This document shows, piece by piece, positions 1 through 64,000 of a DNA stretch of 64,000 nt (positions are counted from its first letter, which is position 1; each line of letters starts with the position of its first letter). This stretch comes from Phycisphaeraceae bacterium D3-23 (lineage in GTDB: Bacteria; Planctomycetota; Phycisphaerae; Phycisphaerales; Phycisphaeraceae), in the NCBI GenBank assembly GCA_039555135.1, contig CP114179.1, positions 1,612,001 to 1,676,000 of the forward strand. Direction: 5' to 3'. The notes below the pieces were generated by a model. That model saw only the letters and a list, made by a program, of their open reading frames with translations. It did not search any database and was not told the origin of the DNA. Position numbers and translations under genes: made by a program.

Positions 1-825
1 GAACAGGTACACCCCAACCGCGAAGAAGTAGCCCTGGTACGCGATCTGCACGACCTCGAACACCCACTGCCCGCCGGTGCGCGGCAGGATATGGTGGTAG
101 TCGAGGTACATCCCCGGGAAAAAATAGAGCGCCGCAAATGTCGGCAGCGCAAACACGAACGGCCGTAGCCCCGAATTGTAAAGCGCCCGCACCCCGGGCC
201 CCGGCGCGATCTCGCTATGAAGCCCACGGCTTGAATCCGTGGGTGCCGTCTTACGTTCTTCATCTGGACCACCCACGGATGCAATCCGTGGGCTTCGCCA
301 TTTCAGAATCCCCCAGTACGCAAACGCAAACACGACGAGGTAGTTCAGGAACCAAAGATGTGCCGGCCCGAGGTAGCCCGTGTCGATCGCGGCGTCCTCA
401 AAACTCACCCGCGCGACCTCGTTCCACGTCGCCCGGCCCTCGACCCGCCAGCCCCAGCCCCAGAGGTAGTACATCGCGGGGAGGATCGTCAGCGTCGCCG
501 CCGTCACGGGGATCAGGATGCGCAACACACGGTGCTTGATAAACCCGTCCGCGCCGCGCCGCCTTGCCAGCATCGCCGCGAAGAACCCGGCCATGACAAA
601 GAACAACGGGATCCGCCAGCCGTGGATCCACCAAAACACCACGTCGAACCCGTAGCTCGTCGGCTGGTCTTCGAGCGGCCAGAGCAGCCCGTCCATCGGC
701 CGAACCATGTAGGTGATCGCCGCGTGCAGCACGATCCCCAGCAGCATCGCCCCGCCACGCAACGCATCAAACCCGTGGAAACGCGGGGCCTTGGCGGGCG
801 TCGGGGATGGATGCGTTTGGGTCAA
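1..825 (-). CDS. Acyltransferase-3 / OpgC-like membrane acyltransferase (C-terminus outside window)
   Basis: Multi-pass membrane protein of the acyltransferase-3 family, which moves acyl groups onto sugars or glucans at the inner membrane. The N-terminal segment FHGFDALRGGAMLLGIVLHA is the family's first helix with the usual ALRG motif. Further hydrophobic helices follow (IPLFFVMAGFFAAMLARRRG, HLWFLNYLVVFAFAYWGI, YQGYFFAVGVYLF). No ATG lies in frame near the start, so I chose TTG at 825, giving TQTHPSPTPAKAPRFHGF. A 78-base palindromic element (219-296) is read through without a stop and adds roughly 26 residues in a loop after the helix ending AYWGILK. The gene runs off the left edge; 275 codons are visible. 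The family is fairly sure, the substrate unknown. Confidence 0.8.
   Translation of the reverse strand, partial: MTQTHPSPTPAKAPRFHGFDALRGGAMLLGIVLHAAITYMVRPMDGLLWPLEDQPTSYGFDVVFWWIHGWRIPLFFVMAGFFAAMLARRRGADGFIKHRVLRILIPVTAATLTILPAMYYLWGWGWRVEGRATWNEVARVSFEDAAIDTGYLGPAHLWFLNYLVVFAFAYWGILKWRSPRIASVGGPDEERKTAPTDSSRGLHSEIAPGPGVRALYNSGLRPFVFALPTFAALYFFPGMYLDYHHILPRTGGQWVFEVVQIAYQGYFFAVGVYLF
219..296. repeat. Palindromic GAAGCCC...GGGCTTC element inside an open reading frame
   Basis: Two hairpins in tandem, each CCCACGG, seven bases, CCGTGGG, bounded by GAAGCCC and GGGCTTC. It sits within the acyltransferase gene, and the reading frame stays open across it. The same ends occur at 5669-5729, 10413 (half copy), 13626-13654, 14043-14071 and 49198-49250. 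Confidence 0.8.
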
Positions 826-907
826 GCGGGCGATTGTAGCTGGCGAAACGAACGGGGCGCTACTTCCCGGGGTGCTGCTTCGCGGCGTGCTGTGTCGCAA
901 AGCCGGA

Positions 908-1048
908 TCAAGACCGCAGCCAGCCGAGCAGCGCCAGCACGCCCATCACCGCCAACACCAGCAGCATGAAGATCATCGTGAACGGGACCGACGCGGAGAA
1001 CTGACCGTTCACGCCACTCCGGTCGCGTTTGGAAAACCAGAGCGACAT
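908..1048 (-). CDS. Small single-pass membrane peptide, 46 residues
   Basis: Short open frame starting MSLWFSKRDRSGVNG, with one hydrophobic helix at about residues 21-43 (VPFTMIFMLLVLAVMGVLAL) and ending GWLRS. A weak purine-rich site (AAAGGG) lies about six bases upstream of the ATG. It sits 42 bases downstream of the DUF2959 lipoprotein gene on the same strand and upstream of the acyltransferase, so the three may be cotranscribed. I do not recognise a family. The charged N-terminus followed by a clean helix makes a real gene plausible, but the shortness leaves doubt. Confidence 0.5.
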   Translation of the reverse strand: MSLWFSKRDRSGVNGQFSASVPFTMIFMLLVLAVMGVLALLGWLRS

Positions 1049-1090
1049 CGCTCGACCCTTTCTGCCTAAGCCCCAGGCCCCAGCGCCTCA

Positions 1091-1744
1091 CTACTCCCCG
1101 CCCATCTGCTCGATGAACACGTTGGCCTCGGCGATCGAGCGTTCCATCTCCGCGATCAGTTCGCTCACGTCGTCCTGGATCCCCGCGGCGGTGTCCTGGA
1201 TCGAGGCGATCGCCTGGGCGTTGAGGTTGTGCTTCAGGAACAAGACCTGGTCGTGCAGCGCATCGAGCACGGGCTGCATCGACTCCTCCGCGCGGCGCAT
1301 CGCATTGAGCATCCGCTCGTAGCGCGCCTTGGTATCGTTGAGCTGCTGCTCGCTGCTTCGCCGGAGGTCGGCGTTGCTGTACTCGTCCAGCTCGCTCTGC
1401 CACTCACGGAACATGGCGTTGGCGACGAACTCCACCGACTCGATCTTGTCCTTCACGCCGTCGGCCGAGGACTGGCTGCGCTCGTAAGCGCGGTTGAGCT
1501 TTTTGTGCATCGCCTCGAGGTCGCTGCCCTCATCGAAGTCGACGACGGTCCGAAACTCCTCGAGCGCGGAACTGAACTCTTCCTTGGCGTCTTCCTGCTT
1601 ATCGCGGGCATCCTCGACACGGTCCACGAGCTGATGCCGCTTCTCGTACCCGAACGTCTCCATGGCCTTCATATACGCGGTCTTGCAGCCCGGCATCAGG
1701 CCGGCGACGCAGAGCAGGAGGACGATCAGGGGGAGCTTTTTCAT
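1091..1744 (-). CDS. DUF2959-family lipoprotein, coiled coil
   Basis: 217-residue exported lipoprotein. The N-terminus MKKLPLIVLLLCVAGLMPGC is a lipoprotein signal with cleavage before Cys20. The remainder is highly charged, lacks hydrophobic segments and looks mostly helical coiled coil, matching the DUF2959 family as I remember it (KTAYMKAMETFGYEKRHQLV near the N-terminus). Start chosen at MKKLP; a second ATG three codons upstream (MRAMKK) is possible. Function is unknown; it is likely anchored in a membrane facing the periplasm. Followed by the small membrane peptide gene on the same strand. Confidence 0.8.
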   Translation of the reverse strand: MKKLPLIVLLLCVAGLMPGCKTAYMKAMETFGYEKRHQLVDRVEDARDKQEDAKEEFSSALEEFRTVVDFDEGSDLEAMHKKLNRAYERSQSSADGVKDKIESVEFVANAMFREWQSELDEYSNADLRRSSEQQLNDTKARYERMLNAMRRAEESMQPVLDALHDQVLFLKHNLNAQAIASIQDTAAGIQDDVSELIAEMERSIAEANVFIEQMGGE

Positions 1745-2026
1745 GGCACGCATCTCGGGAGGTTGAGTCTTCCTACATTTATAGCCCGACACCGGGCGGG
1801 CCCGCATTGTAACCCGGCGGGACTACAGCGCGGCGGGAATGACTCGAATACACCATCGCGGGGAATGTGCCCTAATCTCTGTATCCACAATTATTTACAT
1901 GCAATTTCGGTGTGGGTCACAATTCTGAGAAAGCCCGCCCGCATCCCGATGCGCAAACCCCCGGCCCGCCCGCGTGGTATGGATAGGCGAGGCCATCAGG
2001 CCGACCCCAACGCGCGAGGGCCCTGT

Positions 2027-2572
2027 GTGAACGGCTGGCTGGAAACTATCTACCGCAGCAAACGCCAGGCCCTCTTTGGGCTTGCGCTGTCGATCACACG
2101 CCGGCCCGCGTCGGCCGAAGACGCGGTCCACGACGCCGTGCTCCGCCTCGCCCGCAAGCCCAACCCGCCCGAGGGCGACGCCGCCGCCTACGTCTTCCGC
2201 GCCGTCCGCAACGCCGCCCTCGACCAGCTCCGGCAAGGCAAGCGCGGCATCAACGGCAAGACGCTCGGCCAATCCAACGCACCGAGCAACGGGCAGCCCG
2301 CCCCCGACGTCTGGCTCTTCGCCGACCCCGGCCCCTGCCCCGCGCAGCAGACCGAACAGTCCGACGAGCGGCGTCGGCTGATGCACGAGGTCCAGCAGCT
2401 CCCCGAAAGCCAGCGCGAAGTCATCGTGATGAAGGTGTTCGGTGGGCTCACGTTTCAGCAGATCGCCGACGCAGGCGACGCCCCGCTCTCGACCGTGGCC
2501 TCGCGCTACCAGCGCGGGCTGGCCCGGCTCAAGCAGCAGATGGAGAACCGCTATGAACCCGCAAGCGCATGA
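2027..2572 (+). CDS. ECF-type RNA polymerase sigma factor
   Basis: Region 2 is visible as YRSKRQALFGLALSITRRPA followed by AEDAVHDAVLRLA and YVFRAVRNAALDQLR. Region 4 is QLPESQREVIVMKVFGGLTF, then QQIADAGDAPLSTVASRYQR, a helix-turn-helix for the -35 element. I chose the GTG at 2027 because GAGGG lies six bases upstream; in-frame ATGs at 1979 and 1949 have no ribosome site. The 3' end overlaps the next gene, a single-pass membrane protein, so the pair looks like a sigma factor with its membrane partner. A secreted PDZ protein follows. The upstream 200 bases are noticeably AT-richer (around 1870-1930) and probably hold the promoter, but I cannot name boxes there. Confidence 0.88.
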   Translation: MNGWLETIYRSKRQALFGLALSITRRPASAEDAVHDAVLRLARKPNPPEGDAAAYVFRAVRNAALDQLRQGKRGINGKTLGQSNAPSNGQPAPDVWLFADPGPCPAQQTEQSDERRRLMHEVQQLPESQREVIVMKVFGGLTFQQIADAGDAPLSTVASRYQRGLARLKQQMENRYEPASA

Positions 2573-3182
2573 CCCCCACCCGATCGGCCCCGAGCCCGAA
2601 ACGCTCAGCGCCGCGCAGCAGGCCGAGATGGAGCGCGAGCTGTCGGCGCTGACGATCGCCGAGCCCACACCGCTGCTCGACCACCGCGTCGCGGCCGCAC
2701 TGCGCGACGGCGCCCCCGCGCCGACCACAGAACCCGCCGACGTGCTGCCGATGCACGCCCCTGCGCCCGTGCAATCACACGGACTCACATGGCTCGCCGT
2801 CGCGGCCGTGGTCGCGTTGCTCGCCGCGCTCGGGCTCGGGCTCTACATCCAGGGCACCGCAACCCCCACGCCCAACGAGATCGTCGACCAGGCCCCCGAC
2901 ACGCCGGCCCACCCGCACGATGGCGGCGTCGCCGAGATCGACGAAACGCCTGCGCCGCATATCACCCAGGCCGGCTACGCCTTCGAGCCCGATCCCGTGA
3001 AGCTGCGCTGGACCCGCGACCTCGACCAGGGCCTGCTCACCTCCGACGCCGGCCAACCCGTCCGCGCGATCCGCCGCCAAGACGTCGAGCAGGAGGTCTG
3101 GATCGACCGCGAACGCGGTGTCACCGTCCAGATCACCCGGCCCACCGAACGCCTCGTCGTCATCAAGCAGCCGACGTTCTGA
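2553..3182 (+). CDS. Single-pass membrane protein, putative anti-sigma partner
   Basis: 209 residues starting MNPQAHDPHPIGPEPETLSA. The first ~75 residues are acidic and cytoplasmic, with AEMERELSALTIAEPTPLLD and RVAAALRDGAP resembling short anti-sigma helices. One transmembrane helix follows (LTWLAVAAVVALLAALGLGL) and then an extracytoplasmic domain of ~110 residues. The ATG overlaps the sigma factor's last codons, with GGAG eight bases upstream, so translation is coupled. No classic zinc-binding anti-sigma motif (HxxxCxxC) is present. The anti-sigma role is inferred from position and topology only. Confidence 0.65.
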   Translation: MNPQAHDPHPIGPEPETLSAAQQAEMERELSALTIAEPTPLLDHRVAAALRDGAPAPTTEPADVLPMHAPAPVQSHGLTWLAVAAVVALLAALGLGLYIQGTATPTPNEIVDQAPDTPAHPHDGGVAEIDETPAPHITQAGYAFEPDPVKLRWTRDLDQGLLTSDAGQPVRAIRRQDVEQEVWIDRERGVTVQITRPTERLVVIKQPTF

Positions 3183-3285
3183 TGCCCCAAGCATATTTCT
3201 CAAACCCCACGCACAAAACCCCATACCCGCCGCGTGTATCCGAGAGAACACGCTTCCCCCGAACACCCTCTGATGGAGCTCCCCG

Positions 3286-4701
3286 ATGAAACGCAAGTCC
3301 CTTACCACCGCCGCCCTCCTCACCGCCGCGATGGCGCTGCCCACCCTCGCCGAAGACGCGCAGGCTCAAACCGTCCAGGTCGAACATGATGTTGTCGTGG
3401 TCCGGAACGGCGGCGGCGAAGCGGGCGAGGCGCACACCCTCACGTTTGTGGACGCCAGCGAAATTGAAGGTGCGCCGAGTAATGGCGTCGTGCTCAACGT
3501 CGAGGTCGTCGGCGAGCCCGGCATCGACGGGGCCGATCGCGAAGCCGTCCGCGCCCGCGTCATGATGATCGACGAGAACGGCAACGTCATCGAGCTCGAA
3601 GGCGACGAAGCGCTGCTGTGGGTCGAAGGCGACGACATGGTGATCCCCGGCGTCGAGATCGTGCCGATGCCCGACAAAGACATCCAGGTCTTCCTGCGCG
3701 AGATCGGTCGGCCCGACGTGGTCGGCCAGGCACCCGCCAACGCGCCGATGGTCGAGGCGACCTACCTCGGAATCAGCTGCGAGCCGCTGGACTTCGACGC
3801 GGCCGCGTTGCTGCTGGTCGATGAAGGCACCGGGCTGGCCGTGACGTTCGTCGCCGAGGACAGCCCCGCCTCCGCGGCCGGGCTCGAAGTCGGCGACACG
3901 CTGCTGCAGCTCGACAACCAGGTGCTCATCAACCCCGAGCAGCTCGCCGTCCTCATCCGCACCCACGACGCGGGCGAAGGCGTCACCCTCCTGGTCGTCC
4001 GCGACGGCGAAGAGTTCGAACTCGAAGCCGAGCTGGGCACGAACACCGTCCCGCAGCTGGGCCCCGGCGGGCGCAACCTCAACCAGTTCTGGAACGTCGA
4101 ACGCCAGGGCAACGCCGGCGAGTTCCGCGTGCTGCCCGAGGGGCTCCACGGCCGGCTCGCGCAGATCAACCCGGAGATCGCCAACATCGAAGAACACATG
4201 GCGCTGATCGAGGCGATGCTCGCCGAGCAGATGCAGGCGATGCCCGACCTCGCCGAGATCCGCGGCAACGCCGAGCAGATGCGTGAGCAGATGCACATCC
4301 ACGAGGAGGCGCTCCGCCAGATGATCGAACAGATGCACGGCGCGGAAGGCCAGTTCGAGTTCGACGAACAGCACGAGATGGAGTTCAAGAACAACGCCGC
4401 GATGAACATCGTCTGGAACGACGGCGAACACACGATCAAGATCAGCGGCGACGGCGAAGGCAATCAGACCCTCAACGTCACCGACGCCGACGGCAACGAG
4501 CTCTACGACGGCGAGATGCCCGAGGGCGATGCGCTCGACGAGCTGCCCGAAGGCGTGGGCGACAAGGTCCGCGAGATGCAGGACATGAACCACTTCGAGT
4601 TCCGCTTCGAAGGCGCCCCCGAGGCCCCAGCCGCCCCGGTAGCACCGGCCGCCCCCGAGGCGCCCGCCCAGCCCGAAGCGGACCCCGCCGCCGACGCCTA
4701 A
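3286..4701 (+). CDS. Secreted PDZ-domain protein with helical and Ala/Pro-rich C-terminus
   Basis: 471 residues. A signal peptide (MKRKSLTTAALLTAAMALPT) precedes an acidic beta-rich region. A PDZ domain covers about residues 155-250; its core is YLGISCEPLDFDAAALLLVD, then SPASAAGLEVGDTLLQLDNQ. Residues ~290-350 are Met/Glu/Gln-rich helix (EAMLAEQMQAMPDLAEIRGN), and the tail is an Ala-Pro-Glu repeat region. There is no Ser-His-Asp protease domain, so it is not a DegP/HtrA enzyme. It follows the ECF sigma pair with ~100 bases between, suggesting part of an envelope stress circuit, possibly binding misfolded C-termini. That role is inference. Confidence 0.75.
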   Translation: MKRKSLTTAALLTAAMALPTLAEDAQAQTVQVEHDVVVVRNGGGEAGEAHTLTFVDASEIEGAPSNGVVLNVEVVGEPGIDGADREAVRARVMMIDENGNVIELEGDEALLWVEGDDMVIPGVEIVPMPDKDIQVFLREIGRPDVVGQAPANAPMVEATYLGISCEPLDFDAAALLLVDEGTGLAVTFVAEDSPASAAGLEVGDTLLQLDNQVLINPEQLAVLIRTHDAGEGVTLLVVRDGEEFELEAELGTNTVPQLGPGGRNLNQFWNVERQGNAGEFRVLPEGLHGRLAQINPEIANIEEHMALIEAMLAEQMQAMPDLAEIRGNAEQMREQMHIHEEALRQMIEQMHGAEGQFEFDEQHEMEFKNNAAMNIVWNDGEHTIKISGDGEGNQTLNVTDADGNELYDGEMPEGDALDELPEGVGDKVREMQDMNHFEFRFEGAPEAPAAPVAPAAPEAPAQPEADPAADA

Positions 4702-4727
4702 ACCCGCCGGCCATCCCCGACGTCCCC

Positions 4728-4768
4728 AAACCCACGACCTGTCGCGACGCGATGGGTTGTGGGTTTTT
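4728..4768 (+). terminator. Intrinsic terminator after the PDZ gene
   Basis: AAACCCAC pairs with GTGGGTTT, extended by CC/GG with one mismatch, and is followed by TTTTT. It lies just after the PDZ gene's stop and before the HAD gene. Confidence 0.7.
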
Positions 4769-4796
4769 CGCAGCGCACCTGCCCTATCATGTACCC

Positions 4797-5651
4797 ATGC
4801 GCTACCGGCTCATCGCGATCGACCTCGACGGCACCCTGCTATGCCCGGCCGGCGAGGCCAGCCGCGAAAACCTCGATGCGCTGCACACCGCCCGAACGCG
4901 GGGCGTCCACATCCTCCCCTGCACCGGCCGGGGCTGGCGCGAAGCGCGCCGCGCCATCGCCGGCCTGCCCGAAGCCGAGCTCGGCATTTTCAACACCGGC
5001 GCCATGGTCTGCAAGACCGCCGACGGCGGCACGGTTGACGCAGCGCCCCTGGCCCGCGCCACTGTCCGCGCGCTAATCGAGCTGCTGCGCGACAGACCCG
5101 AGGCCGTGCTCCTCTACACCGACCCGGCGCAGACCGGCGTCGAGTACATCGCGACGGGCGATGGCCAATTGACCGACAACACGCGGTGGTGGTTCGAGCA
5201 CAACGCGCTGCGCTACCTCGAAACCAAGTCGCCCGACCCCGCGTTGCTCGACCACGTTGTGCGCGTCGGGCTCGTGCTGCCCAGCCGGGAGGCGCCCGAC
5301 CTGGTGCAATGCGTGGCCGAGCGGTTTACCAACAAGGTCGAGGCCCACGCCTTTGACGCGGTGCAGATGGCCGACGGCGAGCCGATGCACATCCTCGAAA
5401 TCTTCGGCCCGGGCGTCACCAAGTGGCGCGGGATCGAGGTCGTCGCGCGTCGGCTGGGTATCGCACAAAGCGAAGTCGCGGTCATCGGCGACCAGGTCAA
5501 CGACCTGCCCATGCTCCGCCAGGCGGGCTGCGCCGTCGCCATGGGCAACGCGATCGACGCCGTCAAAGCGATCGCCCACCGCGAGACCCGGTGCAACCAG
5601 ACCCACGGCGTCGCCCACGCCATCGAGCAGATGCTCGCGGGGGTGTGGTAG
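4797..5651 (+). CDS. HAD-superfamily (Cof-type, IIB) phosphatase
   Basis: 284 residues with all HAD motifs: motif I AIDLDGTLL (nucleophile Asp and the acid two residues later), motif II PCTGRG, motif III lysine around VTKWRGIEV, and motif IV GDQVNDLPML. The large cap between motifs II and III (about residues 85-195) fits the Cof/IIB class, soluble Mg-dependent phosphatases acting on sugar phosphates or nucleotides; the substrate cannot be read from sequence. There is no ribosome site; a TATCAT hexamer ends six bases before the ATG, so the transcript may be leaderless. A perfect 16-base palindrome spans the stop codon at 5645-5660. Confidence 0.88.
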   Translation: MRYRLIAIDLDGTLLCPAGEASRENLDALHTARTRGVHILPCTGRGWREARRAIAGLPEAELGIFNTGAMVCKTADGGTVDAAPLARATVRALIELLRDRPEAVLLYTDPAQTGVEYIATGDGQLTDNTRWWFEHNALRYLETKSPDPALLDHVVRVGLVLPSREAPDLVQCVAERFTNKVEAHAFDAVQMADGEPMHILEIFGPGVTKWRGIEVVARRLGIAQSEVAVIGDQVNDLPMLRQAGCAVAMGNAIDAVKAIAHRETRCNQTHGVAHAIEQMLAGVW

Positions 5652-5729
5652 CGCTACCACTCTCCCCGGAAGCCCACAGATTTGGTCTGTGGGTGGGCCC
5701 GTCTCCCACAGACCAAATCTGAGGGCTTC
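5645..5729. repeat. Palindrome at stop codon plus GAAGCCC...GGGCTTC double hairpin
   Basis: A 16-base perfect palindrome (5645-5660, centred on the stop of the HAD gene) is followed by a repeat element at 5669-5729. In that element CCCACAG, seven bases, CTGTGGG is followed by CCCACAG, seven bases, CTGAGGG, bounded by GAAGCCC and GGGCTTC. It fills the gap before dut and may act as a terminator. Confidence 0.75.
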
Positions 5730-5758
5730 GCGACGGCATCATTGAGTATGCTGTTGAC

Positions 5759-6238
<480 letters not shown>

Positions 6239-6249
6239 AGGAGATGCCG

Positions 6250-7350
6250 ATGAACCAGGCCCTACTGCTGCTGCCGATCGTCGGGCTGGCATACGGCGCA
6301 GTCAATGTCGTCGCGAATCTTGAGGGCGCCGCGCCGCCTATCTCTGCCGATCACTTTGTACCCCCGGAAGACAACAACGCCGACGAGCCCTACGCCCAGT
6401 CGGTCGAGCTCGGCCGCGCGGTGCAGTTCGTGGACAGCGCCGCGATGGACTGGCAGACCGAACGCAGGTGCGTCACGTGCCACACCAACGGGCTCTACCT
6501 GATCGCCCGGCCCGCCATCGGCAGCGACGCCCCGGCCTACCGCGATGCGCGCCGCTTCGCCGAGTCCTACCTCGCCCGCTACGTCATCGACGGCGAACCT
6601 TCCCGTGGGCAGCACGGCTCGACCGAAGGCCTCGTCGCCACCGCCGCCTTCAAGGCCATCAGCGATATCCAAACCGACGGGCAGCTCAACGCCGTCACGG
6701 CCCAAGCGCTCGACCATGTCTGGTCGCTCCAGGACGACTCGGGCGCGTGGGTGGACTGGCTCAAGTGCAACTGGGGGCCGTACGAGGCCGACGATCATTT
6801 CGGCGTCACGCTGATGGCATTGGCGATGGGTTTTGCCGAGGGCGATCCGTACACGCGAACGCCGACGGCGCGGGCCGGGGTCGACAAGCTGCGCGAGTAC
6901 CTCGACGCGCACCCGCCCGAAAACCTGCACCAAACCGGGATGCTGCTCTGGGCGGCGGTGCATCTCCACGGGCTGGTCGATGGCGCGACACGAGCGCGCT
7001 GGGCCGACGCGCTTCTTGATGCCCAGCACGAGGATGGTGGCTGGGTCCTGGCCGAACTCGGCGGCGGGCAGTGGCGACGCGAAGACGGCGATCCCCAAGA
7101 CACGCACACCGACGCCTACGCCACGGCCTTCGCCGCGCATGTCCTCATCGAGTCGGGCATGTCACGCGACGATGGCCCCATCGCCCGGGCGGTCGCCTGG
7201 CTTGAGCAGCACCAGCGCGCCAGCGGCCGGTGGTTTACACGCTCGCCCCGGCGCGACCGCAGCCACTACATCTCCCACGCCGCGACGAACTTCGCGCTGA
7301 TGGTCCTGGCCGGGGATAAGGATGAAGACCGTGGGACAACTGCCCCCTAG
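6250..7350 (+). CDS. Exported terpene-cyclase-fold protein with a haem c motif
   Basis: 366 residues. An N-terminal hydrophobic segment (MNQALLLLPIVGLAYGAVNV) is probably a signal or anchor. Near residue 75, RRCVTCHTNGLYL contains CxxCH, the covalent haem c site. The rest shows QW-like repeats of the squalene-hopene cyclase/prenyltransferase alpha-barrel fold: WSLQDDSGAWVDW, DAQHEDGGWVLAE, LEQHQRASGRW. The DxDD acid motif of true hopene cyclases is not seen, so cyclase activity is doubtful. I start at the second ATG because AAGGAG lies six bases upstream. It follows dut by 11 bases. A CxxCH motif with this fold suggests a haem-bearing relative rather than a hopanoid enzyme. Confidence 0.7.
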   Translation: MNQALLLLPIVGLAYGAVNVVANLEGAAPPISADHFVPPEDNNADEPYAQSVELGRAVQFVDSAAMDWQTERRCVTCHTNGLYLIARPAIGSDAPAYRDARRFAESYLARYVIDGEPSRGQHGSTEGLVATAAFKAISDIQTDGQLNAVTAQALDHVWSLQDDSGAWVDWLKCNWGPYEADDHFGVTLMALAMGFAEGDPYTRTPTARAGVDKLREYLDAHPPENLHQTGMLLWAAVHLHGLVDGATRARWADALLDAQHEDGGWVLAELGGGQWRREDGDPQDTHTDAYATAFAAHVLIESGMSRDDGPIARAVAWLEQHQRASGRWFTRSPRRDRSHYISHAATNFALMVLAGDKDEDRGTTAP

Positions 7351-7400
7351 CACCACGGCCCGGCGGACCGCATCGCGGCCGGCCGGGCAGCGCTCTCGAA

Positions 7401-8870
7401 TCACCGGCGGAGCAGGTCCTCTTGCGTCATCCGCCGCATCTCTTCGGGCCCGTCGCCGCGCTGCCGATAGGCGTAGGTAATGTCGCCCAGGTTTACGGCG
7501 TGCGGCGATTCGCCCGCCTCGTAGGCCTCGTACGTGTACCACAACTCAACGACCGGGTGGTGCAGGTCCGTGTAGTCGACCCGAAAAACCTCGCGATGCT
7601 CGGGCGACTCCCACGGGTCGCGCCGCAGCGTCATGATGAAGCCGTCCTGCTCGACGATCATCGGCCCGCAGTCGAGCCAGACCCCACGTCGGCTGCCGGG
7701 GTATCGGCCAAACGAGTTCACCTTCACATCCAGCCCCTGGAAACGGAACCGGTACCAAAGGACCTCGCCCGAGTGCTGGCCGCTGGGGCCCACGGTCTCC
7801 TGCATCAACACGTCGAAGCTCGGGTGGCCGCGGTTGGTCGCGATCGGCGTGACGTCCTCGATCGGTCGGCCGATCACCTGCGCGACGCCGGTGTCGTCCG
7901 GCAGGGCACCGTTCTCGTAGTCGGACGCGTCCCACCACAGCAAGACCCGCATCGGCCAAAGCCCGCCCTCCGCGCAGTACCACTCCGCGACGCACGGCTT
8001 GATGTCGTCACCGCGCCCATGGTCGTACCGCATGATGACGCCCCGGCCCTCGGCCATCGGCGTCCACTCAAACACCATGTCCTGCCCGGCGACCTCGTTG
8101 AACGCGAAGCCCCAGTTCGCCTCGATGATGTACGCCCCCCGCGCCCGGAAGTGATACTTCAGCCGAATCGCCCGGCCCGTGCCCTCGCCGGGCGGCGCGT
8201 GGTCGCCCGTCAGCAGCAGCACCTGCCCGCTGAACGCCTCGCCCCCGGCGGTGAGGTCGCCCATCTCGAACAGCTTGCGGCGGAAGCGCACCAGCTCGTC
8301 GTGGGGCCGACCCCGGTCGTCGTAGCCAAACCGCTCCATCCGGTCGCGCTGCGACTGCATCGCGTCCCACATCTCTTCGTGGTACGCCTCGACCAGGGGC
8401 ACGAGATCTTCGACACACTCGAGCTTCGCCTCGGTCGCGACGACCAGGAAATCGACGCCGAGCTGCGACGCCTCCTCCGACCCCTCCACATCGACCAGGA
8501 TCGTGTCGAGGAAGCACGCCCCGTCCGCGCCCGGCGGGTCGAGCTCCCACGCCGACGCCGCCCGGTGCTGCGCGCGGATCACGGCCGCGAGCGCGTCCTC
8601 GTCGTCACGCTCCAGCTTGTCGGCCATCCGGTCCAGCGCGCGCAGATACCGCCCGTGCTCGCGCTCGACCGTCCGGGTAAATCTTGTCTGCGCCAAATCC
8701 GTCCCACGCTGATACCGCTCGCGCACGATCCCCGTCGCACGCTCATACGCCGCGAGCGCGGCCGCGTAGGCCTGCGACCGCCCCCGCCCATCGGGCTGGG
8801 CCCAGGAGGCGGAGGCGGTCGCATAGAGAACCAAAGCAGCGAGCAAAAACAGCCGGAGTGCGCTCTTCAT
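7401..8870 (-). CDS. Secreted protein of unknown function, 489 residues
   Basis: A clear signal peptide (MKSALRLFLLAALVLYATAS) is followed by an Arg/Glu-rich helical region to about residue 115 (RERYQRGTDLAQTRFTRTVE) and then a beta-rich portion with many Trp and Tyr (VLWYRFRFQGLDVKVNSFGR, GVWLDCGPMIVEQDGFIMTL). The C-terminal half reads like a carbohydrate-binding or lectin-like beta sandwich, but I recognise no motif that settles it. It starts nine bases after the stop of the neighbouring exported protein gene, so the two form a likely operon. TAGATT lies six bases before its ATG but overlaps that stop codon. Confidence 0.65.
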   Translation of the reverse strand: MKSALRLFLLAALVLYATASASWAQPDGRGRSQAYAAALAAYERATGIVRERYQRGTDLAQTRFTRTVEREHGRYLRALDRMADKLERDDEDALAAVIRAQHRAASAWELDPPGADGACFLDTILVDVEGSEEASQLGVDFLVVATEAKLECVEDLVPLVEAYHEEMWDAMQSQRDRMERFGYDDRGRPHDELVRFRRKLFEMGDLTAGGEAFSGQVLLLTGDHAPPGEGTGRAIRLKYHFRARGAYIIEANWGFAFNEVAGQDMVFEWTPMAEGRGVIMRYDHGRGDDIKPCVAEWYCAEGGLWPMRVLLWWDASDYENGALPDDTGVAQVIGRPIEDVTPIATNRGHPSFDVLMQETVGPSGQHSGEVLWYRFRFQGLDVKVNSFGRYPGSRRGVWLDCGPMIVEQDGFIMTLRRDPWESPEHREVFRVDYTDLHHPVVELWYTYEAYEAGESPHAVNLGDITYAYRQRGDGPEEMRRMTQEDLLRR

Positions 8871-8879
8871 GCCGTCAAT

Positions 8880-9710
8880 CTACTCGGCCGAGGCCACGGC
8901 GTCATCACCAAGAGCCAGATCAAACGCGAACCCCTCGCGGACTTGCTGCGGCAGGGCCTCAAGCATCACGACCTGGTCCTGGAACTCCTCGCCCAGGTCG
9001 TCGTCATCGTCCGACACCAGCATGACCAGCTTCGCATCCGCGACGGTGTCGGCGTTGAAGTCCATCGTCGCGAACATCGCGCTGGCGAGCGTGCGCTCCT
9101 GGGTCCGCTGGGTTTTTTCATCAGACTCGTCGTCAACCACGGCCTGGAAGCTGCCGCCCGACAGGTCGCCGATCGCGTCGAAGTCTTCGTACATGATCTC
9201 CCACACGCCGAGCTGGAACGCGCGGATGACCTGGTACTTGTTCATCGAACCAAAGCGTTCCCAGTCCTCACGGTCGTGCCCGCCGTAGTACGCGCCGAAC
9301 CACTTGGCGAGCATCATGCCGCGTTCCACGCCGTTCTCGTCGTCGAGCTCGTGCAGGCGTTCGTAGAGGTCCACGACTTCGTAGGGCGTCTGGTTCCCGC
9401 CCAGGCCCGAGCCCGGCTCGGTGCAGAAGCCCATGAGCTCGACGCCCTCGTCGTCGCGCTCCATACGGATGCGCCAGTCGGCACTGCCCGCGGCCGAGCC
9501 GTGGTCCTCGCCGTCGATCCGCAGGGAGTACGAATGGCTTGCGCCCTGGAGCCCACGCTGCGAGATCAACACGACCTGGTTGTCTTCGAGCTCGGGCGCG
9601 GCTTCCTCACAGCCGCCACAGTTGGGCCCACCCCCTGCGAATGTCGCGGTGACGCCGAACGTGAGTGTGCATGCGATCGCGGATGCTGCCTGCCAAGGGA
9701 GAGTCGTCAT
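8880..9710 (-). CDS. Secreted protein with a possible Cys-Gln thioester-domain signature
   Basis: 276 residues; signal peptide MTTLPWQAASAIACTLTFGV, then a small Cys-rich stretch (GGGPNCGGCEEAAPELEDNQ). The core has GFCTEPGSGLGG followed about 70 residues later by YQVIRAFQLGVWEIMYED. A Cys in an FC-(T/V/I)-(E/D) context paired with Gln in (A/T)FQ-x-(A/G)-(V/I)-W is the layout of secreted thioester-type domains and of many PEP-CTERM relatives. There is no PEP-CTERM tail here; the protein ends in an Asp/Glu-rich region and DDAVASAE. Start chosen at MTTLP because a signal peptide follows directly. The thioester itself is inference; export is well supported. Confidence 0.6.
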   Translation of the reverse strand: MTTLPWQAASAIACTLTFGVTATFAGGGPNCGGCEEAAPELEDNQVVLISQRGLQGASHSYSLRIDGEDHGSAAGSADWRIRMERDDEGVELMGFCTEPGSGLGGNQTPYEVVDLYERLHELDDENGVERGMMLAKWFGAYYGGHDREDWERFGSMNKYQVIRAFQLGVWEIMYEDFDAIGDLSGGSFQAVVDDESDEKTQRTQERTLASAMFATMDFNADTVADAKLVMLVSDDDDDLGEEFQDQVVMLEALPQQVREGFAFDLALGDDAVASAE

Positions 9711-9908
9711 GGGGTAGCCCCTAAATAAGAGTGAAAAACCTGAACGTTCTGAAGCACAGAAGAGCAAGTGATCCCAGGAGACGTGAGCCGGGCGGACCTC
9801 GGTTCGGCCCGCCAAGAGATACGACGCACGGCATCGACCTCGGGTTCGGCCGGGCTCAAAAAAAGACCGCCGCGCGGCCGATCCGCCCGCCGCAACTATA
9901 CTAACAGC

Positions 9909-10385
9909 ATGCCCCGACGCCTCCGCCATCTATTCGTAGGTCTACTCGCCCTCACCACCCTGCTCTCGGTGGGCTGCGCGAACCCGTACCTCAAAGGGTT
10001 TACGGGCGACGCGGGCCCGGCCCTGGCCGAGAACGCCCCGGTGCAGGTGATCGGAGCCAACCGGGCGGATGCCGAGCAGATGCGGGTCTTCGAGACCGCC
10101 CACGCCGACGCGAAGCAGCGCCACGCCCTGCTGGGCTCGTCGACGATCGTCTCCGCCAGCTCCCTGCGTGACGGCGTCGCCGCAGAGGCCGGCCGAGAAC
10201 TGGGCGCGGACCTCGTCCTCTACACCTTCGCCTACGTCACCTCTACCGTCGAGATTGATCGCACCACCAACCACCACACCTACGACTACGACAACCACCG
10301 CCACCACGGCCGGTCTCACACCACCTCCTCCAGAACCCGCCACTGGTACGAGTACCGCGCGTACTTCTTCCGCGCCACGCCGTAG
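9909..10385 (+). CDS. Lipoprotein, His-rich near C-terminus
   Basis: 158 residues. The signal LFVGLLALTTLLSVGCAN is a lipoprotein signal with a VGC lipobox. The mature part has a small alpha/beta region (RELGADLVLYTFAYVTSTVE) and then a His/Tyr/Arg-rich stretch (TTNHHTYDYDNHRHHGRSHT) that could bind metal. Start ATG at 9909 follows TATACT by six bases, with no ribosome site. The stop is followed by a half-copy palindrome that could terminate transcription. No family recognised. Confidence 0.65.
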   Translation: MPRRLRHLFVGLLALTTLLSVGCANPYLKGFTGDAGPALAENAPVQVIGANRADAEQMRVFETAHADAKQRHALLGSSTIVSASSLRDGVAAEAGRELGADLVLYTFAYVTSTVEIDRTTNHHTYDYDNHRHHGRSHTTSSRTRHWYEYRAYFFRATP

Positions 10386-10412
10386 CACGGCACCCTGCTC
10401 GAAGCCCTCCCC

Positions 10413-10437
10413 GAAGCCCACCGATTCCATCGGTGGG
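10413..10437. repeat. Half copy of the GAAGCCC palindrome, terminator-like
   Basis: GAAGCCCACCG, seven bases, CGGTGGGTGTTTG forms one hairpin followed by a T-rich stretch. It lies 28 bases after the His-rich lipoprotein gene and probably serves as its terminator. Confidence 0.6.
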
Positions 10438-10630
10438 TGTTTGTTCACATCGATTCCACAAGGACTTCAAAACCCTGTTCATCGGGGGCAGCCACACCGC
10501 GCAAGTTTGACCCGTTGCCCGGCCCCTTGCCGATAGTAAAACCTGCCGCAGTACGGCGGTTTTGTGCTGCGCGACCGATAACCCCCGGATGGACGGCCCG
10601 CCGTCTCCCGGCCCGAACCGAGCATCAGCC

Positions 10631-13597
10631 ATGGCTAAGAAAAGAAAACGCAAGCCCGAACCGGTCCCGTCCATCGCGACGGCCCTGGCCGCCTACCGCG
10701 GGGTCGGGTGGGCCATCGTCGCCGGGGTCTGGCTCCTGCTCGCGGCCGCGCTCGTCAGCTACCACCCCGCCGACGCCCCCAACCCCGCCGTCGGCGTCCA
10801 CGCCGCGACCTCCCACAACTGGGTCGGCGCGGTCGGCGCGCACCTCGCCTACCACCTCTACGCCATGCTCGGACCCGGCGTCTGGGTCCTCATGCTCGGC
10901 GCGGCCGTCTACCTCTACTTCACCGCCACCCGCCGCGAGACCAACCAGCTCGCGCTCCGCGGCTTCGGCCTGGTCATGATGACCGTCTGCATCTCCGGCC
11001 TCGTCGCGCTCTTTGGCGCAAGCTACGGCTGGTTCGTCGGCCACGCGCCACAGGGCCCCGGCGGGCTCCTCGCGCTCTGGGTCAGCGACCAGCTCGTCGA
11101 ACGCTTCAACGTCCTGGGCTCGGCCGTCGTGCTCGGCGTCACCCTCTGGGTCGGCGCGATCCTCACCGCCGACAAGTACGTGCTCGCCCTCCCCAAGATG
11201 CTGGCCGAGGTCATCCTCCGCGCCTGCGATATCGATACGTCGCGCTGGCCCAAGCCGAACCTGCAGATCGGTGAACGCCTCGCGTCGATGTGGCACGCCG
11301 TCATCGGTCGCCTGCCCCTGCTCGCGGGCCACGGCCGGGGCGACTGGGACGGCGCCGAGACCGACCTCGAAGACGCGGCCGACAAGCCCCGACGCAAGCC
11401 CAAGGCGAAGGTCAAGGTCCGACGCCACGGCAAGAAACGCCGGGCCGCAGGCGAAGACGCCGCCGAAGCAATCGAGGCCGTCGCCAACACCGAGGACGAC
11501 GCCGAGGTCGATGCGCCCGAGGCCTACACGCAGGGCAAGCAGAAGTTTTCGCCCGAGGAGCTTCGCCAGAAGATGGCGCAGATGCCGATCAACTTCGCGC
11601 CCAAGGCCGACCAGCAACCGATGCCGGCCCAGGAGGTCGACCTGTCGGGCTACAAGTTCCCCGAGCTCGCGCTGCTCGACGAGCCCGAGAGCGACTTCAC
11701 CGAGGAGCAGGAGAAGATCGTCCGCGGCCAGGCCGTCGCGCTCGAGTCCGCGCTGCAGGAGTACAAGATCGAGGGCGAGGTCGTCGGCATCGACTCGGGC
11801 CCGGTCATCACGCTGTTCGAGGTCCGCCTCGCGCCCGGCACGAAGGCCTCGCGGCTCAGCGGGGTCTCGACCGACCTCGCGCGCTCGCTCAAAGCGCAGA
11901 ACATCCGCATCGTCCCCAACATGGCGGGCAAGGACACCGTCGGCATCGAGGTCCCCAACCTCAAACGCGAGCTCGTCCGCATCCGCGAACTCATGCAGGC
12001 CACGCCCGAGACCGCCAAGATGAACCTGCCCATGTTCCTGGGCAAGGACGCCAGCGGCAACCCCCTGGTCGAGGACCTCAACAAGATGCCCCACATGCTC
12101 ATCGCCGGCACGACCGGCTCGGGCAAGTCGGTGTGCATGAACTCGATCATCATGTCGTTCCTCTACACCAAACGGCCCGACGAACTCAAGCTCGTGCTGG
12201 TCGACCCGAAGATGGTCGAGATGTCGATGTTCAAGAACATCCCGCACCTGATGTGCCCGGTGGTGACGGAGATGAGCAAGGCCGCGGCGATCCTCGAGTG
12301 GGCCGTGACCAAGATGGACGAGCGCTACGAACTCCTGGCCGAGGCGGGTGTGCGCGACATCGGCACGTACAACAAGCTGGGGTGGGACGAGATCAAGGAC
12401 CGCATGGAGCCCGCGACCGAGGAAGAGGCCGCGCGGATCCCGAAGAAGCTGCCGTACATGGTGTTCGTCATCGACGAGCTCGCGGACCTGATGATGACCA
12501 ACAAGGAGGTCGAGGGGTTCATCGTCCGCATCGCGCAGAAGGCCCGCGCGGTCGGCATCCACCTCATCCTCGCGACGCAGCGGCCCAGCGCCAACGTCGT
12601 CACCGGGCTCATCAAATCGAACATGCCCTGCCGGATCTGCATGAAGGTCAGCTCGGGCATGGACTCGCGCATCGTGATGGACCAGAAGGGCGGCGAGCTC
12701 CTGCTGGGCCACGGCGACATGCTTTTCCTCTCGCCACGCTCGAGCGAGCTCACCCGCGCGCAGGGCTGCCTCGTCGACGACGCGGAGGTCCGCAAGACGG
12801 TCAAGTTCCTCAAGACGATCAGCAAGCAGAGCTTCGAGCCCCAGCTGGTGCAGATCAAGTCGTCGGGCAGCGGCGGCGACGACGAGCAGGAGCGCGACGA
12901 GCTGTTCGAGAAGGCGGTCGACATCGTGATCGAGACGCGGCGCGGCAGCGTGTCGCTCTTGCAGCGTCGGCTGACCATCGGCTACTCGCGGTCCAGCCGG
13001 ATCATCGAGCAGATCGCCGCCGCGGGTTTCCTGGGCCCCTACAAGGGCAGCCAGGCCCGCGAGGTCGTGATCAGCAAGGAGGAGTGGGAGGCCATGAAGC
13101 TCCAGGCCGCCGCCGATGCGCTCGAAGGCACCCGCACGACGGTCAACGCGACGGAGGAATCAACCGGCGACAACACCCCGTTGCCCGAGCCGCCGATGCG
13201 ATACGAGTCGGGCACCGCCCTCGCTGACGAGGTCGACGAGGATGAGGAATACGAAGAAGAGGAAGAAGACGACGGCGTCGAGATCATCGATGCGGCCGAA
13301 GAAGACCTGGAGGACGGGGACGAGTACGAAGCGGATGACGAGGAGGAAGAGGACGACGAAGAATACGAGCTCGTCGATGAGGCGGATGAAGAAGAAGACG
13401 AAGAAGGCGAGGAAGGCGAGGAGTACGAAGAAGAAGATGAAGACGAGTACGAAGACGCCGAGGGCGAGTACGAGGAAGGCGAAGCGGATGAAGAAGGCGA
13501 CGAAGAAGTAGACGACGAGGAAGAAGACGAGGACGGCGAGTGGGAGTACGAGTACGAAGAGGTGGATGAGGAAGAAGACGAAGAGGTCGCGGCGTAG
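10631..13597 (+). CDS. ftsK: DNA translocase FtsK/SpoIIIE with a long acidic C-terminal tail
   Basis: 988 residues. Membrane-anchored motor that pumps chromosomal DNA at the division septum. Four N-terminal membrane helices span residues ~20-177, followed by a basic linker (RRKPKAKVKVRRHGKKRRA). The motor has Walker A GTTGSGKS (493-500), Walker B VFVIDE (611-616) and LATQRPSANVVTG. A gamma winged helix follows at ~756-820 (RRGSVSLLQRRLTIGYSRSS). Unusually, residues ~865-988 are almost wholly Glu/Asp with some Tyr/Gly, after the DNA-reading domain where FtsK normally ends. A converging terminator follows. Function is certain; the tail's role is unknown. Confidence 0.95.
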   Translation: MAKKRKRKPEPVPSIATALAAYRGVGWAIVAGVWLLLAAALVSYHPADAPNPAVGVHAATSHNWVGAVGAHLAYHLYAMLGPGVWVLMLGAAVYLYFTATRRETNQLALRGFGLVMMTVCISGLVALFGASYGWFVGHAPQGPGGLLALWVSDQLVERFNVLGSAVVLGVTLWVGAILTADKYVLALPKMLAEVILRACDIDTSRWPKPNLQIGERLASMWHAVIGRLPLLAGHGRGDWDGAETDLEDAADKPRRKPKAKVKVRRHGKKRRAAGEDAAEAIEAVANTEDDAEVDAPEAYTQGKQKFSPEELRQKMAQMPINFAPKADQQPMPAQEVDLSGYKFPELALLDEPESDFTEEQEKIVRGQAVALESALQEYKIEGEVVGIDSGPVITLFEVRLAPGTKASRLSGVSTDLARSLKAQNIRIVPNMAGKDTVGIEVPNLKRELVRIRELMQATPETAKMNLPMFLGKDASGNPLVEDLNKMPHMLIAGTTGSGKSVCMNSIIMSFLYTKRPDELKLVLVDPKMVEMSMFKNIPHLMCPVVTEMSKAAAILEWAVTKMDERYELLAEAGVRDIGTYNKLGWDEIKDRMEPATEEEAARIPKKLPYMVFVIDELADLMMTNKEVEGFIVRIAQKARAVGIHLILATQRPSANVVTGLIKSNMPCRICMKVSSGMDSRIVMDQKGGELLLGHGDMLFLSPRSSELTRAQGCLVDDAEVRKTVKFLKTISKQSFEPQLVQIKSSGSGGDDEQERDELFEKAVDIVIETRRGSVSLLQRRLTIGYSRSSRIIEQIAAAGFLGPYKGSQAREVVISKEEWEAMKLQAAADALEGTRTTVNATEESTGDNTPLPEPPMRYESGTALADEVDEDEEYEEEEEDDGVEIIDAAEEDLEDGDEYEADDEEEEDDEEYELVDEADEEEDEEGEEGEEYEEEDEDEYEDAEGEYEEGEADEEGDEEVDDEEEDEDGEWEYEYEEVDEEEDEEVAA

Positions 13598-13625
13598 GGG
13601 CGGGGCAGCACGCTGATCGAAAAGA

Positions 13626-13663
13626 GAAGCCCACGCTCGGCGAGCGTGGGCTTCTTTGTTTTC
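13626..13663. terminator. Bidirectional terminator formed by a GAAGCCC palindrome
   Basis: A 29-base palindrome with GAAGCCC and GGGCTTC ends lies between the convergent ftsK and iscA genes. It is followed by TTTGTTTTC on the plus strand and by TCTTTTCG on the minus strand, so it can serve both genes. Confidence 0.75.
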
Positions 13664-13684
13664 TGTTGATGTCGTTAGGCGGGA

Positions 13685-14017
13685 TTAGGCGTTGAAGCTC
13701 GACCCACAACCGCAGGTGCTGTTGGCGTTGGGGTTGTTGAACGCGAAGCCGCGGCCCATGACTTCGTCTTTGAAGTCGATGGAGGTGCCGTTGAGGTAGA
13801 GGTAGCTCTTGGGGTCGCAGACGATTTTGACGCCGTGCTGCTCGAAGACCTCGTCGGTGTCGCGCTGGGTCTCGGTCAGGTCGAGCAGGTAGCTGAAGCC
13901 CGAGCAGCCGCCGCCCTTGACGCCGACGCGGAGGCGCACGGCCTCTTTATCAAGCTCCTGCTTCTCAATAATGGACTGAATCTCGGTCGCCGCAGTTTCG
14001 GTGAGTTCGATGGCCAT
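13685..14017 (-). CDS. iscA: A-type iron-sulfur carrier protein (IscA/ErpA/HesB family)
   Basis: 110 residues. Accepts or delivers Fe-S clusters to apo-enzymes in the cytoplasm. The three invariant Cys are present: Cys38 in GGGCSGF, and Cys102 and Cys104 in STCGCGSSF. Length and the fold-defining KSYLYLNGTSIDF segment are typical. The gene lies downstream of iscU on the same strand, in an isc-type order. It is bracketed by two near-identical 29-base palindromes (13626-13654 and 14043-14071), which may separate its transcript from iscU. IscA, ErpA and SufA cannot be told apart by sequence alone here. Confidence 0.93.
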   Translation of the reverse strand: MAIELTETAATEIQSIIEKQELDKEAVRLRVGVKGGGCSGFSYLLDLTETQRDTDEVFEQHGVKIVCDPKSYLYLNGTSIDFKDEVMGRGFAFNNPNANSTCGCGSSFNA

Positions 14018-14042
14018 GGATAGTTCCTCGTGGGGTGCATGG

Positions 14043-14071
14043 GAAGCCCACGCTCGCCGAGCGTGGGCTTC
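14043..14071. repeat. GAAGCCC palindrome upstream of iscA
   Basis: 29-base single hairpin in the 93-base gap between iscU and iscA. It differs from the copy at 13626-13654 only in the central base. Confidence 0.8.
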
Positions 14072-14110
14072 GGGTGTCCGTAGTATATCGACGTTTTTGC
14101 AGCCGCCGGA

Positions 14111-14548
14111 TTACGCCTTCGCGTCTTCCGAGGCGTGGTCATGCTCGTGCAGCGACTCCATCGTCTTGCCGTGCTTCTCGAGATAGTCCTCCATCGCGTG
14201 CTTGATGGCGTCCTCGGCCAACACCGAGCAGTGGATCTTCACCGGCGGCAGCGCCAGCTCCTGAACGATGTCGGTGTTCTTAATATGGTCGGCCTCGTGG
14301 AGGGTCTTGCCCTTGAGCCACTCGGTCGCCAGCGACGACGACGCGATCGCGCTGCCGCAGCCGAACGTCTTGAACTTCGCGTCCTCGATCACCCCCGTCT
14401 CGGGGTTGACCTTGATCTGCAGGCGCATCACGTCGCCGCACTCGGGCGCGCCGACGACGCCGGTCCCGACGTTGGGGTCTTCCTTATCCATCGTCCCGAC
14501 GTTGCGGGGCTTCTCATAGTGGTCGATGACTTTTTCGCTGTAGGCCAT
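14111..14548 (-). CDS. iscU: Iron-sulfur cluster scaffold protein IscU
   Basis: 145 residues. Scaffold on which IscS-derived sulfur and iron form a [2Fe-2S] cluster. Scaffold Cys are at 37 (APECGDVM), 64 (FGCGSAIAS) and 107 (KIHCSVLAEDAI), with the Asp after the first Cys. The chaperone-recognition LPPVK motif is present as LALPPVKIHC. The C-terminus carries an extra His/Glu-rich tail (ESLHEHDHASEDAKA) compared with the ~128-residue standard. It lies downstream of iscS, with an inverted-repeat element between. Confidence 0.96.
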   Translation of the reverse strand: MAYSEKVIDHYEKPRNVGTMDKEDPNVGTGVVGAPECGDVMRLQIKVNPETGVIEDAKFKTFGCGSAIASSSLATEWLKGKTLHEADHIKNTDIVQELALPPVKIHCSVLAEDAIKHAMEDYLEKHGKTMESLHEHDHASEDAKA

Positions 14549-14576
14549 TTTAGGGCTCCTTCGTCGCTGAATGTCG

Positions 14577-14676
14577 AATGTCGAATGCACGAATGTCGAA
14601 TCAAATCCAAAACTTCAATGCCGAACCACGCCTGGCTTCCTGTCTTTCGACATTCGCCATTCGTGCATTCGACATT
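14577..14676. repeat. Inverted repeat between iscU and iscS
   Basis: Exact 19-base arms (AATGTCGAATGCACGAATG at 14577-14595 and its reverse complement at 14658-14676), extended by imperfect GTCGAA repeats, enclose ~60 bases. It fills the iscS-iscU gap and resembles a small non-autonomous insertion. Confidence 0.75.
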
Positions 14677-14678
14677 TC

Positions 14679-15914
14679 CTAGTGCGCCCCCCACTCGATC
14701 GTGTTGATGTCGATGCCTTCCTGCACCATCTCCCACAGCGGGCTCATGTCCAGGAGGTGCTGCACGTTCTTCACCACCTTCTCGATCGTGTAGTCGATCT
14801 GTTCTTCGGTCGTAAACCGGCCAAGCCCGAAGCGGATCGAGCTATGCGCGAGCTCGTCGCCCAGGCCAAGCGCTTTCAACACGTAGCTCGGCTCGAGCGA
14901 CGCGCTGGTACACGCGCTGCCCGACGACACCGCGATCTCCTTGATCGCCATCATCAGCGACTCGCCCTCGACGTAGGGGAACGAGATGTTGCTCGTGCCC
15001 GGCAGCCGCCGCGTCGCGTGGCCGTTGACGACCGCCGTCTCGATCTTGCCCGTGATCCCGTCTTCGAGCCGGGTCCGCAGCTTGAGGAGGCGTTGCTGCT
15101 CGGTATCCATCTCCCGGCCCGCGATGTCGCAGGCGGCACCCATGCCGACGATGCCCGTGACGTTGAGCGTGCCGCTGCGCATGCCGCGCTCGTGGCCACC
15201 CCCGTCGATGATCGGGGTCAGACGCACACGCGGCCGACGCCGACGGACGTACAAACAGCCAACACCTTTGGGCCCGTACATCTTGTGTGCCGAGGCGCTG
15301 AGCAAGTCGATCCCGTCGCGCTGCACATCGGTCGGCATCTTGCCCACCCACTGCGTCGCGTCCGTGTGGAACACGGGCTTGTCGCGCTCGCTGTACTTGT
15401 CGCGCAGCATCTTGCCGATCTCGGGGACCTCGTTGATCGTGCCCAGCTCGTTGTTGGCCCACATGATCGTCACGAGGATCGTATCGTCACGCAGCGCTTC
15501 TTCAACCTGCTTCGCGGTGATGATGCCGTCGGCGTCGGGCTCGAGCCAGGTAACGTCGTAGCCCTCTTTCTGAAGGCGCTTGCACGGGTCGAGCACGGCC
15601 TTGTGCTCGTGGATCGCCGTGATGATGTGCCGGCCCTTCTTCTTGTACATGTCCGCGACGCCCTTGATCGCCAGGTTGTTCGACTCGGTCGAGCCGGACG
15701 TCCAGACGATCTCCTTGGCGCTAGCACCGATCAGGTTCGCCACCTGCTCGCGCGCGTTCGAGATGCCGTCCTCCGCGGCCCAGCCGAACGAGTGGTTCCG
15801 GCTGGCGCTGTTGCCAAACTTCTCGGTGAAGTAGGGCAGCATCGCGTCGAGCACCCGCGGGTCCATCGGCGTCGTGGCGTTATGGTCGAGATAGATCGGC
15901 AGCTCTACAGCCAT
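14679..15914 (-). CDS. iscS: Cysteine desulfurase IscS
   Basis: 411 residues. PLP enzyme converting cysteine to alanine and enzyme-bound persulfide, the sulfur source for Fe-S clusters. The PLP Lys is 211 in [12 protein letters not shown] and the persulfide-forming Cys is 335 in [13 protein letters not shown] contacts HEHKAVL and ATQWVGK are visible. The SSGSACTS loop matches the IscS/NifS group, and the C-terminal IscU-binding tail is present. It lies 32 bases downstream of iscR. The start [16 protein letters not shown] is where the conserved YLDHNATT begins. Confidence 0.96.
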
Positions 15915-15946
15915 CGGTCGGCGTTCCTTTTTCTGCGTCGTATTCG

Positions 15947-16423
15947 TCACGACAGTTGGGGGTCTAAAATCTTCGAGTCGTCTTGTTCCGTCGTCGCACG
16001 TTCGGCCGGCAGCAGGTCCGCCAGCGTTGTTTGTTCCAGCACACCGGTCAGCCGGCGGTGCATCGCCTGGACCGCCGGGCTGATCGAGCAGTCGCCCGCG
16101 AGCCGGCAGTCCTGCCCGAGGATCGGCAGGTTCCCGTCGCAGCAGGCCGCGGTCTGCACCGGGCCCTCGATCGCGACCACCACCTCGAGCACCGTCACCG
16201 CGTCCGCCGCACGGGCCAGCTCGTACCCCCCCGCCGCGCCGCGCGTCGAGGTCACGATCCGCGCCACCGCCATCGCCTTGAGCACCGTCTGCGTCACCGG
16301 CTCGGGCAGACCCGTCTGCTCCGCCACCTGCCGCGACGACACGGGCCCGGCCCCCGCGCCCGGCCCGCCGAGGAAGGCCAAAGCCACCAGGGCGTAATCC
16401 GTCTTTCGGCTCAGGGACAGCAT
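15947..16423 (-). CDS. iscR: Rrf2-family regulator, IscR-like
   Basis: 158 residues. N-terminal winged helix ([35 protein letters not shown]) and a wing with [10 protein letters not shown]. The cluster-binding region holds Cys94, Cys95, Cys106 and Cys112 ([20 protein letters not shown] then DC), compatible with an Fe-S cluster as in IscR. It heads the operon iscR-iscS-iscU-iscA and most likely represses it when cluster supply is adequate. The promoter lies directly before the ATG, so the regulator would act on its own transcript. The tail after residue ~135 is not conserved. Confidence 0.88.
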
Positions 16424-16431
16424 GGCGGAGC

Positions 16432-16460
16432 ATAATAGGACCGCTGGGGTCCAGATTCAA
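16432..16460 (-). promoter_or_regulatory. Sigma-70-type promoter of the isc operon
   Basis: TTGAAT (16460-16455), a 17-base spacer, TATTAT (16437-16432), then eight bases to the iscR ATG. The spacing is ideal and the start of transcription would fall at or next to the ATG, so the mRNA is likely leaderless. Confidence 0.75.
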
Positions 16461-16715
16461 CCCGGCAAACTAGGATCATTCCAAAAAATTTCCGCCCCAA
16501 CACCGCTCACCGCCCGAGAACGCACCCCGCCTACCCGATCTGCCTTCACACGCCCTGCGCAATCGGCCGATCAAACCAGAGCGCAGACACGCAAAAACCG
16601 CCGACGACGCCGATTGTTTGGATTAGACTAACCACCCGCCGTCGGCCACAAACAGGCCCGACGCCAACGTCTCCCACATCCCGCCCGCCGGCCCGGCACG
16701 AAGAAGGAAGCCACC

Positions 16716-17333
16716 ATGCCCGACCGCTACAAAACCATCCTCCTCTTCGGCGCGCCCGGAGCCGGCAAAGGCACCCAGGGCAACGTGCTGGGCAACATCC
16801 CCGGCTTCTTCCACATGTCCTGCGGCGACGTCTTCCGCACCATCGATATCTCATCCGACCTGGGCAAGGCCTACTACGAACACTCCTCCCGCGGCGAACT
16901 CGTCCCCGACGAACTCACCGTCAAGATGTGGGCCAAGAACATCGCCGCCCGCGTCACCCTCGGCGAATACAAACCCAAAGACGACCTGCTCATCCTCGAC
17001 GGCATCCCCCGCACCGTCGAGCAGTCCAAACTCATGGACGAGTACATCGACGTCTTCAAGGTCATCCACCTGAGCTGCGACGACGAAGAAGAGATGTTCA
17101 AGCGCCTCCGCCGCCGCGCGCTCAAGAGCAACCGCGTCGACGACGCCGACGAAGAAGTCATCCGCCGCCGCTGGAAGGTCTACGAGACCGAAACCTTCCC
17201 CGTGCTCGGCCACTACCCCAAGGAAGACATCGTCGCGATCGACTCCCTCGGCTCCCCCGCCCGCATCCTCCACGACATCCTCGAAACCGTCGTCCCCATC
17301 CAGAACAAACACTTCGAGGCGTTTGCGGGGTAG
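16716..17333 (+). CDS. adk: Adenylate kinase-family nucleoside monophosphate kinase
   Basis: 205 residues. Transfers phosphate from ATP to AMP or a related NMP. The P-loop GAPGAGKGT opens the protein, followed by the NMP-binding segment (MSCGDVFRTI, GELVPDELTVKMW) and DGIPRTVEQ with the conserved Arg. The LID is short and lacks the four-Cys zinc site (RRRALKSNRVDDADEEVIRR), and several canonical ATP-binding residues are altered, so a divergent adk is likely. A second, more typical adk elsewhere in the genome cannot be excluded. GAAGGAAG gives a ribosome site. Confidence 0.8.
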   Translation: MPDRYKTILLFGAPGAGKGTQGNVLGNIPGFFHMSCGDVFRTIDISSDLGKAYYEHSSRGELVPDELTVKMWAKNIAARVTLGEYKPKDDLLILDGIPRTVEQSKLMDEYIDVFKVIHLSCDDEEEMFKRLRRRALKSNRVDDADEEVIRRRWKVYETETFPVLGHYPKEDIVAIDSLGSPARILHDILETVVPIQNKHFEAFAG

Positions 17334-17431
17334 GGTCAAGACTCTGTTATCTCAACAGATCAACACCGCAAGCCGTCTCTGAGCAACGCGAAGATGCGGA
17401 TAAAAAGGGTGGCCCGACGCGTATGCCAACG

Positions 17432-17450
17432 ATACACTTAGGGGGTGTAT
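17432..17450. promoter_or_regulatory. Candidate operator for the toxin-antitoxin operon
   Basis: ATACAC, seven bases, GTGTAT forms an inverted repeat 20 bases upstream of the antitoxin ATG, where antitoxins usually bind to repress their own operon. Confidence 0.4.
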
Positions 17451-17470
17451 GACTTAGAGAAAGCACGGCT

Positions 17471-17725
17471 ATGGACCATATCACCATCCCCATCCCCGAC
17501 GGCATGGATTCGAAGCAGAAAGAAGAAGTGACCAAGTGGCTGACGCTGCAGGTTGCGGAAGTGCTGCCCGAACGCTTGCCATGCGAGGACGACCCCGCCT
17601 GGTTGGCCGAAACGGCTCAACGTATCCGACGCGGCATGGAAGATGTGCGGGCCGGCCGCACCCGGCCGGCTGGTGAAGTGATGACGCGTTTGGCCGACAA
17701 GTACGGGCTGGCCTTGCCGGAATGA
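17471..17725 (+). CDS. Putative antitoxin of a ParE/RelE-type pair
   Basis: 84 residues. The N-terminus has MDHITIPIPDGMDSKQKEEV, then a helical middle and a C-terminal TRPAGEVMTRLADKYGLALP, which resembles antitoxin helices that wrap the toxin. The final ATGA overlaps the toxin's start, giving coupled translation. No DNA-binding motif is obvious, though the first 30 residues could form a short ribbon-helix-helix. The role is supported by the toxin gene directly downstream. Confidence 0.7.
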   Translation: MDHITIPIPDGMDSKQKEEVTKWLTLQVAEVLPERLPCEDDPAWLAETAQRIRRGMEDVRAGRTRPAGEVMTRLADKYGLALPE

Positions 17726-18030
17726 AGTACCGCGTTGAACTCGCCGACAGTTTCACCGCAGACCTTGACCGCCACCTCGCGTACCTCCAGCAAGAGAAAG
17801 TGGCACCAGTCACCATCGGGCGGTGGCTGGGTCGGCTGCACGAACTGGTCTTGGGCCTGGACGAACTCCCCAAGCGTCACCCCGTAGACCCTCACTTCAC
17901 CCAATCTGCCGGCACCACCACACGCAAAGTCAACCTAGGCAACTACCTGATTTTCTATCAGATAGACGACGAGCACAGGCGCGTCACTCTCGTCGCGTTC
18001 ACACACGGCGCGGCGCGGAAAGATGTATGA
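17722..18030 (+). CDS. RelE/ParE-superfamily toxin
   Basis: 102 residues with the RelE/ParE fold: MKYRVELADSFTADLDRHLA, a helical pair (IGRWLGRLHELVLGLDEL), and the C-terminal strands TRKVNLGNYLIFYQIDDEHR then VTLVAFTHGAARKDV. The Arg-Lys-x-x-x-Gly-N-Y-x-I-x-Y arrangement is typical. ParE-type (gyrase) and RelE-type (ribosome) activity cannot be separated here. It overlaps the antitoxin by four bases. Confidence 0.82.
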   Translation: MKYRVELADSFTADLDRHLAYLQQEKVAPVTIGRWLGRLHELVLGLDELPKRHPVDPHFTQSAGTTTRKVNLGNYLIFYQIDDEHRRVTLVAFTHGAARKDV

Positions 18031-18100
18031 AACCGCAAGCATCAATGATAGTCCGTCCGTAGGAGTCGGCCCCGGCTCCGCCAAGAGTGTGCGCGAAAAG

Positions 18101-18192
18101 GTGGGGCGGGCATCTTGCCCGCCATTCGGGCGCAGCCCGAAACAAGCTGGTTCACGACTTCGTCGTGACGGCGGGCAAGATGCCCGCCCCAC
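18101..18192. repeat. 92-base nested palindromic element
   Basis: Exact 23-base outer arms (18101-18123 and 18170-18192), each itself holding a GGCGGGC/GCCCGCC hairpin, enclose two smaller hairpins (TTCGGGC...GCCCGAA and TCACGAC...GTCGTGA). It lies between the convergent toxin and TolC-like genes. Confidence 0.8.
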
Positions 18193-18239
18193 CCAAGGCA
18201 CTTCTCGTACGCGTTCTTAGAAGAAAAAGCCAGGTGCCC

Positions 18240-20066
18240 CTACTCCCGCCCGCGCTCCGCCTCGAAGTCGATGCCGGCGTGGTCGAGGGAGGTGCCCGTC
18301 GCGCGGCGGAGCTCACTCAGGGCGTTCATATAGTCCGTCAGGGCCTGCAGCTCCGCCAGTTCCGCCTGGGCCAGCGCATCCTGCCGGGCGAGCACGCGGT
18401 CGACGCGGATGGTGTAGGTCTCTTCCTGTCGGCCGCCCTGGTCAAGCTGGACATCCGCGACCTCGAGCGACAGCGCGGACGCCCGGCGGGTCTCGCGCGT
18501 CGTGCCGATCAACTGGTACTGCTCCTGCACCTGGCGGATCGCCTGCTTGACCTCGATCGTCACGATCTGCGCCTGCCGGCGGTAGTTGTCCAGCGCCTGC
18601 ACACGCTCCAGCGAACGCTGGGCGTAGAGCGCCTCGGCGTCGCGGTTGCCCCACGGCCGTTCAAACTCCAAACCCAGGGCGTAGTCGATAAAGTCGAGGT
18701 CGCCGGTATCCTCCAGCGCGGCGAGGCCGTCGTCGATATCGAGCCCGTTGAAGTTGGCCGAGGCGGTGAGGTTCAGGATCGGCAGGCGGTTGTTGTCGGC
18801 GACGAGTCGGCGGACATCGACATCCTCGATCTGCAAGAGCGCGACCGCCATCTCGGGTCGGTGCTGCAGCGCGGTCGTGACCTCATCGAGCCGGCTGATC
18901 GTGATGGGCGTGTCGACGGGCAGGTCGCTGGGCACGAGCATCTGCTCGCCGACGACGGGTAGATCAACATCGTTGATGAGCCGTTTGAGCTGGTCGGAGA
19001 GGTCGCGGACGTTGCGCTGCGCGCGGAGCACATCCGCGCGGCGTTGGCCGACGCGGGCGTTGACTTCGTTGAGGTCGGCTTGGAGGAGGTCGAACCCGAC
19101 GCGCGGCTCGAGCTTGTCCCGCATCGCGACCGTGCGCTCGAGCAGGCCCTGCTGGATGAGGAGCGCCTGCCGCGCCTGCGCGAGCTGCCAGTACGTCTGC
19201 TCCACCGCCACCGCAAGGTCCAGCAGCGTCGTGCGGAACTGCTCGACCTGCTGCGACTCGGCCAACTCGGCGATCACGATCCCCGCGCGGTTGACGTCCG
19301 TCCCAAACCCACGCATCAACGGCTGGGTCAGCTGCACCAATACATCCGCATCATAAAAACGCGGCGTGCCGAACACGCTGGGTGTCTGCTGGCTCCGCTG
19401 CGTCTGGGCCTGCACGGTGAGCTGCGTGCCGGCCTCGAACGTCTGCCGGATGCCGGTCTGGAACTGCAATGTCTCGGACTGTGAGTTGCCCGACAGCCCG
19501 GGCACGACGCCCGCCGGCTGGGGGGTATCGTTCTTCTGCCACGCGAGATTCGAGAACACGACCGTGTCGAAATCCGACTCGGCCTGCGTTACCTGGTGCT
19601 CGGCGATGACCGGGTTGAGCCGGGCGATCCGCGCGTCGAGGTTGTTCGCCATCGCACGCTGCAGCGCACTCTCCAGGTCCACCGACACCAGCTCGGGCTC
19701 GTCCCGCCCCGCGAGGTCCGGGCCGAAGTCCGGAGCGATGTCCAGGTATGCGGCCGCACCGCTGACCTCATCGGCGTGGGCGATCTGCTCATCGACGCCG
19801 CCCTCGTTGGGCCCAAGCTGCCCCTCCTCACGCTGGCGCTCGACGACCCGGTTGAGCGACTCGCGGAACGCGCTGGGCTCTCGATCCAGCGGCCGCAGCT
19901 CGGCCCCGCCCATCCGCTCGACCTCCGCGCGGTGCGTCGCGAGCAGCGCATCGCGCAGGTTCTGGGCGGTCTGTTTCTCGAACGGCGTCACACACCCCGG
20001 CAAGGCCACGGGCATCCCAACAACAACGGCAAGCAACGCGGCGGTCTTCAATCGTGGAATCTGCAT
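18240..20066 (-). CDS. TolC-family outer-membrane efflux lipoprotein
   Basis: 608 residues. Outer-membrane channel component of tripartite efflux or type I secretion. The signal MQIPRLKTAALLAVVVGMPV ends in LPGC, so the protein is lipidated, as in OprM/NodT relatives. Long heptad-rich helices dominate, with the two-fold TolC pattern: LESALQRAMANNLDARIARL in the first half and RPEMAVALLQIEDVDVRRLV in the second, with VEQTYWQLAQARQALL typical. An inner-membrane pump or adaptor is not adjacent, so the partner is unknown. The start follows a full promoter by six bases. Confidence 0.85.
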   Translation of the reverse strand: MQIPRLKTAALLAVVVGMPVALPGCVTPFEKQTAQNLRDALLATHRAEVERMGGAELRPLDREPSAFRESLNRVVERQREEGQLGPNEGGVDEQIAHADEVSGAAAYLDIAPDFGPDLAGRDEPELVSVDLESALQRAMANNLDARIARLNPVIAEHQVTQAESDFDTVVFSNLAWQKNDTPQPAGVVPGLSGNSQSETLQFQTGIRQTFEAGTQLTVQAQTQRSQQTPSVFGTPRFYDADVLVQLTQPLMRGFGTDVNRAGIVIAELAESQQVEQFRTTLLDLAVAVEQTYWQLAQARQALLIQQGLLERTVAMRDKLEPRVGFDLLQADLNEVNARVGQRRADVLRAQRNVRDLSDQLKRLINDVDLPVVGEQMLVPSDLPVDTPITISRLDEVTTALQHRPEMAVALLQIEDVDVRRLVADNNRLPILNLTASANFNGLDIDDGLAALEDTGDLDFIDYALGLEFERPWGNRDAEALYAQRSLERVQALDNYRRQAQIVTIEVKQAIRQVQEQYQLIGTTRETRRASALSLEVADVQLDQGGRQEETYTIRVDRVLARQDALAQAELAELQALTDYMNALSELRRATGTSLDHAGIDFEAERGRE

Positions 20067-20072
20067 GGGCGG

Positions 20073-20101
20073 ACGATACCCCGCCTTACCCGCAGCGTCA
20101 A
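20073..20101 (-). promoter_or_regulatory. Promoter of the TolC-like gene
   Basis: TTGACG (20101-20096), a 17-base spacer, TATCGT (20078-20073), then six bases to the ATG. It implies a leaderless transcript. Confidence 0.65.
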
Positions 20102-20274
20102 TCCGATTCCGTACAGCGTACGACCGCATGGTGCCCCAGCCGCGTAGAGTCCTTGCGGGCAAGGCCTTACCCCAAGCAAAAGGCCTGCCGATTCACGCCG
20201 TTGCTATGATGCAATATCACCCGATAGATTCAACCGTAAACCGACGGATGCCCCCACCGGGGCGGAGACGAACG

Positions 20275-21735
20275 ATGCCGCGCAACATGACCATGACCGA
20301 AAAGATCCTCGCCGCACACGCCGGCAGGCAAGATGTCACCCCCGGCGACAACGTCTGGGTCGATGTCGACATCCTCCTAACCCACGACGTCTGCGGCCCG
20401 GGCACACTTGGCATCTTCGAGAAAGAGTTCGGCAAAGACGCCAGGGTCTGGGACAACGAACGCCTCATCATCATCCCCGACCACTACATCTTCACCGCCG
20501 ACGAAAAGTGCCACCGCAACGTGCAGATCCTGCGGGACTTCGTCAAAAAACAAAACATCAAGTACTACTACGACCCCGACTTTCTTAACACCGAATTCGG
20601 CTCCGGCTTCCCCTCCGCCTACCGCGACCCGAAGAACACGACCTATAAAGGCGTCTGCCACAAAGCGCTCCCCGAAGAAGGCCACTGCCGGCCCGGCGAG
20701 ATCCTCCTCGGCACCGACAGCCACACCTGCACCGCCGGCGCCTTCGGCCAGTTCGCCACCGGCGTCGGCAACACCGACGCCGCCTTCACCCTCGGCACGG
20801 GCAAGACCTGGCTCAAAGTCCCGCCCACCATGCGATTCGACTTCCACGGCGACATCCCCCCCTACCTCACCGCCAAAGACCTCATCCTCGCCGTCATCGG
20901 CGACATCGGATTCGCCGGCGCGACATACAAGTCGATGTATTTTTCCGGCTCGGGCATCAGTTCGCTATCGCTAGAAGATAGAATGACTTTAACAAATATG
21001 GCGATCGAGGCCGGCGGCAAAAACGGCATCTGCGACGTCGACGAAAAAACACTCGCCTACGTCCGAAACCGCTCCACCCGCCCCGACTGGACCGTCTATA
21101 AAGAAGACGACGACGCCGACTACGACTACCGAAACCAGTGGGACCTGGCCGACTTCGTCCCCCTCGTCGCCGCTCCCCACTCGCCCGACAACACCAAAAC
21201 CGCCTACGAACTGCAACAGCAAAACGTCAAGCTCGACCGCGCCTACATCGGCTCGTGCACCGGCGGCAAGATCACCGACATGCTCTTCGCCGCCAACATC
21301 CTCCACCAAAACGAAGTCAAAATCCCCACCTTCGTCGTCCCCGGCTCCACCGAAGTCCACGCCGACATGCTCCGACTCAACCTCTACGGCGAACCGCTCG
21401 ACGGTGGCACGGGCGTCTCGCCCGTGGACCCCAACGACTCCAAAGCCCAAACCTCCATCTACCACGCCCTCGAAAACGCCGGCTGCCAAATCGGCCCCGC
21501 CTCCTGCGCCGCCTGCCTCGGCGGCCCGCAAGATACCTTCGGCCGACTCAACGAACCCATCAACTGCATCTCCACCACCAACCGAAATTTCCCCGGCCGC
21601 ATGGGCCACAAAGACGCCGGCGTCTACCTCGCCTCCCCCCTCACCGCCGCCGCCAGCGCCCTAAGAGGCACCGTCACCGACCCCCGCGAATACGTCGCCG
21701 AACCCATCCTCACCGGCGAGGCGGGGCTCATCTAA
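20275..21735 (+). CDS. leuC: LeuC-family (3-isopropylmalate / homoaconitate) dehydratase large subunit
   Basis: 486 residues. [4Fe-4S] hydro-lyase of the aconitase superfamily; LeuC isomerises isopropylmalate in leucine synthesis. Signatures are LGTDSHTCTAGAFGQFATGV, YIGSCTGGKITDML with the first cluster Cys, and SCAACLGG with two more, then STTNRNFPGRMG. A small subunit (LeuD) is not adjacent. Around residue 380, GGTGVSPVD is encoded by a palindrome (21408-21426), and this region adds about 20-25 residues compared with usual LeuC, suggesting an in-frame repeat insertion. Which of LeuC, homoaconitase or a divergent aconitase it is cannot be settled by eye. Confidence 0.8.
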   Translation: MPRNMTMTEKILAAHAGRQDVTPGDNVWVDVDILLTHDVCGPGTLGIFEKEFGKDARVWDNERLIIIPDHYIFTADEKCHRNVQILRDFVKKQNIKYYYDPDFLNTEFGSGFPSAYRDPKNTTYKGVCHKALPEEGHCRPGEILLGTDSHTCTAGAFGQFATGVGNTDAAFTLGTGKTWLKVPPTMRFDFHGDIPPYLTAKDLILAVIGDIGFAGATYKSMYFSGSGISSLSLEDRMTLTNMAIEAGGKNGICDVDEKTLAYVRNRSTRPDWTVYKEDDDADYDYRNQWDLADFVPLVAAPHSPDNTKTAYELQQQNVKLDRAYIGSCTGGKITDMLFAANILHQNEVKIPTFVVPGSTEVHADMLRLNLYGEPLDGGTGVSPVDPNDSKAQTSIYHALENAGCQIGPASCAACLGGPQDTFGRLNEPINCISTTNRNFPGRMGHKDAGVYLASPLTAAASALRGTVTDPREYVAEPILTGEAGLI

Positions 21736-21903
21736 TCAAACCGCCGACGCCATCGTCGGCCCGCCACATTCAGCGCACCAACCCCAACCATGCCCCCACC
21801 ACCGCCTCCATGCGCACAACAATCCGGCGATGGTGTTGGCGATCAATAGTACGCACTGCATTTCTCCCTTGGTCACGCAATGGGTTGCTGATACATTGCT
21901 CCC

Positions 21904-24402
21904 ATGCCAAATCCGAATCCCCCTTCGGCCTCCCCCGACAACCACGACGCAGCACCGCCGCAAGACGAAGGTACGCCCTCGGCCACCCCCCCTCCCCTGG
22001 CAACCACAAAACCAAAACCCAAGTCGGGCCTCCTCGCCAAACTTAAGCCGGCCGTCTCTCTCTTGGGCGGCGGGCTGCTGCTGCTGACCGGCGCGGTCCT
22101 CGGCGCACTGTTTATCAACGCCGAGACGGTCGCCGACATCGTCCCGCTGCTACTGGCCGCCGCCGGGTTCATCGTCGCCGTCGCCTTCATCCTGATCATC
22201 TGCCTGTTCATCCTCAAGCAATGGCTGATCCCCCCCATGGGCCAAACTGCCAAACGCCTGATGGATCGGTTCTCGGCCTCCATCCAAAACGCGCACGTCA
22301 CCCAAAACGAAGATGGCGGATTCAGCATAGCCGTCCCCGATCTCGATCCGCAGGAGACCCAAGGGCTCAAAGACGATGCGCAAACCCTGATCTCCGCCTT
22401 CCTCGTCACCCGCGGCTACTGGCGGACCCTCTTCGCCCTGGGCACCCTGATCGGCTCGGCCGTGATTACGGCCCAACTGCTGGTGATGATCGAACAGAGC
22501 GACCGCATGGAAGTGCAAACCGGCGTGATGGAGGATCAGACTAACCGCCTCTCCCAGCAAAACACCCTGATCGAACAGGAAGGCAAACTCGTCAGTCTCC
22601 AGGCCCAACTCGACGCGATCACCAGCAAGGCCGAGTTCGACCTCCAAGAAGCCCAGCGTGAATACGACGAGATCACAAAAATCCTGTTCGAAGGCACCTC
22701 CCCCGCCGCACAGGAGTACGCCCTGGTCAACCAATTGCCCGAAGCGATGCTGATGACCGTGACCATCGTCGACCCAGACTGGGCCCCGCCAACGCCTACT
22801 ACTGCCGGCGAACCGCTTGCGTACGAAACTGGCACGATCAGGCTGTATCCCAATCTCAAACGATTAGCCGAACAACTACTGGTGTTTGCAAAAATGGAAC
22901 GGCTCAGGGAGTTTGAAGTCGTTTCACAAGACTCTATGCATTCCAGCACTCCCTCAGGCAGGATTAGCACCGCAATCGTGCGAGCTTTGCATCGGCTAGG
23001 AAATGGTGGGGACCAGCACGCGACAGGTAACGCTGCCAATACCGATGTCAATCGAACTCTGTGGAGAAATAGCGTAGTAGACGTAGATAATCAAATCCCG
23101 AGCTGTATATGGGAGATAGTGTTTCAAGAAAATGGCTCACTATACAGCGACTGGGAGGATCGAGCTCGTGCATATCTACCACATACTACCGTCCAAGGCT
23201 CACTTCACTTACGCGAAGACCCATATGCACTTTTGCTTCATGCATTAGATTTGGCACACCTCAAGCCTGGGCAATTGCGTGGTGCACGACTTCAATATTC
23301 CGATTTATCAAATGCTCTTATTCAAGGAGTGGATCTAAAAGAAGTCCACCTTCAAGGAGCGAATTTAAGCTCAGCCAGACTTCAAGGGTCAAACCTAGAA
23401 CATGCTCAACTACAGGGAGTGGATTTTCGCGGAGCACGACTTCAAGATGCCTTCCTAGCCGATGCTCAGCTTCAAGAGGCAGATCTAAGCGATGCACAGC
23501 TTCAAGGAGCATACCTAGCCCGTGCGCATATTCAAGGGGCGAACCTATTCTACACCCAGCTTCAGCGGGCAGAGCTAACGGGGGCTCAGCTTCAAGGGGC
23601 GAACTTGACTCATGCTCGTCTTCAGGAGGCAGGTCTAATCGGGGCTCAACTACAAGGAGCGAGGTTAGTCAACACTAAACTGCAAATGGCAGACCTAACG
23701 AATGTGCAGCTTCAGGCGGCGACTTTGTATAAAGCTCAACTTCAGGGGGCAAACCTAAGCGGTGCAGAACTTCAAGGAGCTGTTCTACTGGATACTCAAC
23801 TTTCGGGGGCAGAGCTAAGAGAAACCCAGCTTCAAGGGGCGGACCTTCGATCTGCCAATCTGGAAAACACTGTCTTAGTGTTGATGGCTGTCGATGGCGC
23901 TGTTTCACATTGGTCTGACTATTCTCCACAAGAATCCGCCATAACCTGTTCTTTTGATATATCCGTAGCTCGACTTACAAATATCAATCTGGGGGTGGGC
24001 TTGATCCTTGCGATTCCATGGAGCACAGATTCTGAGAATACCAATGACATGCCCGAACAACTCGTACAACACCGACAGATGATTCAGGAGGCATTCGCCC
24101 AAGGCAAACTAAAAACTGCATACTGGCTAAACCGTGATGATGCTGAATCAATGGTATGTGACGCCTTGGGGGAAGAGTTTCTAAAGTATCTAGTTGAACA
24201 GCCGACACTACTCAAAGAAGCACGGCTTATAGGAGTGCTGTTCAATCATGAAACTCTCAATAGTCTGTCCGACAACGACTTGGATATCCCTGTTGCCCTA
24301 GCATTTCAGGATGCAGAAACCGATGAAGACAAGATCAATGGGTGGGAGTTGTTCCAACTCCCCGACCCGGCCGAGGTGTTTAGTGAACAACAAGCCGAGT
24401 AG
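21904..24402 (+). CDS. Membrane protein with coiled coil and pentapeptide repeats
   Basis: 832 residues. A Pro-rich cytoplasmic start precedes three membrane helices (~50-71, 80-105, 174-198). A coiled coil follows at ~199-262 (MEDQTNRLSQQNTLIEQEGK). Residues ~455-655 are about 40 pentapeptide repeats (LQGANLSSARLQGSNL pattern), which fold as a right-handed quadrilateral beta helix. The last ~170 residues are an unrecognised globular domain. Base composition changes near 22800: before it the gene is GC-rich like its neighbours, and after it clearly AT-richer with different codon use. That suggests the C-terminal two-thirds came from elsewhere. Function unknown; pentapeptide proteins often act as scaffolds or DNA mimics. 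Confidence 0.8.
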   Translation: MPNPNPPSASPDNHDAAPPQDEGTPSATPPPLATTKPKPKSGLLAKLKPAVSLLGGGLLLLTGAVLGALFINAETVADIVPLLLAAAGFIVAVAFILIICLFILKQWLIPPMGQTAKRLMDRFSASIQNAHVTQNEDGGFSIAVPDLDPQETQGLKDDAQTLISAFLVTRGYWRTLFALGTLIGSAVITAQLLVMIEQSDRMEVQTGVMEDQTNRLSQQNTLIEQEGKLVSLQAQLDAITSKAEFDLQEAQREYDEITKILFEGTSPAAQEYALVNQLPEAMLMTVTIVDPDWAPPTPTTAGEPLAYETGTIRLYPNLKRLAEQLLVFAKMERLREFEVVSQDSMHSSTPSGRISTAIVRALHRLGNGGDQHATGNAANTDVNRTLWRNSVVDVDNQIPSCIWEIVFQENGSLYSDWEDRARAYLPHTTVQGSLHLREDPYALLLHALDLAHLKPGQLRGARLQYSDLSNALIQGVDLKEVHLQGANLSSARLQGSNLEHAQLQGVDFRGARLQDAFLADAQLQEADLSDAQLQGAYLARAHIQGANLFYTQLQRAELTGAQLQGANLTHARLQEAGLIGAQLQGARLVNTKLQMADLTNVQLQAATLYKAQLQGANLSGAELQGAVLLDTQLSGAELRETQLQGADLRSANLENTVLVLMAVDGAVSHWSDYSPQESAITCSFDISVARLTNINLGVGLILAIPWSTDSENTNDMPEQLVQHRQMIQEAFAQGKLKTAYWLNRDDAESMVCDALGEEFLKYLVEQPTLLKEARLIGVLFNHETLNSLSDNDLDIPVALAFQDAETDEDKINGWELFQLPDPAEVFSEQQAE

Positions 24403-24827
24403 CATCCACTGTTTGTTGCTGTCGTAAAAGACAGGCGGTCTCGTAGACTGCACTCTTTTGGACTTGTGAGACCTTCGGCCATTGGCTGGGGTGGAGCGAG
24501 TCTACGCGTACCCCCCCGGAACGCATCGCTTGCAGCTTGATTCCTGACACCACCGTTTGATTCGCCCGCTTCCCATTCCCGGGGCTCGCGGACTCGACCC
24601 CGGGCACCCGTCCGATGCCGGGCATCCGTCGGGTGGATTGGGGCGGTACTCTGATGATGGGTTGCCTGACACCGCGCCTGTTGGGCGGGGGGCTCAACAT
24701 TGCCATACCTGAAGCCCTTGGGCCGGGTTGGTGCGCACGGGTGAGGGAATCACGGCTATCTGTAACTTTCGGCTACCGTCGGCTCTACATCCTTTGTGCG
24801 CACATCTTTGGCACCCCGCCCTTCTGC
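24403..24827. other. 425-base gap without a convincing gene
   Basis: I see no coding potential. Near 24597-24636 there are overlapping GGGCACCCGTCCGATG / GGGCATCCGTCGGGTG near-repeats, and stretches of C and G runs. No clear -10/-35 pair. It may be a remnant of insertion next to the mosaic pentapeptide gene. Confidence 0.4.
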
Positions 24828-26102
24828 ATGGACGACATGGACCGGAATCTGATTGTGGCGTGGGACAAAGTGGTGGCGCGGTGTGAGGCGGACCCGGCGG
24901 AGGCGCGTCGGCGGTGGCGACGAACATCCGCTGGGGCGATGTTTGATCGGCCGCCGCGGGCGTGGTGTTTGGCGGTGCGGGCTTCGGATTCGCGGCTCGG
25001 CGGGATCGAGGGCGCGGTGGATGAGCCGGAGAAGGCGCGGCGGGCGTTGGCGCATCGGGTGGTGCTGGACGGGTCGGTGCTGCGTGAGTTGGGTGGGCCG
25101 GTGTGGATCCGTTGGCCGGGGGTCCGGCTGACGGAGGCGTCGGCGATGCTTGGGATTCATCGGGAGGTGCTTCGCAAGTGGCTGCCGGTCCGTCCCGGGC
25201 GGACGCGTGGGGCGCGGTCGGCGTTTGCGGCCGAGCGTTCGGTGGATGGTCGCGTGGCGTGGGTGGAGGCGGACCCCGGGACGTCGAAGGGTTCGGCGGG
25301 GTCGGAGGGATCGTCGTCGGCGGTGTTGCATGTTCGGTATGAGCCGGCGACTGTGTTTGGGGGCCGGGGGATGGCGGTGCCGGTGGTTTGGAGCGATGGG
25401 CCTTTGGACCCGGGTTTTGATCGTGGCGCGCCGCCGCATCCGGTGTGGGGGTCGCTGTGGCAAGGGCTGGCGGATCGGATCGATGCGGACTTTGAGCAGG
25501 TGGTCGAGCGTGTGCCGGTGACACGTCGGTACGGGGCGGGCGAACGATTCCGCGGGTGGCAGTGGGTCTGCCCGGGCCGGCGGGTGCGCGGCACGGACGG
25601 CGCGGTGCGGCACACGGGGTGCGGACGTTTGGCGAAGAAGCTGGTAGCGCCCTTGCCGGTGTGGACGGTGCCCCGGGCGCTGGGCGAAGAGACGGCGTTG
25701 GAAGTCAGTGGCCGTCGCGCAAAGCCGGCGCTGGCATCGGCGGGTTCAGAGGGTACGGATCCCGGAGCTGTGGGTCATGGTGGTTTTGCGTTGTCGGGGG
25801 CGTGGTGGCCGGGGGTCGTCGATCGGTTGGCGGGGATGCGTTCGCTGGCCTGTGAGCAATGCTGGGGGGTGCGTTGGTTGTCGCCAGCGGATTCGACCGG
25901 GTGGAACGAGGTGGTGTCGTACCTGACGGGCGGGTTGTTGTACGGGCACGAGGTGGATCGGCCCGGATGGGTCGAGGCGACGCCGAAGGTGGCGAGGGGG
26001 CTGCGCCGGAATCGCAGTGGACAATGCGAGGATGCCGAGCGCGACGCGGTAGCGAACGCAGCACAAGTCGCTTCCGCAGCCGGGGCGGCGGGGGTAGAGT
26101 AG
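24828..26102 (+). CDS. Putative DNA-binding protein with HTH and four-Cys zinc site
   Basis: 424 residues, unusually rich in Gly/Val/Arg with GTG/GGG codons, unlike neighbours. Residues ~101-119 (RLTEASAMLGIHREVLRKWL) read as a helix-turn-helix. A pair of Cys near residue 248-265 (WVCPGRRVRG, HTGCGRLAKK) and CEQC at ~342 could form a zinc ribbon. No nuclease or recombinase motif is seen. A basic C-terminus (VARGLRRNRSGQCEDAERDA) ends the protein. I do not recognise a named family; a regulator or a mobile-element accessory are both possible. The ATG has no ribosome site, so the start is uncertain. Confidence 0.55.
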   Translation: MDDMDRNLIVAWDKVVARCEADPAEARRRWRRTSAGAMFDRPPRAWCLAVRASDSRLGGIEGAVDEPEKARRALAHRVVLDGSVLRELGGPVWIRWPGVRLTEASAMLGIHREVLRKWLPVRPGRTRGARSAFAAERSVDGRVAWVEADPGTSKGSAGSEGSSSAVLHVRYEPATVFGGRGMAVPVVWSDGPLDPGFDRGAPPHPVWGSLWQGLADRIDADFEQVVERVPVTRRYGAGERFRGWQWVCPGRRVRGTDGAVRHTGCGRLAKKLVAPLPVWTVPRALGEETALEVSGRRAKPALASAGSEGTDPGAVGHGGFALSGAWWPGVVDRLAGMRSLACEQCWGVRWLSPADSTGWNEVVSYLTGGLLYGHEVDRPGWVEATPKVARGLRRNRSGQCEDAERDAVANAAQVASAAGAAGVE

Positions 26103-26148
26103 TGTGGTGGGGTGGTTCTATTGCGGTCGCAATCAAAGGAGTTTGAAG

Positions 26149-27216
26149 ATGGGACGGATGGCTTGCGGGCGTCGGGTTCTTCTCGTTGTTTGGCTGGTGT
26201 GGGCGTTGCCGATCGGCGGGGCCGCGCAGGCGCAGGCGGATGGGGGCGCGGCGGGAGACGGCGACGCGCGGCTGCCCGAGGGGGCGAGCGGGGTCGCGAG
26301 CGGGTATGCCGGGGATGCGGGGATTGAAGAGGACGAGCGGGTTGTGTTTGTCGAGGCGTTCGAGGCGGACGACATCGATGCGGTGCATGCGCGGTGGGAG
26401 GATGTCGCGAACGGGGCGCGGATGTCGTTGAGTGACGACGTGCCTGCCGCAGGGAGCGATGACGACGCGGGCGAGGATGCCGGGGGTGGGCGGTCGTTGT
26501 TGATGACGCACACGGGCGGCGGGCCGAACACGGTCGGGCTGTATCGTCGGCTGCCTGCGGGGCATGATGTGTTGTTCGCGCGGTTCTATGTGAAGTTTGA
26601 TAACGACTGTGCGCCGATCCACCACATGGGCACGCACCTGGGCGGGTTCAATCCGTCGACCGCCTGGCCCCAGGGCGGCGCGGGCGAACGGCCCGACGGC
26701 GCGAGGCGGTTCACGACCGGGCTCGAGCCCTACGGCGATGACTGGGCGTGGGGGTTTTACTCGTACTGGCACGCCATGCGCCGGCACGGGGATGGGAACT
26801 ATTGGGGCACGCCGTTCCTCGTCGGCGTCGATCGGCCGGAGGTACGGCGCGGCGCGTGGATCTGCGTCGAGATGATGGTCAAGCTCAACGCGCTGGGCGA
26901 GCGCGACGGCGAGCAGGCGTTCTGGATCGACGGCGAGCTCTGGCGTGCCGACGGCCAAGTCGTCAGCCATCACGGCCCGGGCTTCCCGCGCGGCGGGTGG
27001 ACCGGCGGGTGGTGGGCGCCCGATGTGGATTCGCAAAGCACGTTCGAGGGGTTCAGTTGGCGGACGGATGAAGACCTGTCGATCAACTACCTGTGGACGT
27101 ACTTGTTCATCACGCGCGCGGAACCGGGGCAAGTTAGCCGGGTGTGGTTCGACCAGATCGTGGTGGCGACGCAGTACATCGGTCCGATGGGGGATGGGGC
27201 GGGTGGGGGCGATTGA
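26149..27216 (+). CDS. Secreted lectin-fold protein, possible polysaccharide lyase
   Basis: 355 residues. Signal peptide (RRVLLVVWLVWALPIGGAAQ), an acidic Gly/Asp-rich linker to ~115, then a beta-rich domain with FARFYVKFDNDCAPIHHMGT, WAWGFYSYWHAM, WICVEMMVKLNALGERDGEQ and AFWIDGELWRADG. The pattern 'area of cross-beta, WxCxExMVKLN, xxFWIDGEL' matches concanavalin-like polysaccharide lyases and related planctomycete secreted proteins. Catalytic residues cannot be assigned. AAAGGAG lies seven bases upstream of the ATG. It is 46 bases after the HTH/zinc gene on the same strand. Confidence 0.6.
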   Translation: MGRMACGRRVLLVVWLVWALPIGGAAQAQADGGAAGDGDARLPEGASGVASGYAGDAGIEEDERVVFVEAFEADDIDAVHARWEDVANGARMSLSDDVPAAGSDDDAGEDAGGGRSLLMTHTGGGPNTVGLYRRLPAGHDVLFARFYVKFDNDCAPIHHMGTHLGGFNPSTAWPQGGAGERPDGARRFTTGLEPYGDDWAWGFYSYWHAMRRHGDGNYWGTPFLVGVDRPEVRRGAWICVEMMVKLNALGERDGEQAFWIDGELWRADGQVVSHHGPGFPRGGWTGGWWAPDVDSQSTFEGFSWRTDEDLSINYLWTYLFITRAEPGQVSRVWFDQIVVATQYIGPMGDGAGGGD

Positions 27217-27395
27217 GGGGCGCGGGGATGTGCGGGGAGGCGATCCGGGGCATCGCGGGCTCAGCCGTTCGGCGTTAGTGCGTGCGTGTTAGATTGATCG
27301 ACGCATGTGCTTTTTCTTGAAACACGCGGCGCATGGGCAACGTCTTAGCAATCCCATCACGACGAGTTGTCGACACTTCACCCAGGAGTCCCGCC

Positions 27396-27617
27396 ATGCC
27401 CACACGCACATGCATCGCCCTGACTTTGTTGACCGGCTTCACCCTTGCCGGGCTCACCGGCTGCATCGGCATCCGCGCCGAGAAGATCTACAGCAACGGC
27501 CCGACGCTCGGGCAGGAGCTGACCGACCTCAAGGCGGCGCACGAGCAGGGTGTGATAGACGACGCGGAGTATGCCCGGCTGCGCTCGGGTTTGATGGATG
27601 AGCGCGACGAGGACTAA
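27396..27617 (+). CDS. Small lipoprotein with SHOCT-like C-terminus
   Basis: 73 residues. Lipoprotein signal MPTRTCIALTLLTGFTLAGL ending in LTGC. The C-terminal LTDLKAAHEQGVIDDAEYAR then LRSGLMD matches the short SHOCT-type helix pair (x-L-x-x-L-x-x-G-x-I-x-x-x-E-Y-x-x-x-x). CAGGAG lies about eight bases before the ATG. It is convergent with the next gene, 25 bases away. Function unknown. Confidence 0.7.
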   Translation: MPTRTCIALTLLTGFTLAGLTGCIGIRAEKIYSNGPTLGQELTDLKAAHEQGVIDDAEYARLRSGLMDERDED

Positions 27618-27642
27618 CGCCCACTCGGCCACAGCCCCATCG

Positions 27643-28203
27643 CTATTCACCGCGCTCCTGGAGCGCGCGCACCGCGTCGAGGAAGTCGCGCATGGTTTGG
27701 GAGTTGAAGCCCTGGTCGGTGAAGTAGAGGACCTGGCCGTGCTCGTCGAGCAGCAGGAGGCGGGCGTGGCCGTCGCGGGGGTTGCCGGTGAAGCGTGCGA
27801 GGGTGCTGCCGTCCCACCAGATGCCGACGAGCCGGTCGTGCAGGGCTTCGGGGATGCGGTCGGTGGCCTGGCGGATGATGCGGCGTTTGGTGAGGAAGTA
27901 CTTGAACTGTGTAAAGGCCGCGACCTCGAAGAGCTGCGCGTCGGGCATGTTGGCGGTCGCGACCATGGCCCAGTAGTTGACTTCGTCCTGGGCCAGGGAC
28001 TGATAGATCACGAGCAGTACCGTCGGCCGCCCCAGCAGGTCGTCGGGCAGCGTGAGGTGTCCGCCGGTGAGTGTCTCGCCGGTGACGCGCGGCAGCGCCT
28101 CGCCCGTGGGGTTGCGCGCGGGGAAGACCGAGGTGCAGCCGACACACAGGGCCGGCGCAACACACAGCGCGAGAGACACAACCAGTCGGATCGATCGTTT
28201 CAC
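27643..28203 (-). CDS. Lipoprotein with thioredoxin-like fold, no catalytic CxxC
   Basis: 186 residues from a GTG start. Signal LVVSLALCVAPALCVGCTS with VGC lipobox. The mature part starts like a redoxin (LPRVTGETLTGGHLTLPDDL then GRPTVLLVIYQS), and DGSTLARFTGNPRDGHARLL then DEHGQVLYFTDQGF gives the later strands and the beta-turn region. The usual WCxxC is absent (IYQSLAQDE), so a thiol-redox role is unlikely and binding or assembly more plausible. Fold assignment is by eye. Confidence 0.6.
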   Translation of the reverse strand: MKRSIRLVVSLALCVAPALCVGCTSVFPARNPTGEALPRVTGETLTGGHLTLPDDLLGRPTVLLVIYQSLAQDEVNYWAMVATANMPDAQLFEVAAFTQFKYFLTKRRIIRQATDRIPEALHDRLVGIWWDGSTLARFTGNPRDGHARLLLLDEHGQVLYFTDQGFNSQTMRDFLDAVRALQERGE

Positions 28204-28301
28204 AGGCAGGTTTTACCATGCCCCCCGCGCACCTGCCGGGTTCATCCTTCGTGATCGGCGGGTCGGCCGGTATACTCGGACGGCCCCCACCGGAGTTCTG
28301 T

Positions 28302-29557
28302 ATGCCGATGCGTCTTGCGACTTTTGCGTTTTTGTTTTTTGCTCTGGCGGGGTTGTCGCCTTGCGCAAACGCGCAGGGGCTTGAGGTTGCGCTGGCCCAG
28401 GTACTCGGCGAGGCGCAGCCGGACGAGCGCATCCTCGCGGGCGGCGCGGACCGGGTCGGCGGGCTGCGCTGGCTCGACCGCGAATCACTCATCGTCTTCG
28501 GCGACGACGGCCGGGGCTTCTTCGACGATGTCGAGGAGACCGACGACGGCTTCGACCCCGACACCGGCGAACACCGCACCCGATACGTCTACCGCATCGA
28601 CGCCGAGTCCGGCGAGCGCGCGCCTGGGCACACCGCTTCGCGGGCGAGCAAGGCCTGACCAGCGTCTCGCCCGGCGGGCGGCACGTGCTGGTGCAGCTCG
28701 ATATCTCGGGCGGCGACGAAATCGCGGCGGACACCGCCATCGCGCAGGTGCTGGATGCACGCACGGGCGAACCGGACACCGACATCCTGCAGGGCGATGT
28801 CTGCCGGGGCGTTGGGCGGGCGGAGGACGATGGGGTCGACGACCTGGCGTTTGGCCCGCGGCGCGGCGAGATCGTTGTTGTCTTCGGCGAATCGGAAGAG
28901 GACGCCCGCCGTAGGGCGCGCGTCGATGACGAGGGCCAGCCGCTCGTCGATACGCACGGCACGCGGGCCTACCGCTACCACTGGCAGCGTCGGCGGGCCG
29001 TCGGCCGGGCGTTCAAGACCGACCCCGGGCCGATCACGTTTTCGCTTTCGCCCGGCGGGACGCTGCTGGGCTATGTCGCACCGCTCCAAAATGTCTTATG
29101 CGTCTACGGCGTCCAGGCGGAGCGCGACCGCATCCTCGCCGGCGAACACCAGACCCGGCGCGAGGCCGAGGGCTTTGGCGGTGTCGCGATCGACGTCCCG
29201 TTCTACAGCGGGATCCTGATCAGCAATACCTACGCGGTCGTCTCGCGCGACTCGCCGGGCGGCCCGGCCCCCGCGATGGTCTTCGTCATCAACCTCACCA
29301 ACGGCCAGGTCGAGGCCCGGATCGAGACACTCGGCGGGCACGTCGAGTTCGACGTCGACTTCGACCGCGAGCGCATCGCCGTCACCGGCAGCGCGAAACA
29401 CCTCGCGCTCTACGACTTCGCCGGCAACGAGTTGTACCTCGAAGAAGACGCCACCGCTCACCGCAACCACGCGATCGCGCTGTCGCCCGACGGCCGACGC
29501 GTCGCGCTGGGCGGGGATGAGAACACGGTGCGGGTGTACGACATTTCGCGGCGATAG
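28302..29557 (+). pseudogene. Frameshifted secreted beta-propeller (WD40-like) gene
   Basis: Starts MPMRLATFAFLFFALAGLSP with CGGAG six bases upstream. The first frame runs to a TGA at 28656-28658. The second frame continues the same protein (WAHRFAGEQGLTSVSPGGRH) to 29557. Joining them near 28615-28625 (GAGCGCGCGCC) requires one extra base. Blades include LRWLDRESLIVFGDDGRG, FSLSPGGTLLGYVA, HVEFDVDFDRERIAVTGSAK and IALSPDGRRVALGGDENTVR. It would be about 418 residues. It is either a recent frameshift or a sequencing slip in the GC-repeat; the intact second half favours a slip or a very recent event. Confidence 0.75.
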
Positions 29558-29666
29558 CGTCGAGGCGATCCGGGGATTCGCGGACTCAGCCCTCGGCGTG
29601 GGGTGTGTTGCGAAGTATGTTCTAATAGAGGTGTTACGTTTCACCCAGCAGAACAAGGAGCACGCG

Positions 29667-30347
29667 ATGGCGATCGAGCTGACGTTTCTAGGGCACTCGG
29701 GGTTCGTAATCAAGGACGCCGACACCGGCAAGGCCGTGGCGGTCGATCCGTTCCTGACAGGCAACCCGCTGGCGGTGAACAAGCCCGAGGACATCCAGTG
29801 CGACTACATCGCGCTGACCCACGCGCACGACGACCACTTCGGCGACACCCTGGCGATCGCGAAGCAGAACGACGCGACCGTGATCTGCGCGTTCGAGCTG
29901 GGCGAGTACCTCATGAACGAGCACGGGCTTACAAAGGTCGAGCTGGGCAACCCCGGCGGACGGATCATGACCGACTTCGGCTACGTCGCGATGACGCCGG
30001 CGTTCCATTCGTCGAGCTACCAAGGCCGGTACATGGGCCAGCCGATGGGGCTCGTGTTCTCGATCGGCGGCGTGAAGCTCTACCACTGCGGCGACACCGC
30101 GCTCTTCGGCGACATGCAACTCATCGGCGAAGTCGCCAAGCCCGACATCGCGATGATCCCGTGCGGCGACCGTTTCACGATGGGCGTCGAACTCGCCACC
30201 CGCGCCGAGATGATCAAGCCCAAGGTCGCGGTGCCGATCCACTACAAGACGTACCCGGTGCTGAACCAGACGATCGACGGGTTTGAGCCCCAAGGGGTCG
30301 AGGTGAAGGAGATGGCGCCGGGGGAGGTTTGGGCGTACGGGGGGTAA
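29667..30347 (+). CDS. UPF0173 metal-dependent hydrolase
   Basis: 226 residues, beta-lactamase fold. Metal motif LTHAHDDHFGD (HxHxDH), then AFHSSSY, YHCGDTALFGDM and the final VPIHYKTYPVL supply remaining ligands. Start MAIELTFLGHSGFVI is typical, with AAGGAG six bases upstream. The family is widespread; its natural substrate is not established, so I give no reaction. It is followed by a palindromic repeat that separates it from lpdA. Confidence 0.9.
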   Translation: MAIELTFLGHSGFVIKDADTGKAVAVDPFLTGNPLAVNKPEDIQCDYIALTHAHDDHFGDTLAIAKQNDATVICAFELGEYLMNEHGLTKVELGNPGGRIMTDFGYVAMTPAFHSSSYQGRYMGQPMGLVFSIGGVKLYHCGDTALFGDMQLIGEVAKPDIAMIPCGDRFTMGVELATRAEMIKPKVAVPIHYKTYPVLNQTIDGFEPQGVEVKEMAPGEVWAYGG

Positions 30348-30412
30348 CGGGTTTTGCTGCTCGTGGCTAAAACTGTTATACGGAACCCGTTTTGAGTTTG
30401 TGCGTTCCGGAT

Positions 30413-30549
30413 CCGGCTCCCTCTCCCTCGGAGGGAGAGGGCTGGGGTGAGGGTCGGCAGTCGGACCCGATGCGCCATCACACGCAAGCGGCAGCGCCCG
30501 ACCCTCCCCCCAACCCCCTCCCTCCCAGCAGGGAGGGGGAGCTAAGGCA
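30413..30549. repeat. C/G-rich palindromic element, copy A
   Basis: 137-base element containing CCCTCTCC/GGAGAGGG hairpins and a central GAGGGTCGGCAGTCGGACCC. It is closely similar to copy B (39644-39779): CCGGCTCC start, CAAGCGG...AGCGC middle, CCCTCCCCCCAACCCCCTCC, then GGAGGGGGAGC and AAGGCA. The middle ~20 bases diverge. Confidence 0.8.
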
Positions 30550-30578
30550 AGCCGCGCGAAATCAAAACGTGTTCCGTC

Positions 30579-31958
30579 TTAGATATGGATCGCACGCCCC
30601 GCGACGCCGAGGGCGGCTTCTTTGACGGCTTCGCTCAGGGTGGGGTGGGCGTGGCAGGCGCGGGCGATGTCTTCGCTGCTGGCGCCAAACGCCATCGCCG
30701 TGGCGCACTCGGCGATCAGTTCGCCCGCCGCGCCGGCGAGGATGTGCACACCCAGCACGCGGTCGGTCGCGGCGTCGGCGAGGATCTTCACAAACCCGTC
30801 GGTGTCGTTGTTCGCGCGGGCCCGGCCGTTGGCGATCAGCGGGAAGCTGCCCTTCTTGTAGTCGATGCCCTCGTCCTTGAGCTGCTCTTCGCTCTTGCCG
30901 ACGCTGGCGATCTCGGGGTGGGTGTAGACGATGCCGGGGATCGTGTTGTAGTCCATGTGGCCGTGGCCCGTCGCGATCATCTCGACGCAGGCGATGCCTT
31001 CTTCCTCGGCCTTGTGCGCGAGCATCGGGCCGGGCACGACGTCGCCCACGGCGTAGATGCCTTCGACGCCGGCCTCGAACTTTTCGTTGATCTCGATCTG
31101 ACCGCGCTTGTTGGGCGTGATGCCGACCTTATCGAGCCCGAGCCCGTCGGTATTGGGCTTGCGCCCCACCGCGACGAGCACGCGGTCGGCCTTGACGTCG
31201 TCCTTATCCTTGATCGAGATCGTAACGCCCCCCTTCGCGCTCTTTACGCCGGTCACCGCGCAGCCGAGCATGAAGGTGATGCCCTGTTTTTTGAGGGCCT
31301 TCATCGCTGCGCCGGCGAGCTCATCATCCATGCCGGGGAACGCGCGGTCGAGGTACTCGATGACGGTGACTTCGGCGCCCAGCCGACGCCAGACGCTGCC
31401 GAGCTCGAGGCCGATGACGCCTGCGCCGATGACGGCCAGGTGCTTGGGCACTTCCTGGTAGTCGAGCGCTTCGGTGGAGGTGTCGACAAGGTCGTCGCCG
31501 AGGTCGACGCCGGGGATAGTGGACGGCACCGAGCCGGTCGCGATGAGGACGTTCTTCGCCTTGACGGTGTCGTCGCCGATGGTGACGGTCTTGTCTTCGT
31601 TGAAGCTGGCGTGTCCCGTGTAGGTCGTGACCTTGTTCTTCTTCATGAGCGACGCGACACCGCCGGTGAGTGACTTGACAACCTTGTCTTTGCGTTTGAG
31701 CATGGCGGGCAGGTCGAGCGAGACACCTTCGACCTTGACGCCGTGGTCTTTGAGGTGGTGCAGCGCATCTTCGTACTTCTGCGAGGACTGGAGGAGGGCT
31801 TTGGACGGGATGCATCCGACGCGGAGGCATGTGCCGCCGAGCGCTTTTTCTTTCTCGACGAGGGCGGTATCGAGTCCGAGCTGTGCCGCGCGGATGGCGG
31901 CGACGTAGCCGGCGGGTCCGGCACCGATGACGAGGAGGTCGTGGTTGTGGGTAGGCAT
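30579..31958 (-). CDS. lpdA: Dihydrolipoyl dehydrogenase (E3)
   Basis: 459 residues. FAD flavoenzyme reoxidising dihydrolipoyl groups of the 2-oxoacid dehydrogenases with NAD+. FAD-binding VIGAGPAGYVAAIRAAQLG, redox disulfide GGTCLRVGCIPSKALL, NAD-binding VIGAGVIGLELGSVWRRLG, and the C-terminal base HAHPTLSEAVKEAA are all present. Start chosen at MPTHNHDLLVIGAGP. It is in the same direction as odhB and sucA but two genes away, so it may have its own promoter. Confidence 0.96.
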   Translation of the reverse strand: MPTHNHDLLVIGAGPAGYVAAIRAAQLGLDTALVEKEKALGGTCLRVGCIPSKALLQSSQKYEDALHHLKDHGVKVEGVSLDLPAMLKRKDKVVKSLTGGVASLMKKNKVTTYTGHASFNEDKTVTIGDDTVKAKNVLIATGSVPSTIPGVDLGDDLVDTSTEALDYQEVPKHLAVIGAGVIGLELGSVWRRLGAEVTVIEYLDRAFPGMDDELAGAAMKALKKQGITFMLGCAVTGVKSAKGGVTISIKDKDDVKADRVLVAVGRKPNTDGLGLDKVGITPNKRGQIEINEKFEAGVEGIYAVGDVVPGPMLAHKAEEEGIACVEMIATGHGHMDYNTIPGIVYTHPEIASVGKSEEQLKDEGIDYKKGSFPLIANGRARANNDTDGFVKILADAATDRVLGVHILAGAAGELIAECATAMAFGASSEDIARACHAHPTLSEAVKEAALGVAGRAIHI

Positions 31959-32077
31959 GTTGCGTTTCCGGGCCGTTGAAAATCGGGCCAAGCATCATAC
32001 CCATTGCTCGGCGCGGCGGCTTGCGATCGATCGGAGTGATGCCCGACGATCCGCGGCCGACACCGTCCGTCCGGGCG

Positions 32078-32755
32078 TTAGCGCGTTGGATGACCACGAC
32101 GACGACGCAGAAGCGCCAAGCCGCCCAACGCCAGCAGCGCCAACGAGCCGGGCTCGGGGATGGGGGCGGTCGTCGGGTTGCCGCCGGCCGTGCTGCTGTC
32201 GGCGGTTGGGCCGAAGGGCACGACCTGTGCCACCGCGTAGAACTCGTAGTTGAAGAAGTCGCAGCAGCCGGGCCGGTTTTCGCCGCGGATGCGGAGCATG
32301 TCGCCCTTGCGTGTCACGTCCAGGTGGATCGGTGCGCCCTGGCCGTCGACCCCGGTAAACGAGAACGCGTTGGGCGAGCCCAGCGCCCAGGAGCCGGTGA
32401 GCCCCGACAGGTTGAGCGCGCTGTCGAGGTCGAAGCTCCCGTCGTGGCGGTTGAACGCCACCGCGTCGACGGTGTGGAAGTCGGCGTAGGGGACAAGCGA
32501 GATGCGCCCGATCGTCCCGCCCGGCTCAACGATGTACGTGTAGTTGAGCCCGGAGGCGAACGTGAAACCGCCCGAGACGTGGTAGGTCTGGTCGACCCCC
32601 GCGAATCCGCCGGTGACATGCAGCGTGCTCTCCTTGGGCGAGAACTCGTACTCGGAGAGCAGGATCGGCCCGAAGGCCTGCTGCGCGGCGGCGGCCGGCG
32701 GCGCGAGCGCCAAGCACAGCGCGGCCAGAAAAACGATACAGCGGAACAACAACAT
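32078..32755 (-). CDS. PEP-CTERM secreted protein
   Basis: 225 residues. Signal peptide (LLFRCIVFLAALCLALAPPA) and a beta-rich middle (HVSGGFTFASGLNYTYIVEP). The C-terminus is a [29 protein letters not shown] with basic tail RRRRGHPTR. Such proteins are sorted and cleaved by exosortase; no exosortase is in the window. CAGGGAGTC gives a ribosome site seven bases upstream. It stands between lpdA and the zinc-ribbon gene, unrelated to either. Confidence 0.85.
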   Translation of the reverse strand: MLLFRCIVFLAALCLALAPPAAAAQQAFGPILLSEYEFSPKESTLHVTGGFAGVDQTYHVSGGFTFASGLNYTYIVEPGGTIGRISLVPYADFHTVDAVAFNRHDGSFDLDSALNLSGLTGSWALGSPNAFSFTGVDGQGAPIHLDVTRKGDMLRIRGENRPGCCDFFNYEFYAVAQVVPFGPTADSSTAGGNPTTAPIPEPGSLALLALGGLALLRRRRGHPTR

Positions 32756-32959
32756 CGGCGGACTCCCTGATCGGTGCTGGAGATGAACCGAGATCCGGTG
32801 AACCCTCATCGATGATACGGCTGACGGTGCCTGGATTCAATAGATAACCACCGATGGAACCCGCGGGCTTCGCGGGACATCAACCCGGCGATGGTAAGAG
32901 GCTTACGCTTCAATCCGCATGTGGCCGGGCCGCACCGCTAGTGCGTCGTCAGCGCCGCG

Positions 32960-33250
32960 CTAGATGAAGAAGACCTCGAAGATTACCACGGCAGAGACCA
33001 ACAGGATCGCCGACGCCCCGACTATCAGCCAGGCCCACTGCGCCCGCGTCAGCTCTCGCTCGACGATCGGCTTCTTGTCCCACACGATCTCGCTGGGGGC
33101 GGACCGCTTGCCGGAACGCTTGTGGGGTTCGAGGCCCTTGGGGTACACGCGGAACTTGCGCCCGCACTTGCGGCACTTGGCCACGCGTGTCGTCGTGACT
33201 TCCTTGGCCGCGTAACTCGTCAGGCAATGGGGGCAGGTCGCTTCTGCCAT
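32960..33250 (-). CDS. Zinc-ribbon membrane protein
   Basis: 96 residues. A zinc-ribbon at the N-terminus (ATCPHCLTSY ... AKCRKCGRKFRV: two CxxC pairs) is followed by a basic linker (KRSGKRSAPS) and one membrane helix (WAWLIVGASAILLVSAVVIF). This resembles short MJ0042-type proteins. The Cys pairs would face the cytoplasm. GAGG is found upstream of the ATG. It lies 51 bases after odhB; no known role. Confidence 0.75.
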   Translation of the reverse strand: MAEATCPHCLTSYAAKEVTTTRVAKCRKCGRKFRVYPKGLEPHKRSGKRSAPSEIVWDKKPIVERELTRAQWAWLIVGASAILLVSAVVIFEVFFI

Positions 33251-33301
33251 CGGACAACCTCGCTGAACATGGGCGATCGTGGTCGGGGAGCCCCGGCGCG
33301 G

Positions 33302-34576
33302 TCACGCCTCGATCAGCATGCGGGCGGGGTCTTCGATGACTTCTTTGATCGTTTTTAGGAAGGTCACGGCTTCGCGGCCATCGACGATGCGGTGGTCGTA
33401 GGTCAACGCGAGGTACATCATCGGGCGGATTTCGATGCGTTCGTCTTTGCCCGGTGTGCCGACGGCGATGGGTCGGCGGATGATGCCGTGCATGCCCAGG
33501 ACGCCGGACTGCGGGGCGTTGACGATCGGGGTGGAGAGCAGCGAGCCGTAGACCCCGCCGTTGGTGATGGTGAACGATCCGCCGGTGAGTTCGGAGAGCT
33601 GGAGCTTGTTGTCTTTGGCTTTGACGGCGTACTCGCCGATGGCCTTTTCGGTGCCGGCGAAGCTGAGTCGTTCGGCGTTGCGGAGGACGGGGACGACGAG
33701 CCCCTTGCCGCCGCCGATGGCGATGCCGATGTCGTAGTAGTGCTTGTAGACGACCTCGTCGCCGCGGACCTCGGCGTTGACGGCGGGGAACTGCTTGAGG
33801 GCTTCGATGCTGGCCTTGACGAAGAAGGACATGAAGCCGAGCTTGATGCCGTGCCTGGCGACGAAGCTTTCCTGGTGTTGTTTGCGCAGGTCCATGACGG
33901 CGGTCATATCGACCTCGTTGAAGGTGGTGAGCAGCGCGGCGGTCTGCTGTGCGTTGACGAGTGCCTTGGCGATGGTGCGCCGCAGCGGGTTCATGCGGAC
34001 GACTTCTTCGGGGCGGTCGCCGCCGCCGGAAGCGGTTGCTGGTGTCGATGTGGTGCCGGTCGCGCGATCCGTACTTTCGCGGCGCTCGGGTACGGCTTGG
34101 GGTGTATTGGTTTTGCCTTGGACGTGGGCGAGGACATCTTCTTTGAGCAGTCGTCCGCCGGGGCCGGTGGCTTTGACGTCGTTGGCCGCGAGGCCGTGCT
34201 CGTCGAGCAGGCGCTGTGCGGCGGGCATGACGGTGGCGTCGCCGTTGGATTTGGGGGTAGGTGCGGGGGTGGGATCCGGTGCCGCTGAAGCGGCACCCGC
34301 CGAGCCATTGGTGCTGCTTGATGGTTTGGTGCCGGCGGCGCCCTGCTCGATATGGGCGATGACGTCGCCGACGCGGGCGGTGTCGCCTTCCTTCAAGAGG
34401 AACTTCACGATCGCCCCATCGACGGGCGCGGGCAGTTCCTGGTTGACCTTGTCGGTCTCGAGTTCGACGACGGGCTGGTCGATCGTGACGGCGTCGCCTT
34501 CCTTAACCAGCCAGCGGCCGATCTCGACTTCGGTGACGGACTCGCCGACCTCGGGGACCTTTAGTTCGGTGGGCAT
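33302..34576 (-). CDS. odhB: Dihydrolipoyllysine succinyltransferase (E2 of 2-oxoglutarate dehydrogenase)
   Basis: 424 residues. Core of the complex, transferring succinyl groups to CoA. One lipoyl domain (ETDKVNQ with the lipoylated Lys43), a Ser/Pro/Ala linker, the peripheral-subunit-binding domain ([20 protein letters not shown] then [15 protein letters not shown]), a second linker and the catalytic domain (TYDHRIVDG with the catalytic His). The first linker holds a 20-base palindrome (34278-34297), GGTGCCGCT plus its reverse complement with GA between, read through in frame as ...AGAASAAP... A single lipoyl domain and [10 protein letters not shown] fit OdhB rather than pyruvate E2. Confidence 0.95.
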
Positions 34577-34660
34577 CGTGCTGCGGCTCCTGGCCTGCTG
34601 GGGGTGGTGGGCGTCGGGTCGGCGTGGGATCGGATCGTGAATCCACGCGAGAGAGTCTGT

Positions 34661-37579
34661 TTAGCCGGCCTTCTTGCTGGCGGATTTCGCGGCAGGCCTG
34701 CGCTTCGCCGCGGGCTTGGCGGTCGGCGGGATCTCGAAGGTCTCGCCGAAGGCCTCGGCGAGGAGGACTTCCTGCTCGATCTTGTGCGCGGCCTTGGAGC
34801 CCGTCGCCGGGCTCGCGGAGTGCCGTCGGGACGCAACGCTAAGCGTGCGCTCGCCGAGGAACCGCTCTTGGTAGAAGCGCTGCTGGAAGAACGGCCAGGC
34901 GCCCTGGTTCTTGGGCTCGTCCTGCACCCAGACCAACGGCGTGTCCGCGGCGTAGCCGGCGAGCGCATCGGCGAGCGACTTGCGCGGCAGCGGGTAGAGC
35001 TGCTCAAGCCGGACGATCGCGATATCGTCACGCCCCATGTTTTCGCGGCGCTCGATCAGGTCGTAGTACACCCGGCCGGTACACAGCAGGATGCGCGACG
35101 TCTCCTTGGGCTTGCCCGCGCGTGCATCGGGCAGCACGCGCTCGTACGTACCCGACGCGAGGTCGTCGAAGCTCGAGACACACAGCGGATGACGCAGCAG
35201 CGACTTGGGCGTGAACACCACTAGCGGCTTGCGCCAGCCGCGCATCACCTGCCGGCGCAGCAGGTGGAACATCTGCGCCGGGGTCGTCGGCTGACAGACT
35301 TGATAGTTGTCCTCGGCCGCGCTGGTCAGGAAGCGTTCCATCCGCGCCGACGAGTGCTCGGGGCCCTGGCCCTCGAAGCCGTGGGGCAGCAGCATGGTCA
35401 GCCCGCTGAGGCGTTTCCATTTGTCCTCGGCGGTGGCGATGAACTGGTCGATGATGACCTGCGCGCAGTTGACGAAGTCGCCGAACTGCGCCTCCCACAT
35501 GATCAGCCCGTCGGGGTAGTCGAGTGAGTAGCCGTACTCGAACCCGAGGACGCCGGCCTCGCACAGCGGGGAGTTGAAGATCTCGACCGAGGCCTGCTCG
35601 GGGTCCAGGTGCTGCAGCGCGCAGTACTCGTGGCCGTCCTCCGCGTCGTGGAGCACGGCGTGGCGGTGGGAGAACGTGCCGCGCTGGCTGTCCTGCCCGG
35701 TCAGCCGGACCCGGTGCCCGGCGACCGCGAGCGAGCCCATCGCCAGCGACTCGGCCGCGGCCCAGTCCAGCGGCCGCTCGCCGCGCGCCTGCTCGGCCCG
35801 GGCGCGGAACAAACGCTTGTGCTTGGGGTGAAGATTGAACCCCTCGGGCATCACGAGCTGGTCGTGCAGCAACTTCTGCTGCACCTCGACCGGGCAGCCT
35901 GTATCAACATCGTCGGCGGCGCTCTCTTTGCCGCCCGTGTAACCCATCCAAAGCCCACGCAGCGCATCGCTCCGCGTCTTGAACGTCGGCGACTTCGCGG
36001 CGCTGAGTTCCTTCTCCAGCAGCTCCGTCCGCCGCTCGGCGATCCGGTCCGCGTCTTCCTGCGTCACCCCGCCCATCTGCAGCAGGTCGTCGAGGTACGA
36101 CTTCCACACGCCCTGCTGCGCATCGACGGCGTGGTACATCCGCGGCTGGGTGTAGCGCGGCTCGTCGCCCTCGTTGTGCCCGCGCTTGCGGTAGCAGTAC
36201 ATGTCGATCACGACGTCGCTCTTGAACTCGTTGCGGAAATCCATCGCGAGCTTGACGACCTGTGCCACCGACTCCGGCGACTCGCCGTTGACGTGGAAGA
36301 TCGGGCTCTGCAACATCTTCGCGATGTCCGTGCAGTAGCGCGTGGAGCGCGAGTCCTGGGCGCTGGTGGTAAAACCGATCTGGTTGTTGACCACCACATG
36401 GACCGTCCCGCCGGTGTGGTAGCCCTCGAGCTGCGACATGTTGAGCGTCTCTTGCACGACGCCCTCGCCCGCAAACGCCGCGTCGCCGTGGATCAGCATC
36501 GCGATCCCGCGCGTGCCCCGGCTGTCCCGGCCCGTACGGTCCTGCTTGGCGCGGATCCGCCCCAGCGCGACCGGGTTGACATACTCCAGGTGCGACGGGT
36601 TAAAGCACAGCGACAGGTGGATGTTCTTGCCCGCGCGCGTCCGCCAGTCGCCCGAGTAGCCCAGGTGGTACTTGACGTCCCCGCCGCCCATGTAGAGCTC
36701 GGGGTCCTTGTCCTCGAACTCGCGGAAGATCTTCTGCGGGCTCTTACCGAGGATGTTCGCGAGCACGTTCAGCCGGCCGCGGTGGGCCATGCCGATGACG
36801 ATCTCCTGGCAGCCCTGCTCGCCCGCCTGCTCGAACGCCATGTCCAGCAGCGGGATCAGCGTCTCGCCGCCCTCCAGGGAAAACGACTTGGCGCCGATGA
36901 ACTTGCGCTGGATGAATTCTTCGAACAGCGTCGCGTCGGTGAGGCGTGTGAGGATGCGCACCTGCTCTTTGCGCGAGAGTGCGGCGGTGTTCTGCGACCC
37001 CTCCATGCGGTGCTGGAGCCACTGCCTCGTCGACAGGTCGTCGATGTGCATGAACTGGACCGCGATGTTGCGGCAGTAGGTGTTGCGCAGCTGGTCGATG
37101 ATGCCGCGGAGTGTGCGTGTCTTGTCGCCCGGCACGGTGGAGGTCGTGACGAACGGCTTATCCATGTCCGCGGCGGTGAAGCCGTAGTATTCAGGCGTCA
37201 GTTCGACGGGCAGCTCATGCGCGGGCGGGTCGAGGGGGTTGAGGTGCGCAACGAGGTGGCCCAGGACGCGGTAGTTTCGGATGAGCAGGTCGACGCGGTG
37301 CTGCAGCGAGCCGGCGTCGGCGGCGATACTGGTCGCGCTCGCGCGGCCGTTGGTGGCGTAGGTCGCGCCGTTCGCGCTGGCGGTGCCGGCGGGGTCGAAG
37401 ATGCTGCGGGGGGTGAAGCTCGGGCCCACGCGCGGCGGGCTGCCGTTGGACGCGGCGACCCAGCCGGCAAACTCATCGCGCCACGGCTCATCGACCGACG
37501 TCGGGTCCAGCAGGTACTGCTCGAACAGCTGCTCGACGTAGGCGAGGTTGCTCGCGGCGGGGACGGTCGGCTCTGACAT
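34661..37579 (-). CDS. sucA: 2-oxoglutarate dehydrogenase E1
   Basis: 972 residues. Thiamine diphosphate enzyme decarboxylating 2-oxoglutarate. Motifs include IGMAHRGRLNVLANILGK, GDVKYHLGYSGD, LCFNPSHLEYVNPVALG, the ThDP loop HGDAAFAGEGVVQETLNMS and NNQIGFTT, and KRGHNEGDEP. Start MSEPTVPAASNLAYVEQLFE carries the E1 N-terminal segment that docks onto E2. The C-terminus adds an Ala/Lys tail (AKPAAKRRPAAKSASKKAG) not normal for the family. odhB is 84 bases downstream. Confidence 0.96.
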   Translation of the reverse strand: MSEPTVPAASNLAYVEQLFEQYLLDPTSVDEPWRDEFAGWVAASNGSPPRVGPSFTPRSIFDPAGTASANGATYATNGRASATSIAADAGSLQHRVDLLIRNYRVLGHLVAHLNPLDPPAHELPVELTPEYYGFTAADMDKPFVTTSTVPGDKTRTLRGIIDQLRNTYCRNIAVQFMHIDDLSTRQWLQHRMEGSQNTAALSRKEQVRILTRLTDATLFEEFIQRKFIGAKSFSLEGGETLIPLLDMAFEQAGEQGCQEIVIGMAHRGRLNVLANILGKSPQKIFREFEDKDPELYMGGGDVKYHLGYSGDWRTRAGKNIHLSLCFNPSHLEYVNPVALGRIRAKQDRTGRDSRGTRGIAMLIHGDAAFAGEGVVQETLNMSQLEGYHTGGTVHVVVNNQIGFTTSAQDSRSTRYCTDIAKMLQSPIFHVNGESPESVAQVVKLAMDFRNEFKSDVVIDMYCYRKRGHNEGDEPRYTQPRMYHAVDAQQGVWKSYLDDLLQMGGVTQEDADRIAERRTELLEKELSAAKSPTFKTRSDALRGLWMGYTGGKESAADDVDTGCPVEVQQKLLHDQLVMPEGFNLHPKHKRLFRARAEQARGERPLDWAAAESLAMGSLAVAGHRVRLTGQDSQRGTFSHRHAVLHDAEDGHEYCALQHLDPEQASVEIFNSPLCEAGVLGFEYGYSLDYPDGLIMWEAQFGDFVNCAQVIIDQFIATAEDKWKRLSGLTMLLPHGFEGQGPEHSSARMERFLTSAAEDNYQVCQPTTPAQMFHLLRRQVMRGWRKPLVVFTPKSLLRHPLCVSSFDDLASGTYERVLPDARAGKPKETSRILLCTGRVYYDLIERRENMGRDDIAIVRLEQLYPLPRKSLADALAGYAADTPLVWVQDEPKNQGAWPFFQQRFYQERFLGERTLSVASRRHSASPATGSKAAHKIEQEVLLAEAFGETFEIPPTAKPAAKRRPAAKSASKKAG

Positions 37580-37948
37580 CGGGGACGGCTCCGGGGACGT
37601 CGGCGCTCAGCCGGGTCCGGGATTCCGACAAGGCCGACACGCATGGTCGGCCCCATCTCTCCGCAGCAAGGCACAAGCCCAGCCACAAGTCGCCGGACGC
37701 GGTCCAAAAACACGCGCCCGACCCTACCTCCATCGGGCAACCGGGGGGTCGGCATGCCCAATCGACGCGCCCACGCGCGATTTCGGCAATTGTAACCAAC
37801 CCTCGCCGCAATGCGACCCCCCAAGGCGGGTTTTCCACCCTAATCTTAGGCACATCACAACGTCCGATACCCGGCCGCCTGCAACGCTCGCTTCGTCACT
37901 CCCTCCAAGGCCCGCGGTCACCGACCGTCGGCTTCCACACGGCGCACG
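37580..37948. other. Intergenic region between sucA start and murD end
   Basis: No gene seen. Reading on the minus strand there is a TACAAT hexamer (37794-37789) that could be a -10 for sucA, about 210 bases from its ATG, but no good -35. The region is otherwise GC-rich. Confidence 0.4.
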
Positions 37949-39599
37949 CTACGCCCCGGTGTGCCCCGCCCGCACCAGCTCGATAAACCGCTCGCCCCGC
38001 TGCTCGTAGTTCTCAAACTGGTCCCACGATGCACACCCCGGCGAAAGCAGCACGACATCGCCCGCCACCGCCCGCGCCCGGATCGCCTCTACCGCGCGCG
38101 CCAGCGTCCCACACCGCACTACCTCCGCCCCGTCCCCCGGAACCTCCCCCCCCGCTCCCCCCGCTCCCCCCGCGCCGACTGGCGGCTTCAGCCGCCAGTG
38201 CCACCCCCTCCCCCGTATCCCCGATCGTATAGATCGCCTTGCACGCCGACCGCGCAAACCCCGCAAGCGGCGCAAGGTCGCTCCCCTTGTCGTACCCGCC
38301 CACGATCAGGTGAACCCCAAAAACGGTGTCGGATACCGTTTTTTCGGAAACGGTATCCGACACCGTTTTTGGGGCGGCCCCATCGCGAAACGCCTCGACC
38401 GCCAGCCGCGCCGCCCCGGGCGTCGTGCACTTGCTGTCGTTGTAGTACTTCACGCCGTCGAACGTGCCGACAAACTGCAGGCGGTGTGGGAGGCCGGGGA
38501 AGTCGGCGAGGACCTCATGAATTTGCTTGTCTACCTCGTCATTTAGTTCGGAGTCAACATACTCGCCAGCCTCGTTAGGCCTAATCAAGGCACTGACACA
38601 CACACTGGCTGCGAACTTTGCATTCAGCAAATTGTGTGTCCCCGGCAATGAACATTGGATATAGAAATCTGTATCCATGCCGTCAGGATCAACTAGATAC
38701 ACAATGCTTGCATTTGCAACATGCACCCAACTATCTAGCAGATCAAAAATATCGTTGAATTCAACGATATGTTCCGCCACATGCTCGCCAACGATCGCTT
38801 CATCCCCGCTCTCTTGATAAGCGAAAATAATCCGCTTGGCGTTCGCATACTCCGCCATCGACCCGTGCCAATCCAGGTGGTTCTCGCTGATGTTCGTCAC
38901 GACCGCGATATGCGGCGACCACCCCCGGAACTTGCCCTCGGCGTAGCCCGGCGCATCGGGCTGGTCGCGCAGCCGTTCGAGCATAAAGCTCGACAGCTCC
39001 AGCACCACCCAGTCCTCCGGGCCGATGGCGTCCACCTGCTCCAGCAGCGAGCCCCCAATGTTCCCCCCTACCCAAACACGTTTTTTTTCGCTTGCCTCTC
39101 TTGGCGTCTTGGCGTCTTGGCGACTTGGCGTTGGTTCCCCCCCGAAATCGCCCCCACCCTTTCCCGAAAACACCTTCTCCAAGACGTGCCCGATCATCGC
39201 GGTCACGGTGGACTTACCCGCGCTGCCGGTGACGCCGATGGTCCGCAACCGATTCGGCAGGCGCTCGACCAGCAGGCGGATCTCGGTGGTGATCGGGATG
39301 CCTGCGGCTTCGGCGGCGCGCAGGAAACGATTGCCCGGCGGGACGGCCGGGTTGACCACGACCAGGTCGCAGGTCGTAAAGTCGCTGACGTTGTGTTCGC
39401 CCAGCCGCAATGTCACTTGGCCCGAGTCGATCAAGGGCTGCAACTTCGCGACACTCTCGGCCAGCTTCTCCGGGGGCGACTGGTCGGTGACCAGCACCTG
39501 TGCGCCGCGATGGCACAGGAAGCGCGTCACGCCCACGCCGCCGCCGAACCGGCCCAGTCCCATGACGGTGACGCGTTGGTCTTCGAAGGACTCGGGCAT
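37949..39599 (-). CDS. murD: UDP-N-acetylmuramoylalanine-D-glutamate ligase, frameshifted and interrupted by repeats
   Basis: ATP-dependent ligase adding D-Glu in peptidoglycan synthesis. P-loop [10 protein letters not shown] (~122-131), [51 protein letters not shown] and [12 protein letters not shown] are all in frame from ATG 39599. The C-terminal part, [20 protein letters not shown] then [11 protein letters not shown], lies in another frame, so a shift is needed near 38146-38171, inside a G8/G6/G6 tract. Three repeat-derived peptides are inserted: [18 protein letters not shown] (39070-39135), [20 protein letters not shown] (38315-38374) and a palindrome with glycine run at 38146-38199. About 38530-38770 is AT-rich. 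TATACT lies six bases before the ATG. Confidence 0.85.
38146..38199. repeat. Poly-C tracts and a palindrome at the murD frameshift
   Basis: C8 (38146-38153), C6 (38157-38162) and C6 (38166-38171) separated by GCT, followed by a perfect 22-base palindrome (38178-38199) with centre CTTCAG. Losing one base in the tract would restore the murD frame. Confidence 0.8.
38315..38374. repeat. Perfect 27-base inverted repeat inside murD
   Basis: 27-base arms (38315-38341 and 38348-38374) with a six-base loop. It is a whole number of codons (60 bases) and encodes two tandem copies of KTVSDTV. Confidence 0.85.
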
Positions 39600-39643
39600 C
39601 GTGCGAGTATAGAGCAACTTACATCTCCGTATAGCGGCCGCTT

Positions 39644-39779
39644 CCGGCTCCCTCTCCCCTCCAGGGAGAGGGCTGGGGAGAGGGTCGGCAGTCAGACCCG
39701 ATGTTTCAGAACAAGCAAGCGGTAGCGCGGACCCTCCCCCCAACCCCCTCCCTCCGAGCAAGGAGGGGGAGCGAAGGCA
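39644..39779. repeat. C/G-rich palindromic element, copy B
   Basis: 136 bases; closely similar to copy A at 30413-30549. It lies between murD and the CvpA-like gene. Confidence 0.8.
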
Positions 39780-39886
39780 TGCAATACGTTCAGATGAAAG
39801 ATGCGCTAGCCCGTGGGATGTCGGCAAAAAAACAGCGCCCGCGTTGGCGGGCGCTGAGGGGGAGCGTGTGGGTCGGCGGGCCGGGC

Positions 39887-42139
39887 TTACTGGTCGACGA
39901 CGCTGATCTGCTCGGCGAAGGGGATGGGCTGGTTGTCACTCGAGGTTTCACCCAGGACCAGTCCGGTGACGGTGACACCGACGGGCACCTGGAAGTAGAT
40001 CGTGAGTTCGTCGCCCGTACCGACGGGTGGGAGGTCGCCTGCGGTGATCTCGGTGCGTGGTCGGAGGTTGACGTTGAGCGAATCGTCTTCGCGTTCGAGC
40101 ACGAAGCCGATCGGGCCGTGGCTCGCGCCGTTGGTGTCGCGGATGGCCATGGCGAGGTTGCCCTGGCGCGCGTCGGTGAGCAGCTCGGAGTCGGCGTCGG
40201 GGGTGAGGATGACCTGGATCAGGCGTGCGCCGTCGGCGACGGTGACCGCCCGCATCTGCGAGTTGCGCCCGCCGGTGTTGCCCCGCAGGACGCTGGCCTG
40301 TCGCCCGCTGAAGGCGGTCCAGGGCTCGTCCTCTTTGTCGGGCTCGATCGAGGTCGCGGAGTTGGGGCTCATGGAACGGGGCAGGCGTTCACCCAGCGCG
40401 ACGACGGCGGAGGTGTCGCCGACCTGGATGCCTTCGGGGGGCGCGGCCTGGGGCTTGACGTCGATCGCGCCGACCATGGCGACGCGGTTCCAGAAGGTGT
40501 CGATCTCGCCGGCGGCGTTGTTGTCGGCCACGCCGGCGGCGATGGGGGCGTCGAGGTCAAAGCCGAGCTGGCGGACCTCGAAGCGGGCACGCTCAGCGCC
40601 GTGGCCCGGGGGCAGGAGGAAGACCCATCCGAGCTTGACGGCGTCGACCTGTGCGAAGGCGCTGTAGTAGGACTGGCCGATCAGGTCGATGTAGATGCGT
40701 TCGCCGGTGTTCTGGTTGACTTCGAGCGAGTAGGCCATCGGCGGGGTGGACTTGACCTCGACCGAGCCGTCGATGTCGCGTCGGCTGACCAGGCGGACCG
40801 ACGGGATCGCGACACGGAGCCAGCCGTCGCTGTCGAAGCTGCCGGCCGGCTTCTTGAACCACTGGGTATCGACAATGACGACCTGCCCGCCGGAGCGGAG
40901 GTGGGGCTCGATGGCGTCGACGGTGGGCTGGACCTGCTTCTCGATCACGTCGTCAAAGAACGCGACCAGGTCGTTGAGCGGCGAGCCGCCCGTGGCGACT
41001 GCGGCGTCTTCGGCGGCTTCGGCTGCGGCGTCCGCTTCTACAGCGGCGTCATCTCCGGGCGTCGTCTCGGTCCCGTCACCGGGCGTCTCGCCGTCGGCGC
41101 CGCGCGTGCGTCCGCCGTCGCGCCCGCCGGGTGCGCGGCCGCCGCCTTGGCTGCCGGGCTGGGGCACGGCGATCGGGCCGCTGGTCGATCGGCCGCTGGA
41201 CCCGCGCTCGGGCACCTTGAACTTGTCTGCCAGGGCGACCATCGCGTTGAGGTTGAAGATCGCGGTCGGCCGGGTGTCGGCGTTTTGCTCGTCCTCGGGC
41301 AGGTCGGCATAGACCTCACGCCGGGCCTCGAACTCCTTCAAGATCCCATCGACCAGGTGGCCGCCGTAGATATCCCAGTCGGCCTCGGGGGTGTCGTAGT
41401 GGATCTGGTCGAGGTCGATCTGGTCGGGGTTGATGAGCGCTTCGAAGCTCGCGAAGACGACCATGTCGATGTATTCGTCCGGGTCGGTGATGACCTGCGC
41501 GGTGAGCAGGTCGACCGACGCGGGCGGTGAAGACTTGGACTGGTTAGGGTCGCTGGTGAGGTGGTGGATCTGGGCGCGGGCGGCGATGTCGGACTTGTAA
41601 TGCGCCAGGGAGGTGTCGCTCCACGGCCGCATCGAGCCCGTCGAGAGCATGGTGAAGAAGCTGCCGGTCCACTCATCGACCCGGGTGATGGGCCAGAGCT
41701 TGCCGTCGTCGTTGTCGTCGACGGTGTTTCGGACCATGGTGTAGGGCTGGAAGCCCATGATGTCGCTGGGCATGAGGAAGCCCGCCCCCATCAGCAGCAT
41801 CCCGGCCGAGAGCACGCCGGCCCCGAGCCCGCAAGCCGCGCCGCCGGCCTGGTCGGCGAGGCGCGGGAACTTCAGGTTCATCTTGCAGTACTTGTCGAAC
41901 ACGATACGCAGGACCACGATGCTCAGCACGAACGGCACAAGCAGCCCGACGCCCCACGCGGTCGCGGGCATCCGGCCCAGCAGCCAGTACGACAGCGGCT
42001 CCCACACCGCGAACGCGAACGTGCCGGACACGATCACGATCATCAGGTGGATGAACGCCGAGAAGAAGCCATACGTCGCCCAGATGGCAACCATGGCGAG
42101 CAGGAAGATAATGATGATGATATTGAGGACGATCAACAT
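39887..42139 (-). CDS. CvpA-like membrane protein with large extracytoplasmic domain
   Basis: 750 residues. The N-terminal ~130 residues hold four membrane helices in the CvpA pattern (MLIVLNIIIIIFLLAMVAIW, FFSAFIHLMIVIVSGTFAFA, GVGLLVPFVLSIVVLRIVFD, ACGLGAGVLSAGMLLMGAGF). The remaining ~600 are outside, with a low-complexity Gly/Ala/Asp linker and two beta-rich regions. No enzyme motif seen. It begins eight bases downstream of the GspE-like gene, in an operon with pilT, so a link to an envelope machine is likely. ATG 42139 chosen; 42160 is an alternative. Confidence 0.75.
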   Translation of the reverse strand: MLIVLNIIIIIFLLAMVAIWATYGFFSAFIHLMIVIVSGTFAFAVWEPLSYWLLGRMPATAWGVGLLVPFVLSIVVLRIVFDKYCKMNLKFPRLADQAGGAACGLGAGVLSAGMLLMGAGFLMPSDIMGFQPYTMVRNTVDDNDDGKLWPITRVDEWTGSFFTMLSTGSMRPWSDTSLAHYKSDIAARAQIHHLTSDPNQSKSSPPASVDLLTAQVITDPDEYIDMVVFASFEALINPDQIDLDQIHYDTPEADWDIYGGHLVDGILKEFEARREVYADLPEDEQNADTRPTAIFNLNAMVALADKFKVPERGSSGRSTSGPIAVPQPGSQGGGRAPGGRDGGRTRGADGETPGDGTETTPGDDAAVEADAAAEAAEDAAVATGGSPLNDLVAFFDDVIEKQVQPTVDAIEPHLRSGGQVVIVDTQWFKKPAGSFDSDGWLRVAIPSVRLVSRRDIDGSVEVKSTPPMAYSLEVNQNTGERIYIDLIGQSYYSAFAQVDAVKLGWVFLLPPGHGAERARFEVRQLGFDLDAPIAAGVADNNAAGEIDTFWNRVAMVGAIDVKPQAAPPEGIQVGDTSAVVALGERLPRSMSPNSATSIEPDKEDEPWTAFSGRQASVLRGNTGGRNSQMRAVTVADGARLIQVILTPDADSELLTDARQGNLAMAIRDTNGASHGPIGFVLEREDDSLNVNLRPRTEITAGDLPPVGTGDELTIYFQVPVGVTVTGLVLGETSSDNQPIPFAEQISVVDQ

Positions 42140-42146
42140 AGCTGGC

Positions 42147-43784
42147 TCAGCCCTTCTCACCCATCACACGGGTGACTTCTTTGATGTCGGAAATGCCTTC
42201 GACGACCTTGGCCAGGGCGGCTTCCTGGAGGTAGATCATGCGGTGCTTGCGGAGGTGGGCGCGGAGCTTTTCGCCCTCGCCCGAGGCGATGAAGCCGGCG
42301 GCCTGCCGGTCGATGAGCATGATTTCGAATACGCCGACCCGGCCGCGGTAGCACAGGGTGTGGCAGTCGGGGCAGGGTGACGGCCGATCTTTCACGACGA
42401 TCTGCCCCGAGGCGCGGTAGAGCTGGCCGACCTGGCTCGCGGGGACGTTGAGCTTCTTGAGTGCGGCCTCGTCGGGCTGGTAGGGCGCCCGGCAGGTGTG
42501 GCACAGGCGACGCACCAGGCGTTGGCTGACCAGTGCCGCGACAGACTCGGCGGCGAGCCGCTTATCCCCGACGATCTTGATCCAGGTCTTGAGCCCGGAG
42601 ATCGTGTCCTTCGCGGGCAGCGGCAGGTAAAAGCGCGTGTCCTCGGCGGTCTTGGCGATGAGCTGGGCCATATCCGTGCTGACGACTTTCGAGACCATCA
42701 TCACATCGGGGTCTGAACGCAGCAGCGACGCGAACTGGGCCTGGACCTGCTCCTGTCCGCCCGCGGCATGGGTGTTGTGGTTGACGCCCTCGATCTCGAA
42801 CGCGATCTCTTCCTCAAAGGTCATCACCGACGAGGTGTAGGGGTCGTGCTCCTGCAGGAAGGCGTACATGCTGGTGGTCGTGCCCTTGCGGGGCGGGCTG
42901 CAGAACAGGATGGCTTTGGAGTTTTCGGAGACGAGTTCTTTGACGGTCTCGCGCTGGGCGGGGGTGAGCCCGAGGTGGTCGATGGGGATGTCGAGTCGGC
43001 CCTGCGGGTCGATCTCGATGGTGAGCGTGAGCGCCCGCGTGGAGCCGGCGGTCGTGAGCTCGAGGGTGTGCATCCCGCCGTCGAGCTCGACCCACATCTT
43101 GCCCTTCTGCTTCCGGCGTCGGTCGGTGGTGTCCAGGCCCGCGTGCTCTTTGAGGTACTCGATGAGCTGGATGCACAGCTGGGGCTCGGGGGCCTCCTGG
43201 GCGTAGCGGACGCCGTCGACGCGTGAGATGAACTTGGCCTTCTCGGCGTCGACCGCGATGTCGAGCTGGTCGGCGCCGCGGGGGATGGCGAAGACAAGCA
43301 TGTTCTCGAAGAGCTCGAACGCGGGGGTGCGCGGGTCGTTGCCGTGGGGCACGTCCAGGAGCTTTTCGGACTTGTCCATCAGCTTGATCTGGGCGCGGTC
43401 CTGCGCGGCCTTGCCGGCACGGTCCTCCATCTTCTGGTTGAACTTGGTGATCGTCTTGCCGTCCCACTTCTTCTCTTCGGGGACCTGCTTGTTGCGGTAG
43501 GCGACGTAGGCGAGCATCTCGCCGGCGATGATGAGCAGCGCGATGGGCAGCCCGATCCAGAAGATCGGGATGACGAGCATGAGCCCGAAGGCGATGATGC
43601 CGGCGAGGATATGGAGCAGCGACCACTGGTGGCGCTTGAGGTAGAAGTAGCCGGCGTCTTTGTCGAGCCGGCCCGCGAGCCAGGCCCAGGGCCCGAGGAC
43701 CATCAAGACCAGGATGGGCTTGAGGATGCTCATCAGGAAGACGGGTTCGGCTTTGAATGCGATGAGCAGCTGGGTCATGGGCAT
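42147..43784 (-). CDS. GspE/PilB-like protein with degenerate ATPase motifs and membrane anchor
   Basis: 545 residues. Two membrane helices at the N-terminus (residues ~17-38 and ~57-93), unlike soluble GspE. The fold follows GspE: C-terminal Cys pairs 428/431 (LCHTCRAPYQPDEAALKKL) and 471/474 (CPDCHTLCYRGRVGVFEIM) form the zinc site. But the P-loop region (CSPPRKGTTTSMYAFL, 295-310) lacks the GxxxxGK(S/T) lysine position, the Asp-box reads FEEEIAFEIEGVNHN, and the Walker B site reads RSDPDVMMVSKVVS instead of GEIRD. The His box is missing. It looks like an inactive relative, likely a structural partner to PilT. Confidence 0.82.
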   Translation of the reverse strand: MPMTQLLIAFKAEPVFLMSILKPILVLMVLGPWAWLAGRLDKDAGYFYLKRHQWSLLHILAGIIAFGLMLVIPIFWIGLPIALLIIAGEMLAYVAYRNKQVPEEKKWDGKTITKFNQKMEDRAGKAAQDRAQIKLMDKSEKLLDVPHGNDPRTPAFELFENMLVFAIPRGADQLDIAVDAEKAKFISRVDGVRYAQEAPEPQLCIQLIEYLKEHAGLDTTDRRRKQKGKMWVELDGGMHTLELTTAGSTRALTLTIEIDPQGRLDIPIDHLGLTPAQRETVKELVSENSKAILFCSPPRKGTTTSMYAFLQEHDPYTSSVMTFEEEIAFEIEGVNHNTHAAGGQEQVQAQFASLLRSDPDVMMVSKVVSTDMAQLIAKTAEDTRFYLPLPAKDTISGLKTWIKIVGDKRLAAESVAALVSQRLVRRLCHTCRAPYQPDEAALKKLNVPASQVGQLYRASGQIVVKDRPSPCPDCHTLCYRGRVGVFEIMLIDRQAAGFIASGEGEKLRAHLRKHRMIYLQEAALAKVVEGISDIKEVTRVMGEKG

Positions 43785-43865
43785 GTCCGCGGGGCGGTGA
43801 GGGGTTGGTGCAGGGCCGGCCGGATGTCGCCGGGCCGGTCGGTACGGGGCATGGGGCCGGGTCGG

Positions 43866-45017
43866 CTACTTGGTCTGGATACCACGCAGGCGCATCTTGA
43901 TTTCTTCGGGGCTGGGCGACGCGGCCTGCGCAACGCGCGGGTGGACGTAGTTCTTCTCGACCAGCTCCACCAGCGAGTCGACATACGACTGCATCCCGGC
44001 CTCGCGGTTGCTGGCGATGACTTTCTCGAGCTCGCCCTCCCGGCCTTCGAGGATCAGGTTCCGCGTCGGCGGGCTCTGCAGCAGGATCTCACACGCCGGC
44101 ACACGCGGCGCCTCGATCAGCGTCGGCAGCAGCTTCTGGTACATGAAGCACTGCATCTGATACGCCAGCAGCGAACGCACGTTGTCACGCTCGTCCGCGG
44201 GGAACAGGTCGTAGATTCGGCCAAACGCCTGCGAACACGAGGACGCGTGGATCGTCCCGAACACGAGGTGGCCCGTCTCGGCGGCCTGGAGCGCGGCCTC
44301 GAACGTCTCTTTGTCGCGCATCTCGCCGATCAGTACGACGTCCGGGTTCTCACGCACCATCGCACGCAGCGCGGTTGGGAAGTCGGGCACGTCGATGCCG
44401 ATCTCCCGCTGGTTGATCATCGCCATCGTGTCCGAATCATCAAACAGGTACTCGATCGGGTCTTCGATGGTGAGGATGTGGGCCCGGCGACGCTCGGCGA
44501 TGTACTGGAGCATCGACGCGATCGTCGTCGATTTGCCCGAGCCGGTGATGCCGCACAGCAGGATCAGGCCCTGGTGTGTCTCTTCGCAGACTTTCGCCAG
44601 CGACTTGGGCAGGTAGAGACTCTCGAACGGCAGGATCTCGTTGGACACCCGCCGGGCGGCGATCGCGCATCGGCCACGGGTCAGGAAGATGTTGACGCGG
44701 AATCGGTGCATATCGCCGTCGACATCGAAGTCGACCCCGATGTCCAGCCCGCCCCGCCGGGCGAACTCTTCCTTCTGGGCCTCGGTGATGCCCTCGAAAA
44801 TCCACTTGTTGAAGTCGTCGATGGAGGGGGGCGGGGTGTCGAGTTTCTTGAGCTCGCCCCGCAGCCGGAGCTTGGGCACCTCGCCGCCGCGCATGATGAG
44901 GTCGGAAGACTCGAACCGCACGGCCGCCTTGAAGTACTTGGACAGCGGGGTGTCGGCGAGGGTCTTGTGGTGCGCCTGGTCGATATCGAACGTCTGGACG
45001 GGCTGGCTGTCACTCAT
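43866..45017 (-). CDS. pilT: PilT/GspE-family secretion or retraction ATPase
   Basis: 383 residues. Soluble hexameric ATPase powering type IV pilus retraction. Walker A GITGSGKST (156-164), Asp box TIEDPIEYLF, Walker B NPDVVLIGEMRD (224-235), His box ETGHLVFGTIHASS. All catalytic elements are intact, in contrast to the neighbouring GspE-like protein. An N-terminal PAS-like domain covers ~1-110. It is the first gene of a three-gene minus-strand set with that protein and the CvpA-like one. Which machine it drives (pilus or other) is not shown by context. Confidence 0.92.
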   Translation of the reverse strand: MSDSQPVQTFDIDQAHHKTLADTPLSKYFKAAVRFESSDLIMRGGEVPKLRLRGELKKLDTPPPSIDDFNKWIFEGITEAQKEEFARRGGLDIGVDFDVDGDMHRFRVNIFLTRGRCAIAARRVSNEILPFESLYLPKSLAKVCEETHQGLILLCGITGSGKSTTIASMLQYIAERRRAHILTIEDPIEYLFDDSDTMAMINQREIGIDVPDFPTALRAMVRENPDVVLIGEMRDKETFEAALQAAETGHLVFGTIHASSCSQAFGRIYDLFPADERDNVRSLLAYQMQCFMYQKLLPTLIEAPRVPACEILLQSPPTRNLILEGREGELEKVIASNREAGMQSYVDSLVELVEKNYVHPRVAQAASPSPEEIKMRLRGIQTK

Positions 45018-45369
45018 CGTTGGGTCGGCCTCACGCACGTAGGAGGGTGGATGCGACGCGTCGGTGGGGTCCGTTCCCCGGCCCCAGCAGCGGGCGGGTC
45101 AGGTCGACGGTTCACGGTAATGGTTCGCCCTCCTTGGCTTGTGCTGCGCAATGTACCAGAAACCCCACCCCTTACGCCAGCACCGCATTACGCCGGGCTT
45201 CGAAGAATAATGCTTGCACGTTGCGCGACGATCCAAGATACTGATCTACGGAGAAACCCCACCCCGCCTGGTCCCAGGCCAACGACCCCACGGACAACCC
45301 GCGACCCAGCACCCATCGCAGCCGGGATGCTTGGGCGGCTGCACCTGCATGACATTGGAGAACTGAAAC
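45018..45369. other. Divergent region between pilT and the PEP-CTERM gene
   Basis: 352 bases with no gene. It holds the plus-strand promoter at 45214-45242. CCCCACCCC motifs occur at 45155-45165 and 45257-45264. No terminator or riboswitch seen. Confidence 0.5.
45214..45242 (+). promoter_or_regulatory. Promoter of the PEP-CTERM gene
   Basis: TTGCAC (45214-45219), 17-base spacer, GATACT (45237-45242), about 127 bases before the ATG. Confidence 0.55.
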
Positions 45370-46854
45370 ATGCCCCGACCCACGAAGATCGCCCCGCTCG
45401 CCGCCGTACTCGTACTCGCCGCCGCGTCGCCCGCCCTCGCACAAGTGCACCAGACCCCCACCGTTAGCCCGATCGGTGACGGCTCGGCGCTGCCTTACCA
45501 GATCGAGATCGACGCAGTGGATTTCAACGGTGCCGTCCTGCCCACGCTCCACTCCTACGCACGGGCCGAGCACGGCGGGCTCTGGGTCATGATGGCGGGG
45601 CGCACCAACGGGCTGCACGCCTTCACCGGGCTGGGCGATGTCAATTTCCCCGAGGCCTCGCAGAACCGTGACGTCTGGGTCGTCGACCCCGCCACCGGGC
45701 AGGCCTGGAGCCGATCGCTCCAGGACGTCAGCGCCGGGCTCTCCGCCGACCAGGTCGCCTCGCTCACCCCCACCAACAACCAGTTCGCCCAGGTCGGCGA
45801 CCGGCTGTACATGACCGGCGGGTACGGGCTCCGCGCCGACGGGCAGTTCGATACCTTCAACACCCTCTCCGCCATCGACCTGCCGGGCATCATCGACTGG
45901 GTCCAGAACGGCACCGGCAGCGCGGCCGACCACATCCGACAGGTGGAAGACGAGTCCTTCCGCGTCACCGGCGGCGCGATGCACGACATCGACGGCACCA
46001 TGCACCTCGTCTTTGGCCAGTCCTTTCAAGGCCCCTACATCCCCAACCGCAACGGCCAATACACCAACCAGGTCCGCCACTTCACCATCGCCGACGACGG
46101 CACCACGCTCGGCTTCACCAACGCCTCGGCCAGCTCGCCCGACGCCGACTTCCGACGACGCGACCTCAACGTCTACACCACCCTCCGGCCCGACGGCAAC
46201 GGCGGACACGAACGCGGCATGGTCGCGCTCTCCGGCGTCTTCACCGAGGGCTTTGGCGCGTGGACCGTCCCCGTCGTTATGGACGAAAGCGGCAACCCCA
46301 CCATGGACGACCCCACCGACCCGGGCACCTTCCGCCAAGGGTTCAACGGCTACCACTCCGCGAAAATCGGCCTCTACTCACAGACCACGGGCGAGATGCA
46401 CGAGCTGCTCTTCGGCGGCATCTCGCTTCAGACACAAGACGACAACGGCGACACCGTCACCGACGACTTCCTCCCCTTCGTCAACGACGCGACCTCCGTC
46501 GTCATCGACGCCGAAGGCAACTTCACCCAGCACCACCTGGGCGTGTTCCCCGAGATGCTCGATGGCGAAGGCAACGTGCTGCGGTTCGGCGCGAACGCCG
46601 AGTTCTTCGTGGCCGACGGCATCGCGATGCTCGAACACGACATCATCGACCTCGACGCGCTCAGCGGCGAGACCGTGATCGGCTACATCGTCGGCGGGCT
46701 GTTCTCCAACGCCCCGCACACCCGCGGCGTCGATGGCGCGGTCTCGGGCGGCAACAACCAGGTCTTCGCCGTCACCTTCACCGCCATCCCCGAGCCCGGG
46801 TCGCTCGCGCTGGTCCTCGTCGGCGGCCTGTCGCTGATGCGCCGACGACGCTAG
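45370..46854 (+). CDS. PEP-CTERM secreted protein, possibly beta-propeller
   Basis: 494 residues. Signal peptide ([18 protein letters not shown]), then a long Asp/Gly/Thr-rich beta domain with [32 protein letters not shown] and [18 protein letters not shown], which looks like kelch-like blades. The C-terminus is [20 protein letters not shown] followed by RR, a typical PEP-CTERM. Its stop codon overlaps that of hisF by three bases in CTAG, so the two genes are convergent with no spacer. No exosortase is in the window. Confidence 0.85.
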
Positions 46855-47723
46855 ACGCGTTCGGCTTCAACCATCCGCACCGGCAGCCCCGCGTCGCGCA
46901 TCGCCTGCTTCGCCTGCGCGATCGTGTACTCCCCGAAGTGGAAGATACTCGCCGCGAGGACCGCATCCGCGCGCGTCTGCTGCAAGACATCGATCATGTG
47001 CCGGGGCGACCCGCACCCGCCCGACGCGACGACGGGGACATCCACCGCGTCGGCGATGAGCTTGGTGACCTCGATGTCGTAGCCGTCCTTCGTGCCGTCG
47101 CCGTCCATGGAGGTGAGGATGATCTCGCCCGCGCCCAGTTCGACGACCTGCCGGGCATACGTCAGTGCCTCGACACCGACGGGCTTGCGTCCGCCGTGCG
47201 TGTGCACCTCGAAGACGTACTCGGTGGTGCTGCCTGCGGCATCGCGTCGCGTGCTGGTGGCTGAGGGTTCGAAGCCCGCCCCATACCGCTCGCGCATACG
47301 CGGCAGCGCCTCGTCGATCGGCACGCGCTTAGGATCGATGTTGACCACCGTCGCGCACGTCCCAAACCGCTTGGCGGTCTGCGCGACGATACTCGGCGTG
47401 ACGATCGCGGCCGTGTTGATGCTCACCTTCTCCGCCCCCGCCTGGATCAGCCGGGTCACATCCTCGACCGTCCGGATCCCGCCCCCCACCGTGAACGGCA
47501 TGAAGCAACGCTCCGCCACCTGCCGCACCATGTCATACGTAATCGCCCGGTCCTCGTGACTAGCCGTGATGTCGAGAAACACCAGCTCATCCGCACCCGC
47601 CGCGTCATACCCCGCCGCCACTTCAACCGGGTCCCCCGCGTCGCGCAGGTCGACAAAGTTGACGCCTTTGACGACCCGGCCAAGGTTGACATCAAGACAC
47701 GGGATAACGCGGTGGGTGAGCAT
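46851..47723 (-). CDS. hisF: Imidazole glycerol phosphate synthase cyclase subunit
   Basis: 290 residues. TIM-barrel making IGP and AICAR in histidine synthesis. Catalytic Asp11 (IPCLDVN) and Asp130 (VVNIDPKRV) are in place. Phosphate-binding GGGIRT and [10 protein letters not shown] and the late [10 protein letters not shown] are present. It is ~35-40 residues longer than usual because residues ~134-175 (after Asp130, before VHTHGGRKP) hold an inserted Arg/Glu-rich stretch ([20 protein letters not shown]). No hisH is next to it. Start ATG 47723 follows TAGTAT by seven bases. Confidence 0.95.
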
Positions 47724-47740
47724 GGTGTAGATACTACCCA

Positions 47741-48442
47741 CCTAAAGCACGGGGGTGGCCACCCCCGTGCTTTAGGTAGAAAAACTGAACCCTCTTTTCG
47801 TCACCCAGATCGCGGCCCCCTGCTGCATGTGCTCTGCGATGTACCGGGTGGTATTGACCTGATGTGAACGATCCCGAATCGGCTCACACTTGGGGCGATC
47901 CGCCCACACCGGACTTGTCGGCTTGAGCCCGGCCGAAGACAACTCAAACGATGCATGACGCCGTGCGCGGCCGAGGTAATGACGCGGCGCGGGGTCTCGA
48001 CCGTCTTGCAGAATCACCTTCTTGAGCCGCCCCTTCTCTTCAGACGCCAGCGCCGGGAAACGGGCTAAGAGGTGGAAGTGATTGGACGCCACCGCCAGTG
48101 CAACGACTTCAACCTGGTCGCGTTGTAGCTTGTCAACCATTGCAGTACAAACACACTCCCGACGGGACCTATCCAGCACAAGAGGTGGAAACTTCATCGC
48201 CTCCTTGGATGTCTCGAATGCTGCCTCCCATACGCCCGGTGCTGGAGGTTTGCGGTAGTCGCCCTCGACGTGCTCGCGGTGGCGAAACGTCCGGAACCCG
48301 CGCGGGTCGCCACGCAGCCAAGTGCCGTAGGTCGATCCGACGCAGTGGTACCAGTTGTGCCACGCGTTGGGGTTTTGGCGGCCGAGGGGCATCTTGTGTT
48401 TCCTTTCATCCCAAAGCACGGGGGTGGCCACCCCGTGCTTTA
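47741..48442. mobile_element. REP-associated transposase unit with flanking palindromes
   Basis: A perfect 36-base palindrome (47741-47776) ends the element on the left; a nearly identical one (48413-48442, one G inserted in one arm) lies on the right. Between is one transposase gene. The stop codon and the leader of the gene overlap these hairpins. This is the usual arrangement for a RAYT in its own REP pair. Confidence 0.85.
47772..48392 (-). CDS. REP-associated tyrosine transposase (RAYT), Y1/IS200-like
   Basis: 206 residues. Single-strand DNA transposase with HUH nuclease fold: the His pair is SNHFHLLARF (His105, His107), and a candidate catalytic Tyr is 184 in NTTRYIAEHM. The N-terminus WHNWYHCVGSTYGTWLRGDP then RGFRTFRHREHVEGDYR is the hallmark of a planctomycete RAYT branch. 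It is thought to move REP palindromes rather than itself. AAAGGAA gives the ribosome site. It is intact, with no stop codons in the frame. Whether it acts on the GAAGCCC family is unknown; its own palindromes differ in sequence. Confidence 0.88.
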   Translation of the reverse strand: MPLGRQNPNAWHNWYHCVGSTYGTWLRGDPRGFRTFRHREHVEGDYRKPPAPGVWEAAFETSKEAMKFPPLVLDRSRRECVCTAMVDKLQRDQVEVVALAVASNHFHLLARFPALASEEKGRLKKVILQDGRDPAPRHYLGRARRHASFELSSAGLKPTSPVWADRPKCEPIRDRSHQVNTTRYIAEHMQQGAAIWVTKRGFSFST

Positions 48443-48461
48443 CAAACACATTCAACCAACC

Positions 48462-49154
48462 CTACAACAACCCCTCCTCCTGATACCGGTTCAGGCGGTA
48501 GTACAGGGTCCGCAGACTGATGCCCAGGGCGTCGGCGGTTTGTCGGCGGTTGCCGTCGTGGCGGGCGAGGGTTTGGAGGATGTGGTGGCGTTCGAGCTCG
48601 TCGAGCGAGGCGTCGGCCGGGAGGGTGTCTTCGCCCAGCCCGAGCGCATCGGGGGATTCGGCGTCGTCGGCCGGGCCGTTCGCCGCGCCGTCCGTATCGT
48701 CTTCATCCTCACCCACTTCTTCCGGGGGCGCAGCGCGGCGCGGGAGCGTCACCGTCTCCTCCGGCGGGGTCGCGGTGTCGATGCGCTGCCAGGCGCGCGA
48801 GAGCGCTTGTTCGAGTTCGCCCAGGTGCGTGGGCTTCGTGAGGAAATCGACGACGTCCAGGCGGATCGCCTGCTGCGCGGTGTCGAGGTCGCCAAAGCCC
48901 GTCAGCACGATCACCTGCGTCGCGGGCCAGCCCCGGCGGACCTGCTCGAACAGCTCCATCCCCTGGATGCCCGGCAGGTTGAGGTCGATGATCGCCACGC
49001 CCCGCGGCTTCTCGCGCAGCATCCTGAGCGCCTCCTCGCCCGACGGCGCGCCGTCGCACACAAACCCCATCTGCACGATCCCGCGCACCAGCACATCACG
49101 CAGCCGCTGCTCATCGTCCACCACCAATACGTCGGGCCGGGTCTGGGTTCGCAT
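48462..49154 (-). CDS. Response regulator with Fis-type DNA-binding domain, no AAA+ domain
   Basis: 230 residues. Receiver domain with VVDDEQRLRD, phospho-acceptor Asp57 in AIIDLNLPG, VIVLTGFG and the Lys in FLTKPT. A low-complexity acid linker (VGEDEDDTDGAANGPADDAE) leads to a Fis-like helix-turn-helix (LARHDGNRRQTADALGISLR then TLYYRLNRYQEEG). The central AAA+ sigma-54 domain of NtrC is absent, as in ActR/RegA/PrrA-like regulators. Sensor kinase gene is 108 bases upstream on the same strand. TAAACT stands six bases before the ATG. Confidence 0.9.
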   Translation of the reverse strand: MRTQTRPDVLVVDDEQRLRDVLVRGIVQMGFVCDGAPSGEEALRMLREKPRGVAIIDLNLPGIQGMELFEQVRRGWPATQVIVLTGFGDLDTAQQAIRLDVVDFLTKPTHLGELEQALSRAWQRIDTATPPEETVTLPRRAAPPEEVGEDEDDTDGAANGPADDAESPDALGLGEDTLPADASLDELERHHILQTLARHDGNRRQTADALGISLRTLYYRLNRYQEEGLL

Positions 49155-49197
49155 GGGGGGAGTTTACAACACTCCATGCCAATGCCGTTTCTTATGT

Positions 49198-49250
49198 GAA
49201 GCCCAGCCATTGCATGGCTGGGTGTCCCACAGATGAAGTCTGAGGGCTTC
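49198..49250. repeat. GAAGCCC double hairpin between regulator and kinase
   Basis: CCCAGCC, seven bases, GGCTGGG is followed by CCCACAG, seven bases, CTGAGGG; ends GAAGCCC and GGGCTTC. Confidence 0.75.
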
Positions 49251-49262
49251 GCTACGGCATGT

Positions 49263-50690
49263 TCAACTACCCGGCAGCGTGATCGTAAACGCGCTGCCTT
49301 CGCCTACCCCATCCGACGCGGCCGACAGCACGCCGCCCAGGTCGCTCACGATCGCGTGGCTGATCGACAGACCCAGCCCAAGCCCCGGTGTCGAGGGCGA
49401 GTGCTTCTCCGTATAAAACGGCTCGAACACCCGCGCGAGGGTGTCCGCATCCATTCCCCGGCCGTCGTCATGCACGGCAACCGACACGCGGTCCCCCGCC
49501 CTGCCCGTGCGTAGCTCGACCTGCCCGCCTGCGCTTGTCGCCTCCAGCGCGTTGATGACGAGGTTGAGCAGCACCTGCCGAAGCTGCGCGGGGTCGCTCT
49601 GCGCTAACGCCCCGCCGCCCCCGGTCACCAGGACCTCCCGGCCTTCGTGCTGGGGTAGCGTCCGCACCAGCCCCGCAACCTCCTCGGCTAAGGCGAACAG
49701 GTCTACCGCCTCCTTGTCGCCCGAGCCGGGCCGTGCGAGTGACAGCAGCTTCTGTGTGATCGCCTTGCAGCGGAACGCCTCGTCGCGGATCGCGGTGAGC
49801 GGCTGCCGCTTCGATTCGTCGGCATCGTCGGGCAGCGCCATCAGCGCGAGCTCCGCCTCCCCGGCGATGATGCCCAGCGGGTTGTTGATCTCGTGCGCCA
49901 CCCCCGCCGCGAGGAAGCCGACGGATGCGAGGCGTTCCGACTGCGCGAGCTGGGCCGACCGCACCCGCACCTTCTCTTCGAGCCCGGCATACATCCCCGC
50001 GAGCTGCTCGGCCATGCGGTTGAAGTCGTCGGCGAGCTTCACAAACTCGCGGTCGCCCGTGGCGCGCAGGCGCTGGTCGAACTCCCCCTTGGCCAGGCGG
50101 TCCACCCCGCGCGACAGGCGGCGCAGCGGCGTCATCACCGCGCGGTACTGCCAGAGCCCGACGAGGATGGCGAGCAGCGCCGCGACGCCCGCGGTCAGGA
50201 CGAGCAGCCGGGTCACGGACTGGCGTCGCCGGTCGGCTTTGGCGCCGATCTCCGCGATGCGTGTCTCGATCGCGTCGGCCTCGGCGCCCAGGCGGTTGAT
50301 GGCGGTGTTGAGTGGGCCCGCGAGTTCGTCGCGGGTCGGTTGGCCGTAGGTGCCTTCGCGGATGGCGGTGTCGAGCTGCGCGAGGTCCCCGTGCAGCTCA
50401 TCCGCCAGCGTGGGGTCGAGCGCGAGTTCCCCACCCGCCAGCTCCAGCAGCGCACGCTGCACCAGCGGCCGCAGGCGGTTGGTGTTGTCCGGGTCGGTCA
50501 TCAGAACGACGCGGGCCTGCTCGACCGTCGTCGCGAACGTGTACGTCGCCCGCAGCTTGTCGTACTCGCCCAGCACATCGTCGAGGTCGCGGTTGAGCCC
50601 GCCCAGCCCCCACAGCGAGACACACGCCACCACCAAGAGCGCCGCGATCAGCACCGCGGTCTTCAGCGTCAGTCGGGTGGAGAGGGTCAT
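49263..50690 (-). CDS. Sensor histidine kinase
   Basis: 475 residues. Two membrane helices (11-31 and 161-181) flank a ~130-residue sensor domain; HAMP at ~182-235 (YRAVMTPLRRLSRGVDRLAK), coiled coil, HisKA H-box with His266 (AAGVAHEINNPLG), and HATPase with NLVINALEATS, DDGRGMD, FEPFYTEK and GLGLGLSISHAIV. The NtrB-like HEINNPLG box fits the HisKA group. It probably phosphorylates Asp57 of the adjacent regulator. The ligand is unknown. A GGGGGAT tandem repeat lies directly upstream. Confidence 0.93.
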   Translation of the reverse strand: MTLSTRLTLKTAVLIAALLVVACVSLWGLGGLNRDLDDVLGEYDKLRATYTFATTVEQARVVLMTDPDNTNRLRPLVQRALLELAGGELALDPTLADELHGDLAQLDTAIREGTYGQPTRDELAGPLNTAINRLGAEADAIETRIAEIGAKADRRRQSVTRLLVLTAGVAALLAILVGLWQYRAVMTPLRRLSRGVDRLAKGEFDQRLRATGDREFVKLADDFNRMAEQLAGMYAGLEEKVRVRSAQLAQSERLASVGFLAAGVAHEINNPLGIIAGEAELALMALPDDADESKRQPLTAIRDEAFRCKAITQKLLSLARPGSGDKEAVDLFALAEEVAGLVRTLPQHEGREVLVTGGGGALAQSDPAQLRQVLLNLVINALEATSAGGQVELRTGRAGDRVSVAVHDDGRGMDADTLARVFEPFYTEKHSPSTPGLGLGLSISHAIVSDLGGVLSAASDGVGEGSAFTITLPGS

Positions 50691-50726
50691 GGGGAATGGG
50701 GGATGGGGGATGGGGGATGGGGGATT
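50691..50726. repeat. GGGGGAT tandem repeat
   Basis: Five G-runs of 4-5 bases, separated by AT/AAT, on the plus strand just upstream of the kinase start. It can form a G-quadruplex. Confidence 0.7.
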
Positions 50727-50914
50727 TTCGGCCGCTTGCGGCTTAGTGGAACCGCCGCAAGTCTACCGCGTTTTTGGGCCGCAGCCCGCGTTCGTCGGCC
50801 CGGTGTGCAAATCATGCAAACCCCGGCGGAGACCCGTTAGTGTCCCGGGTTCGTGGGCGGGTGGTTGGCCGGGAACGCCGACCGGGCACGCCTCATTTTT
50901 TCAAGGAGTGTTCC

Positions 50915-53035
50915 GTGTCGATGACTCATCCCGCGACCGCCCTGCTCTTGTCCGCCGCCCTGTGTTCCGCCGCGTCGGCCGCCCACGCCGCCCCGCGTGA
51001 AGAACGCCAGGCGCCCAGCCCCGTCAGCGTCCTGGCCGAGACCGACCCGCTCATCGTCACCGCCAACGCGTTCGGGCAGAGCGCGTTCGATACGCCCTAC
51101 ATCATCGACGCGATCGGGCAGGCCGAGATCCGCGACTACGGCTTCCGCACCCTGCCCGATGCGCTGCGGCTCACGCCCGGCGTCATGGTCCAGAAGACCG
51201 GCCACGGCCAGGCGTCGCCCTACATCCGCGGGTTCACCGGCTTCCGAAACGTCATGCTCATCGACGGTATCCGGCTCAACAACTCCACCTTCCGCGACGG
51301 GCCCAACCAGTACTGGAACACGATCGACCCCTACAACGTCGAACGGCTCGAAGTCGTCAAGGGCCCCGCCTCCGTGCTCTACGGCTCGGACGCCATCGGC
51401 GGCACCGTCAACGCCATCACCACCAGCCCCTACGGCTACACCGACCAGCCCCACCTCGCGGGCAACGTCTACATCCGCGCCGCCACACACGAACGCTCCA
51501 TCACCGGACGCGCCCAAGCCAGCTACACCACCGGCAACCTCGGCGTCGTCTTCGGCGCCACCGTCAGCGACTTCGGCGACCTCCAGGGCGGGCACGAAGT
51601 CGGCCGACAAGACGACACGGGCTACGGACAGTACGCCGCCGACGCGAAGATCGAGTACTTCATCAGCGACACCGCACGACTCGTCTTCGCCCACCAACGC
51701 ATCCGGCAGAACAACGTCCCCCGCACCCACCAGACCGTCAACGGCGTCGACTGGCACGGGCTTACCCAGGGCAGCGACCTCCGGCGCGACCTCGACCAGG
51801 AACGCCAGCTCACCTACGCCCAGCTCTTCATCGAAGACGCCCAGGACAGCTTCATCACCAACCTCCATGTCGGGCTCTCCTGGCAAGAGCAGTACGAGTC
51901 GCGCGACCGCGTCCGCGGCTCGGGCGTCAGCAACTTCCAGTACGCCAACATCGGGACGCTGGGATTCTTCGTCCACGCACAGACCGTCACCGACACCGTC
52001 ACCTGGTCCTACGGCCTGGACTACTACCACGACCACGTCAACAGCGGGTCGAGCACCTCCGCCATCCAGGGCCCCGTCGCCGACGACGCCTCGTACCAGA
52101 CCTTCGGGCTCTACCTCCAGGGCGCATTCGATGTCACCGACCGGCTGCACCTGGTCCTCGGCGGACGCTACAGCTACGCCGGCGCCAACGCCGACGCCGT
52201 CCAGGACCCCGTCACCAGCGGCCAAATCGCCATCGATGATTCATGGGACTCCCTCGTCGGCAGCGCCCGCGTCGTCTACGACCTCATCCCCGAAGAACTC
52301 CACCTCTTCGGCGGGGTCTCACAGGGCTTCCGCGCCCCCAACCTCTCCGACCTGACACGCCTCGATACCGCACGCACCAACGAGATCGAAACCCCCAGCC
52401 CCGACCTCGACCCCGAATACTTCATCGCCTTCGAGGTCGGCCTCAAGGGACAGAGCGAAACCTTCTCCTGGCAGGCCTCCTACTTCTACACCGTCATCGA
52501 CGACATGATCGTACGATTCCCCACCGGCATGACCATCGGCGGCGACTTCGAGGTCACCAAAGACAACGTCGGCGACGGCTACGTCAACGGCATCGAACTC
52601 GACGCCCAGTGGACCCCCAACGACCAGCTCACCCTCTTCGCCAACTTCACCTGGATGATGGGCGAGGTCGACACCTTCCCCACCGCCACCTCCGGCGAAC
52701 GACGCGAGTACATCGACCGGCTCATGCCCATGACCCTCAACCTCGGCGCACGCTACGACGTCCCCGACGCACCGCTCTGGTTCTACGGCACCGCCACCTT
52801 CACCGACGATACCGACTACCTCTCCACACGCGACATGGGCGATACCTCCCGGATCCCCCCCGGCGGCACGCCCGGCTACGCGCTCATCAACCTCGGCGTC
52901 GGCTGGAACGCCAACGAAAACCTCACCTTCACCGCCACCCTCGAAAACCTCCTCGACACCGACTACCGTGTCCACGGGTCGGGCGTCAACGGCGGCGGCA
53001 TCGGTGTCGTCTTTGGCGTCAACTGGACGTTCTAA
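50915..53035 (+). CDS. TonB-dependent outer-membrane receptor
   Basis: 706 residues. 22-strand barrel with N-terminal plug, importing metal chelates or similar under TonB energy. Signal peptide MTHPATALLLSAALCSAASA. A TonB-box-like PLIVTAN is followed by the plug (~45-165) with DALRLTPGVMVQKTGHGQAS, YIRGFTGFRNVMLIDGIRLN and EVVKGPASVLYGSDAIGGTV. The last strand ends with aromatic NWTF. GTG 50915 is chosen because AAGGAG lies six bases upstream; ATG 50921 is the alternative. The plug resembles haem or siderophore receptors but no ligand is proven. tonB follows 132 bases downstream. Confidence 0.92.
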   Translation: MSMTHPATALLLSAALCSAASAAHAAPREERQAPSPVSVLAETDPLIVTANAFGQSAFDTPYIIDAIGQAEIRDYGFRTLPDALRLTPGVMVQKTGHGQASPYIRGFTGFRNVMLIDGIRLNNSTFRDGPNQYWNTIDPYNVERLEVVKGPASVLYGSDAIGGTVNAITTSPYGYTDQPHLAGNVYIRAATHERSITGRAQASYTTGNLGVVFGATVSDFGDLQGGHEVGRQDDTGYGQYAADAKIEYFISDTARLVFAHQRIRQNNVPRTHQTVNGVDWHGLTQGSDLRRDLDQERQLTYAQLFIEDAQDSFITNLHVGLSWQEQYESRDRVRGSGVSNFQYANIGTLGFFVHAQTVTDTVTWSYGLDYYHDHVNSGSSTSAIQGPVADDASYQTFGLYLQGAFDVTDRLHLVLGGRYSYAGANADAVQDPVTSGQIAIDDSWDSLVGSARVVYDLIPEELHLFGGVSQGFRAPNLSDLTRLDTARTNEIETPSPDLDPEYFIAFEVGLKGQSETFSWQASYFYTVIDDMIVRFPTGMTIGGDFEVTKDNVGDGYVNGIELDAQWTPNDQLTLFANFTWMMGEVDTFPTATSGERREYIDRLMPMTLNLGARYDVPDAPLWFYGTATFTDDTDYLSTRDMGDTSRIPPGGTPGYALINLGVGWNANENLTFTATLENLLDTDYRVHGSGVNGGGIGVVFGVNWTF

Positions 53036-53167
53036 CCTCAACCTTGGAGAAGACGCATCAGCCTGCGGATACCGCCCCCAACTCCGCCCCCCGCGCAACC
53101 CCCGGAACACCCCCCGGACAACACCCCGCCGATATCCCACACGGATGGCGGGGCAGGCAACCCGGGG

Positions 53168-54349
53168 ATGCGTCCGCCGGCCAGGCCGCGGCACCTGAAG
53201 CTCGCCTTCATGTGCTACGGCCTGTCGGTCGTTGCGCACACTGCGCTCGCCTGGGCCTGCACGCTCCACGACGTGCCCCGCGCCGTCGAGGGCGACCGCC
53301 GATCGCCCGTGGTGATGCAGATCTCGTCGGGCTCGAGCGTGACGATGCCCTTCTTCCAGCCGCCGCCCGGCCTCTCCGAAACAGGCAACCCCGAACTGAT
53401 TGAGGACGACGAACTGCCCGGCGGCGCGCTGCCCGAGGAGCCGACGCCCGAAGACGACACCCCACCGACCCCGCCCGACGCTCAGGCGGAAGAACAAGCA
53501 CCCACCCATGCGGAGGCACCCGCGCCCGAGTTGGCGGAGCAGGACGCCGAGCCCGACACCGCGCCCCCGCCATCGCAGGCCGAGGGCCCCGACCAGCCGG
53601 CCGTCACCCCCAACGCGCAGGCCCAGGCCGACCCCGTTGAGCCCGCACCTAGCCCCGAACCCGAGGCGCACGAAGCGGTACCGCCCGAGCCCAGCGAAGC
53701 GCAGCCCTTCGCCTCGACGGACCACGACGATGCGCCCGACGCAGCCGCATGGATCCCCCGGCAGTCCCCCGCATCCGCAAACCCCAGCGCGAACCACACC
53801 GCCGAGCAACGAACCGCCAACACCGACCCGCAAGACGCCGGCCAACCCAACGCGCCGCAGACCGACACCCCGGCGACCGAACCGGCGCAAGCCGAAACCG
53901 ATGACCACGCCGAGACCGACGCGACGCATGACGCCGATGATGCGCCGCCGGTCGAGCGCGCTGCGCAACAGCCCGCCGACCCGCCGACGCCCGAGACCGA
54001 CGCATCACCCGACACCCCCGCGCCGCGCGAGGCAGAGCGCGAGGCCACACCGTCCACGACCGCAGCGGTCTACGACGAGACAACGGTCGATGAGCCCATC
54101 GCGTTCAACGAACAGGTCCAGCCCACCGCCCCCGCGATCTCCCGACGGCAAGGCGAGACCGGCGTCGTCATCGTGCGCATCGAGGTCGATGCCACCGGCG
54201 AACTCGTCGACTTCGACGTCCTGGACGACGCGGGCCACACGCGCCTGCGCGACGCGGCGCTCCGCGCGCTGCGGCGATCCACCTTCCACCCCGCCGCCCG
54301 CAAAGGCCAACCCGTCGCCAGCACCCGCATCATCGAGTACCGTTTCTGA
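53168..54349 (+). CDS. tonB: TonB family energy transducer
   Basis: 393 residues. Couples the proton motive force to outer-membrane receptors. A short N-terminal hydrophobic anchor (LKLAFMCYGLSVVAHTALAW), a very long Pro/Glu/Ala/Gln linker (~80-310) and the TonB C-terminal domain (GVVIVRIEVDATGELVDFDV then DAALRALRRSTFHPAARKGQ). It lies after a TonB-dependent receptor with no exbB/exbD nearby, so it relies on a partner coded elsewhere. Long acidic linker is unusual in its Glu/Ala content. Confidence 0.88.
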   Translation: MRPPARPRHLKLAFMCYGLSVVAHTALAWACTLHDVPRAVEGDRRSPVVMQISSGSSVTMPFFQPPPGLSETGNPELIEDDELPGGALPEEPTPEDDTPPTPPDAQAEEQAPTHAEAPAPELAEQDAEPDTAPPPSQAEGPDQPAVTPNAQAQADPVEPAPSPEPEAHEAVPPEPSEAQPFASTDHDDAPDAAAWIPRQSPASANPSANHTAEQRTANTDPQDAGQPNAPQTDTPATEPAQAETDDHAETDATHDADDAPPVERAAQQPADPPTPETDASPDTPAPREAEREATPSTTAAVYDETTVDEPIAFNEQVQPTAPAISRRQGETGVVIVRIEVDATGELVDFDVLDDAGHTRLRDAALRALRRSTFHPAARKGQPVASTRIIEYRF

Positions 54350-54392
54350 GGTCGGCCCTGCGGGGGGTAGCGACCGCCGCTAAAATCCCGCC

Positions 54393-55697
54393 ATGTCACG
54401 AAAAGTCACGATTACGGGCCTGGGCCCGGTCTGCGGTCTAGGGCTCGGGATCGACGACGTCTGGCAAGGCCTGATGGACGGCCGAAGCGCGCTGGCTCCC
54501 GTCCAGGCCTTCGACGCCAGTCACATGGATAGCGCGATCGCCGGCGAGGTCCCCGCGTTCAAGATGCGCGACTTCGTGCCTAAGAGCTACCGCAAGCAGA
54601 CCAAGGTGATGGCACGCGATATCGAGATCGCTGTCGCCGCCGCGCACTTCGCCGGGCTCGACGCCGGGCTCGTGACGTCCGGCTACGACGCGGAGGCCCA
54701 GCCCAGCTACGACCCGACCCGCGTGGGCTGTCACATCGGGGCCGGGCTCATCGCCGCCGACCTCGACGAGCTCACCCTCGCGTTGAACGAATCGCGTCAG
54801 GACGATGGCACGTTCGACATCCATCAATGGGGCGCCGAGGGCATGCGCAACCTGACGCCGCTCTGGCTGCTCAAGTACCTGCCCAACATGCTCGCCTGCC
54901 ACGTCACGATCATCCATGATGTGCAGGGCCCGAGCAATACGATCACCTGCGCCGAGGCCTCGGGCGGGCTGAGCTTCGGCGAGTCGCTCCGCGTCATCCA
55001 GCGCGGCGCGGCCGACCTGTGCTTCTGCGGCGGCGCGGAGAGCAAGGTCAACCCCATGACCTTCTACCGCCAAGTGCTCACCGGCCGGCTCTCGAAGAAC
55101 AACGACGAACCCGCAAGCGCGGTCCGCCCGTTCGACCAGCATGCAGATGGCACAGCGGTCGGCGAGGGCGGCGGCATCCTGACGCTGGAAGCGACCGAGA
55201 CCTACGAAAAACGCGACGGCGACAGCGCCTACGCCCACGTCCTGGGCTTCGGCGCCAGCCAGTCCGTCAACCGCGACACCCGCTCGCTCGAACCCACCGC
55301 CGACGGCCGGGGCCCGATGCTCGCGATCCAGGCCGCGCTACGCGAGGCGGGCCTCGACGCCGACCAGATCGACGCCGTCTTCCCCTTCGGCTGCGGCCAC
55401 CCGCGCTACGACGCCGCCGAGCATGCCGCGCTGAAAACAGTCCTCGGCGACCGGCTCGCCGACGTCCCGGTCTACTCCGCCAAGTCGCTCATCGGCAACT
55501 GCGGCGCGGGGGCCGGCGCGATCGACCTCGCCCTCGCGGCCCAGGCGCTCAAGACCCAGACCCTCCCGCCGACCGTCAACCGCGACGCCCCGCTCGACGG
55601 GCTCGGCGCAAGCAAAGCCGACAAGCTCGACCACGTGCTCGTGTTTACCACCGGCTTCGGCGGACAGAACACGGCTGTAGTGTTGGGGAAGGCGTGA
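54393..55697 (+). CDS. Ketosynthase-like protein with all catalytic residues replaced (chain-length-factor type)
   Basis: 434 residues, thiolase fold like FabF. At the nucleophile, GPSNTITCAEASGG aligns with GPSISIATACTSG so that the active Cys is Glu188 (Cys186 lies two residues earlier). The first His motif (AHGTST) becomes PFGCGHP, and the second (SMTGH) becomes SLIGNCG. This is the pattern of KS-beta (chain-length factor), which has Gln at the nucleophile. An active ketosynthase is coded 437 bases later on the same strand, so they likely form a heterodimer. TAAAAT lies six bases before the ATG. Product unknown. Confidence 0.85.
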   Translation: MSRKVTITGLGPVCGLGLGIDDVWQGLMDGRSALAPVQAFDASHMDSAIAGEVPAFKMRDFVPKSYRKQTKVMARDIEIAVAAAHFAGLDAGLVTSGYDAEAQPSYDPTRVGCHIGAGLIAADLDELTLALNESRQDDGTFDIHQWGAEGMRNLTPLWLLKYLPNMLACHVTIIHDVQGPSNTITCAEASGGLSFGESLRVIQRGAADLCFCGGAESKVNPMTFYRQVLTGRLSKNNDEPASAVRPFDQHADGTAVGEGGGILTLEATETYEKRDGDSAYAHVLGFGASQSVNRDTRSLEPTADGRGPMLAIQAALREAGLDADQIDAVFPFGCGHPRYDAAEHAALKTVLGDRLADVPVYSAKSLIGNCGAGAGAIDLALAAQALKTQTLPPTVNRDAPLDGLGASKADKLDHVLVFTTGFGGQNTAVVLGKA

Positions 55698-55769
55698 TGG
55701 GTGAGGTGTGAGGCCTGAGTCTTGAGGGATGTGTTACTGGAACTGTTCATTGATTAGTTGGACTTTTGC

Positions 55770-56138
55770 TTGAGCCGAGACCACCGGAAATTACGCGCTT
55801 TCCAGCTTGCTGATGAGTTTGTTCTACGAATCTACGGACTCACAGCCCAGTTCCCAAAAGACGAGCGTTTTGGGCTGACTTCGCAGATGAGACGGGCGGC
55901 CGTCTCGGTCGCGGCGAACATCGTGGAGGGCTGTGCCAGAGAAACCCAGAAAGACTACCGGCACTTTTGCACGATTAGTTTCGGCTCGCTCCGTGAAACC
56001 GGCTACTTCATCGATCTCGCCTCGCGGCTGGGCTACACGAATCGTGAAGATGCAGATGCATGCCTCGCCCTCTACGATGAAACTGCCCGAGTGCTTTCGG
56101 GCCTGATCCGTTCTCTCAACCAAAGCAGTCGATCATGA
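55770..56138 (+). CDS. Four-helix bundle protein (S23/IVS family)
   Basis: 122 residues. SRDHRKLRAFQLADEFVLRI then AQFPKDERFGLTSQMRRAAV and SVAANIVEGCARETQKDYRH are diagnostic for this family, first found in 23S rRNA intervening sequences and later free-standing. I start at TTG 55770 (LSRDHRKLR) because the family begins there; a TTG at 55758 is possible. It lies between the two ketosynthase genes and overlaps the second by ATGA, an odd place for it. Its function is unknown. Confidence 0.8.
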   Translation: MSRDHRKLRAFQLADEFVLRIYGLTAQFPKDERFGLTSQMRRAAVSVAANIVEGCARETQKDYRHFCTISFGSLRETGYFIDLASRLGYTNREDADACLALYDETARVLSGLIRSLNQSSRS

Positions 56139-57484
56139 ACACGCAGGACTCAAGCCCCAAGTCTCAGGCCTCCACGATTGTGATTACGGGGATGGGCTGG
56201 ATCACACCCTTAGGCCACGACCTGGAAACCGTCTGGGCCGCGCTGCTGTCCGGCGCATCCGGCGTCGAGTCGACGCGCCACTTCGACGCGTCCACTTTCC
56301 CGACGCAGTTCTCCGCGCCAGTCAAGGGCTACGACCACAACGACTTTGTCAGCCACCCCGAGTTGCACACCGGCGTCGGGCTCAACACAAGCTTTGCGCT
56401 GGGCGCGGCAGTCCAGGCGTGGAAACAGGCCGGGCTCGAAGACTACGCGTCCGGGGGCGCGCTCGACCGCGCCCGGCTGGGCATCTACCTCGGCTCGGGC
56501 GAGGGGTCATTGGACTTCGAGAACTACGTCGCGGCCAACCTCGCGGGGTGGGACGCCGAGTCGCGCACGGTGGACGGCGCGAAGTGGGCGGACCAGGCCA
56601 AAGAATGCCTGCAGGCGCTCGTCGAGATCGAGCAAGAGCCCAACATGCCGCTCACCCACCTCGCGCTGGAGTTCGGCGCGGAGGGGCCCGCCTACAACTG
56701 CCTGACCGCCTGCGCCGCCTCGACCCAGGCGATCGGCGAGGCGGCCGAGATCCTCAAACGCGGCGACGCCGACGTCATGATCACCGGCGGCGCGCACACC
56801 ATGATCCACCCGCTGGGTGTCACGGGCTTCAACCGCCTGACCGCCCTCTCCAACCGCAACGACGCCCCGCTCACCGCGTCGCGCCCGTTCAGCGCCGACC
56901 GCGACGGCTTTGTCATGGGCGAGGGCGCAGGGATCATCATCCTCGAAACGCTCGAACACGCGACGAAGCGCAGCGCCACCCCGCTGGCCGAGATCGCCGG
57001 GTTCGGATCGACCGCCGACGCCTACCGCATCACCGACATCCACCCCGACGGCCGGGGCGGCGCGGGCGCGATGAAGCAGGCGCTGGATGCGGCCGGGCTT
57101 GCGCCCCAAGATGTCGACTACATCTCTGCGCACGGCACGGGTACGAAGGAAAACGACTCGATCGAAACCAAAGCGATCAAGGCGGTGTTCTGCCCCGACG
57201 GCGACACGTCCGCCGCGCCGCCCGTCAGCTCCGTCAAGTCGATGCTGGGCCACCTCATCGCCGCGGCAGGCGTGTGCGAGGCAATCGTCTGCGCCCTCGC
57301 GATCCGCGACAACAAGCTCCCGCCGACGAGTAACTACGGCACGCCCGACCCGGCGTGCGACCTCGACTACATCCCCAACCAGGCGCGCGATGTCGGCGCG
57401 GCCGGAGGATCGGTCGATGTCTGCCTGTCCAACAGCTTCGGCTTCGGCGGGCAGAACGACACGGTGGTGGTGCGCAAGGTGTAA
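56135..57484 (+). CDS. Active beta-ketoacyl-ACP synthase (KS-alpha/FabF type)
   Basis: 449 residues. Condensing enzyme with Cys193 (YNCLTACAAS), His333 (SAHGTGTKEN) and His373 (KSMLGHLIAAAG) all present. Final glycine loop NSFGFGGQND is typical. The N-terminus is ~10 residues longer than FabF. Paired with the neighbouring Cys-less paralogue, it resembles a type II polyketide or unusual fatty-acid pair. No ACP, reductase or acyltransferase is nearby in the window, so the product cannot be inferred. ATG overlaps the four-helix gene stop. Confidence 0.92.
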   Translation: MNTQDSSPKSQASTIVITGMGWITPLGHDLETVWAALLSGASGVESTRHFDASTFPTQFSAPVKGYDHNDFVSHPELHTGVGLNTSFALGAAVQAWKQAGLEDYASGGALDRARLGIYLGSGEGSLDFENYVAANLAGWDAESRTVDGAKWADQAKECLQALVEIEQEPNMPLTHLALEFGAEGPAYNCLTACAASTQAIGEAAEILKRGDADVMITGGAHTMIHPLGVTGFNRLTALSNRNDAPLTASRPFSADRDGFVMGEGAGIIILETLEHATKRSATPLAEIAGFGSTADAYRITDIHPDGRGGAGAMKQALDAAGLAPQDVDYISAHGTGTKENDSIETKAIKAVFCPDGDTSAAPPVSSVKSMLGHLIAAAGVCEAIVCALAIRDNKLPPTSNYGTPDPACDLDYIPNQARDVGAAGGSVDVCLSNSFGFGGQNDTVVVRKV

Positions 57485-57501
57485 ACGAAACAAACACTTG
57501 A

Positions 57502-57604
57502 GTGCCACACAACTGCCCTGCTTTGAGGGCTGCTGTGTGGAGCATGTTCAGCATTCTCGACAATCGCACACCGCAGCCCTGCGGACAGGGCAGTTGTGTG
57601 GCAC
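57502..57604. repeat. 103-base inverted-repeat element
   Basis: Exact 19-base ends (57502-57520 and 57586-57604), GTGCCACACAACTGCCCTG type, with an inner AGGGCTGC...GCAGCCCT pair. It lies after the ketosynthase gene; possibly a non-autonomous transposable repeat. Confidence 0.8.
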
Positions 57605-57636
57605 CCATAGAATGGCACCTGTAAGACACGCGACCT

Positions 57637-57670
57637 AAAAGACAAACACCGCTGCGCGTGCGAGCGGTGC
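57637..57670 (-). terminator. Terminator after the first LYD-tail gene
   Basis: CACCGCT/AGCGGTG stem, nine-base loop, then TTTGTCTTTT on the minus strand. Confidence 0.55.
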
Positions 57671-57697
57671 CTGTCGTGCGTGGTGTAATTTCAGCCT

Positions 57698-58381
57698 TTA
57701 GTCGTACAGCGCTTCGAGGTCGGTGTACTGGTAGAAGTCGCGGGGCTCTTCGCCCAGCGTGACGAGGACGACGAGGTCCTGGAAGTCGGCCGCAGCGGAA
57801 TCGACATCGCTCGTGCCGAGCTCAAACAGGTAGATCGCCTGGTTCTGGTCCATGGTCATCTTGCCGGTGTCGTAGTCGATGTATGGAGCGACGAACGCTT
57901 CAGCATCGTCTTGGTCGCCGAAGCCCGCGAGGCTGGGCGCGTCGTCGCCGTCGCGCAGGACGATCACTTGGACACCTTCGTCGTGCGAATTGACTTCCAT
58001 CATGACATCGCCGTTGGGCAGGAACGACCGCCCCGTGAAGGTAATCTCCAAGCCGTCCTCGGCCAGGAACTGTTCGCGGACGATGTGGTGGCGTGTCGGG
58101 CCGTGCGTGTTGATATCGCCGTCGAGTGACGCGGCATCCCCCCAGGGATGGAGGATAATGTCGCCCCCGATCCGGACCTCGGCCGTCACCGGGACATCGT
58201 TGCCCCCCGCGCCGTTCGTAAGTGCGGCACCGAGCACGGAGACCATCACCGCGAAGTCTTCGGTCGGGATGACCTTGCCGTCTTCGATGACGAAATCGAT
58301 GGGCTCGTCTTCGTCGGCGTGTACGGCGAACGGTGAGGCCAGCAGGCCGGTGGCGAGTGCGGCGGTCAGAAACTTGTGCAT
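57698..58381 (-). CDS. Secreted protein with C-terminal LYD tail (paralogue 1)
   Basis: 227 residues. Signal peptide MHKFLTAALATGLLASPFAV, then FAVMVSVLGAALTNGAGGND, and repeated acid/beta segments to ADFQDLVVLVTLGEEPRDFY. It ends EALYD. It is 50-60% like the next gene by eye over most of its length. No enzyme motif is seen. AAAGGGGAA precedes the ATG. It has its own terminator. Confidence 0.7.
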   Translation of the reverse strand: MHKFLTAALATGLLASPFAVHADEDEPIDFVIEDGKVIPTEDFAVMVSVLGAALTNGAGGNDVPVTAEVRIGGDIILHPWGDAASLDGDINTHGPTRHHIVREQFLAEDGLEITFTGRSFLPNGDVMMEVNSHDEGVQVIVLRDGDDAPSLAGFGDQDDAEAFVAPYIDYDTGKMTMDQNQAIYLFELGTSDVDSAAADFQDLVVLVTLGEEPRDFYQYTDLEALYD

Positions 58382-58593
58382 CGTGTTCCCCTTTCGTGGT
58401 GTGTTTCCGGGGTTTCGACCCTTGCCGAAGCCGGTTGATAGAAAAATACCCCACGCCGAGGTCGAGGCGCAACCGCCAACAAAAAACACAGGAAGTTCGC
58501 GGAGGTGCCACGGCACAGACCGACCGACGCCCCGGGTTTGCACAGGCCGTACAACCCGACCGAGGCCGGCAACGGTGCGCCGGGGCTGCGCAT

Positions 58594-58624
58594 AAAAAAA
58601 AGCCCCGCCGGTGAGGGCGGGGCC
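58594..58624 (-). terminator. Terminator after the second LYD-tail gene
   Basis: GCCCCGCC/GGCGGGGC stem, then a run of eight T on the minus strand. Confidence 0.8.
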
Positions 58625-58657
58625 TTGAAAGCCGTATCGAGGTCGTCGGATCACGGC

Positions 58658-59374
58658 TTAGTCGTAGAGGGACTGCGGCTCGGTGTCCGCGTAGAAATCT
58701 TCGGGCGCTTCGCCCAGCGTCACGAGGACGACAAGGTCCTGGAAGTCGGCCGCGCTGGAGGAGACGTTGGTCGTCCCGATCTCGAAGAGGTAGATGGCCT
58801 GGTTCTCGTCCATGGTCATCTTGCCGGTGTCGTAGTCGATATACGCGCCGACAAACTCCTCGGCGTCCGACTGGTTCTCGAAGCCGTCGATGTCCGGCGC
58901 GTCGTCGCCGTCACGCAGGACCTTGACCTGCCAGCCCTCGTCGTGCGAGTTGGCCGAGAGGTGGGTGCGCCAGTGGCTGTCGTAGACGCCGCTGTACCAG
59001 CTCTTTTTCTTGACCCACGACCGGCCGCTGACGGTGATGTTGATGCCGTCGTCGGCGTCGAACACCTCGTCGACGATGTAGTGCCGCACAGCGCCGTGGT
59101 CGTTGACGTCGCCGTTGGTCGGGCTGGCGTAGGGGCCCCAAGGTTCGAGCGTGTCGTCGCCCAGGTGGACCATCGCTGTGACGGGGATGTCGTCCCCGCT
59201 CGACGTGATCGCGGCACCGAGCACCGACACCATCACGGCGAAGTCTTCGCTCGGGACGACCCGGCCGTCCACGATCTCGAACTCGATCTGCCCGTCGCCC
59301 TCCTGGGCCTGAGCAGGGGTCGTGGCCGCAAAGAGCCCGAGGGCGCAAGAGGCGGCAAGGAGTTTGGAAGTCAT
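58658..59374 (-). CDS. Secreted protein with C-terminal LYD tail (paralogue 2)
   Basis: 238 residues. Signal peptide MTSKLLAASCALGLFAATTP. Shares with paralogue 1 the segments PSEDFAVMVSVLGAAI, NSHDEG, VLRDGDDAP, YIDYDTGKMTMDENQAIYLF and AADFQDLVVLVTLGE. It adds a WVKKKSWYSGVYDSHWRTHL loop. Ends QSLYD. GAAAGGAAAAG precedes the ATG. Its tandem position with paralogue 1 indicates duplication. Function unknown. Confidence 0.7.
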   Translation of the reverse strand: MTSKLLAASCALGLFAATTPAQAQEGDGQIEFEIVDGRVVPSEDFAVMVSVLGAAITSSGDDIPVTAMVHLGDDTLEPWGPYASPTNGDVNDHGAVRHYIVDEVFDADDGINITVSGRSWVKKKSWYSGVYDSHWRTHLSANSHDEGWQVKVLRDGDDAPDIDGFENQSDAEEFVGAYIDYDTGKMTMDENQAIYLFEIGTTNVSSSAADFQDLVVLVTLGEAPEDFYADTEPQSLYD

Positions 59375-59477
59375 CACTACTTTTCCTTTCAGGGTTTGAC
59401 TTGCCTCGCCGAACGGCTTGGCCGACACATCACGGCTCAAGCCAACTCAACTGTCACAATCAAAACCGCAATTGCCA

Positions 59478-59521
59478 AACAAAAAACGCCCCGCCGCGGA
59501 GTGTTTGCTCGCGGCGGGGCG
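59478..59521 (-). terminator. Terminator after the fibro-slime gene
   Basis: 12-base stem CGCCCCGCCGCG/CGCGGCGGGGCG, then six T on the minus strand. Confidence 0.85.
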
Positions 59522-59560
59522 CCGTATTCGTTACAGGCCGGTGGCCTTGGGGCGTTGGGT

Positions 59561-60358
59561 TTAGTCGTACAGCGGGCTCGTCGTCGTCGGCGGGATCTCT
59601 TCGAGCTGCAAAGTCGTCTCGATGCGGAAGTTCGACTCGGTCGTGTGCCGCTCGGCGAAGAACAGAACAAGTTCGTAGGTGCCGCCGGCTTCGAGGCCGA
59701 GGTCCTCGGCTTCGTCATCCAGGTTGACGCTGCGCTGGGCCTGGCCGTGTACGCCACCGATATCTACGGCGAGCTGGCCGTTGATGAAGACCCAGACATC
59801 GTCGTCGCCCGTGAACTCAAACATCAGGTCGTAGTCGCGTTTGGCCGGGTCGGAGTAGAAGAACGACATCTGCAACTCATACGTGAAGTAGAAGTTGTGC
59901 GTGCCGGTACTCACCGACTGGCTGTCGCCAAAGCCGCGGCCGTCGGCGGGGAAGAAGTATCGCATGTCCCCGCTCATCTGCTTCTCACGGGCGTAGTAGA
60001 ACACGTCCGGCTTGTCGGGGTGCGGCTCGAGCGTGATCGCGAACGGGAAGCTGACGTTGACGCCGGGCTCGTCGCGGAACCACTGGTTGAACGACTCGGG
60101 CCCGGTGATCATCCCACGGGTGTAGTCGGTTCCGGTGTTGAGCACGGGTCGCCCGTCGTCGCCCAGCGTGTCCAGCACCAGGCCGGTGCGCACGCCGAAG
60201 CTCTTGCTCGGGTTCTGCATGTCGGGGTGGCTCTGGAGGAAGTCGCGCACGACGCCCGTCAGGACGATGGACTCGTCTTCGCCGTCGTCGGCCGACGCGC
60301 CCAAGGGGAAGGCCAACAGCCCGCCCGCCAATGCCATCAAAAGTTTGTTACGTTTCAT
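59561..60358 (-). CDS. Secreted fibro-slime domain protein with C-terminal LYD tail
   Basis: 265 residues. Signal peptide MKRNKLLMALAGGLLAFPLG. The domain has VLTGVVRDFLQSHPDMQNPS, then YTRGMITGPESFNQWF, YYAREKQMSGDMRYFFPADG, and DDDVWVFINGQLAVDIGGVH with LVLFFAERHTTESNFRIETT. These are hallmarks of the fibro-slime domain, seen in secreted adhesive or fibrous proteins. Ends SPLYD, the same tail as its two neighbours although the domain is unrelated. AGGAGA lies seven bases upstream of the ATG. Confidence 0.88.
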   Translation of the reverse strand: MKRNKLLMALAGGLLAFPLGASADDGEDESIVLTGVVRDFLQSHPDMQNPSKSFGVRTGLVLDTLGDDGRPVLNTGTDYTRGMITGPESFNQWFRDEPGVNVSFPFAITLEPHPDKPDVFYYAREKQMSGDMRYFFPADGRGFGDSQSVSTGTHNFYFTYELQMSFFYSDPAKRDYDLMFEFTGDDDVWVFINGQLAVDIGGVHGQAQRSVNLDDEAEDLGLEAGGTYELVLFFAERHTTESNFRIETTLQLEEIPPTTTSPLYD

Positions 60359-60637
60359 CGCTTGTCTCCTACGTCGCCCGGGGTCTGGCTACTCGCCGAC
60401 GGGGCTCAGGGTACTTGGCCTCGGAACCATCCGATTCGTCTATTGAAACGTACGATTCACCCATGCGCGAGCAAACCCCAAAGCCCAATAACCCAGCGCA
60501 CCGACACGCAGCCACCGCTACAAACCACACACGCCACATCGCTCGCAAACCCCGCAAAATGAACAACGCCGCGGCCTCCTCCGTGCCACGGCGTCGATCG
60601 ATTTTTCGTTTTCTTCAAGCCCGAAAACGCCGCCCGG

Positions 60638-61273
60638 TCAGTCCAGCTTCCGCGGCATCGTCGACGCCACCACACGCACCGGCGGCGTGCTGTCGCCCTC
60701 GATCGCGAGCGAGGTGTCCGCGTCCGGCATCACCGTAAAGTCGACGCTCCCGCGCTCCAGCACCCAGACACCGTCTTCATCAAGCCGACGCGTCAGGACG
60801 AACTGGCAATCCGTCACCCCGCCCAGGAGCGGCTCGGTCGTCGTCACGCTCCCGCCGTACGGCGTCACGCTGACATAAATCATCTCCTCGGCCGAGCGGT
60901 ACTCCAGACGGATCAGGTCGCCCTTCGGGTTCACCAGGTCGAGGTAGTGCGAGTTGATCGTCTTGATCCCGCTGAGCGTGACCGGCGGCGTCGTGGTCGT
61001 ATCCGGCGCAAGCGGGCCGTGCGCCGTCGAGGTGCGCACGAGCGTCAGCGTGCGGTGCACGATCAGCCGGGTCGTCGTCTGCGTGCTCGCGCTCTCGGCG
61101 GCGGCGGCGTAGGCCTGGAAGCTGGCGTCCAGCGCGACCATCACCGCGGTGAGCAGCATCGCCGTGATCGTCAGCGAGATCAGCAGCTCGACGAGCGACA
61201 GCCCGGCGGTGCGCCGCCGTCGGCGATTCACGCGTCGTGTCGGGCTCGGGTTCGTCGGCGTGTCCTGCTGCAT
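60638..61273 (-). CDS. Prepilin-like protein (GspJ/PulJ type)
   Basis: 211 residues. N-terminal leader with many Arg, then a prepilin cleavage/methylation site AGLSLVELLISLTITAMLLT. Glu5 of the mature chain is present. The rest has PulJ-like helices and beta strands (TTTRLIVHRTLTLVRTSTAH). It is downstream of the PilX-like gene on the same strand, in a pseudopilin set extending past the window edge. The alternative start upstream is less likely. Confidence 0.8.
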   Translation of the reverse strand: MQQDTPTNPSPTRRVNRRRRRTAGLSLVELLISLTITAMLLTAVMVALDASFQAYAAAAESASTQTTTRLIVHRTLTLVRTSTAHGPLAPDTTTTPPVTLSGIKTINSHYLDLVNPKGDLIRLEYRSAEEMIYVSVTPYGGSVTTTEPLLGGVTDCQFVLTRRLDEDGVWVLERGSVDFTVMPDADTSLAIEGDSTPPVRVVASTMPRKLD

Positions 61274-61455
61274 CGTGCGTCTGCTTTTCTCCGGACGAAA
61301 GGCCGGGTGTGTTCGTGGCTGCACGATTTACGGCGGGTGGCGGGAGGGGCTTGGGGGTTTCAATGCTCCCCAGCCCCACCTTCCCACCAGTCCCTCCGCC
61401 GCGCTATCGCGCGGGGTTCCGTCTACGGTTTCATCGTGCGTTGGGCGTCGGTCGT

Positions 61456-63774
61456 TTAGTCGCGGCCGCCTTCAAAATACGTGTCCCACATCGGCACCAC
61501 CTCGACCGGGCCCAGGATGCCGTCGGGCAGGGGCAGGTCGGGGTTGTAGCGGATGTGGATCAGGCCCAGCCCGTTGGTCGGGATCTCGGCTTCCATGTCG
61601 CCCTGAGCCGCGGAAAAGTAGCCCAGCGTCGTGTTGAACTGCGGCGAGGTATCGCCCAGCACCGGCCCGGTGTTGCGCTGCGGGTTGAACGTCGTCAGCA
61701 GCGAGCCGTTGATCTCGACCTGGCCCCGCATGTCGATCAGCCCCGCGACGATCGTGCCGGTCAGCTCGATCTTCTCCTGGCCGTCGTGGGGCGCGAGGAA
61801 CGTCCCCATCTCCACCGAGTACTGCGGCAGCAGCATCGACGACCGCTGGAACAGCAGCTTCTCGCCGTCGCTCAGCTCCGTCGAGTCCTCGATATCAAAG
61901 TGCGTCTGCCCGGTGAACGTGACCTTGTTGCGTGTGTGCGTGTACTCCTCGGCCACATCACTCACCAGCGCGCCCTCGAACGTGCAGTCGTCAAAGCGCA
62001 CGTTGTTCGAGATCGTCTTCGTGTCGTAAATTTCAACACCGCCGATCTCGACGAACCGGTCCGGGTGCTTGGGGTCGCCCGAGGCGTCCTGCATCCCGGC
62101 GTAGTTATAGTCCTGGCCGGTGTTCTCGGTCTCGGTCTCGACAAACGTGACGCCGATGAACCGACAGTTGATAAACAGCGCGTTGGTCCCGCGCGGGATC
62201 GTCACGTTGCGGAACGTCATGTTCTCGTACACCGGGCGGTCGTAGTAGTCGTACGGGTACGCCGAGCCGAACGGCACTTCCTCGCGGAGCGTCGCGCCCA
62301 GCGGCTGAGGCGTCGATGTGTCGCCCGGGTCGTGGTTGGCGGCTTCGGCCACGGCCTGGGTCAGGAAGTCGCCCGTCGCCATCGCACGGAACGAGTCCAC
62401 GCTGAACTGGCTGGGGTCCAGGTCGTACTGGTCGTTCTCGGTCGAGTCGAACGTCACCGGCGTCTGGTTGTGCCCCGGCACGATCGGGCCCTGCAAAAAG
62501 TCCTGGTAGGCACCGCCCGCGGCGCCGCTGTTCCAGCCCGCCGCGTCCGTCGAGATCTGTACCTCGCCACGGATCTTCGCGTAACGGTCGAACTCGTCGA
62601 TCAGCCCGTCGCCATAGCCCGCCCGGCTCGGATCGCCAAACGTATCGATCAAGTCCAACAGCTGCTGAGCCGCGAGCGTCGTCATGGACGATTCGAGCTC
62701 GCTCTGCGAGATCTGGCCCGGGCTGGAGCTGGTATCGAAGTGCGCAAGGAAGAAGTCGTACTCGTCGATGTAGCCGTCACTGTTGACGTCGTAGGTCTCG
62801 GGGTTGGTGTAGTCGGCGACCTCGGTCGAGTTGTAGATGCTCAGGCGGTTGTCGCCGTTCTGGTCGTCCGCGATAATCGAGCCCATGAGCGCATCGAGCT
62901 GCGCATCGAGCGCGGTGTCGAGCCCGCGGAAGTCGGACATGACCTGGATCGGGTGGCCGTTGGTCAGGTCCGTATCTTCAAACACGGTGCCGACCCGGCC
63001 TTCGATCAGGACGTTCTGGCCGATCATGACCCGGCTGCGCGAGAGCACGGCGTAATTGATCCGGCGGGTCACCTGGAAGTCCATCGAGATCGAGCGGTAC
63101 ACGCGGTTGCCGACCGCGCCGTCGTAGGCCGTGACGGTCACACGGACAAAGCGCGCGTCGAGCGGGGTCGTCGAGCCGACCCCCATGTCGCCGTAGGGCG
63201 GGCGGTCGTAGTAGTCGCTGTCGTAGTCCTCGCCGGCGATCGGGTGCGGCGTAAACGTCGCGGTGAACGAGGGCTCGTTGGGGCCCACCGCGATCGGGCC
63301 GACGTGCACCACGCCGTCCGAGTCGATGTACGGCTCCTGCTGGTTGTGGAACTCGCCGCCCAGCGACGTCACCAGCACGTCGGCGACCTCGTCCCAGATC
63401 GCGTCGGCGTGGCCCAGCAGCACGTTGGTCGGCATGCCGGTCGTGTCGCCCGACAGGTCGGACGTCGTCAGCGTCGAGATGTACGACGAGTCGCTGGGGT
63501 CATAGATCGCGCCCGAGCGGGTGTAAACCACCGAAGCGGCGTCGGCCAGGCGGAAGATCATCAGCCGCATCCCCGTCTCGGACGCGGCCTGCGAGCGGTT
63601 GACCTTGATGTGCGTGTCGGCGGTGTGCAGGTTGCCCTGCGAAACGATCGCCATCGCCGCCGCCAGCGAGCCGAAGATCACCAGGAACATCATCGCCAAC
63701 AACGCCGCCGCCCCGCGCTCACGCAAGGCCAGAGGCGATGTCTGATGTGCGATGTTCGATCGGTTCCGTTTCAT
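61456..63774 (-). CDS. Large PilX-like protein with EF-hand/dockerin-type motifs
   Basis: 772 residues. N-terminal hydrophobic segment RGAAALLAMMFLVIFGSLAA, like PilX and type II K minor components, then a large outside domain. Calcium-binding-like loops appear: DDQNGDNRLSIYN, DVNSDGYIDEYDFF and YGDGLIDEFDRYAKI (dockerin-like). Later parts are beta-rich, with right-handed beta-helix character (FRNVTIPRGTNALFINCRFI). Start ATG 63774, with GTG 63789 an alternative that has AGGAG close upstream. A further pilin gene follows upstream. Confidence 0.75.
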   Translation of the reverse strand: MKRNRSNIAHQTSPLALRERGAAALLAMMFLVIFGSLAAAMAIVSQGNLHTADTHIKVNRSQAASETGMRLMIFRLADAASVVYTRSGAIYDPSDSSYISTLTTSDLSGDTTGMPTNVLLGHADAIWDEVADVLVTSLGGEFHNQQEPYIDSDGVVHVGPIAVGPNEPSFTATFTPHPIAGEDYDSDYYDRPPYGDMGVGSTTPLDARFVRVTVTAYDGAVGNRVYRSISMDFQVTRRINYAVLSRSRVMIGQNVLIEGRVGTVFEDTDLTNGHPIQVMSDFRGLDTALDAQLDALMGSIIADDQNGDNRLSIYNSTEVADYTNPETYDVNSDGYIDEYDFFLAHFDTSSSPGQISQSELESSMTTLAAQQLLDLIDTFGDPSRAGYGDGLIDEFDRYAKIRGEVQISTDAAGWNSGAAGGAYQDFLQGPIVPGHNQTPVTFDSTENDQYDLDPSQFSVDSFRAMATGDFLTQAVAEAANHDPGDTSTPQPLGATLREEVPFGSAYPYDYYDRPVYENMTFRNVTIPRGTNALFINCRFIGVTFVETETENTGQDYNYAGMQDASGDPKHPDRFVEIGGVEIYDTKTISNNVRFDDCTFEGALVSDVAEEYTHTRNKVTFTGQTHFDIEDSTELSDGEKLLFQRSSMLLPQYSVEMGTFLAPHDGQEKIELTGTIVAGLIDMRGQVEINGSLLTTFNPQRNTGPVLGDTSPQFNTTLGYFSAAQGDMEAEIPTNGLGLIHIRYNPDLPLPDGILGPVEVVPMWDTYFEGGRD

Positions 63775-63825
63775 CTTTATCTTCTCCACGCCTCTCCTGC
63801 GTTCTAATCGCTGATTGCTGTCAAC

Positions 63826-64000
63826 TCACCGATCGGTCACGATCCACGTCAGCCGGGTGATCGGCTCACGCACCGCTTTGGCCGGCGGCTGATAAAACAC
63901 ATCCACCGTCACCCGCATCACGTCCGTCGAGCCCATCGGCTGCGAGAACGCGGCGTCGATGTAGTCCGGCAGCACGCTCTCGACCGTGACCCGCTGGGTC
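63826..64000 (-). CDS. Pilus-type protein, start beyond the window
   Basis: 58 codons visible, ending ITRLTWIVTDR then TGA. Sequence (VESVLPDYIDAAFSQPMGST, VMRVTVDVFYQPPAKAVREP) is consistent with a pseudopilin's C-terminal beta sheet. It is upstream of the PilX-like gene on the same strand, probably in one operon. The family cannot be stated from this piece. Confidence 0.6.
   Translation of the reverse strand, partial: TQRVTVESVLPDYIDAAFSQPMGSTDVMRVTVDVFYQPPAKAVREPITRLTWIVTDR

Follow-up and report, generated by a model that had tools for sequence, protein, structure and literature searches.

Three neighbouring genes of Phycisphaeraceae bacterium D3-23 encode exported-looking proteins of two unlike families that end alike, and comparison with related genomes indicates that the conserved core of this common tail is [YF]D-COOH, rather than LYD. 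The families that bear the tail belong to one order of aquatic bacteria, occur almost exclusively in genomes with a type IV pilus operon and share one slot beside its minor-pilin genes; judged from the sequences, the tail is probably a plug for attachment to, or export by, one type IV pilus.

Results

Three tailed genes behind two minor-pilin genes

The features of the locus are given in Table 1, in the numbering of the window, that is, the whole stretch of 64,000 nucleotides analysed. A preliminary description of this DNA had reported three adjacent secreted proteins ending in LYD-stop, two of them paralogues and the third an unrelated fibro-slime protein, and these observations hold. The C termini read ...DLEALYD, ...EPQSLYD and ...TTSPLYD for genes 1, 2 and 3, and all three N termini are signal-peptide-like according to a crude rule of our own, which is positive for 249 of 649 genes. 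Genes 1 and 2 are 58% identical over 238 aligned positions; no Pfam or NCBIfam match was found at E up to 1 for either protein (A being queried as the longer frame 57698-58534), and relatives of B are present in 13 of 60 related genomes. Gene 3 belongs to the fibro-slime family TIGR02148 (99.9 bits, NCBIfam cut-off 45) and contains a PA14 domain (PF07691, 34.7 bits, cut-off 24). Kinship between the two families is undetectable, the hhalign probability being 8% for an alignment that covers the signal-peptide end.

Table 1. Features of the tailed locus (positions in the window)
Feature	Position	Strand	Remarks
Family-1 protein A, putatively exported (gene 1)	57698..58381	-	227 aa, ATG start, ends EALYD-stop
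L-Y-D codons of gene 1	57709-57701	-	stop codon 57700-57698
Terminator-like hairpin after family-1 B	58599..58626	-	terminator scan
Family-1 protein B, putatively exported (gene 2)	58658..59374	-	238 aa, ATG start, ends QSLYD-stop
L-Y-D codons of gene 2	58669-58661	-	
Terminator-like hairpin after fibro-slime gene	59489..59501	-	terminator scan, short; longer stem by eye ~59530-59481
Fibro-slime / PA14 protein, putatively exported (gene 3)	59561..60358	-	265 aa, ends SPLYD-stop
L-Y-D codons of gene 3	59572-59564	-	
GspJ/PilW-like minor pilin	60638..61273	-	directly upstream of fibro-slime gene
Large GspK/PilX-like minor pilin, pilus-operon marker	61456..63693	-	745 aa; longer frame to 63789

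The GspJ/PilW-like gene matches PF07963 (N_methyl, 25.2 bits, cut-off 21.2) and owes its name to its N terminus and gene position. The name of the GspK/PilX-like gene likewise rests on N terminus and operon position, no Pfam or NCBIfam family exceeding its cut-off and Pfam showing just a sub-threshold EF-hand. A terminator of its own had been ascribed to each tailed gene: the scan, which gave 5 such sites in the region against 2.8 expected, found one after genes 2 and 3 and none after gene 1, where a weaker hairpin was seen by eye. The identical codons noticed at the ends of genes 1 and 3 are confirmed as 14 shared bases that make up the codons of x-L-Y-D-stop; since the adjoining DNA beyond them differs, the match lies at the protein level. 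Recent 3' gene conversion and a DNA-level motif are ruled out by the varied codons together with the differing flanks.

LYD ends in the home genome

An excess of LYD ends among exported proteins had been set beforehand as the test of a signal, and such an excess is what we obtained. The whole genome contains 7 LYD-stop sites, 4 of which are the ends of credible genes, as against 0.38 expected by chance (assuming 4000 genes and the end-residue frequencies); the other three close frames of 6, 76 and 3 codons. The DNA pattern as such shows no enrichment (12 matches, including 5 TGG non-stops, with 20 for the reversed pattern), so the excess is confined to gene ends. All four credible genes look exported by the crude rule. 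In a sample of genes, LYD ends 4 of the 249 that this rule calls positive and none of the other 400; the window and the stretch of the fourth gene were included in the sample on purpose, so the whole-genome census is the fairer test. The sample comprises 40 stretches of 20 kb (0.80 of 4.62 Mb), spread by hand and non-random, with two chosen deliberately, one to cover the fourth LYD gene and one next to the window. The fourth gene, 2.8 kb from pilM, encodes an exported-looking protein of a third family with no relatives in 60 genomes; its score with the XDP2 exosortase-dependent surface protein model (NF041929) is 46.1 bits, below the cut-off of 75.

Conservation of the tail

In the first 61 genomes, counting home, [YF]D ends 42 of the 48 closed fibro-slime frames that were read. 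This count omits three genomes in which the tails come solely from loci found by the pattern (G011, G021 and G030); the frames of G034 and G028 and the second match of G029 end outside the available stretches. For family 1 the figure is 17 of 19 frames, home's two included. Other genes provide the background of [YF]D ends: 2 of 645 in the home sample, and 1 of 194 and 1 of 436 in two further sets, the count omitting loci L218 and L236, which the gene caller misread, as it did L295 and, largely, L288. In 54 distinct fibro-slime tails the final residue is D in 53 and the penultimate Y or F in 52, with looser residues further back and varied Tyr, Phe and Asp codons. The final D is also invariant in a 16-sequence fibro-slime alignment chosen irrespective of tail; structure alignment A2 was drawn from [YF]D-ending frames, and conservation of the last residue there carries no weight. 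By eye, the tails read lack a C-terminal membrane helix and a basic end, and no invariant box lies upstream.

Fibro-slime proteins not labelled as planctomycete carry the [YF]D tail in 2 of 40 cases. Most of them either stop shortly past the final strand or finish in another domain or a PEP-CTERM-like segment (named by eye), and PEP-CTERM-like ends also occur on paralogues in the tail-bearing genomes G013 and G052. Scanning 151 genomes with the tail pattern gave 43 sites, with 19 for the reversed pattern (hand count). The 30 loci opened comprise 11 fibro-slime proteins, the fourth home protein, one pilin-like protein, one RuvB-like protein (named by eye and taken as chance) and 16 others, most of them short frames that we did not regard as genes. 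These loci give no support to a broad sorting signal used by dozens of clients. Most tailed clients belong to one family.

The slot in the pilus operon

The ATPase of the home operon belongs to the PilT/PilU family (TIGR01420, 442.7 bits, cut-off 319.1), and its inner-membrane protein scores 337.8 bits with GspF and 298.1 bits with PilC, both below cut-off; PilT- and PilC/GspF-type genes thus stand beside the slot, and PilM is encoded elsewhere. The assignment to a type IV pilus assembly operon (PilM/N/O/B/T/C with minor pilins) comes from G044, whose locus L292 contains PF11104, PF05137, PF04350, PF00437 twice (one with MshEN) and PF00482, along with two small pilin-like genes recognised by N-terminal pattern only, with no Pfam match. 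In the window and in G009 the order is pilT, pilC, GspI/K/J-like genes, then the fibro-slime gene. In G027, G036 and G028 the same slot is occupied by one or two family-1 fusions instead, and in G023 by a family-1 fusion cut by the contig end. Wherever the end is visible, the fibro-slime or family-1 gene in the slot is tailed; G008, G012, G016 and G018 have the slot without a tailed gene. In G053 a family-1 domain follows a GspK-type N terminus (NF037980, 30.6 bits, cut-off 130) and has no tail.

Physical linkage is less general. Of the 40 named loci, 7 have the K- and J-like genes together with a tailed fibro-slime gene, and 6 of these 7 have a pilC-like gene as well; the loci are unlinked in 12 of 31 f1 genomes, and 0 of 16 f2-f5 genomes are linked, co-occurrence still holding. 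Counting against the pilus link, 20 of the 40 named loci have a murA-like gene (identified by eye) close to the fibro-slime gene, which makes it a commoner neighbour there than the pilus genes.

Co-occurrence with the GspK-like gene

The GspK-like gene is matched in 51 of 61 genomes and in 119 of 151. Its joint occurrence with fibro-slime or family 1 is 51 of 51, as against 0 of 10 genomes without them, which becomes 1 of 10 if a 7756-residue frame in G034 is counted. Tails were read in 49 of these 51 genomes (hand tally), the clients of G005 and G014 being cut by contig ends. Replication in 90 further genomes, with fibro-slime alone and tails mostly unread, gave 65 of 68 as against 1 of 22 (3 of 22 with two giant frames), and counting by genera gave 78 of 79 as against 1 of 18. 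The exceptions are G061 (71% complete), G106 and G134, which have the GspK-like gene and no fibro-slime match, and G081 (88% complete, 650 contigs), which has a tailed fibro-slime protein and no GspK-like match; no tailed gene was recognised beside the GspK-like gene of G106 and G134, where the search was for fibro-slime, not family 1, and the gene calls of G134 are poor. Since the genomes are related, Fisher p values overstate this co-occurrence, and what it links to the pilus is the protein families rather than the two residues.

Protein models

The AlphaFold2 model of the fibro-slime protein has a mean pLDDT of 81.4, and its best Foldseek matches are PA14 sugar-binding domains. The tail is of low confidence (residues 259-265 below 50), and in the sequences compared a looser linker precedes it. 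A PDB sequence search with the fibro-slime profile returned a single weak match, to a subunit of a trafficking complex. For family 1 we make no claim on the fold, the model being weak (mean pLDDT 63.7, 3 sequences) and Foldseek giving no match below E 0.001.

Discussion

We consider it reasonably probable, by analogy with known pilus systems, that the [YF]D tail is a docking motif which puts exported adhesins on a minor-pilin tip. After export through Sec the globular part, PA14 lectin-like in the fibro-slime protein, would fold while the tail, with the consensus ...[ST]-[AP]-[LA]-[YF]-D-COOH, would stay loose as a short docking motif. The tip of GspI/GspK/GspJ-like minor pilins of a PilT-type pilus may then bind the tail via the aromatic and the terminal aspartate or carboxylate, and the docked protein would be carried out and displayed as a tip adhesin, or released. 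If the tail binds the minor-pilin tip in this manner, unlike adhesins could for that reason use one operon slot.

Parts of this scheme have precedents. In PilY1 a short C-terminal stretch has been modelled as joining PilX by strand addition (PMC11046646; PMC13190605). As in the PilY1/FimU-PilV-PilW-PilX tip complex of type IVa pili, an exported-looking non-pilin with a variable, putatively adhesive part is encoded behind minor pilins here, the gene lying next to the GspK- and GspJ-like genes and downstream of genes of pilC and pilT type. Unlike PilY1, the clients share a [YF]D end across unlike families, and the PilY1 beta-propeller (PF05567) has no match in the three window proteins (E up to 1) or in the fourth; a search of the genomes matched 0 of 61, but the control genomes were likewise silent, so this zero does not demonstrate absence. 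TcpF and CofJ, soluble exported proteins of unlike globular fold, carry at one terminus a short and flexible motif in which an aromatic is essential and to which a minor pilin binds (PMC9565799). The likeness lies in a short terminal motif with an aromatic on exported-looking proteins of unlike families, minor-pilin binding being a prediction in our case. Their signal, according to the same text, is N-terminal and shows no obvious similarity between the two, whereas the aromatic found in 52 of 54 tails here stands at the opposite end of the protein in a common [YF]D-COOH. The fibro-slime proteins of Fibrobacteres (TIGR02148) share the domain of gene 3, and a C-terminal tail is unmentioned in the portions of their literature that we consulted. 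Our search of the literature at large, which covered few subscription journals, found nothing on a [YF]D tail.

The co-occurrence and the slot would fit equally well if the tail were a secretion signal, by which the pilus machine or a T2SS sharing its parts takes the tailed proteins through the outer membrane for release. The tails read, without membrane helix, the similar GspF and PilC scores of the operon inner-membrane protein and the T4bP release of TcpF and CofJ by such a signal (PMC9565799) agree with this; we nevertheless think it unlikely, as a PilT/PilU-family ATPase suits a dynamic pilus and a PA14 lectin-like fold suits display. The preliminary description, which spoke of a sorting or secretion signal, was right as to a shared signal-like end on unlike exported-looking proteins and not as to its core. 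It had also suggested looking for a linked processing enzyme; the partner that emerged is the type IV pilus/minor-pilin operon, and this favours docking on the pilus, or export through it, over a sortase-like reaction. A dedicated processing or anchoring enzyme, sortase-like and parallel to PEP-CTERM, seems improbable. Like PEP-CTERM, the tail would be a C-terminal signal on exported proteins, and PEP-CTERM-like ends stand at the same place on fibro-slime homologues of other phyla and on the G013 and G052 paralogues. The fourth LYD protein resembles XDP2, and exosortase is encoded some 16 kb from the home fibro-slime gene and at a distance of 12 to 19 kb in G002, G009, G013 and G047. It is far off in other genomes, though, and fails to track the tail since it is present in 61 of 61 genomes, with tailed families or without; we rejected it as the linked enzyme. 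PEP-CTERM is marked by a P-E-P motif, a membrane helix and a basic, arginine-rich end; the listed [YF]D tails, by eye, lack the helix and the basic end, and no invariant box lies upstream of them.

PDZ domains typically recognise free carboxylates, and a terminal aromatic-acidic dipeptide with a free carboxylate resembles some of their ligands. We give little credence to the idea that a PDZ protein of the periplasm, be it a protease or a chaperone, reads the tail as a tag for quality control or delivery, as this gives no reason to expect the tailed families alongside a minor-pilin operon. It is scarcely credible to us that the tail merely closes the fold, or has been passed down by descent without acting as a signal: the ends are indeed homologous within each family, but the tail is common to families without detectable kinship, most homologues not labelled as planctomycete end otherwise, and the tail is a low-confidence segment in the model and follows a looser linker.

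Returning to docking on the minor-pilin tip, the way in which non-pilin proteins reach pilus tips is known from few cases, such as PilY1, TcpF and CofJ. It is tempting to speculate, though we would put this somewhat short of an even chance, that Phycisphaerae use a free C-terminal [YF]-D order-wide to address proteins to the pilus tip, that any exported domain gaining it may become a tip adhesin, and that domains could be switched between the pilus (YD) and exosortase anchoring (PEP-CTERM) by exchanging their last residues. If so, one fold would be sent by two different C-terminal signals inside one genome. A two-residue end tag that unlike families have in common, and that comes and goes with the minor pilins, would offer a handle on tip loading, and tip cargo would become predictable from sequence across a whole order of little-studied environmental bacteria.

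LYD ends in the home genome

The preliminary description had the three adjoining exported genes as two paralogues and a fibro-slime protein, all with an LYD end, and this was borne out: the paralogues (family 1) are 58% identical and the third product matches fibro-slime/PA14. Neither family-1 protein of the window matches any Pfam or NCBIfam model. The closest named relatives of the fibro-slime protein come from Phycisphaeraceae, other Phycisphaerales or Planctomycetota, chiefly MAGs plus two complete planctomycete chromosomes, which makes Phycisphaerales the most likely order of the host.

Scanning of the whole home genome (4.62 Mb, one contig) for [LF]YD followed by TRR returned 12 sites, seven of them with a true stop, and 20 for the backwards-read pattern. 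The seven sites comprise the three window genes, a fourth gene (Table) and three that terminate frames of 6, 76 and 3 codons, which we did not take for genes. Four credible gene ends against 0.38 predicted from the end-residue frequencies of 649 sampled genes (4000 genes assumed) represent an excess, and all four genes are exported by a crude signal-peptide rule; the enrichment of LYD ends among exported proteins, which the idea of a sorting or secretion signal had called for, was thus found. The fourth protein weakly resembles the exosortase-dependent surface proteins of the XDP2 type, scoring 46.1 bits where the cut-off is 75, and has no relatives in 60 genomes; hhalign probabilities of 8% for family 1 versus fibro-slime, and of 1% and 0.6% for each versus the fourth protein, reveal no detectable kinship. 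A pilM gene lies 2.8 kb from the fourth gene, with an ABC-F-like gene in between.

Location of the genes discussed (plain ranges are window positions)
Feature	Position	Strand	End of product
Family-1 gene, first	57698-58381	minus	LYD-stop
Family-1 gene, second	58658-59374	minus	LYD-stop
Fibro-slime/PA14 gene	59561-60358	minus	LYD-stop
Fourth LYD gene (305 residues, exported-looking)	G000:C1:402889-403806 (= L071:7889-8806)		LYD
Two more T2SSE-type ATPase genes (PF00437)	42147-45017		
Exosortase gene	G000:C1:1687842-1688636 (in L085:11746-13845)		
Family-1 domain behind GspK-type N terminus (G053)	L225:18079-19206		no tail
464-residue exported-looking protein (G012)	L222:10501-11895		DSYD
Three tandem family-1 fusion genes (G008)	L226:8018-13795		FD, YD, MD

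Conservation of the tail

Family 1 is present in 14 of 61 genomes, home included, and TIGR02148 fibro-slime in 45. Among the distinct closed frames of family 1, 17 of 19 end in [YF]D, one in MD and one in neither. For fibro-slime, whose frames were read without use of the tail, the count is 42 of 48 (29/29 with home included, 12/18, and 1/1 at locus L234), as compared with 2/645, 1/194 and 1/436 among non-client genes; the DSYD-ended protein of G012, which adjoins a family-1 gene and has no Pfam match, is counted in this background and may be a further client. The six untailed fibro-slime frames are three of 860-911 residues in G038 and three with PEP-CTERM-like ends in G013 and G052, and each of these genomes also encodes a [YF]D-ended fibro-slime protein. 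The PEP-CTERM-like ends lie at loci L267 (G013) and L284 (G052), and both genomes thereby hold one domain with two C-terminal signals.

Among 54 distinct tails, the last residue is D in 53 and the last but one Y or F in 52; L or A occupies position -3 in 41 and A or P position -4 in 42, with looser preferences further upstream (e.g., P at -8 in 36). Since the tail codons vary, the constraint acts on the protein. In the named genomes (80 loci, one frame open), [YF]D closes 37/39 planctomycete-labelled frames, the exceptions being a frame of ~3100 residues and one ending LAD, versus 2/40 otherwise labelled. Those two, L137 (Vicinamibacteraceae isolate PLA1) and L164 ("bacterium"), have ends identical to those of the order relatives L049 and L045, so that their labels are doubtful. 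Many myxococcotal fibro-slime homologues stop shortly past the last strand, and PEP-CTERM-like ends, named by eye, are found in alphaproteobacterial, Massilia, Desulfobulbaceae, verrucomicrobial and one of two cyanobacterial homologues.

AlphaFold2 modelling of the fibro-slime protein (37 sequences) gave a mean pLDDT of 81.4, with residues 259-265 below 50, and the tail is predicted to lie outside the fold. The best Foldseek matches were PA14 sugar-binding domains of an RTX adhesin (best E 2.0e-4), with low TM-scores (top: 0.29 query, 0.41 target).

A slot in the pilus operon

A large gene of the GspK/PilX-like type and a GspJ-like pilin gene precede the fibro-slime gene in the window. Past the window edge come another pilin-like gene, which is cut in locus L085 and matches nothing in Pfam, then pilC/gspF, scoring 208.5 bits for T2SSF, and the gene of an ATPase of the PilT family (442.7 bits for TIGR01420). 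The order in G044, pilM, pilN, pilO, unknown, pilB-like, pilT, pilC, pilin-like, GspK-like, pilin-like, identifies this as a type IV pilus assembly operon. The slot after pilT, pilC and the pilin genes holds an LYD-ended fibro-slime gene in G009 and family-1-domain fusions in G027 (ends SFD and SYD), G036 (GYD) and G028 (SYD); that of G023 holds a gene of the same fusion kind, cut by the contig end. The slot has no tailed gene in G008, G012, G016 and G018, whose clients are located elsewhere. A client lies within 8 kb of the operon in 19/31 genomes of taxonomic family f1 and 4/4 of f6, and in 0/16 of f2 to f5 (the G044 client is likewise elsewhere). Among 40 named loci, seven have K- and J-like genes near the fibro-slime gene, six of these with a pilC-like gene too.

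Other neighbours were recorded. The T2SSE-type ATPase genes lie ~13 kb from the tailed genes, and a murA-like gene (named by eye) occurs near the fibro-slime gene in 20/40 named loci (e.g., L111, L116, L119), also in L232 and L233, and directly upstream on the opposite strand in 11 motif-recognised loci.

Co-occurrence with the GspK-like gene

The GspK-like gene is present in 51/61 genomes, in contrast to exosortase, found in 61/61. All 51 carry fibro-slime or family 1, and by hand tally 49 of them have a client with a tailed end that could be read, the clients of G005 and G014 being cut; nine of the ten genomes lacking the gene have neither family, and in the tenth, G034, fibro-slime is confined to a frame of 7756 residues with an unread end. 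The home exosortase gene is ~16 kb from the fibro-slime gene, with similar spacing in G002, G009, G047 and one G013 copy.

Replication used a profile from seven GspK-like proteins together with TIGR02148 on 151 genomes, 90 of them new, in which tails were read only at loci found by the tail pattern and in G081. In the new genomes fibro-slime accompanies the GspK-like gene in 65/68 and occurs in 1/22 without it when frames >4000 residues are excluded (Fisher p 2.5e-16), or in 3/22 with two giant frames included (p 1.5e-13); per genus the figures are 78/79 versus 1/18, and the p values are inflated by relatedness, yet absences span 18 whole genera in four families. The exceptions to the pairing are G061, G106, G134 and G081; inspection of the DNA around the GspK-like gene in G106 and in G134 showed no adjoining tailed gene (gene calls in G134 are poor).

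Discussion

What could read the tail? It could act through another periplasmic reader. The slot and the joint presence or absence tie unlike tailed proteins to minor pilins, and the tail fits, by analogy, a role as minor-pilin contact, which may serve display or secretion. The PilY1/minor-pilin case is one of two published contacts of this kind (PMC13190605). According to PMC9565799, TcpF and CofJ, whose globular folds are unlike, each have a short and flexible stretch at one terminus that is held by a minor pilin and in which an aromatic residue is required; the likeness lies in a terminal aromatic-bearing segment on proteins of unlike fold, here the C-terminal [YF]D. The tailless fusion of G053 is what would be expected if the tail substitutes for a built-in pilin anchor, as a single case. 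The link to the pilus that co-occurrence provides is firmer for the client families than for the two tail residues, and it is tempting to propose that the C-terminal [YF]D of unlike clients would contact minor pilins, in the same role as in the published cases.
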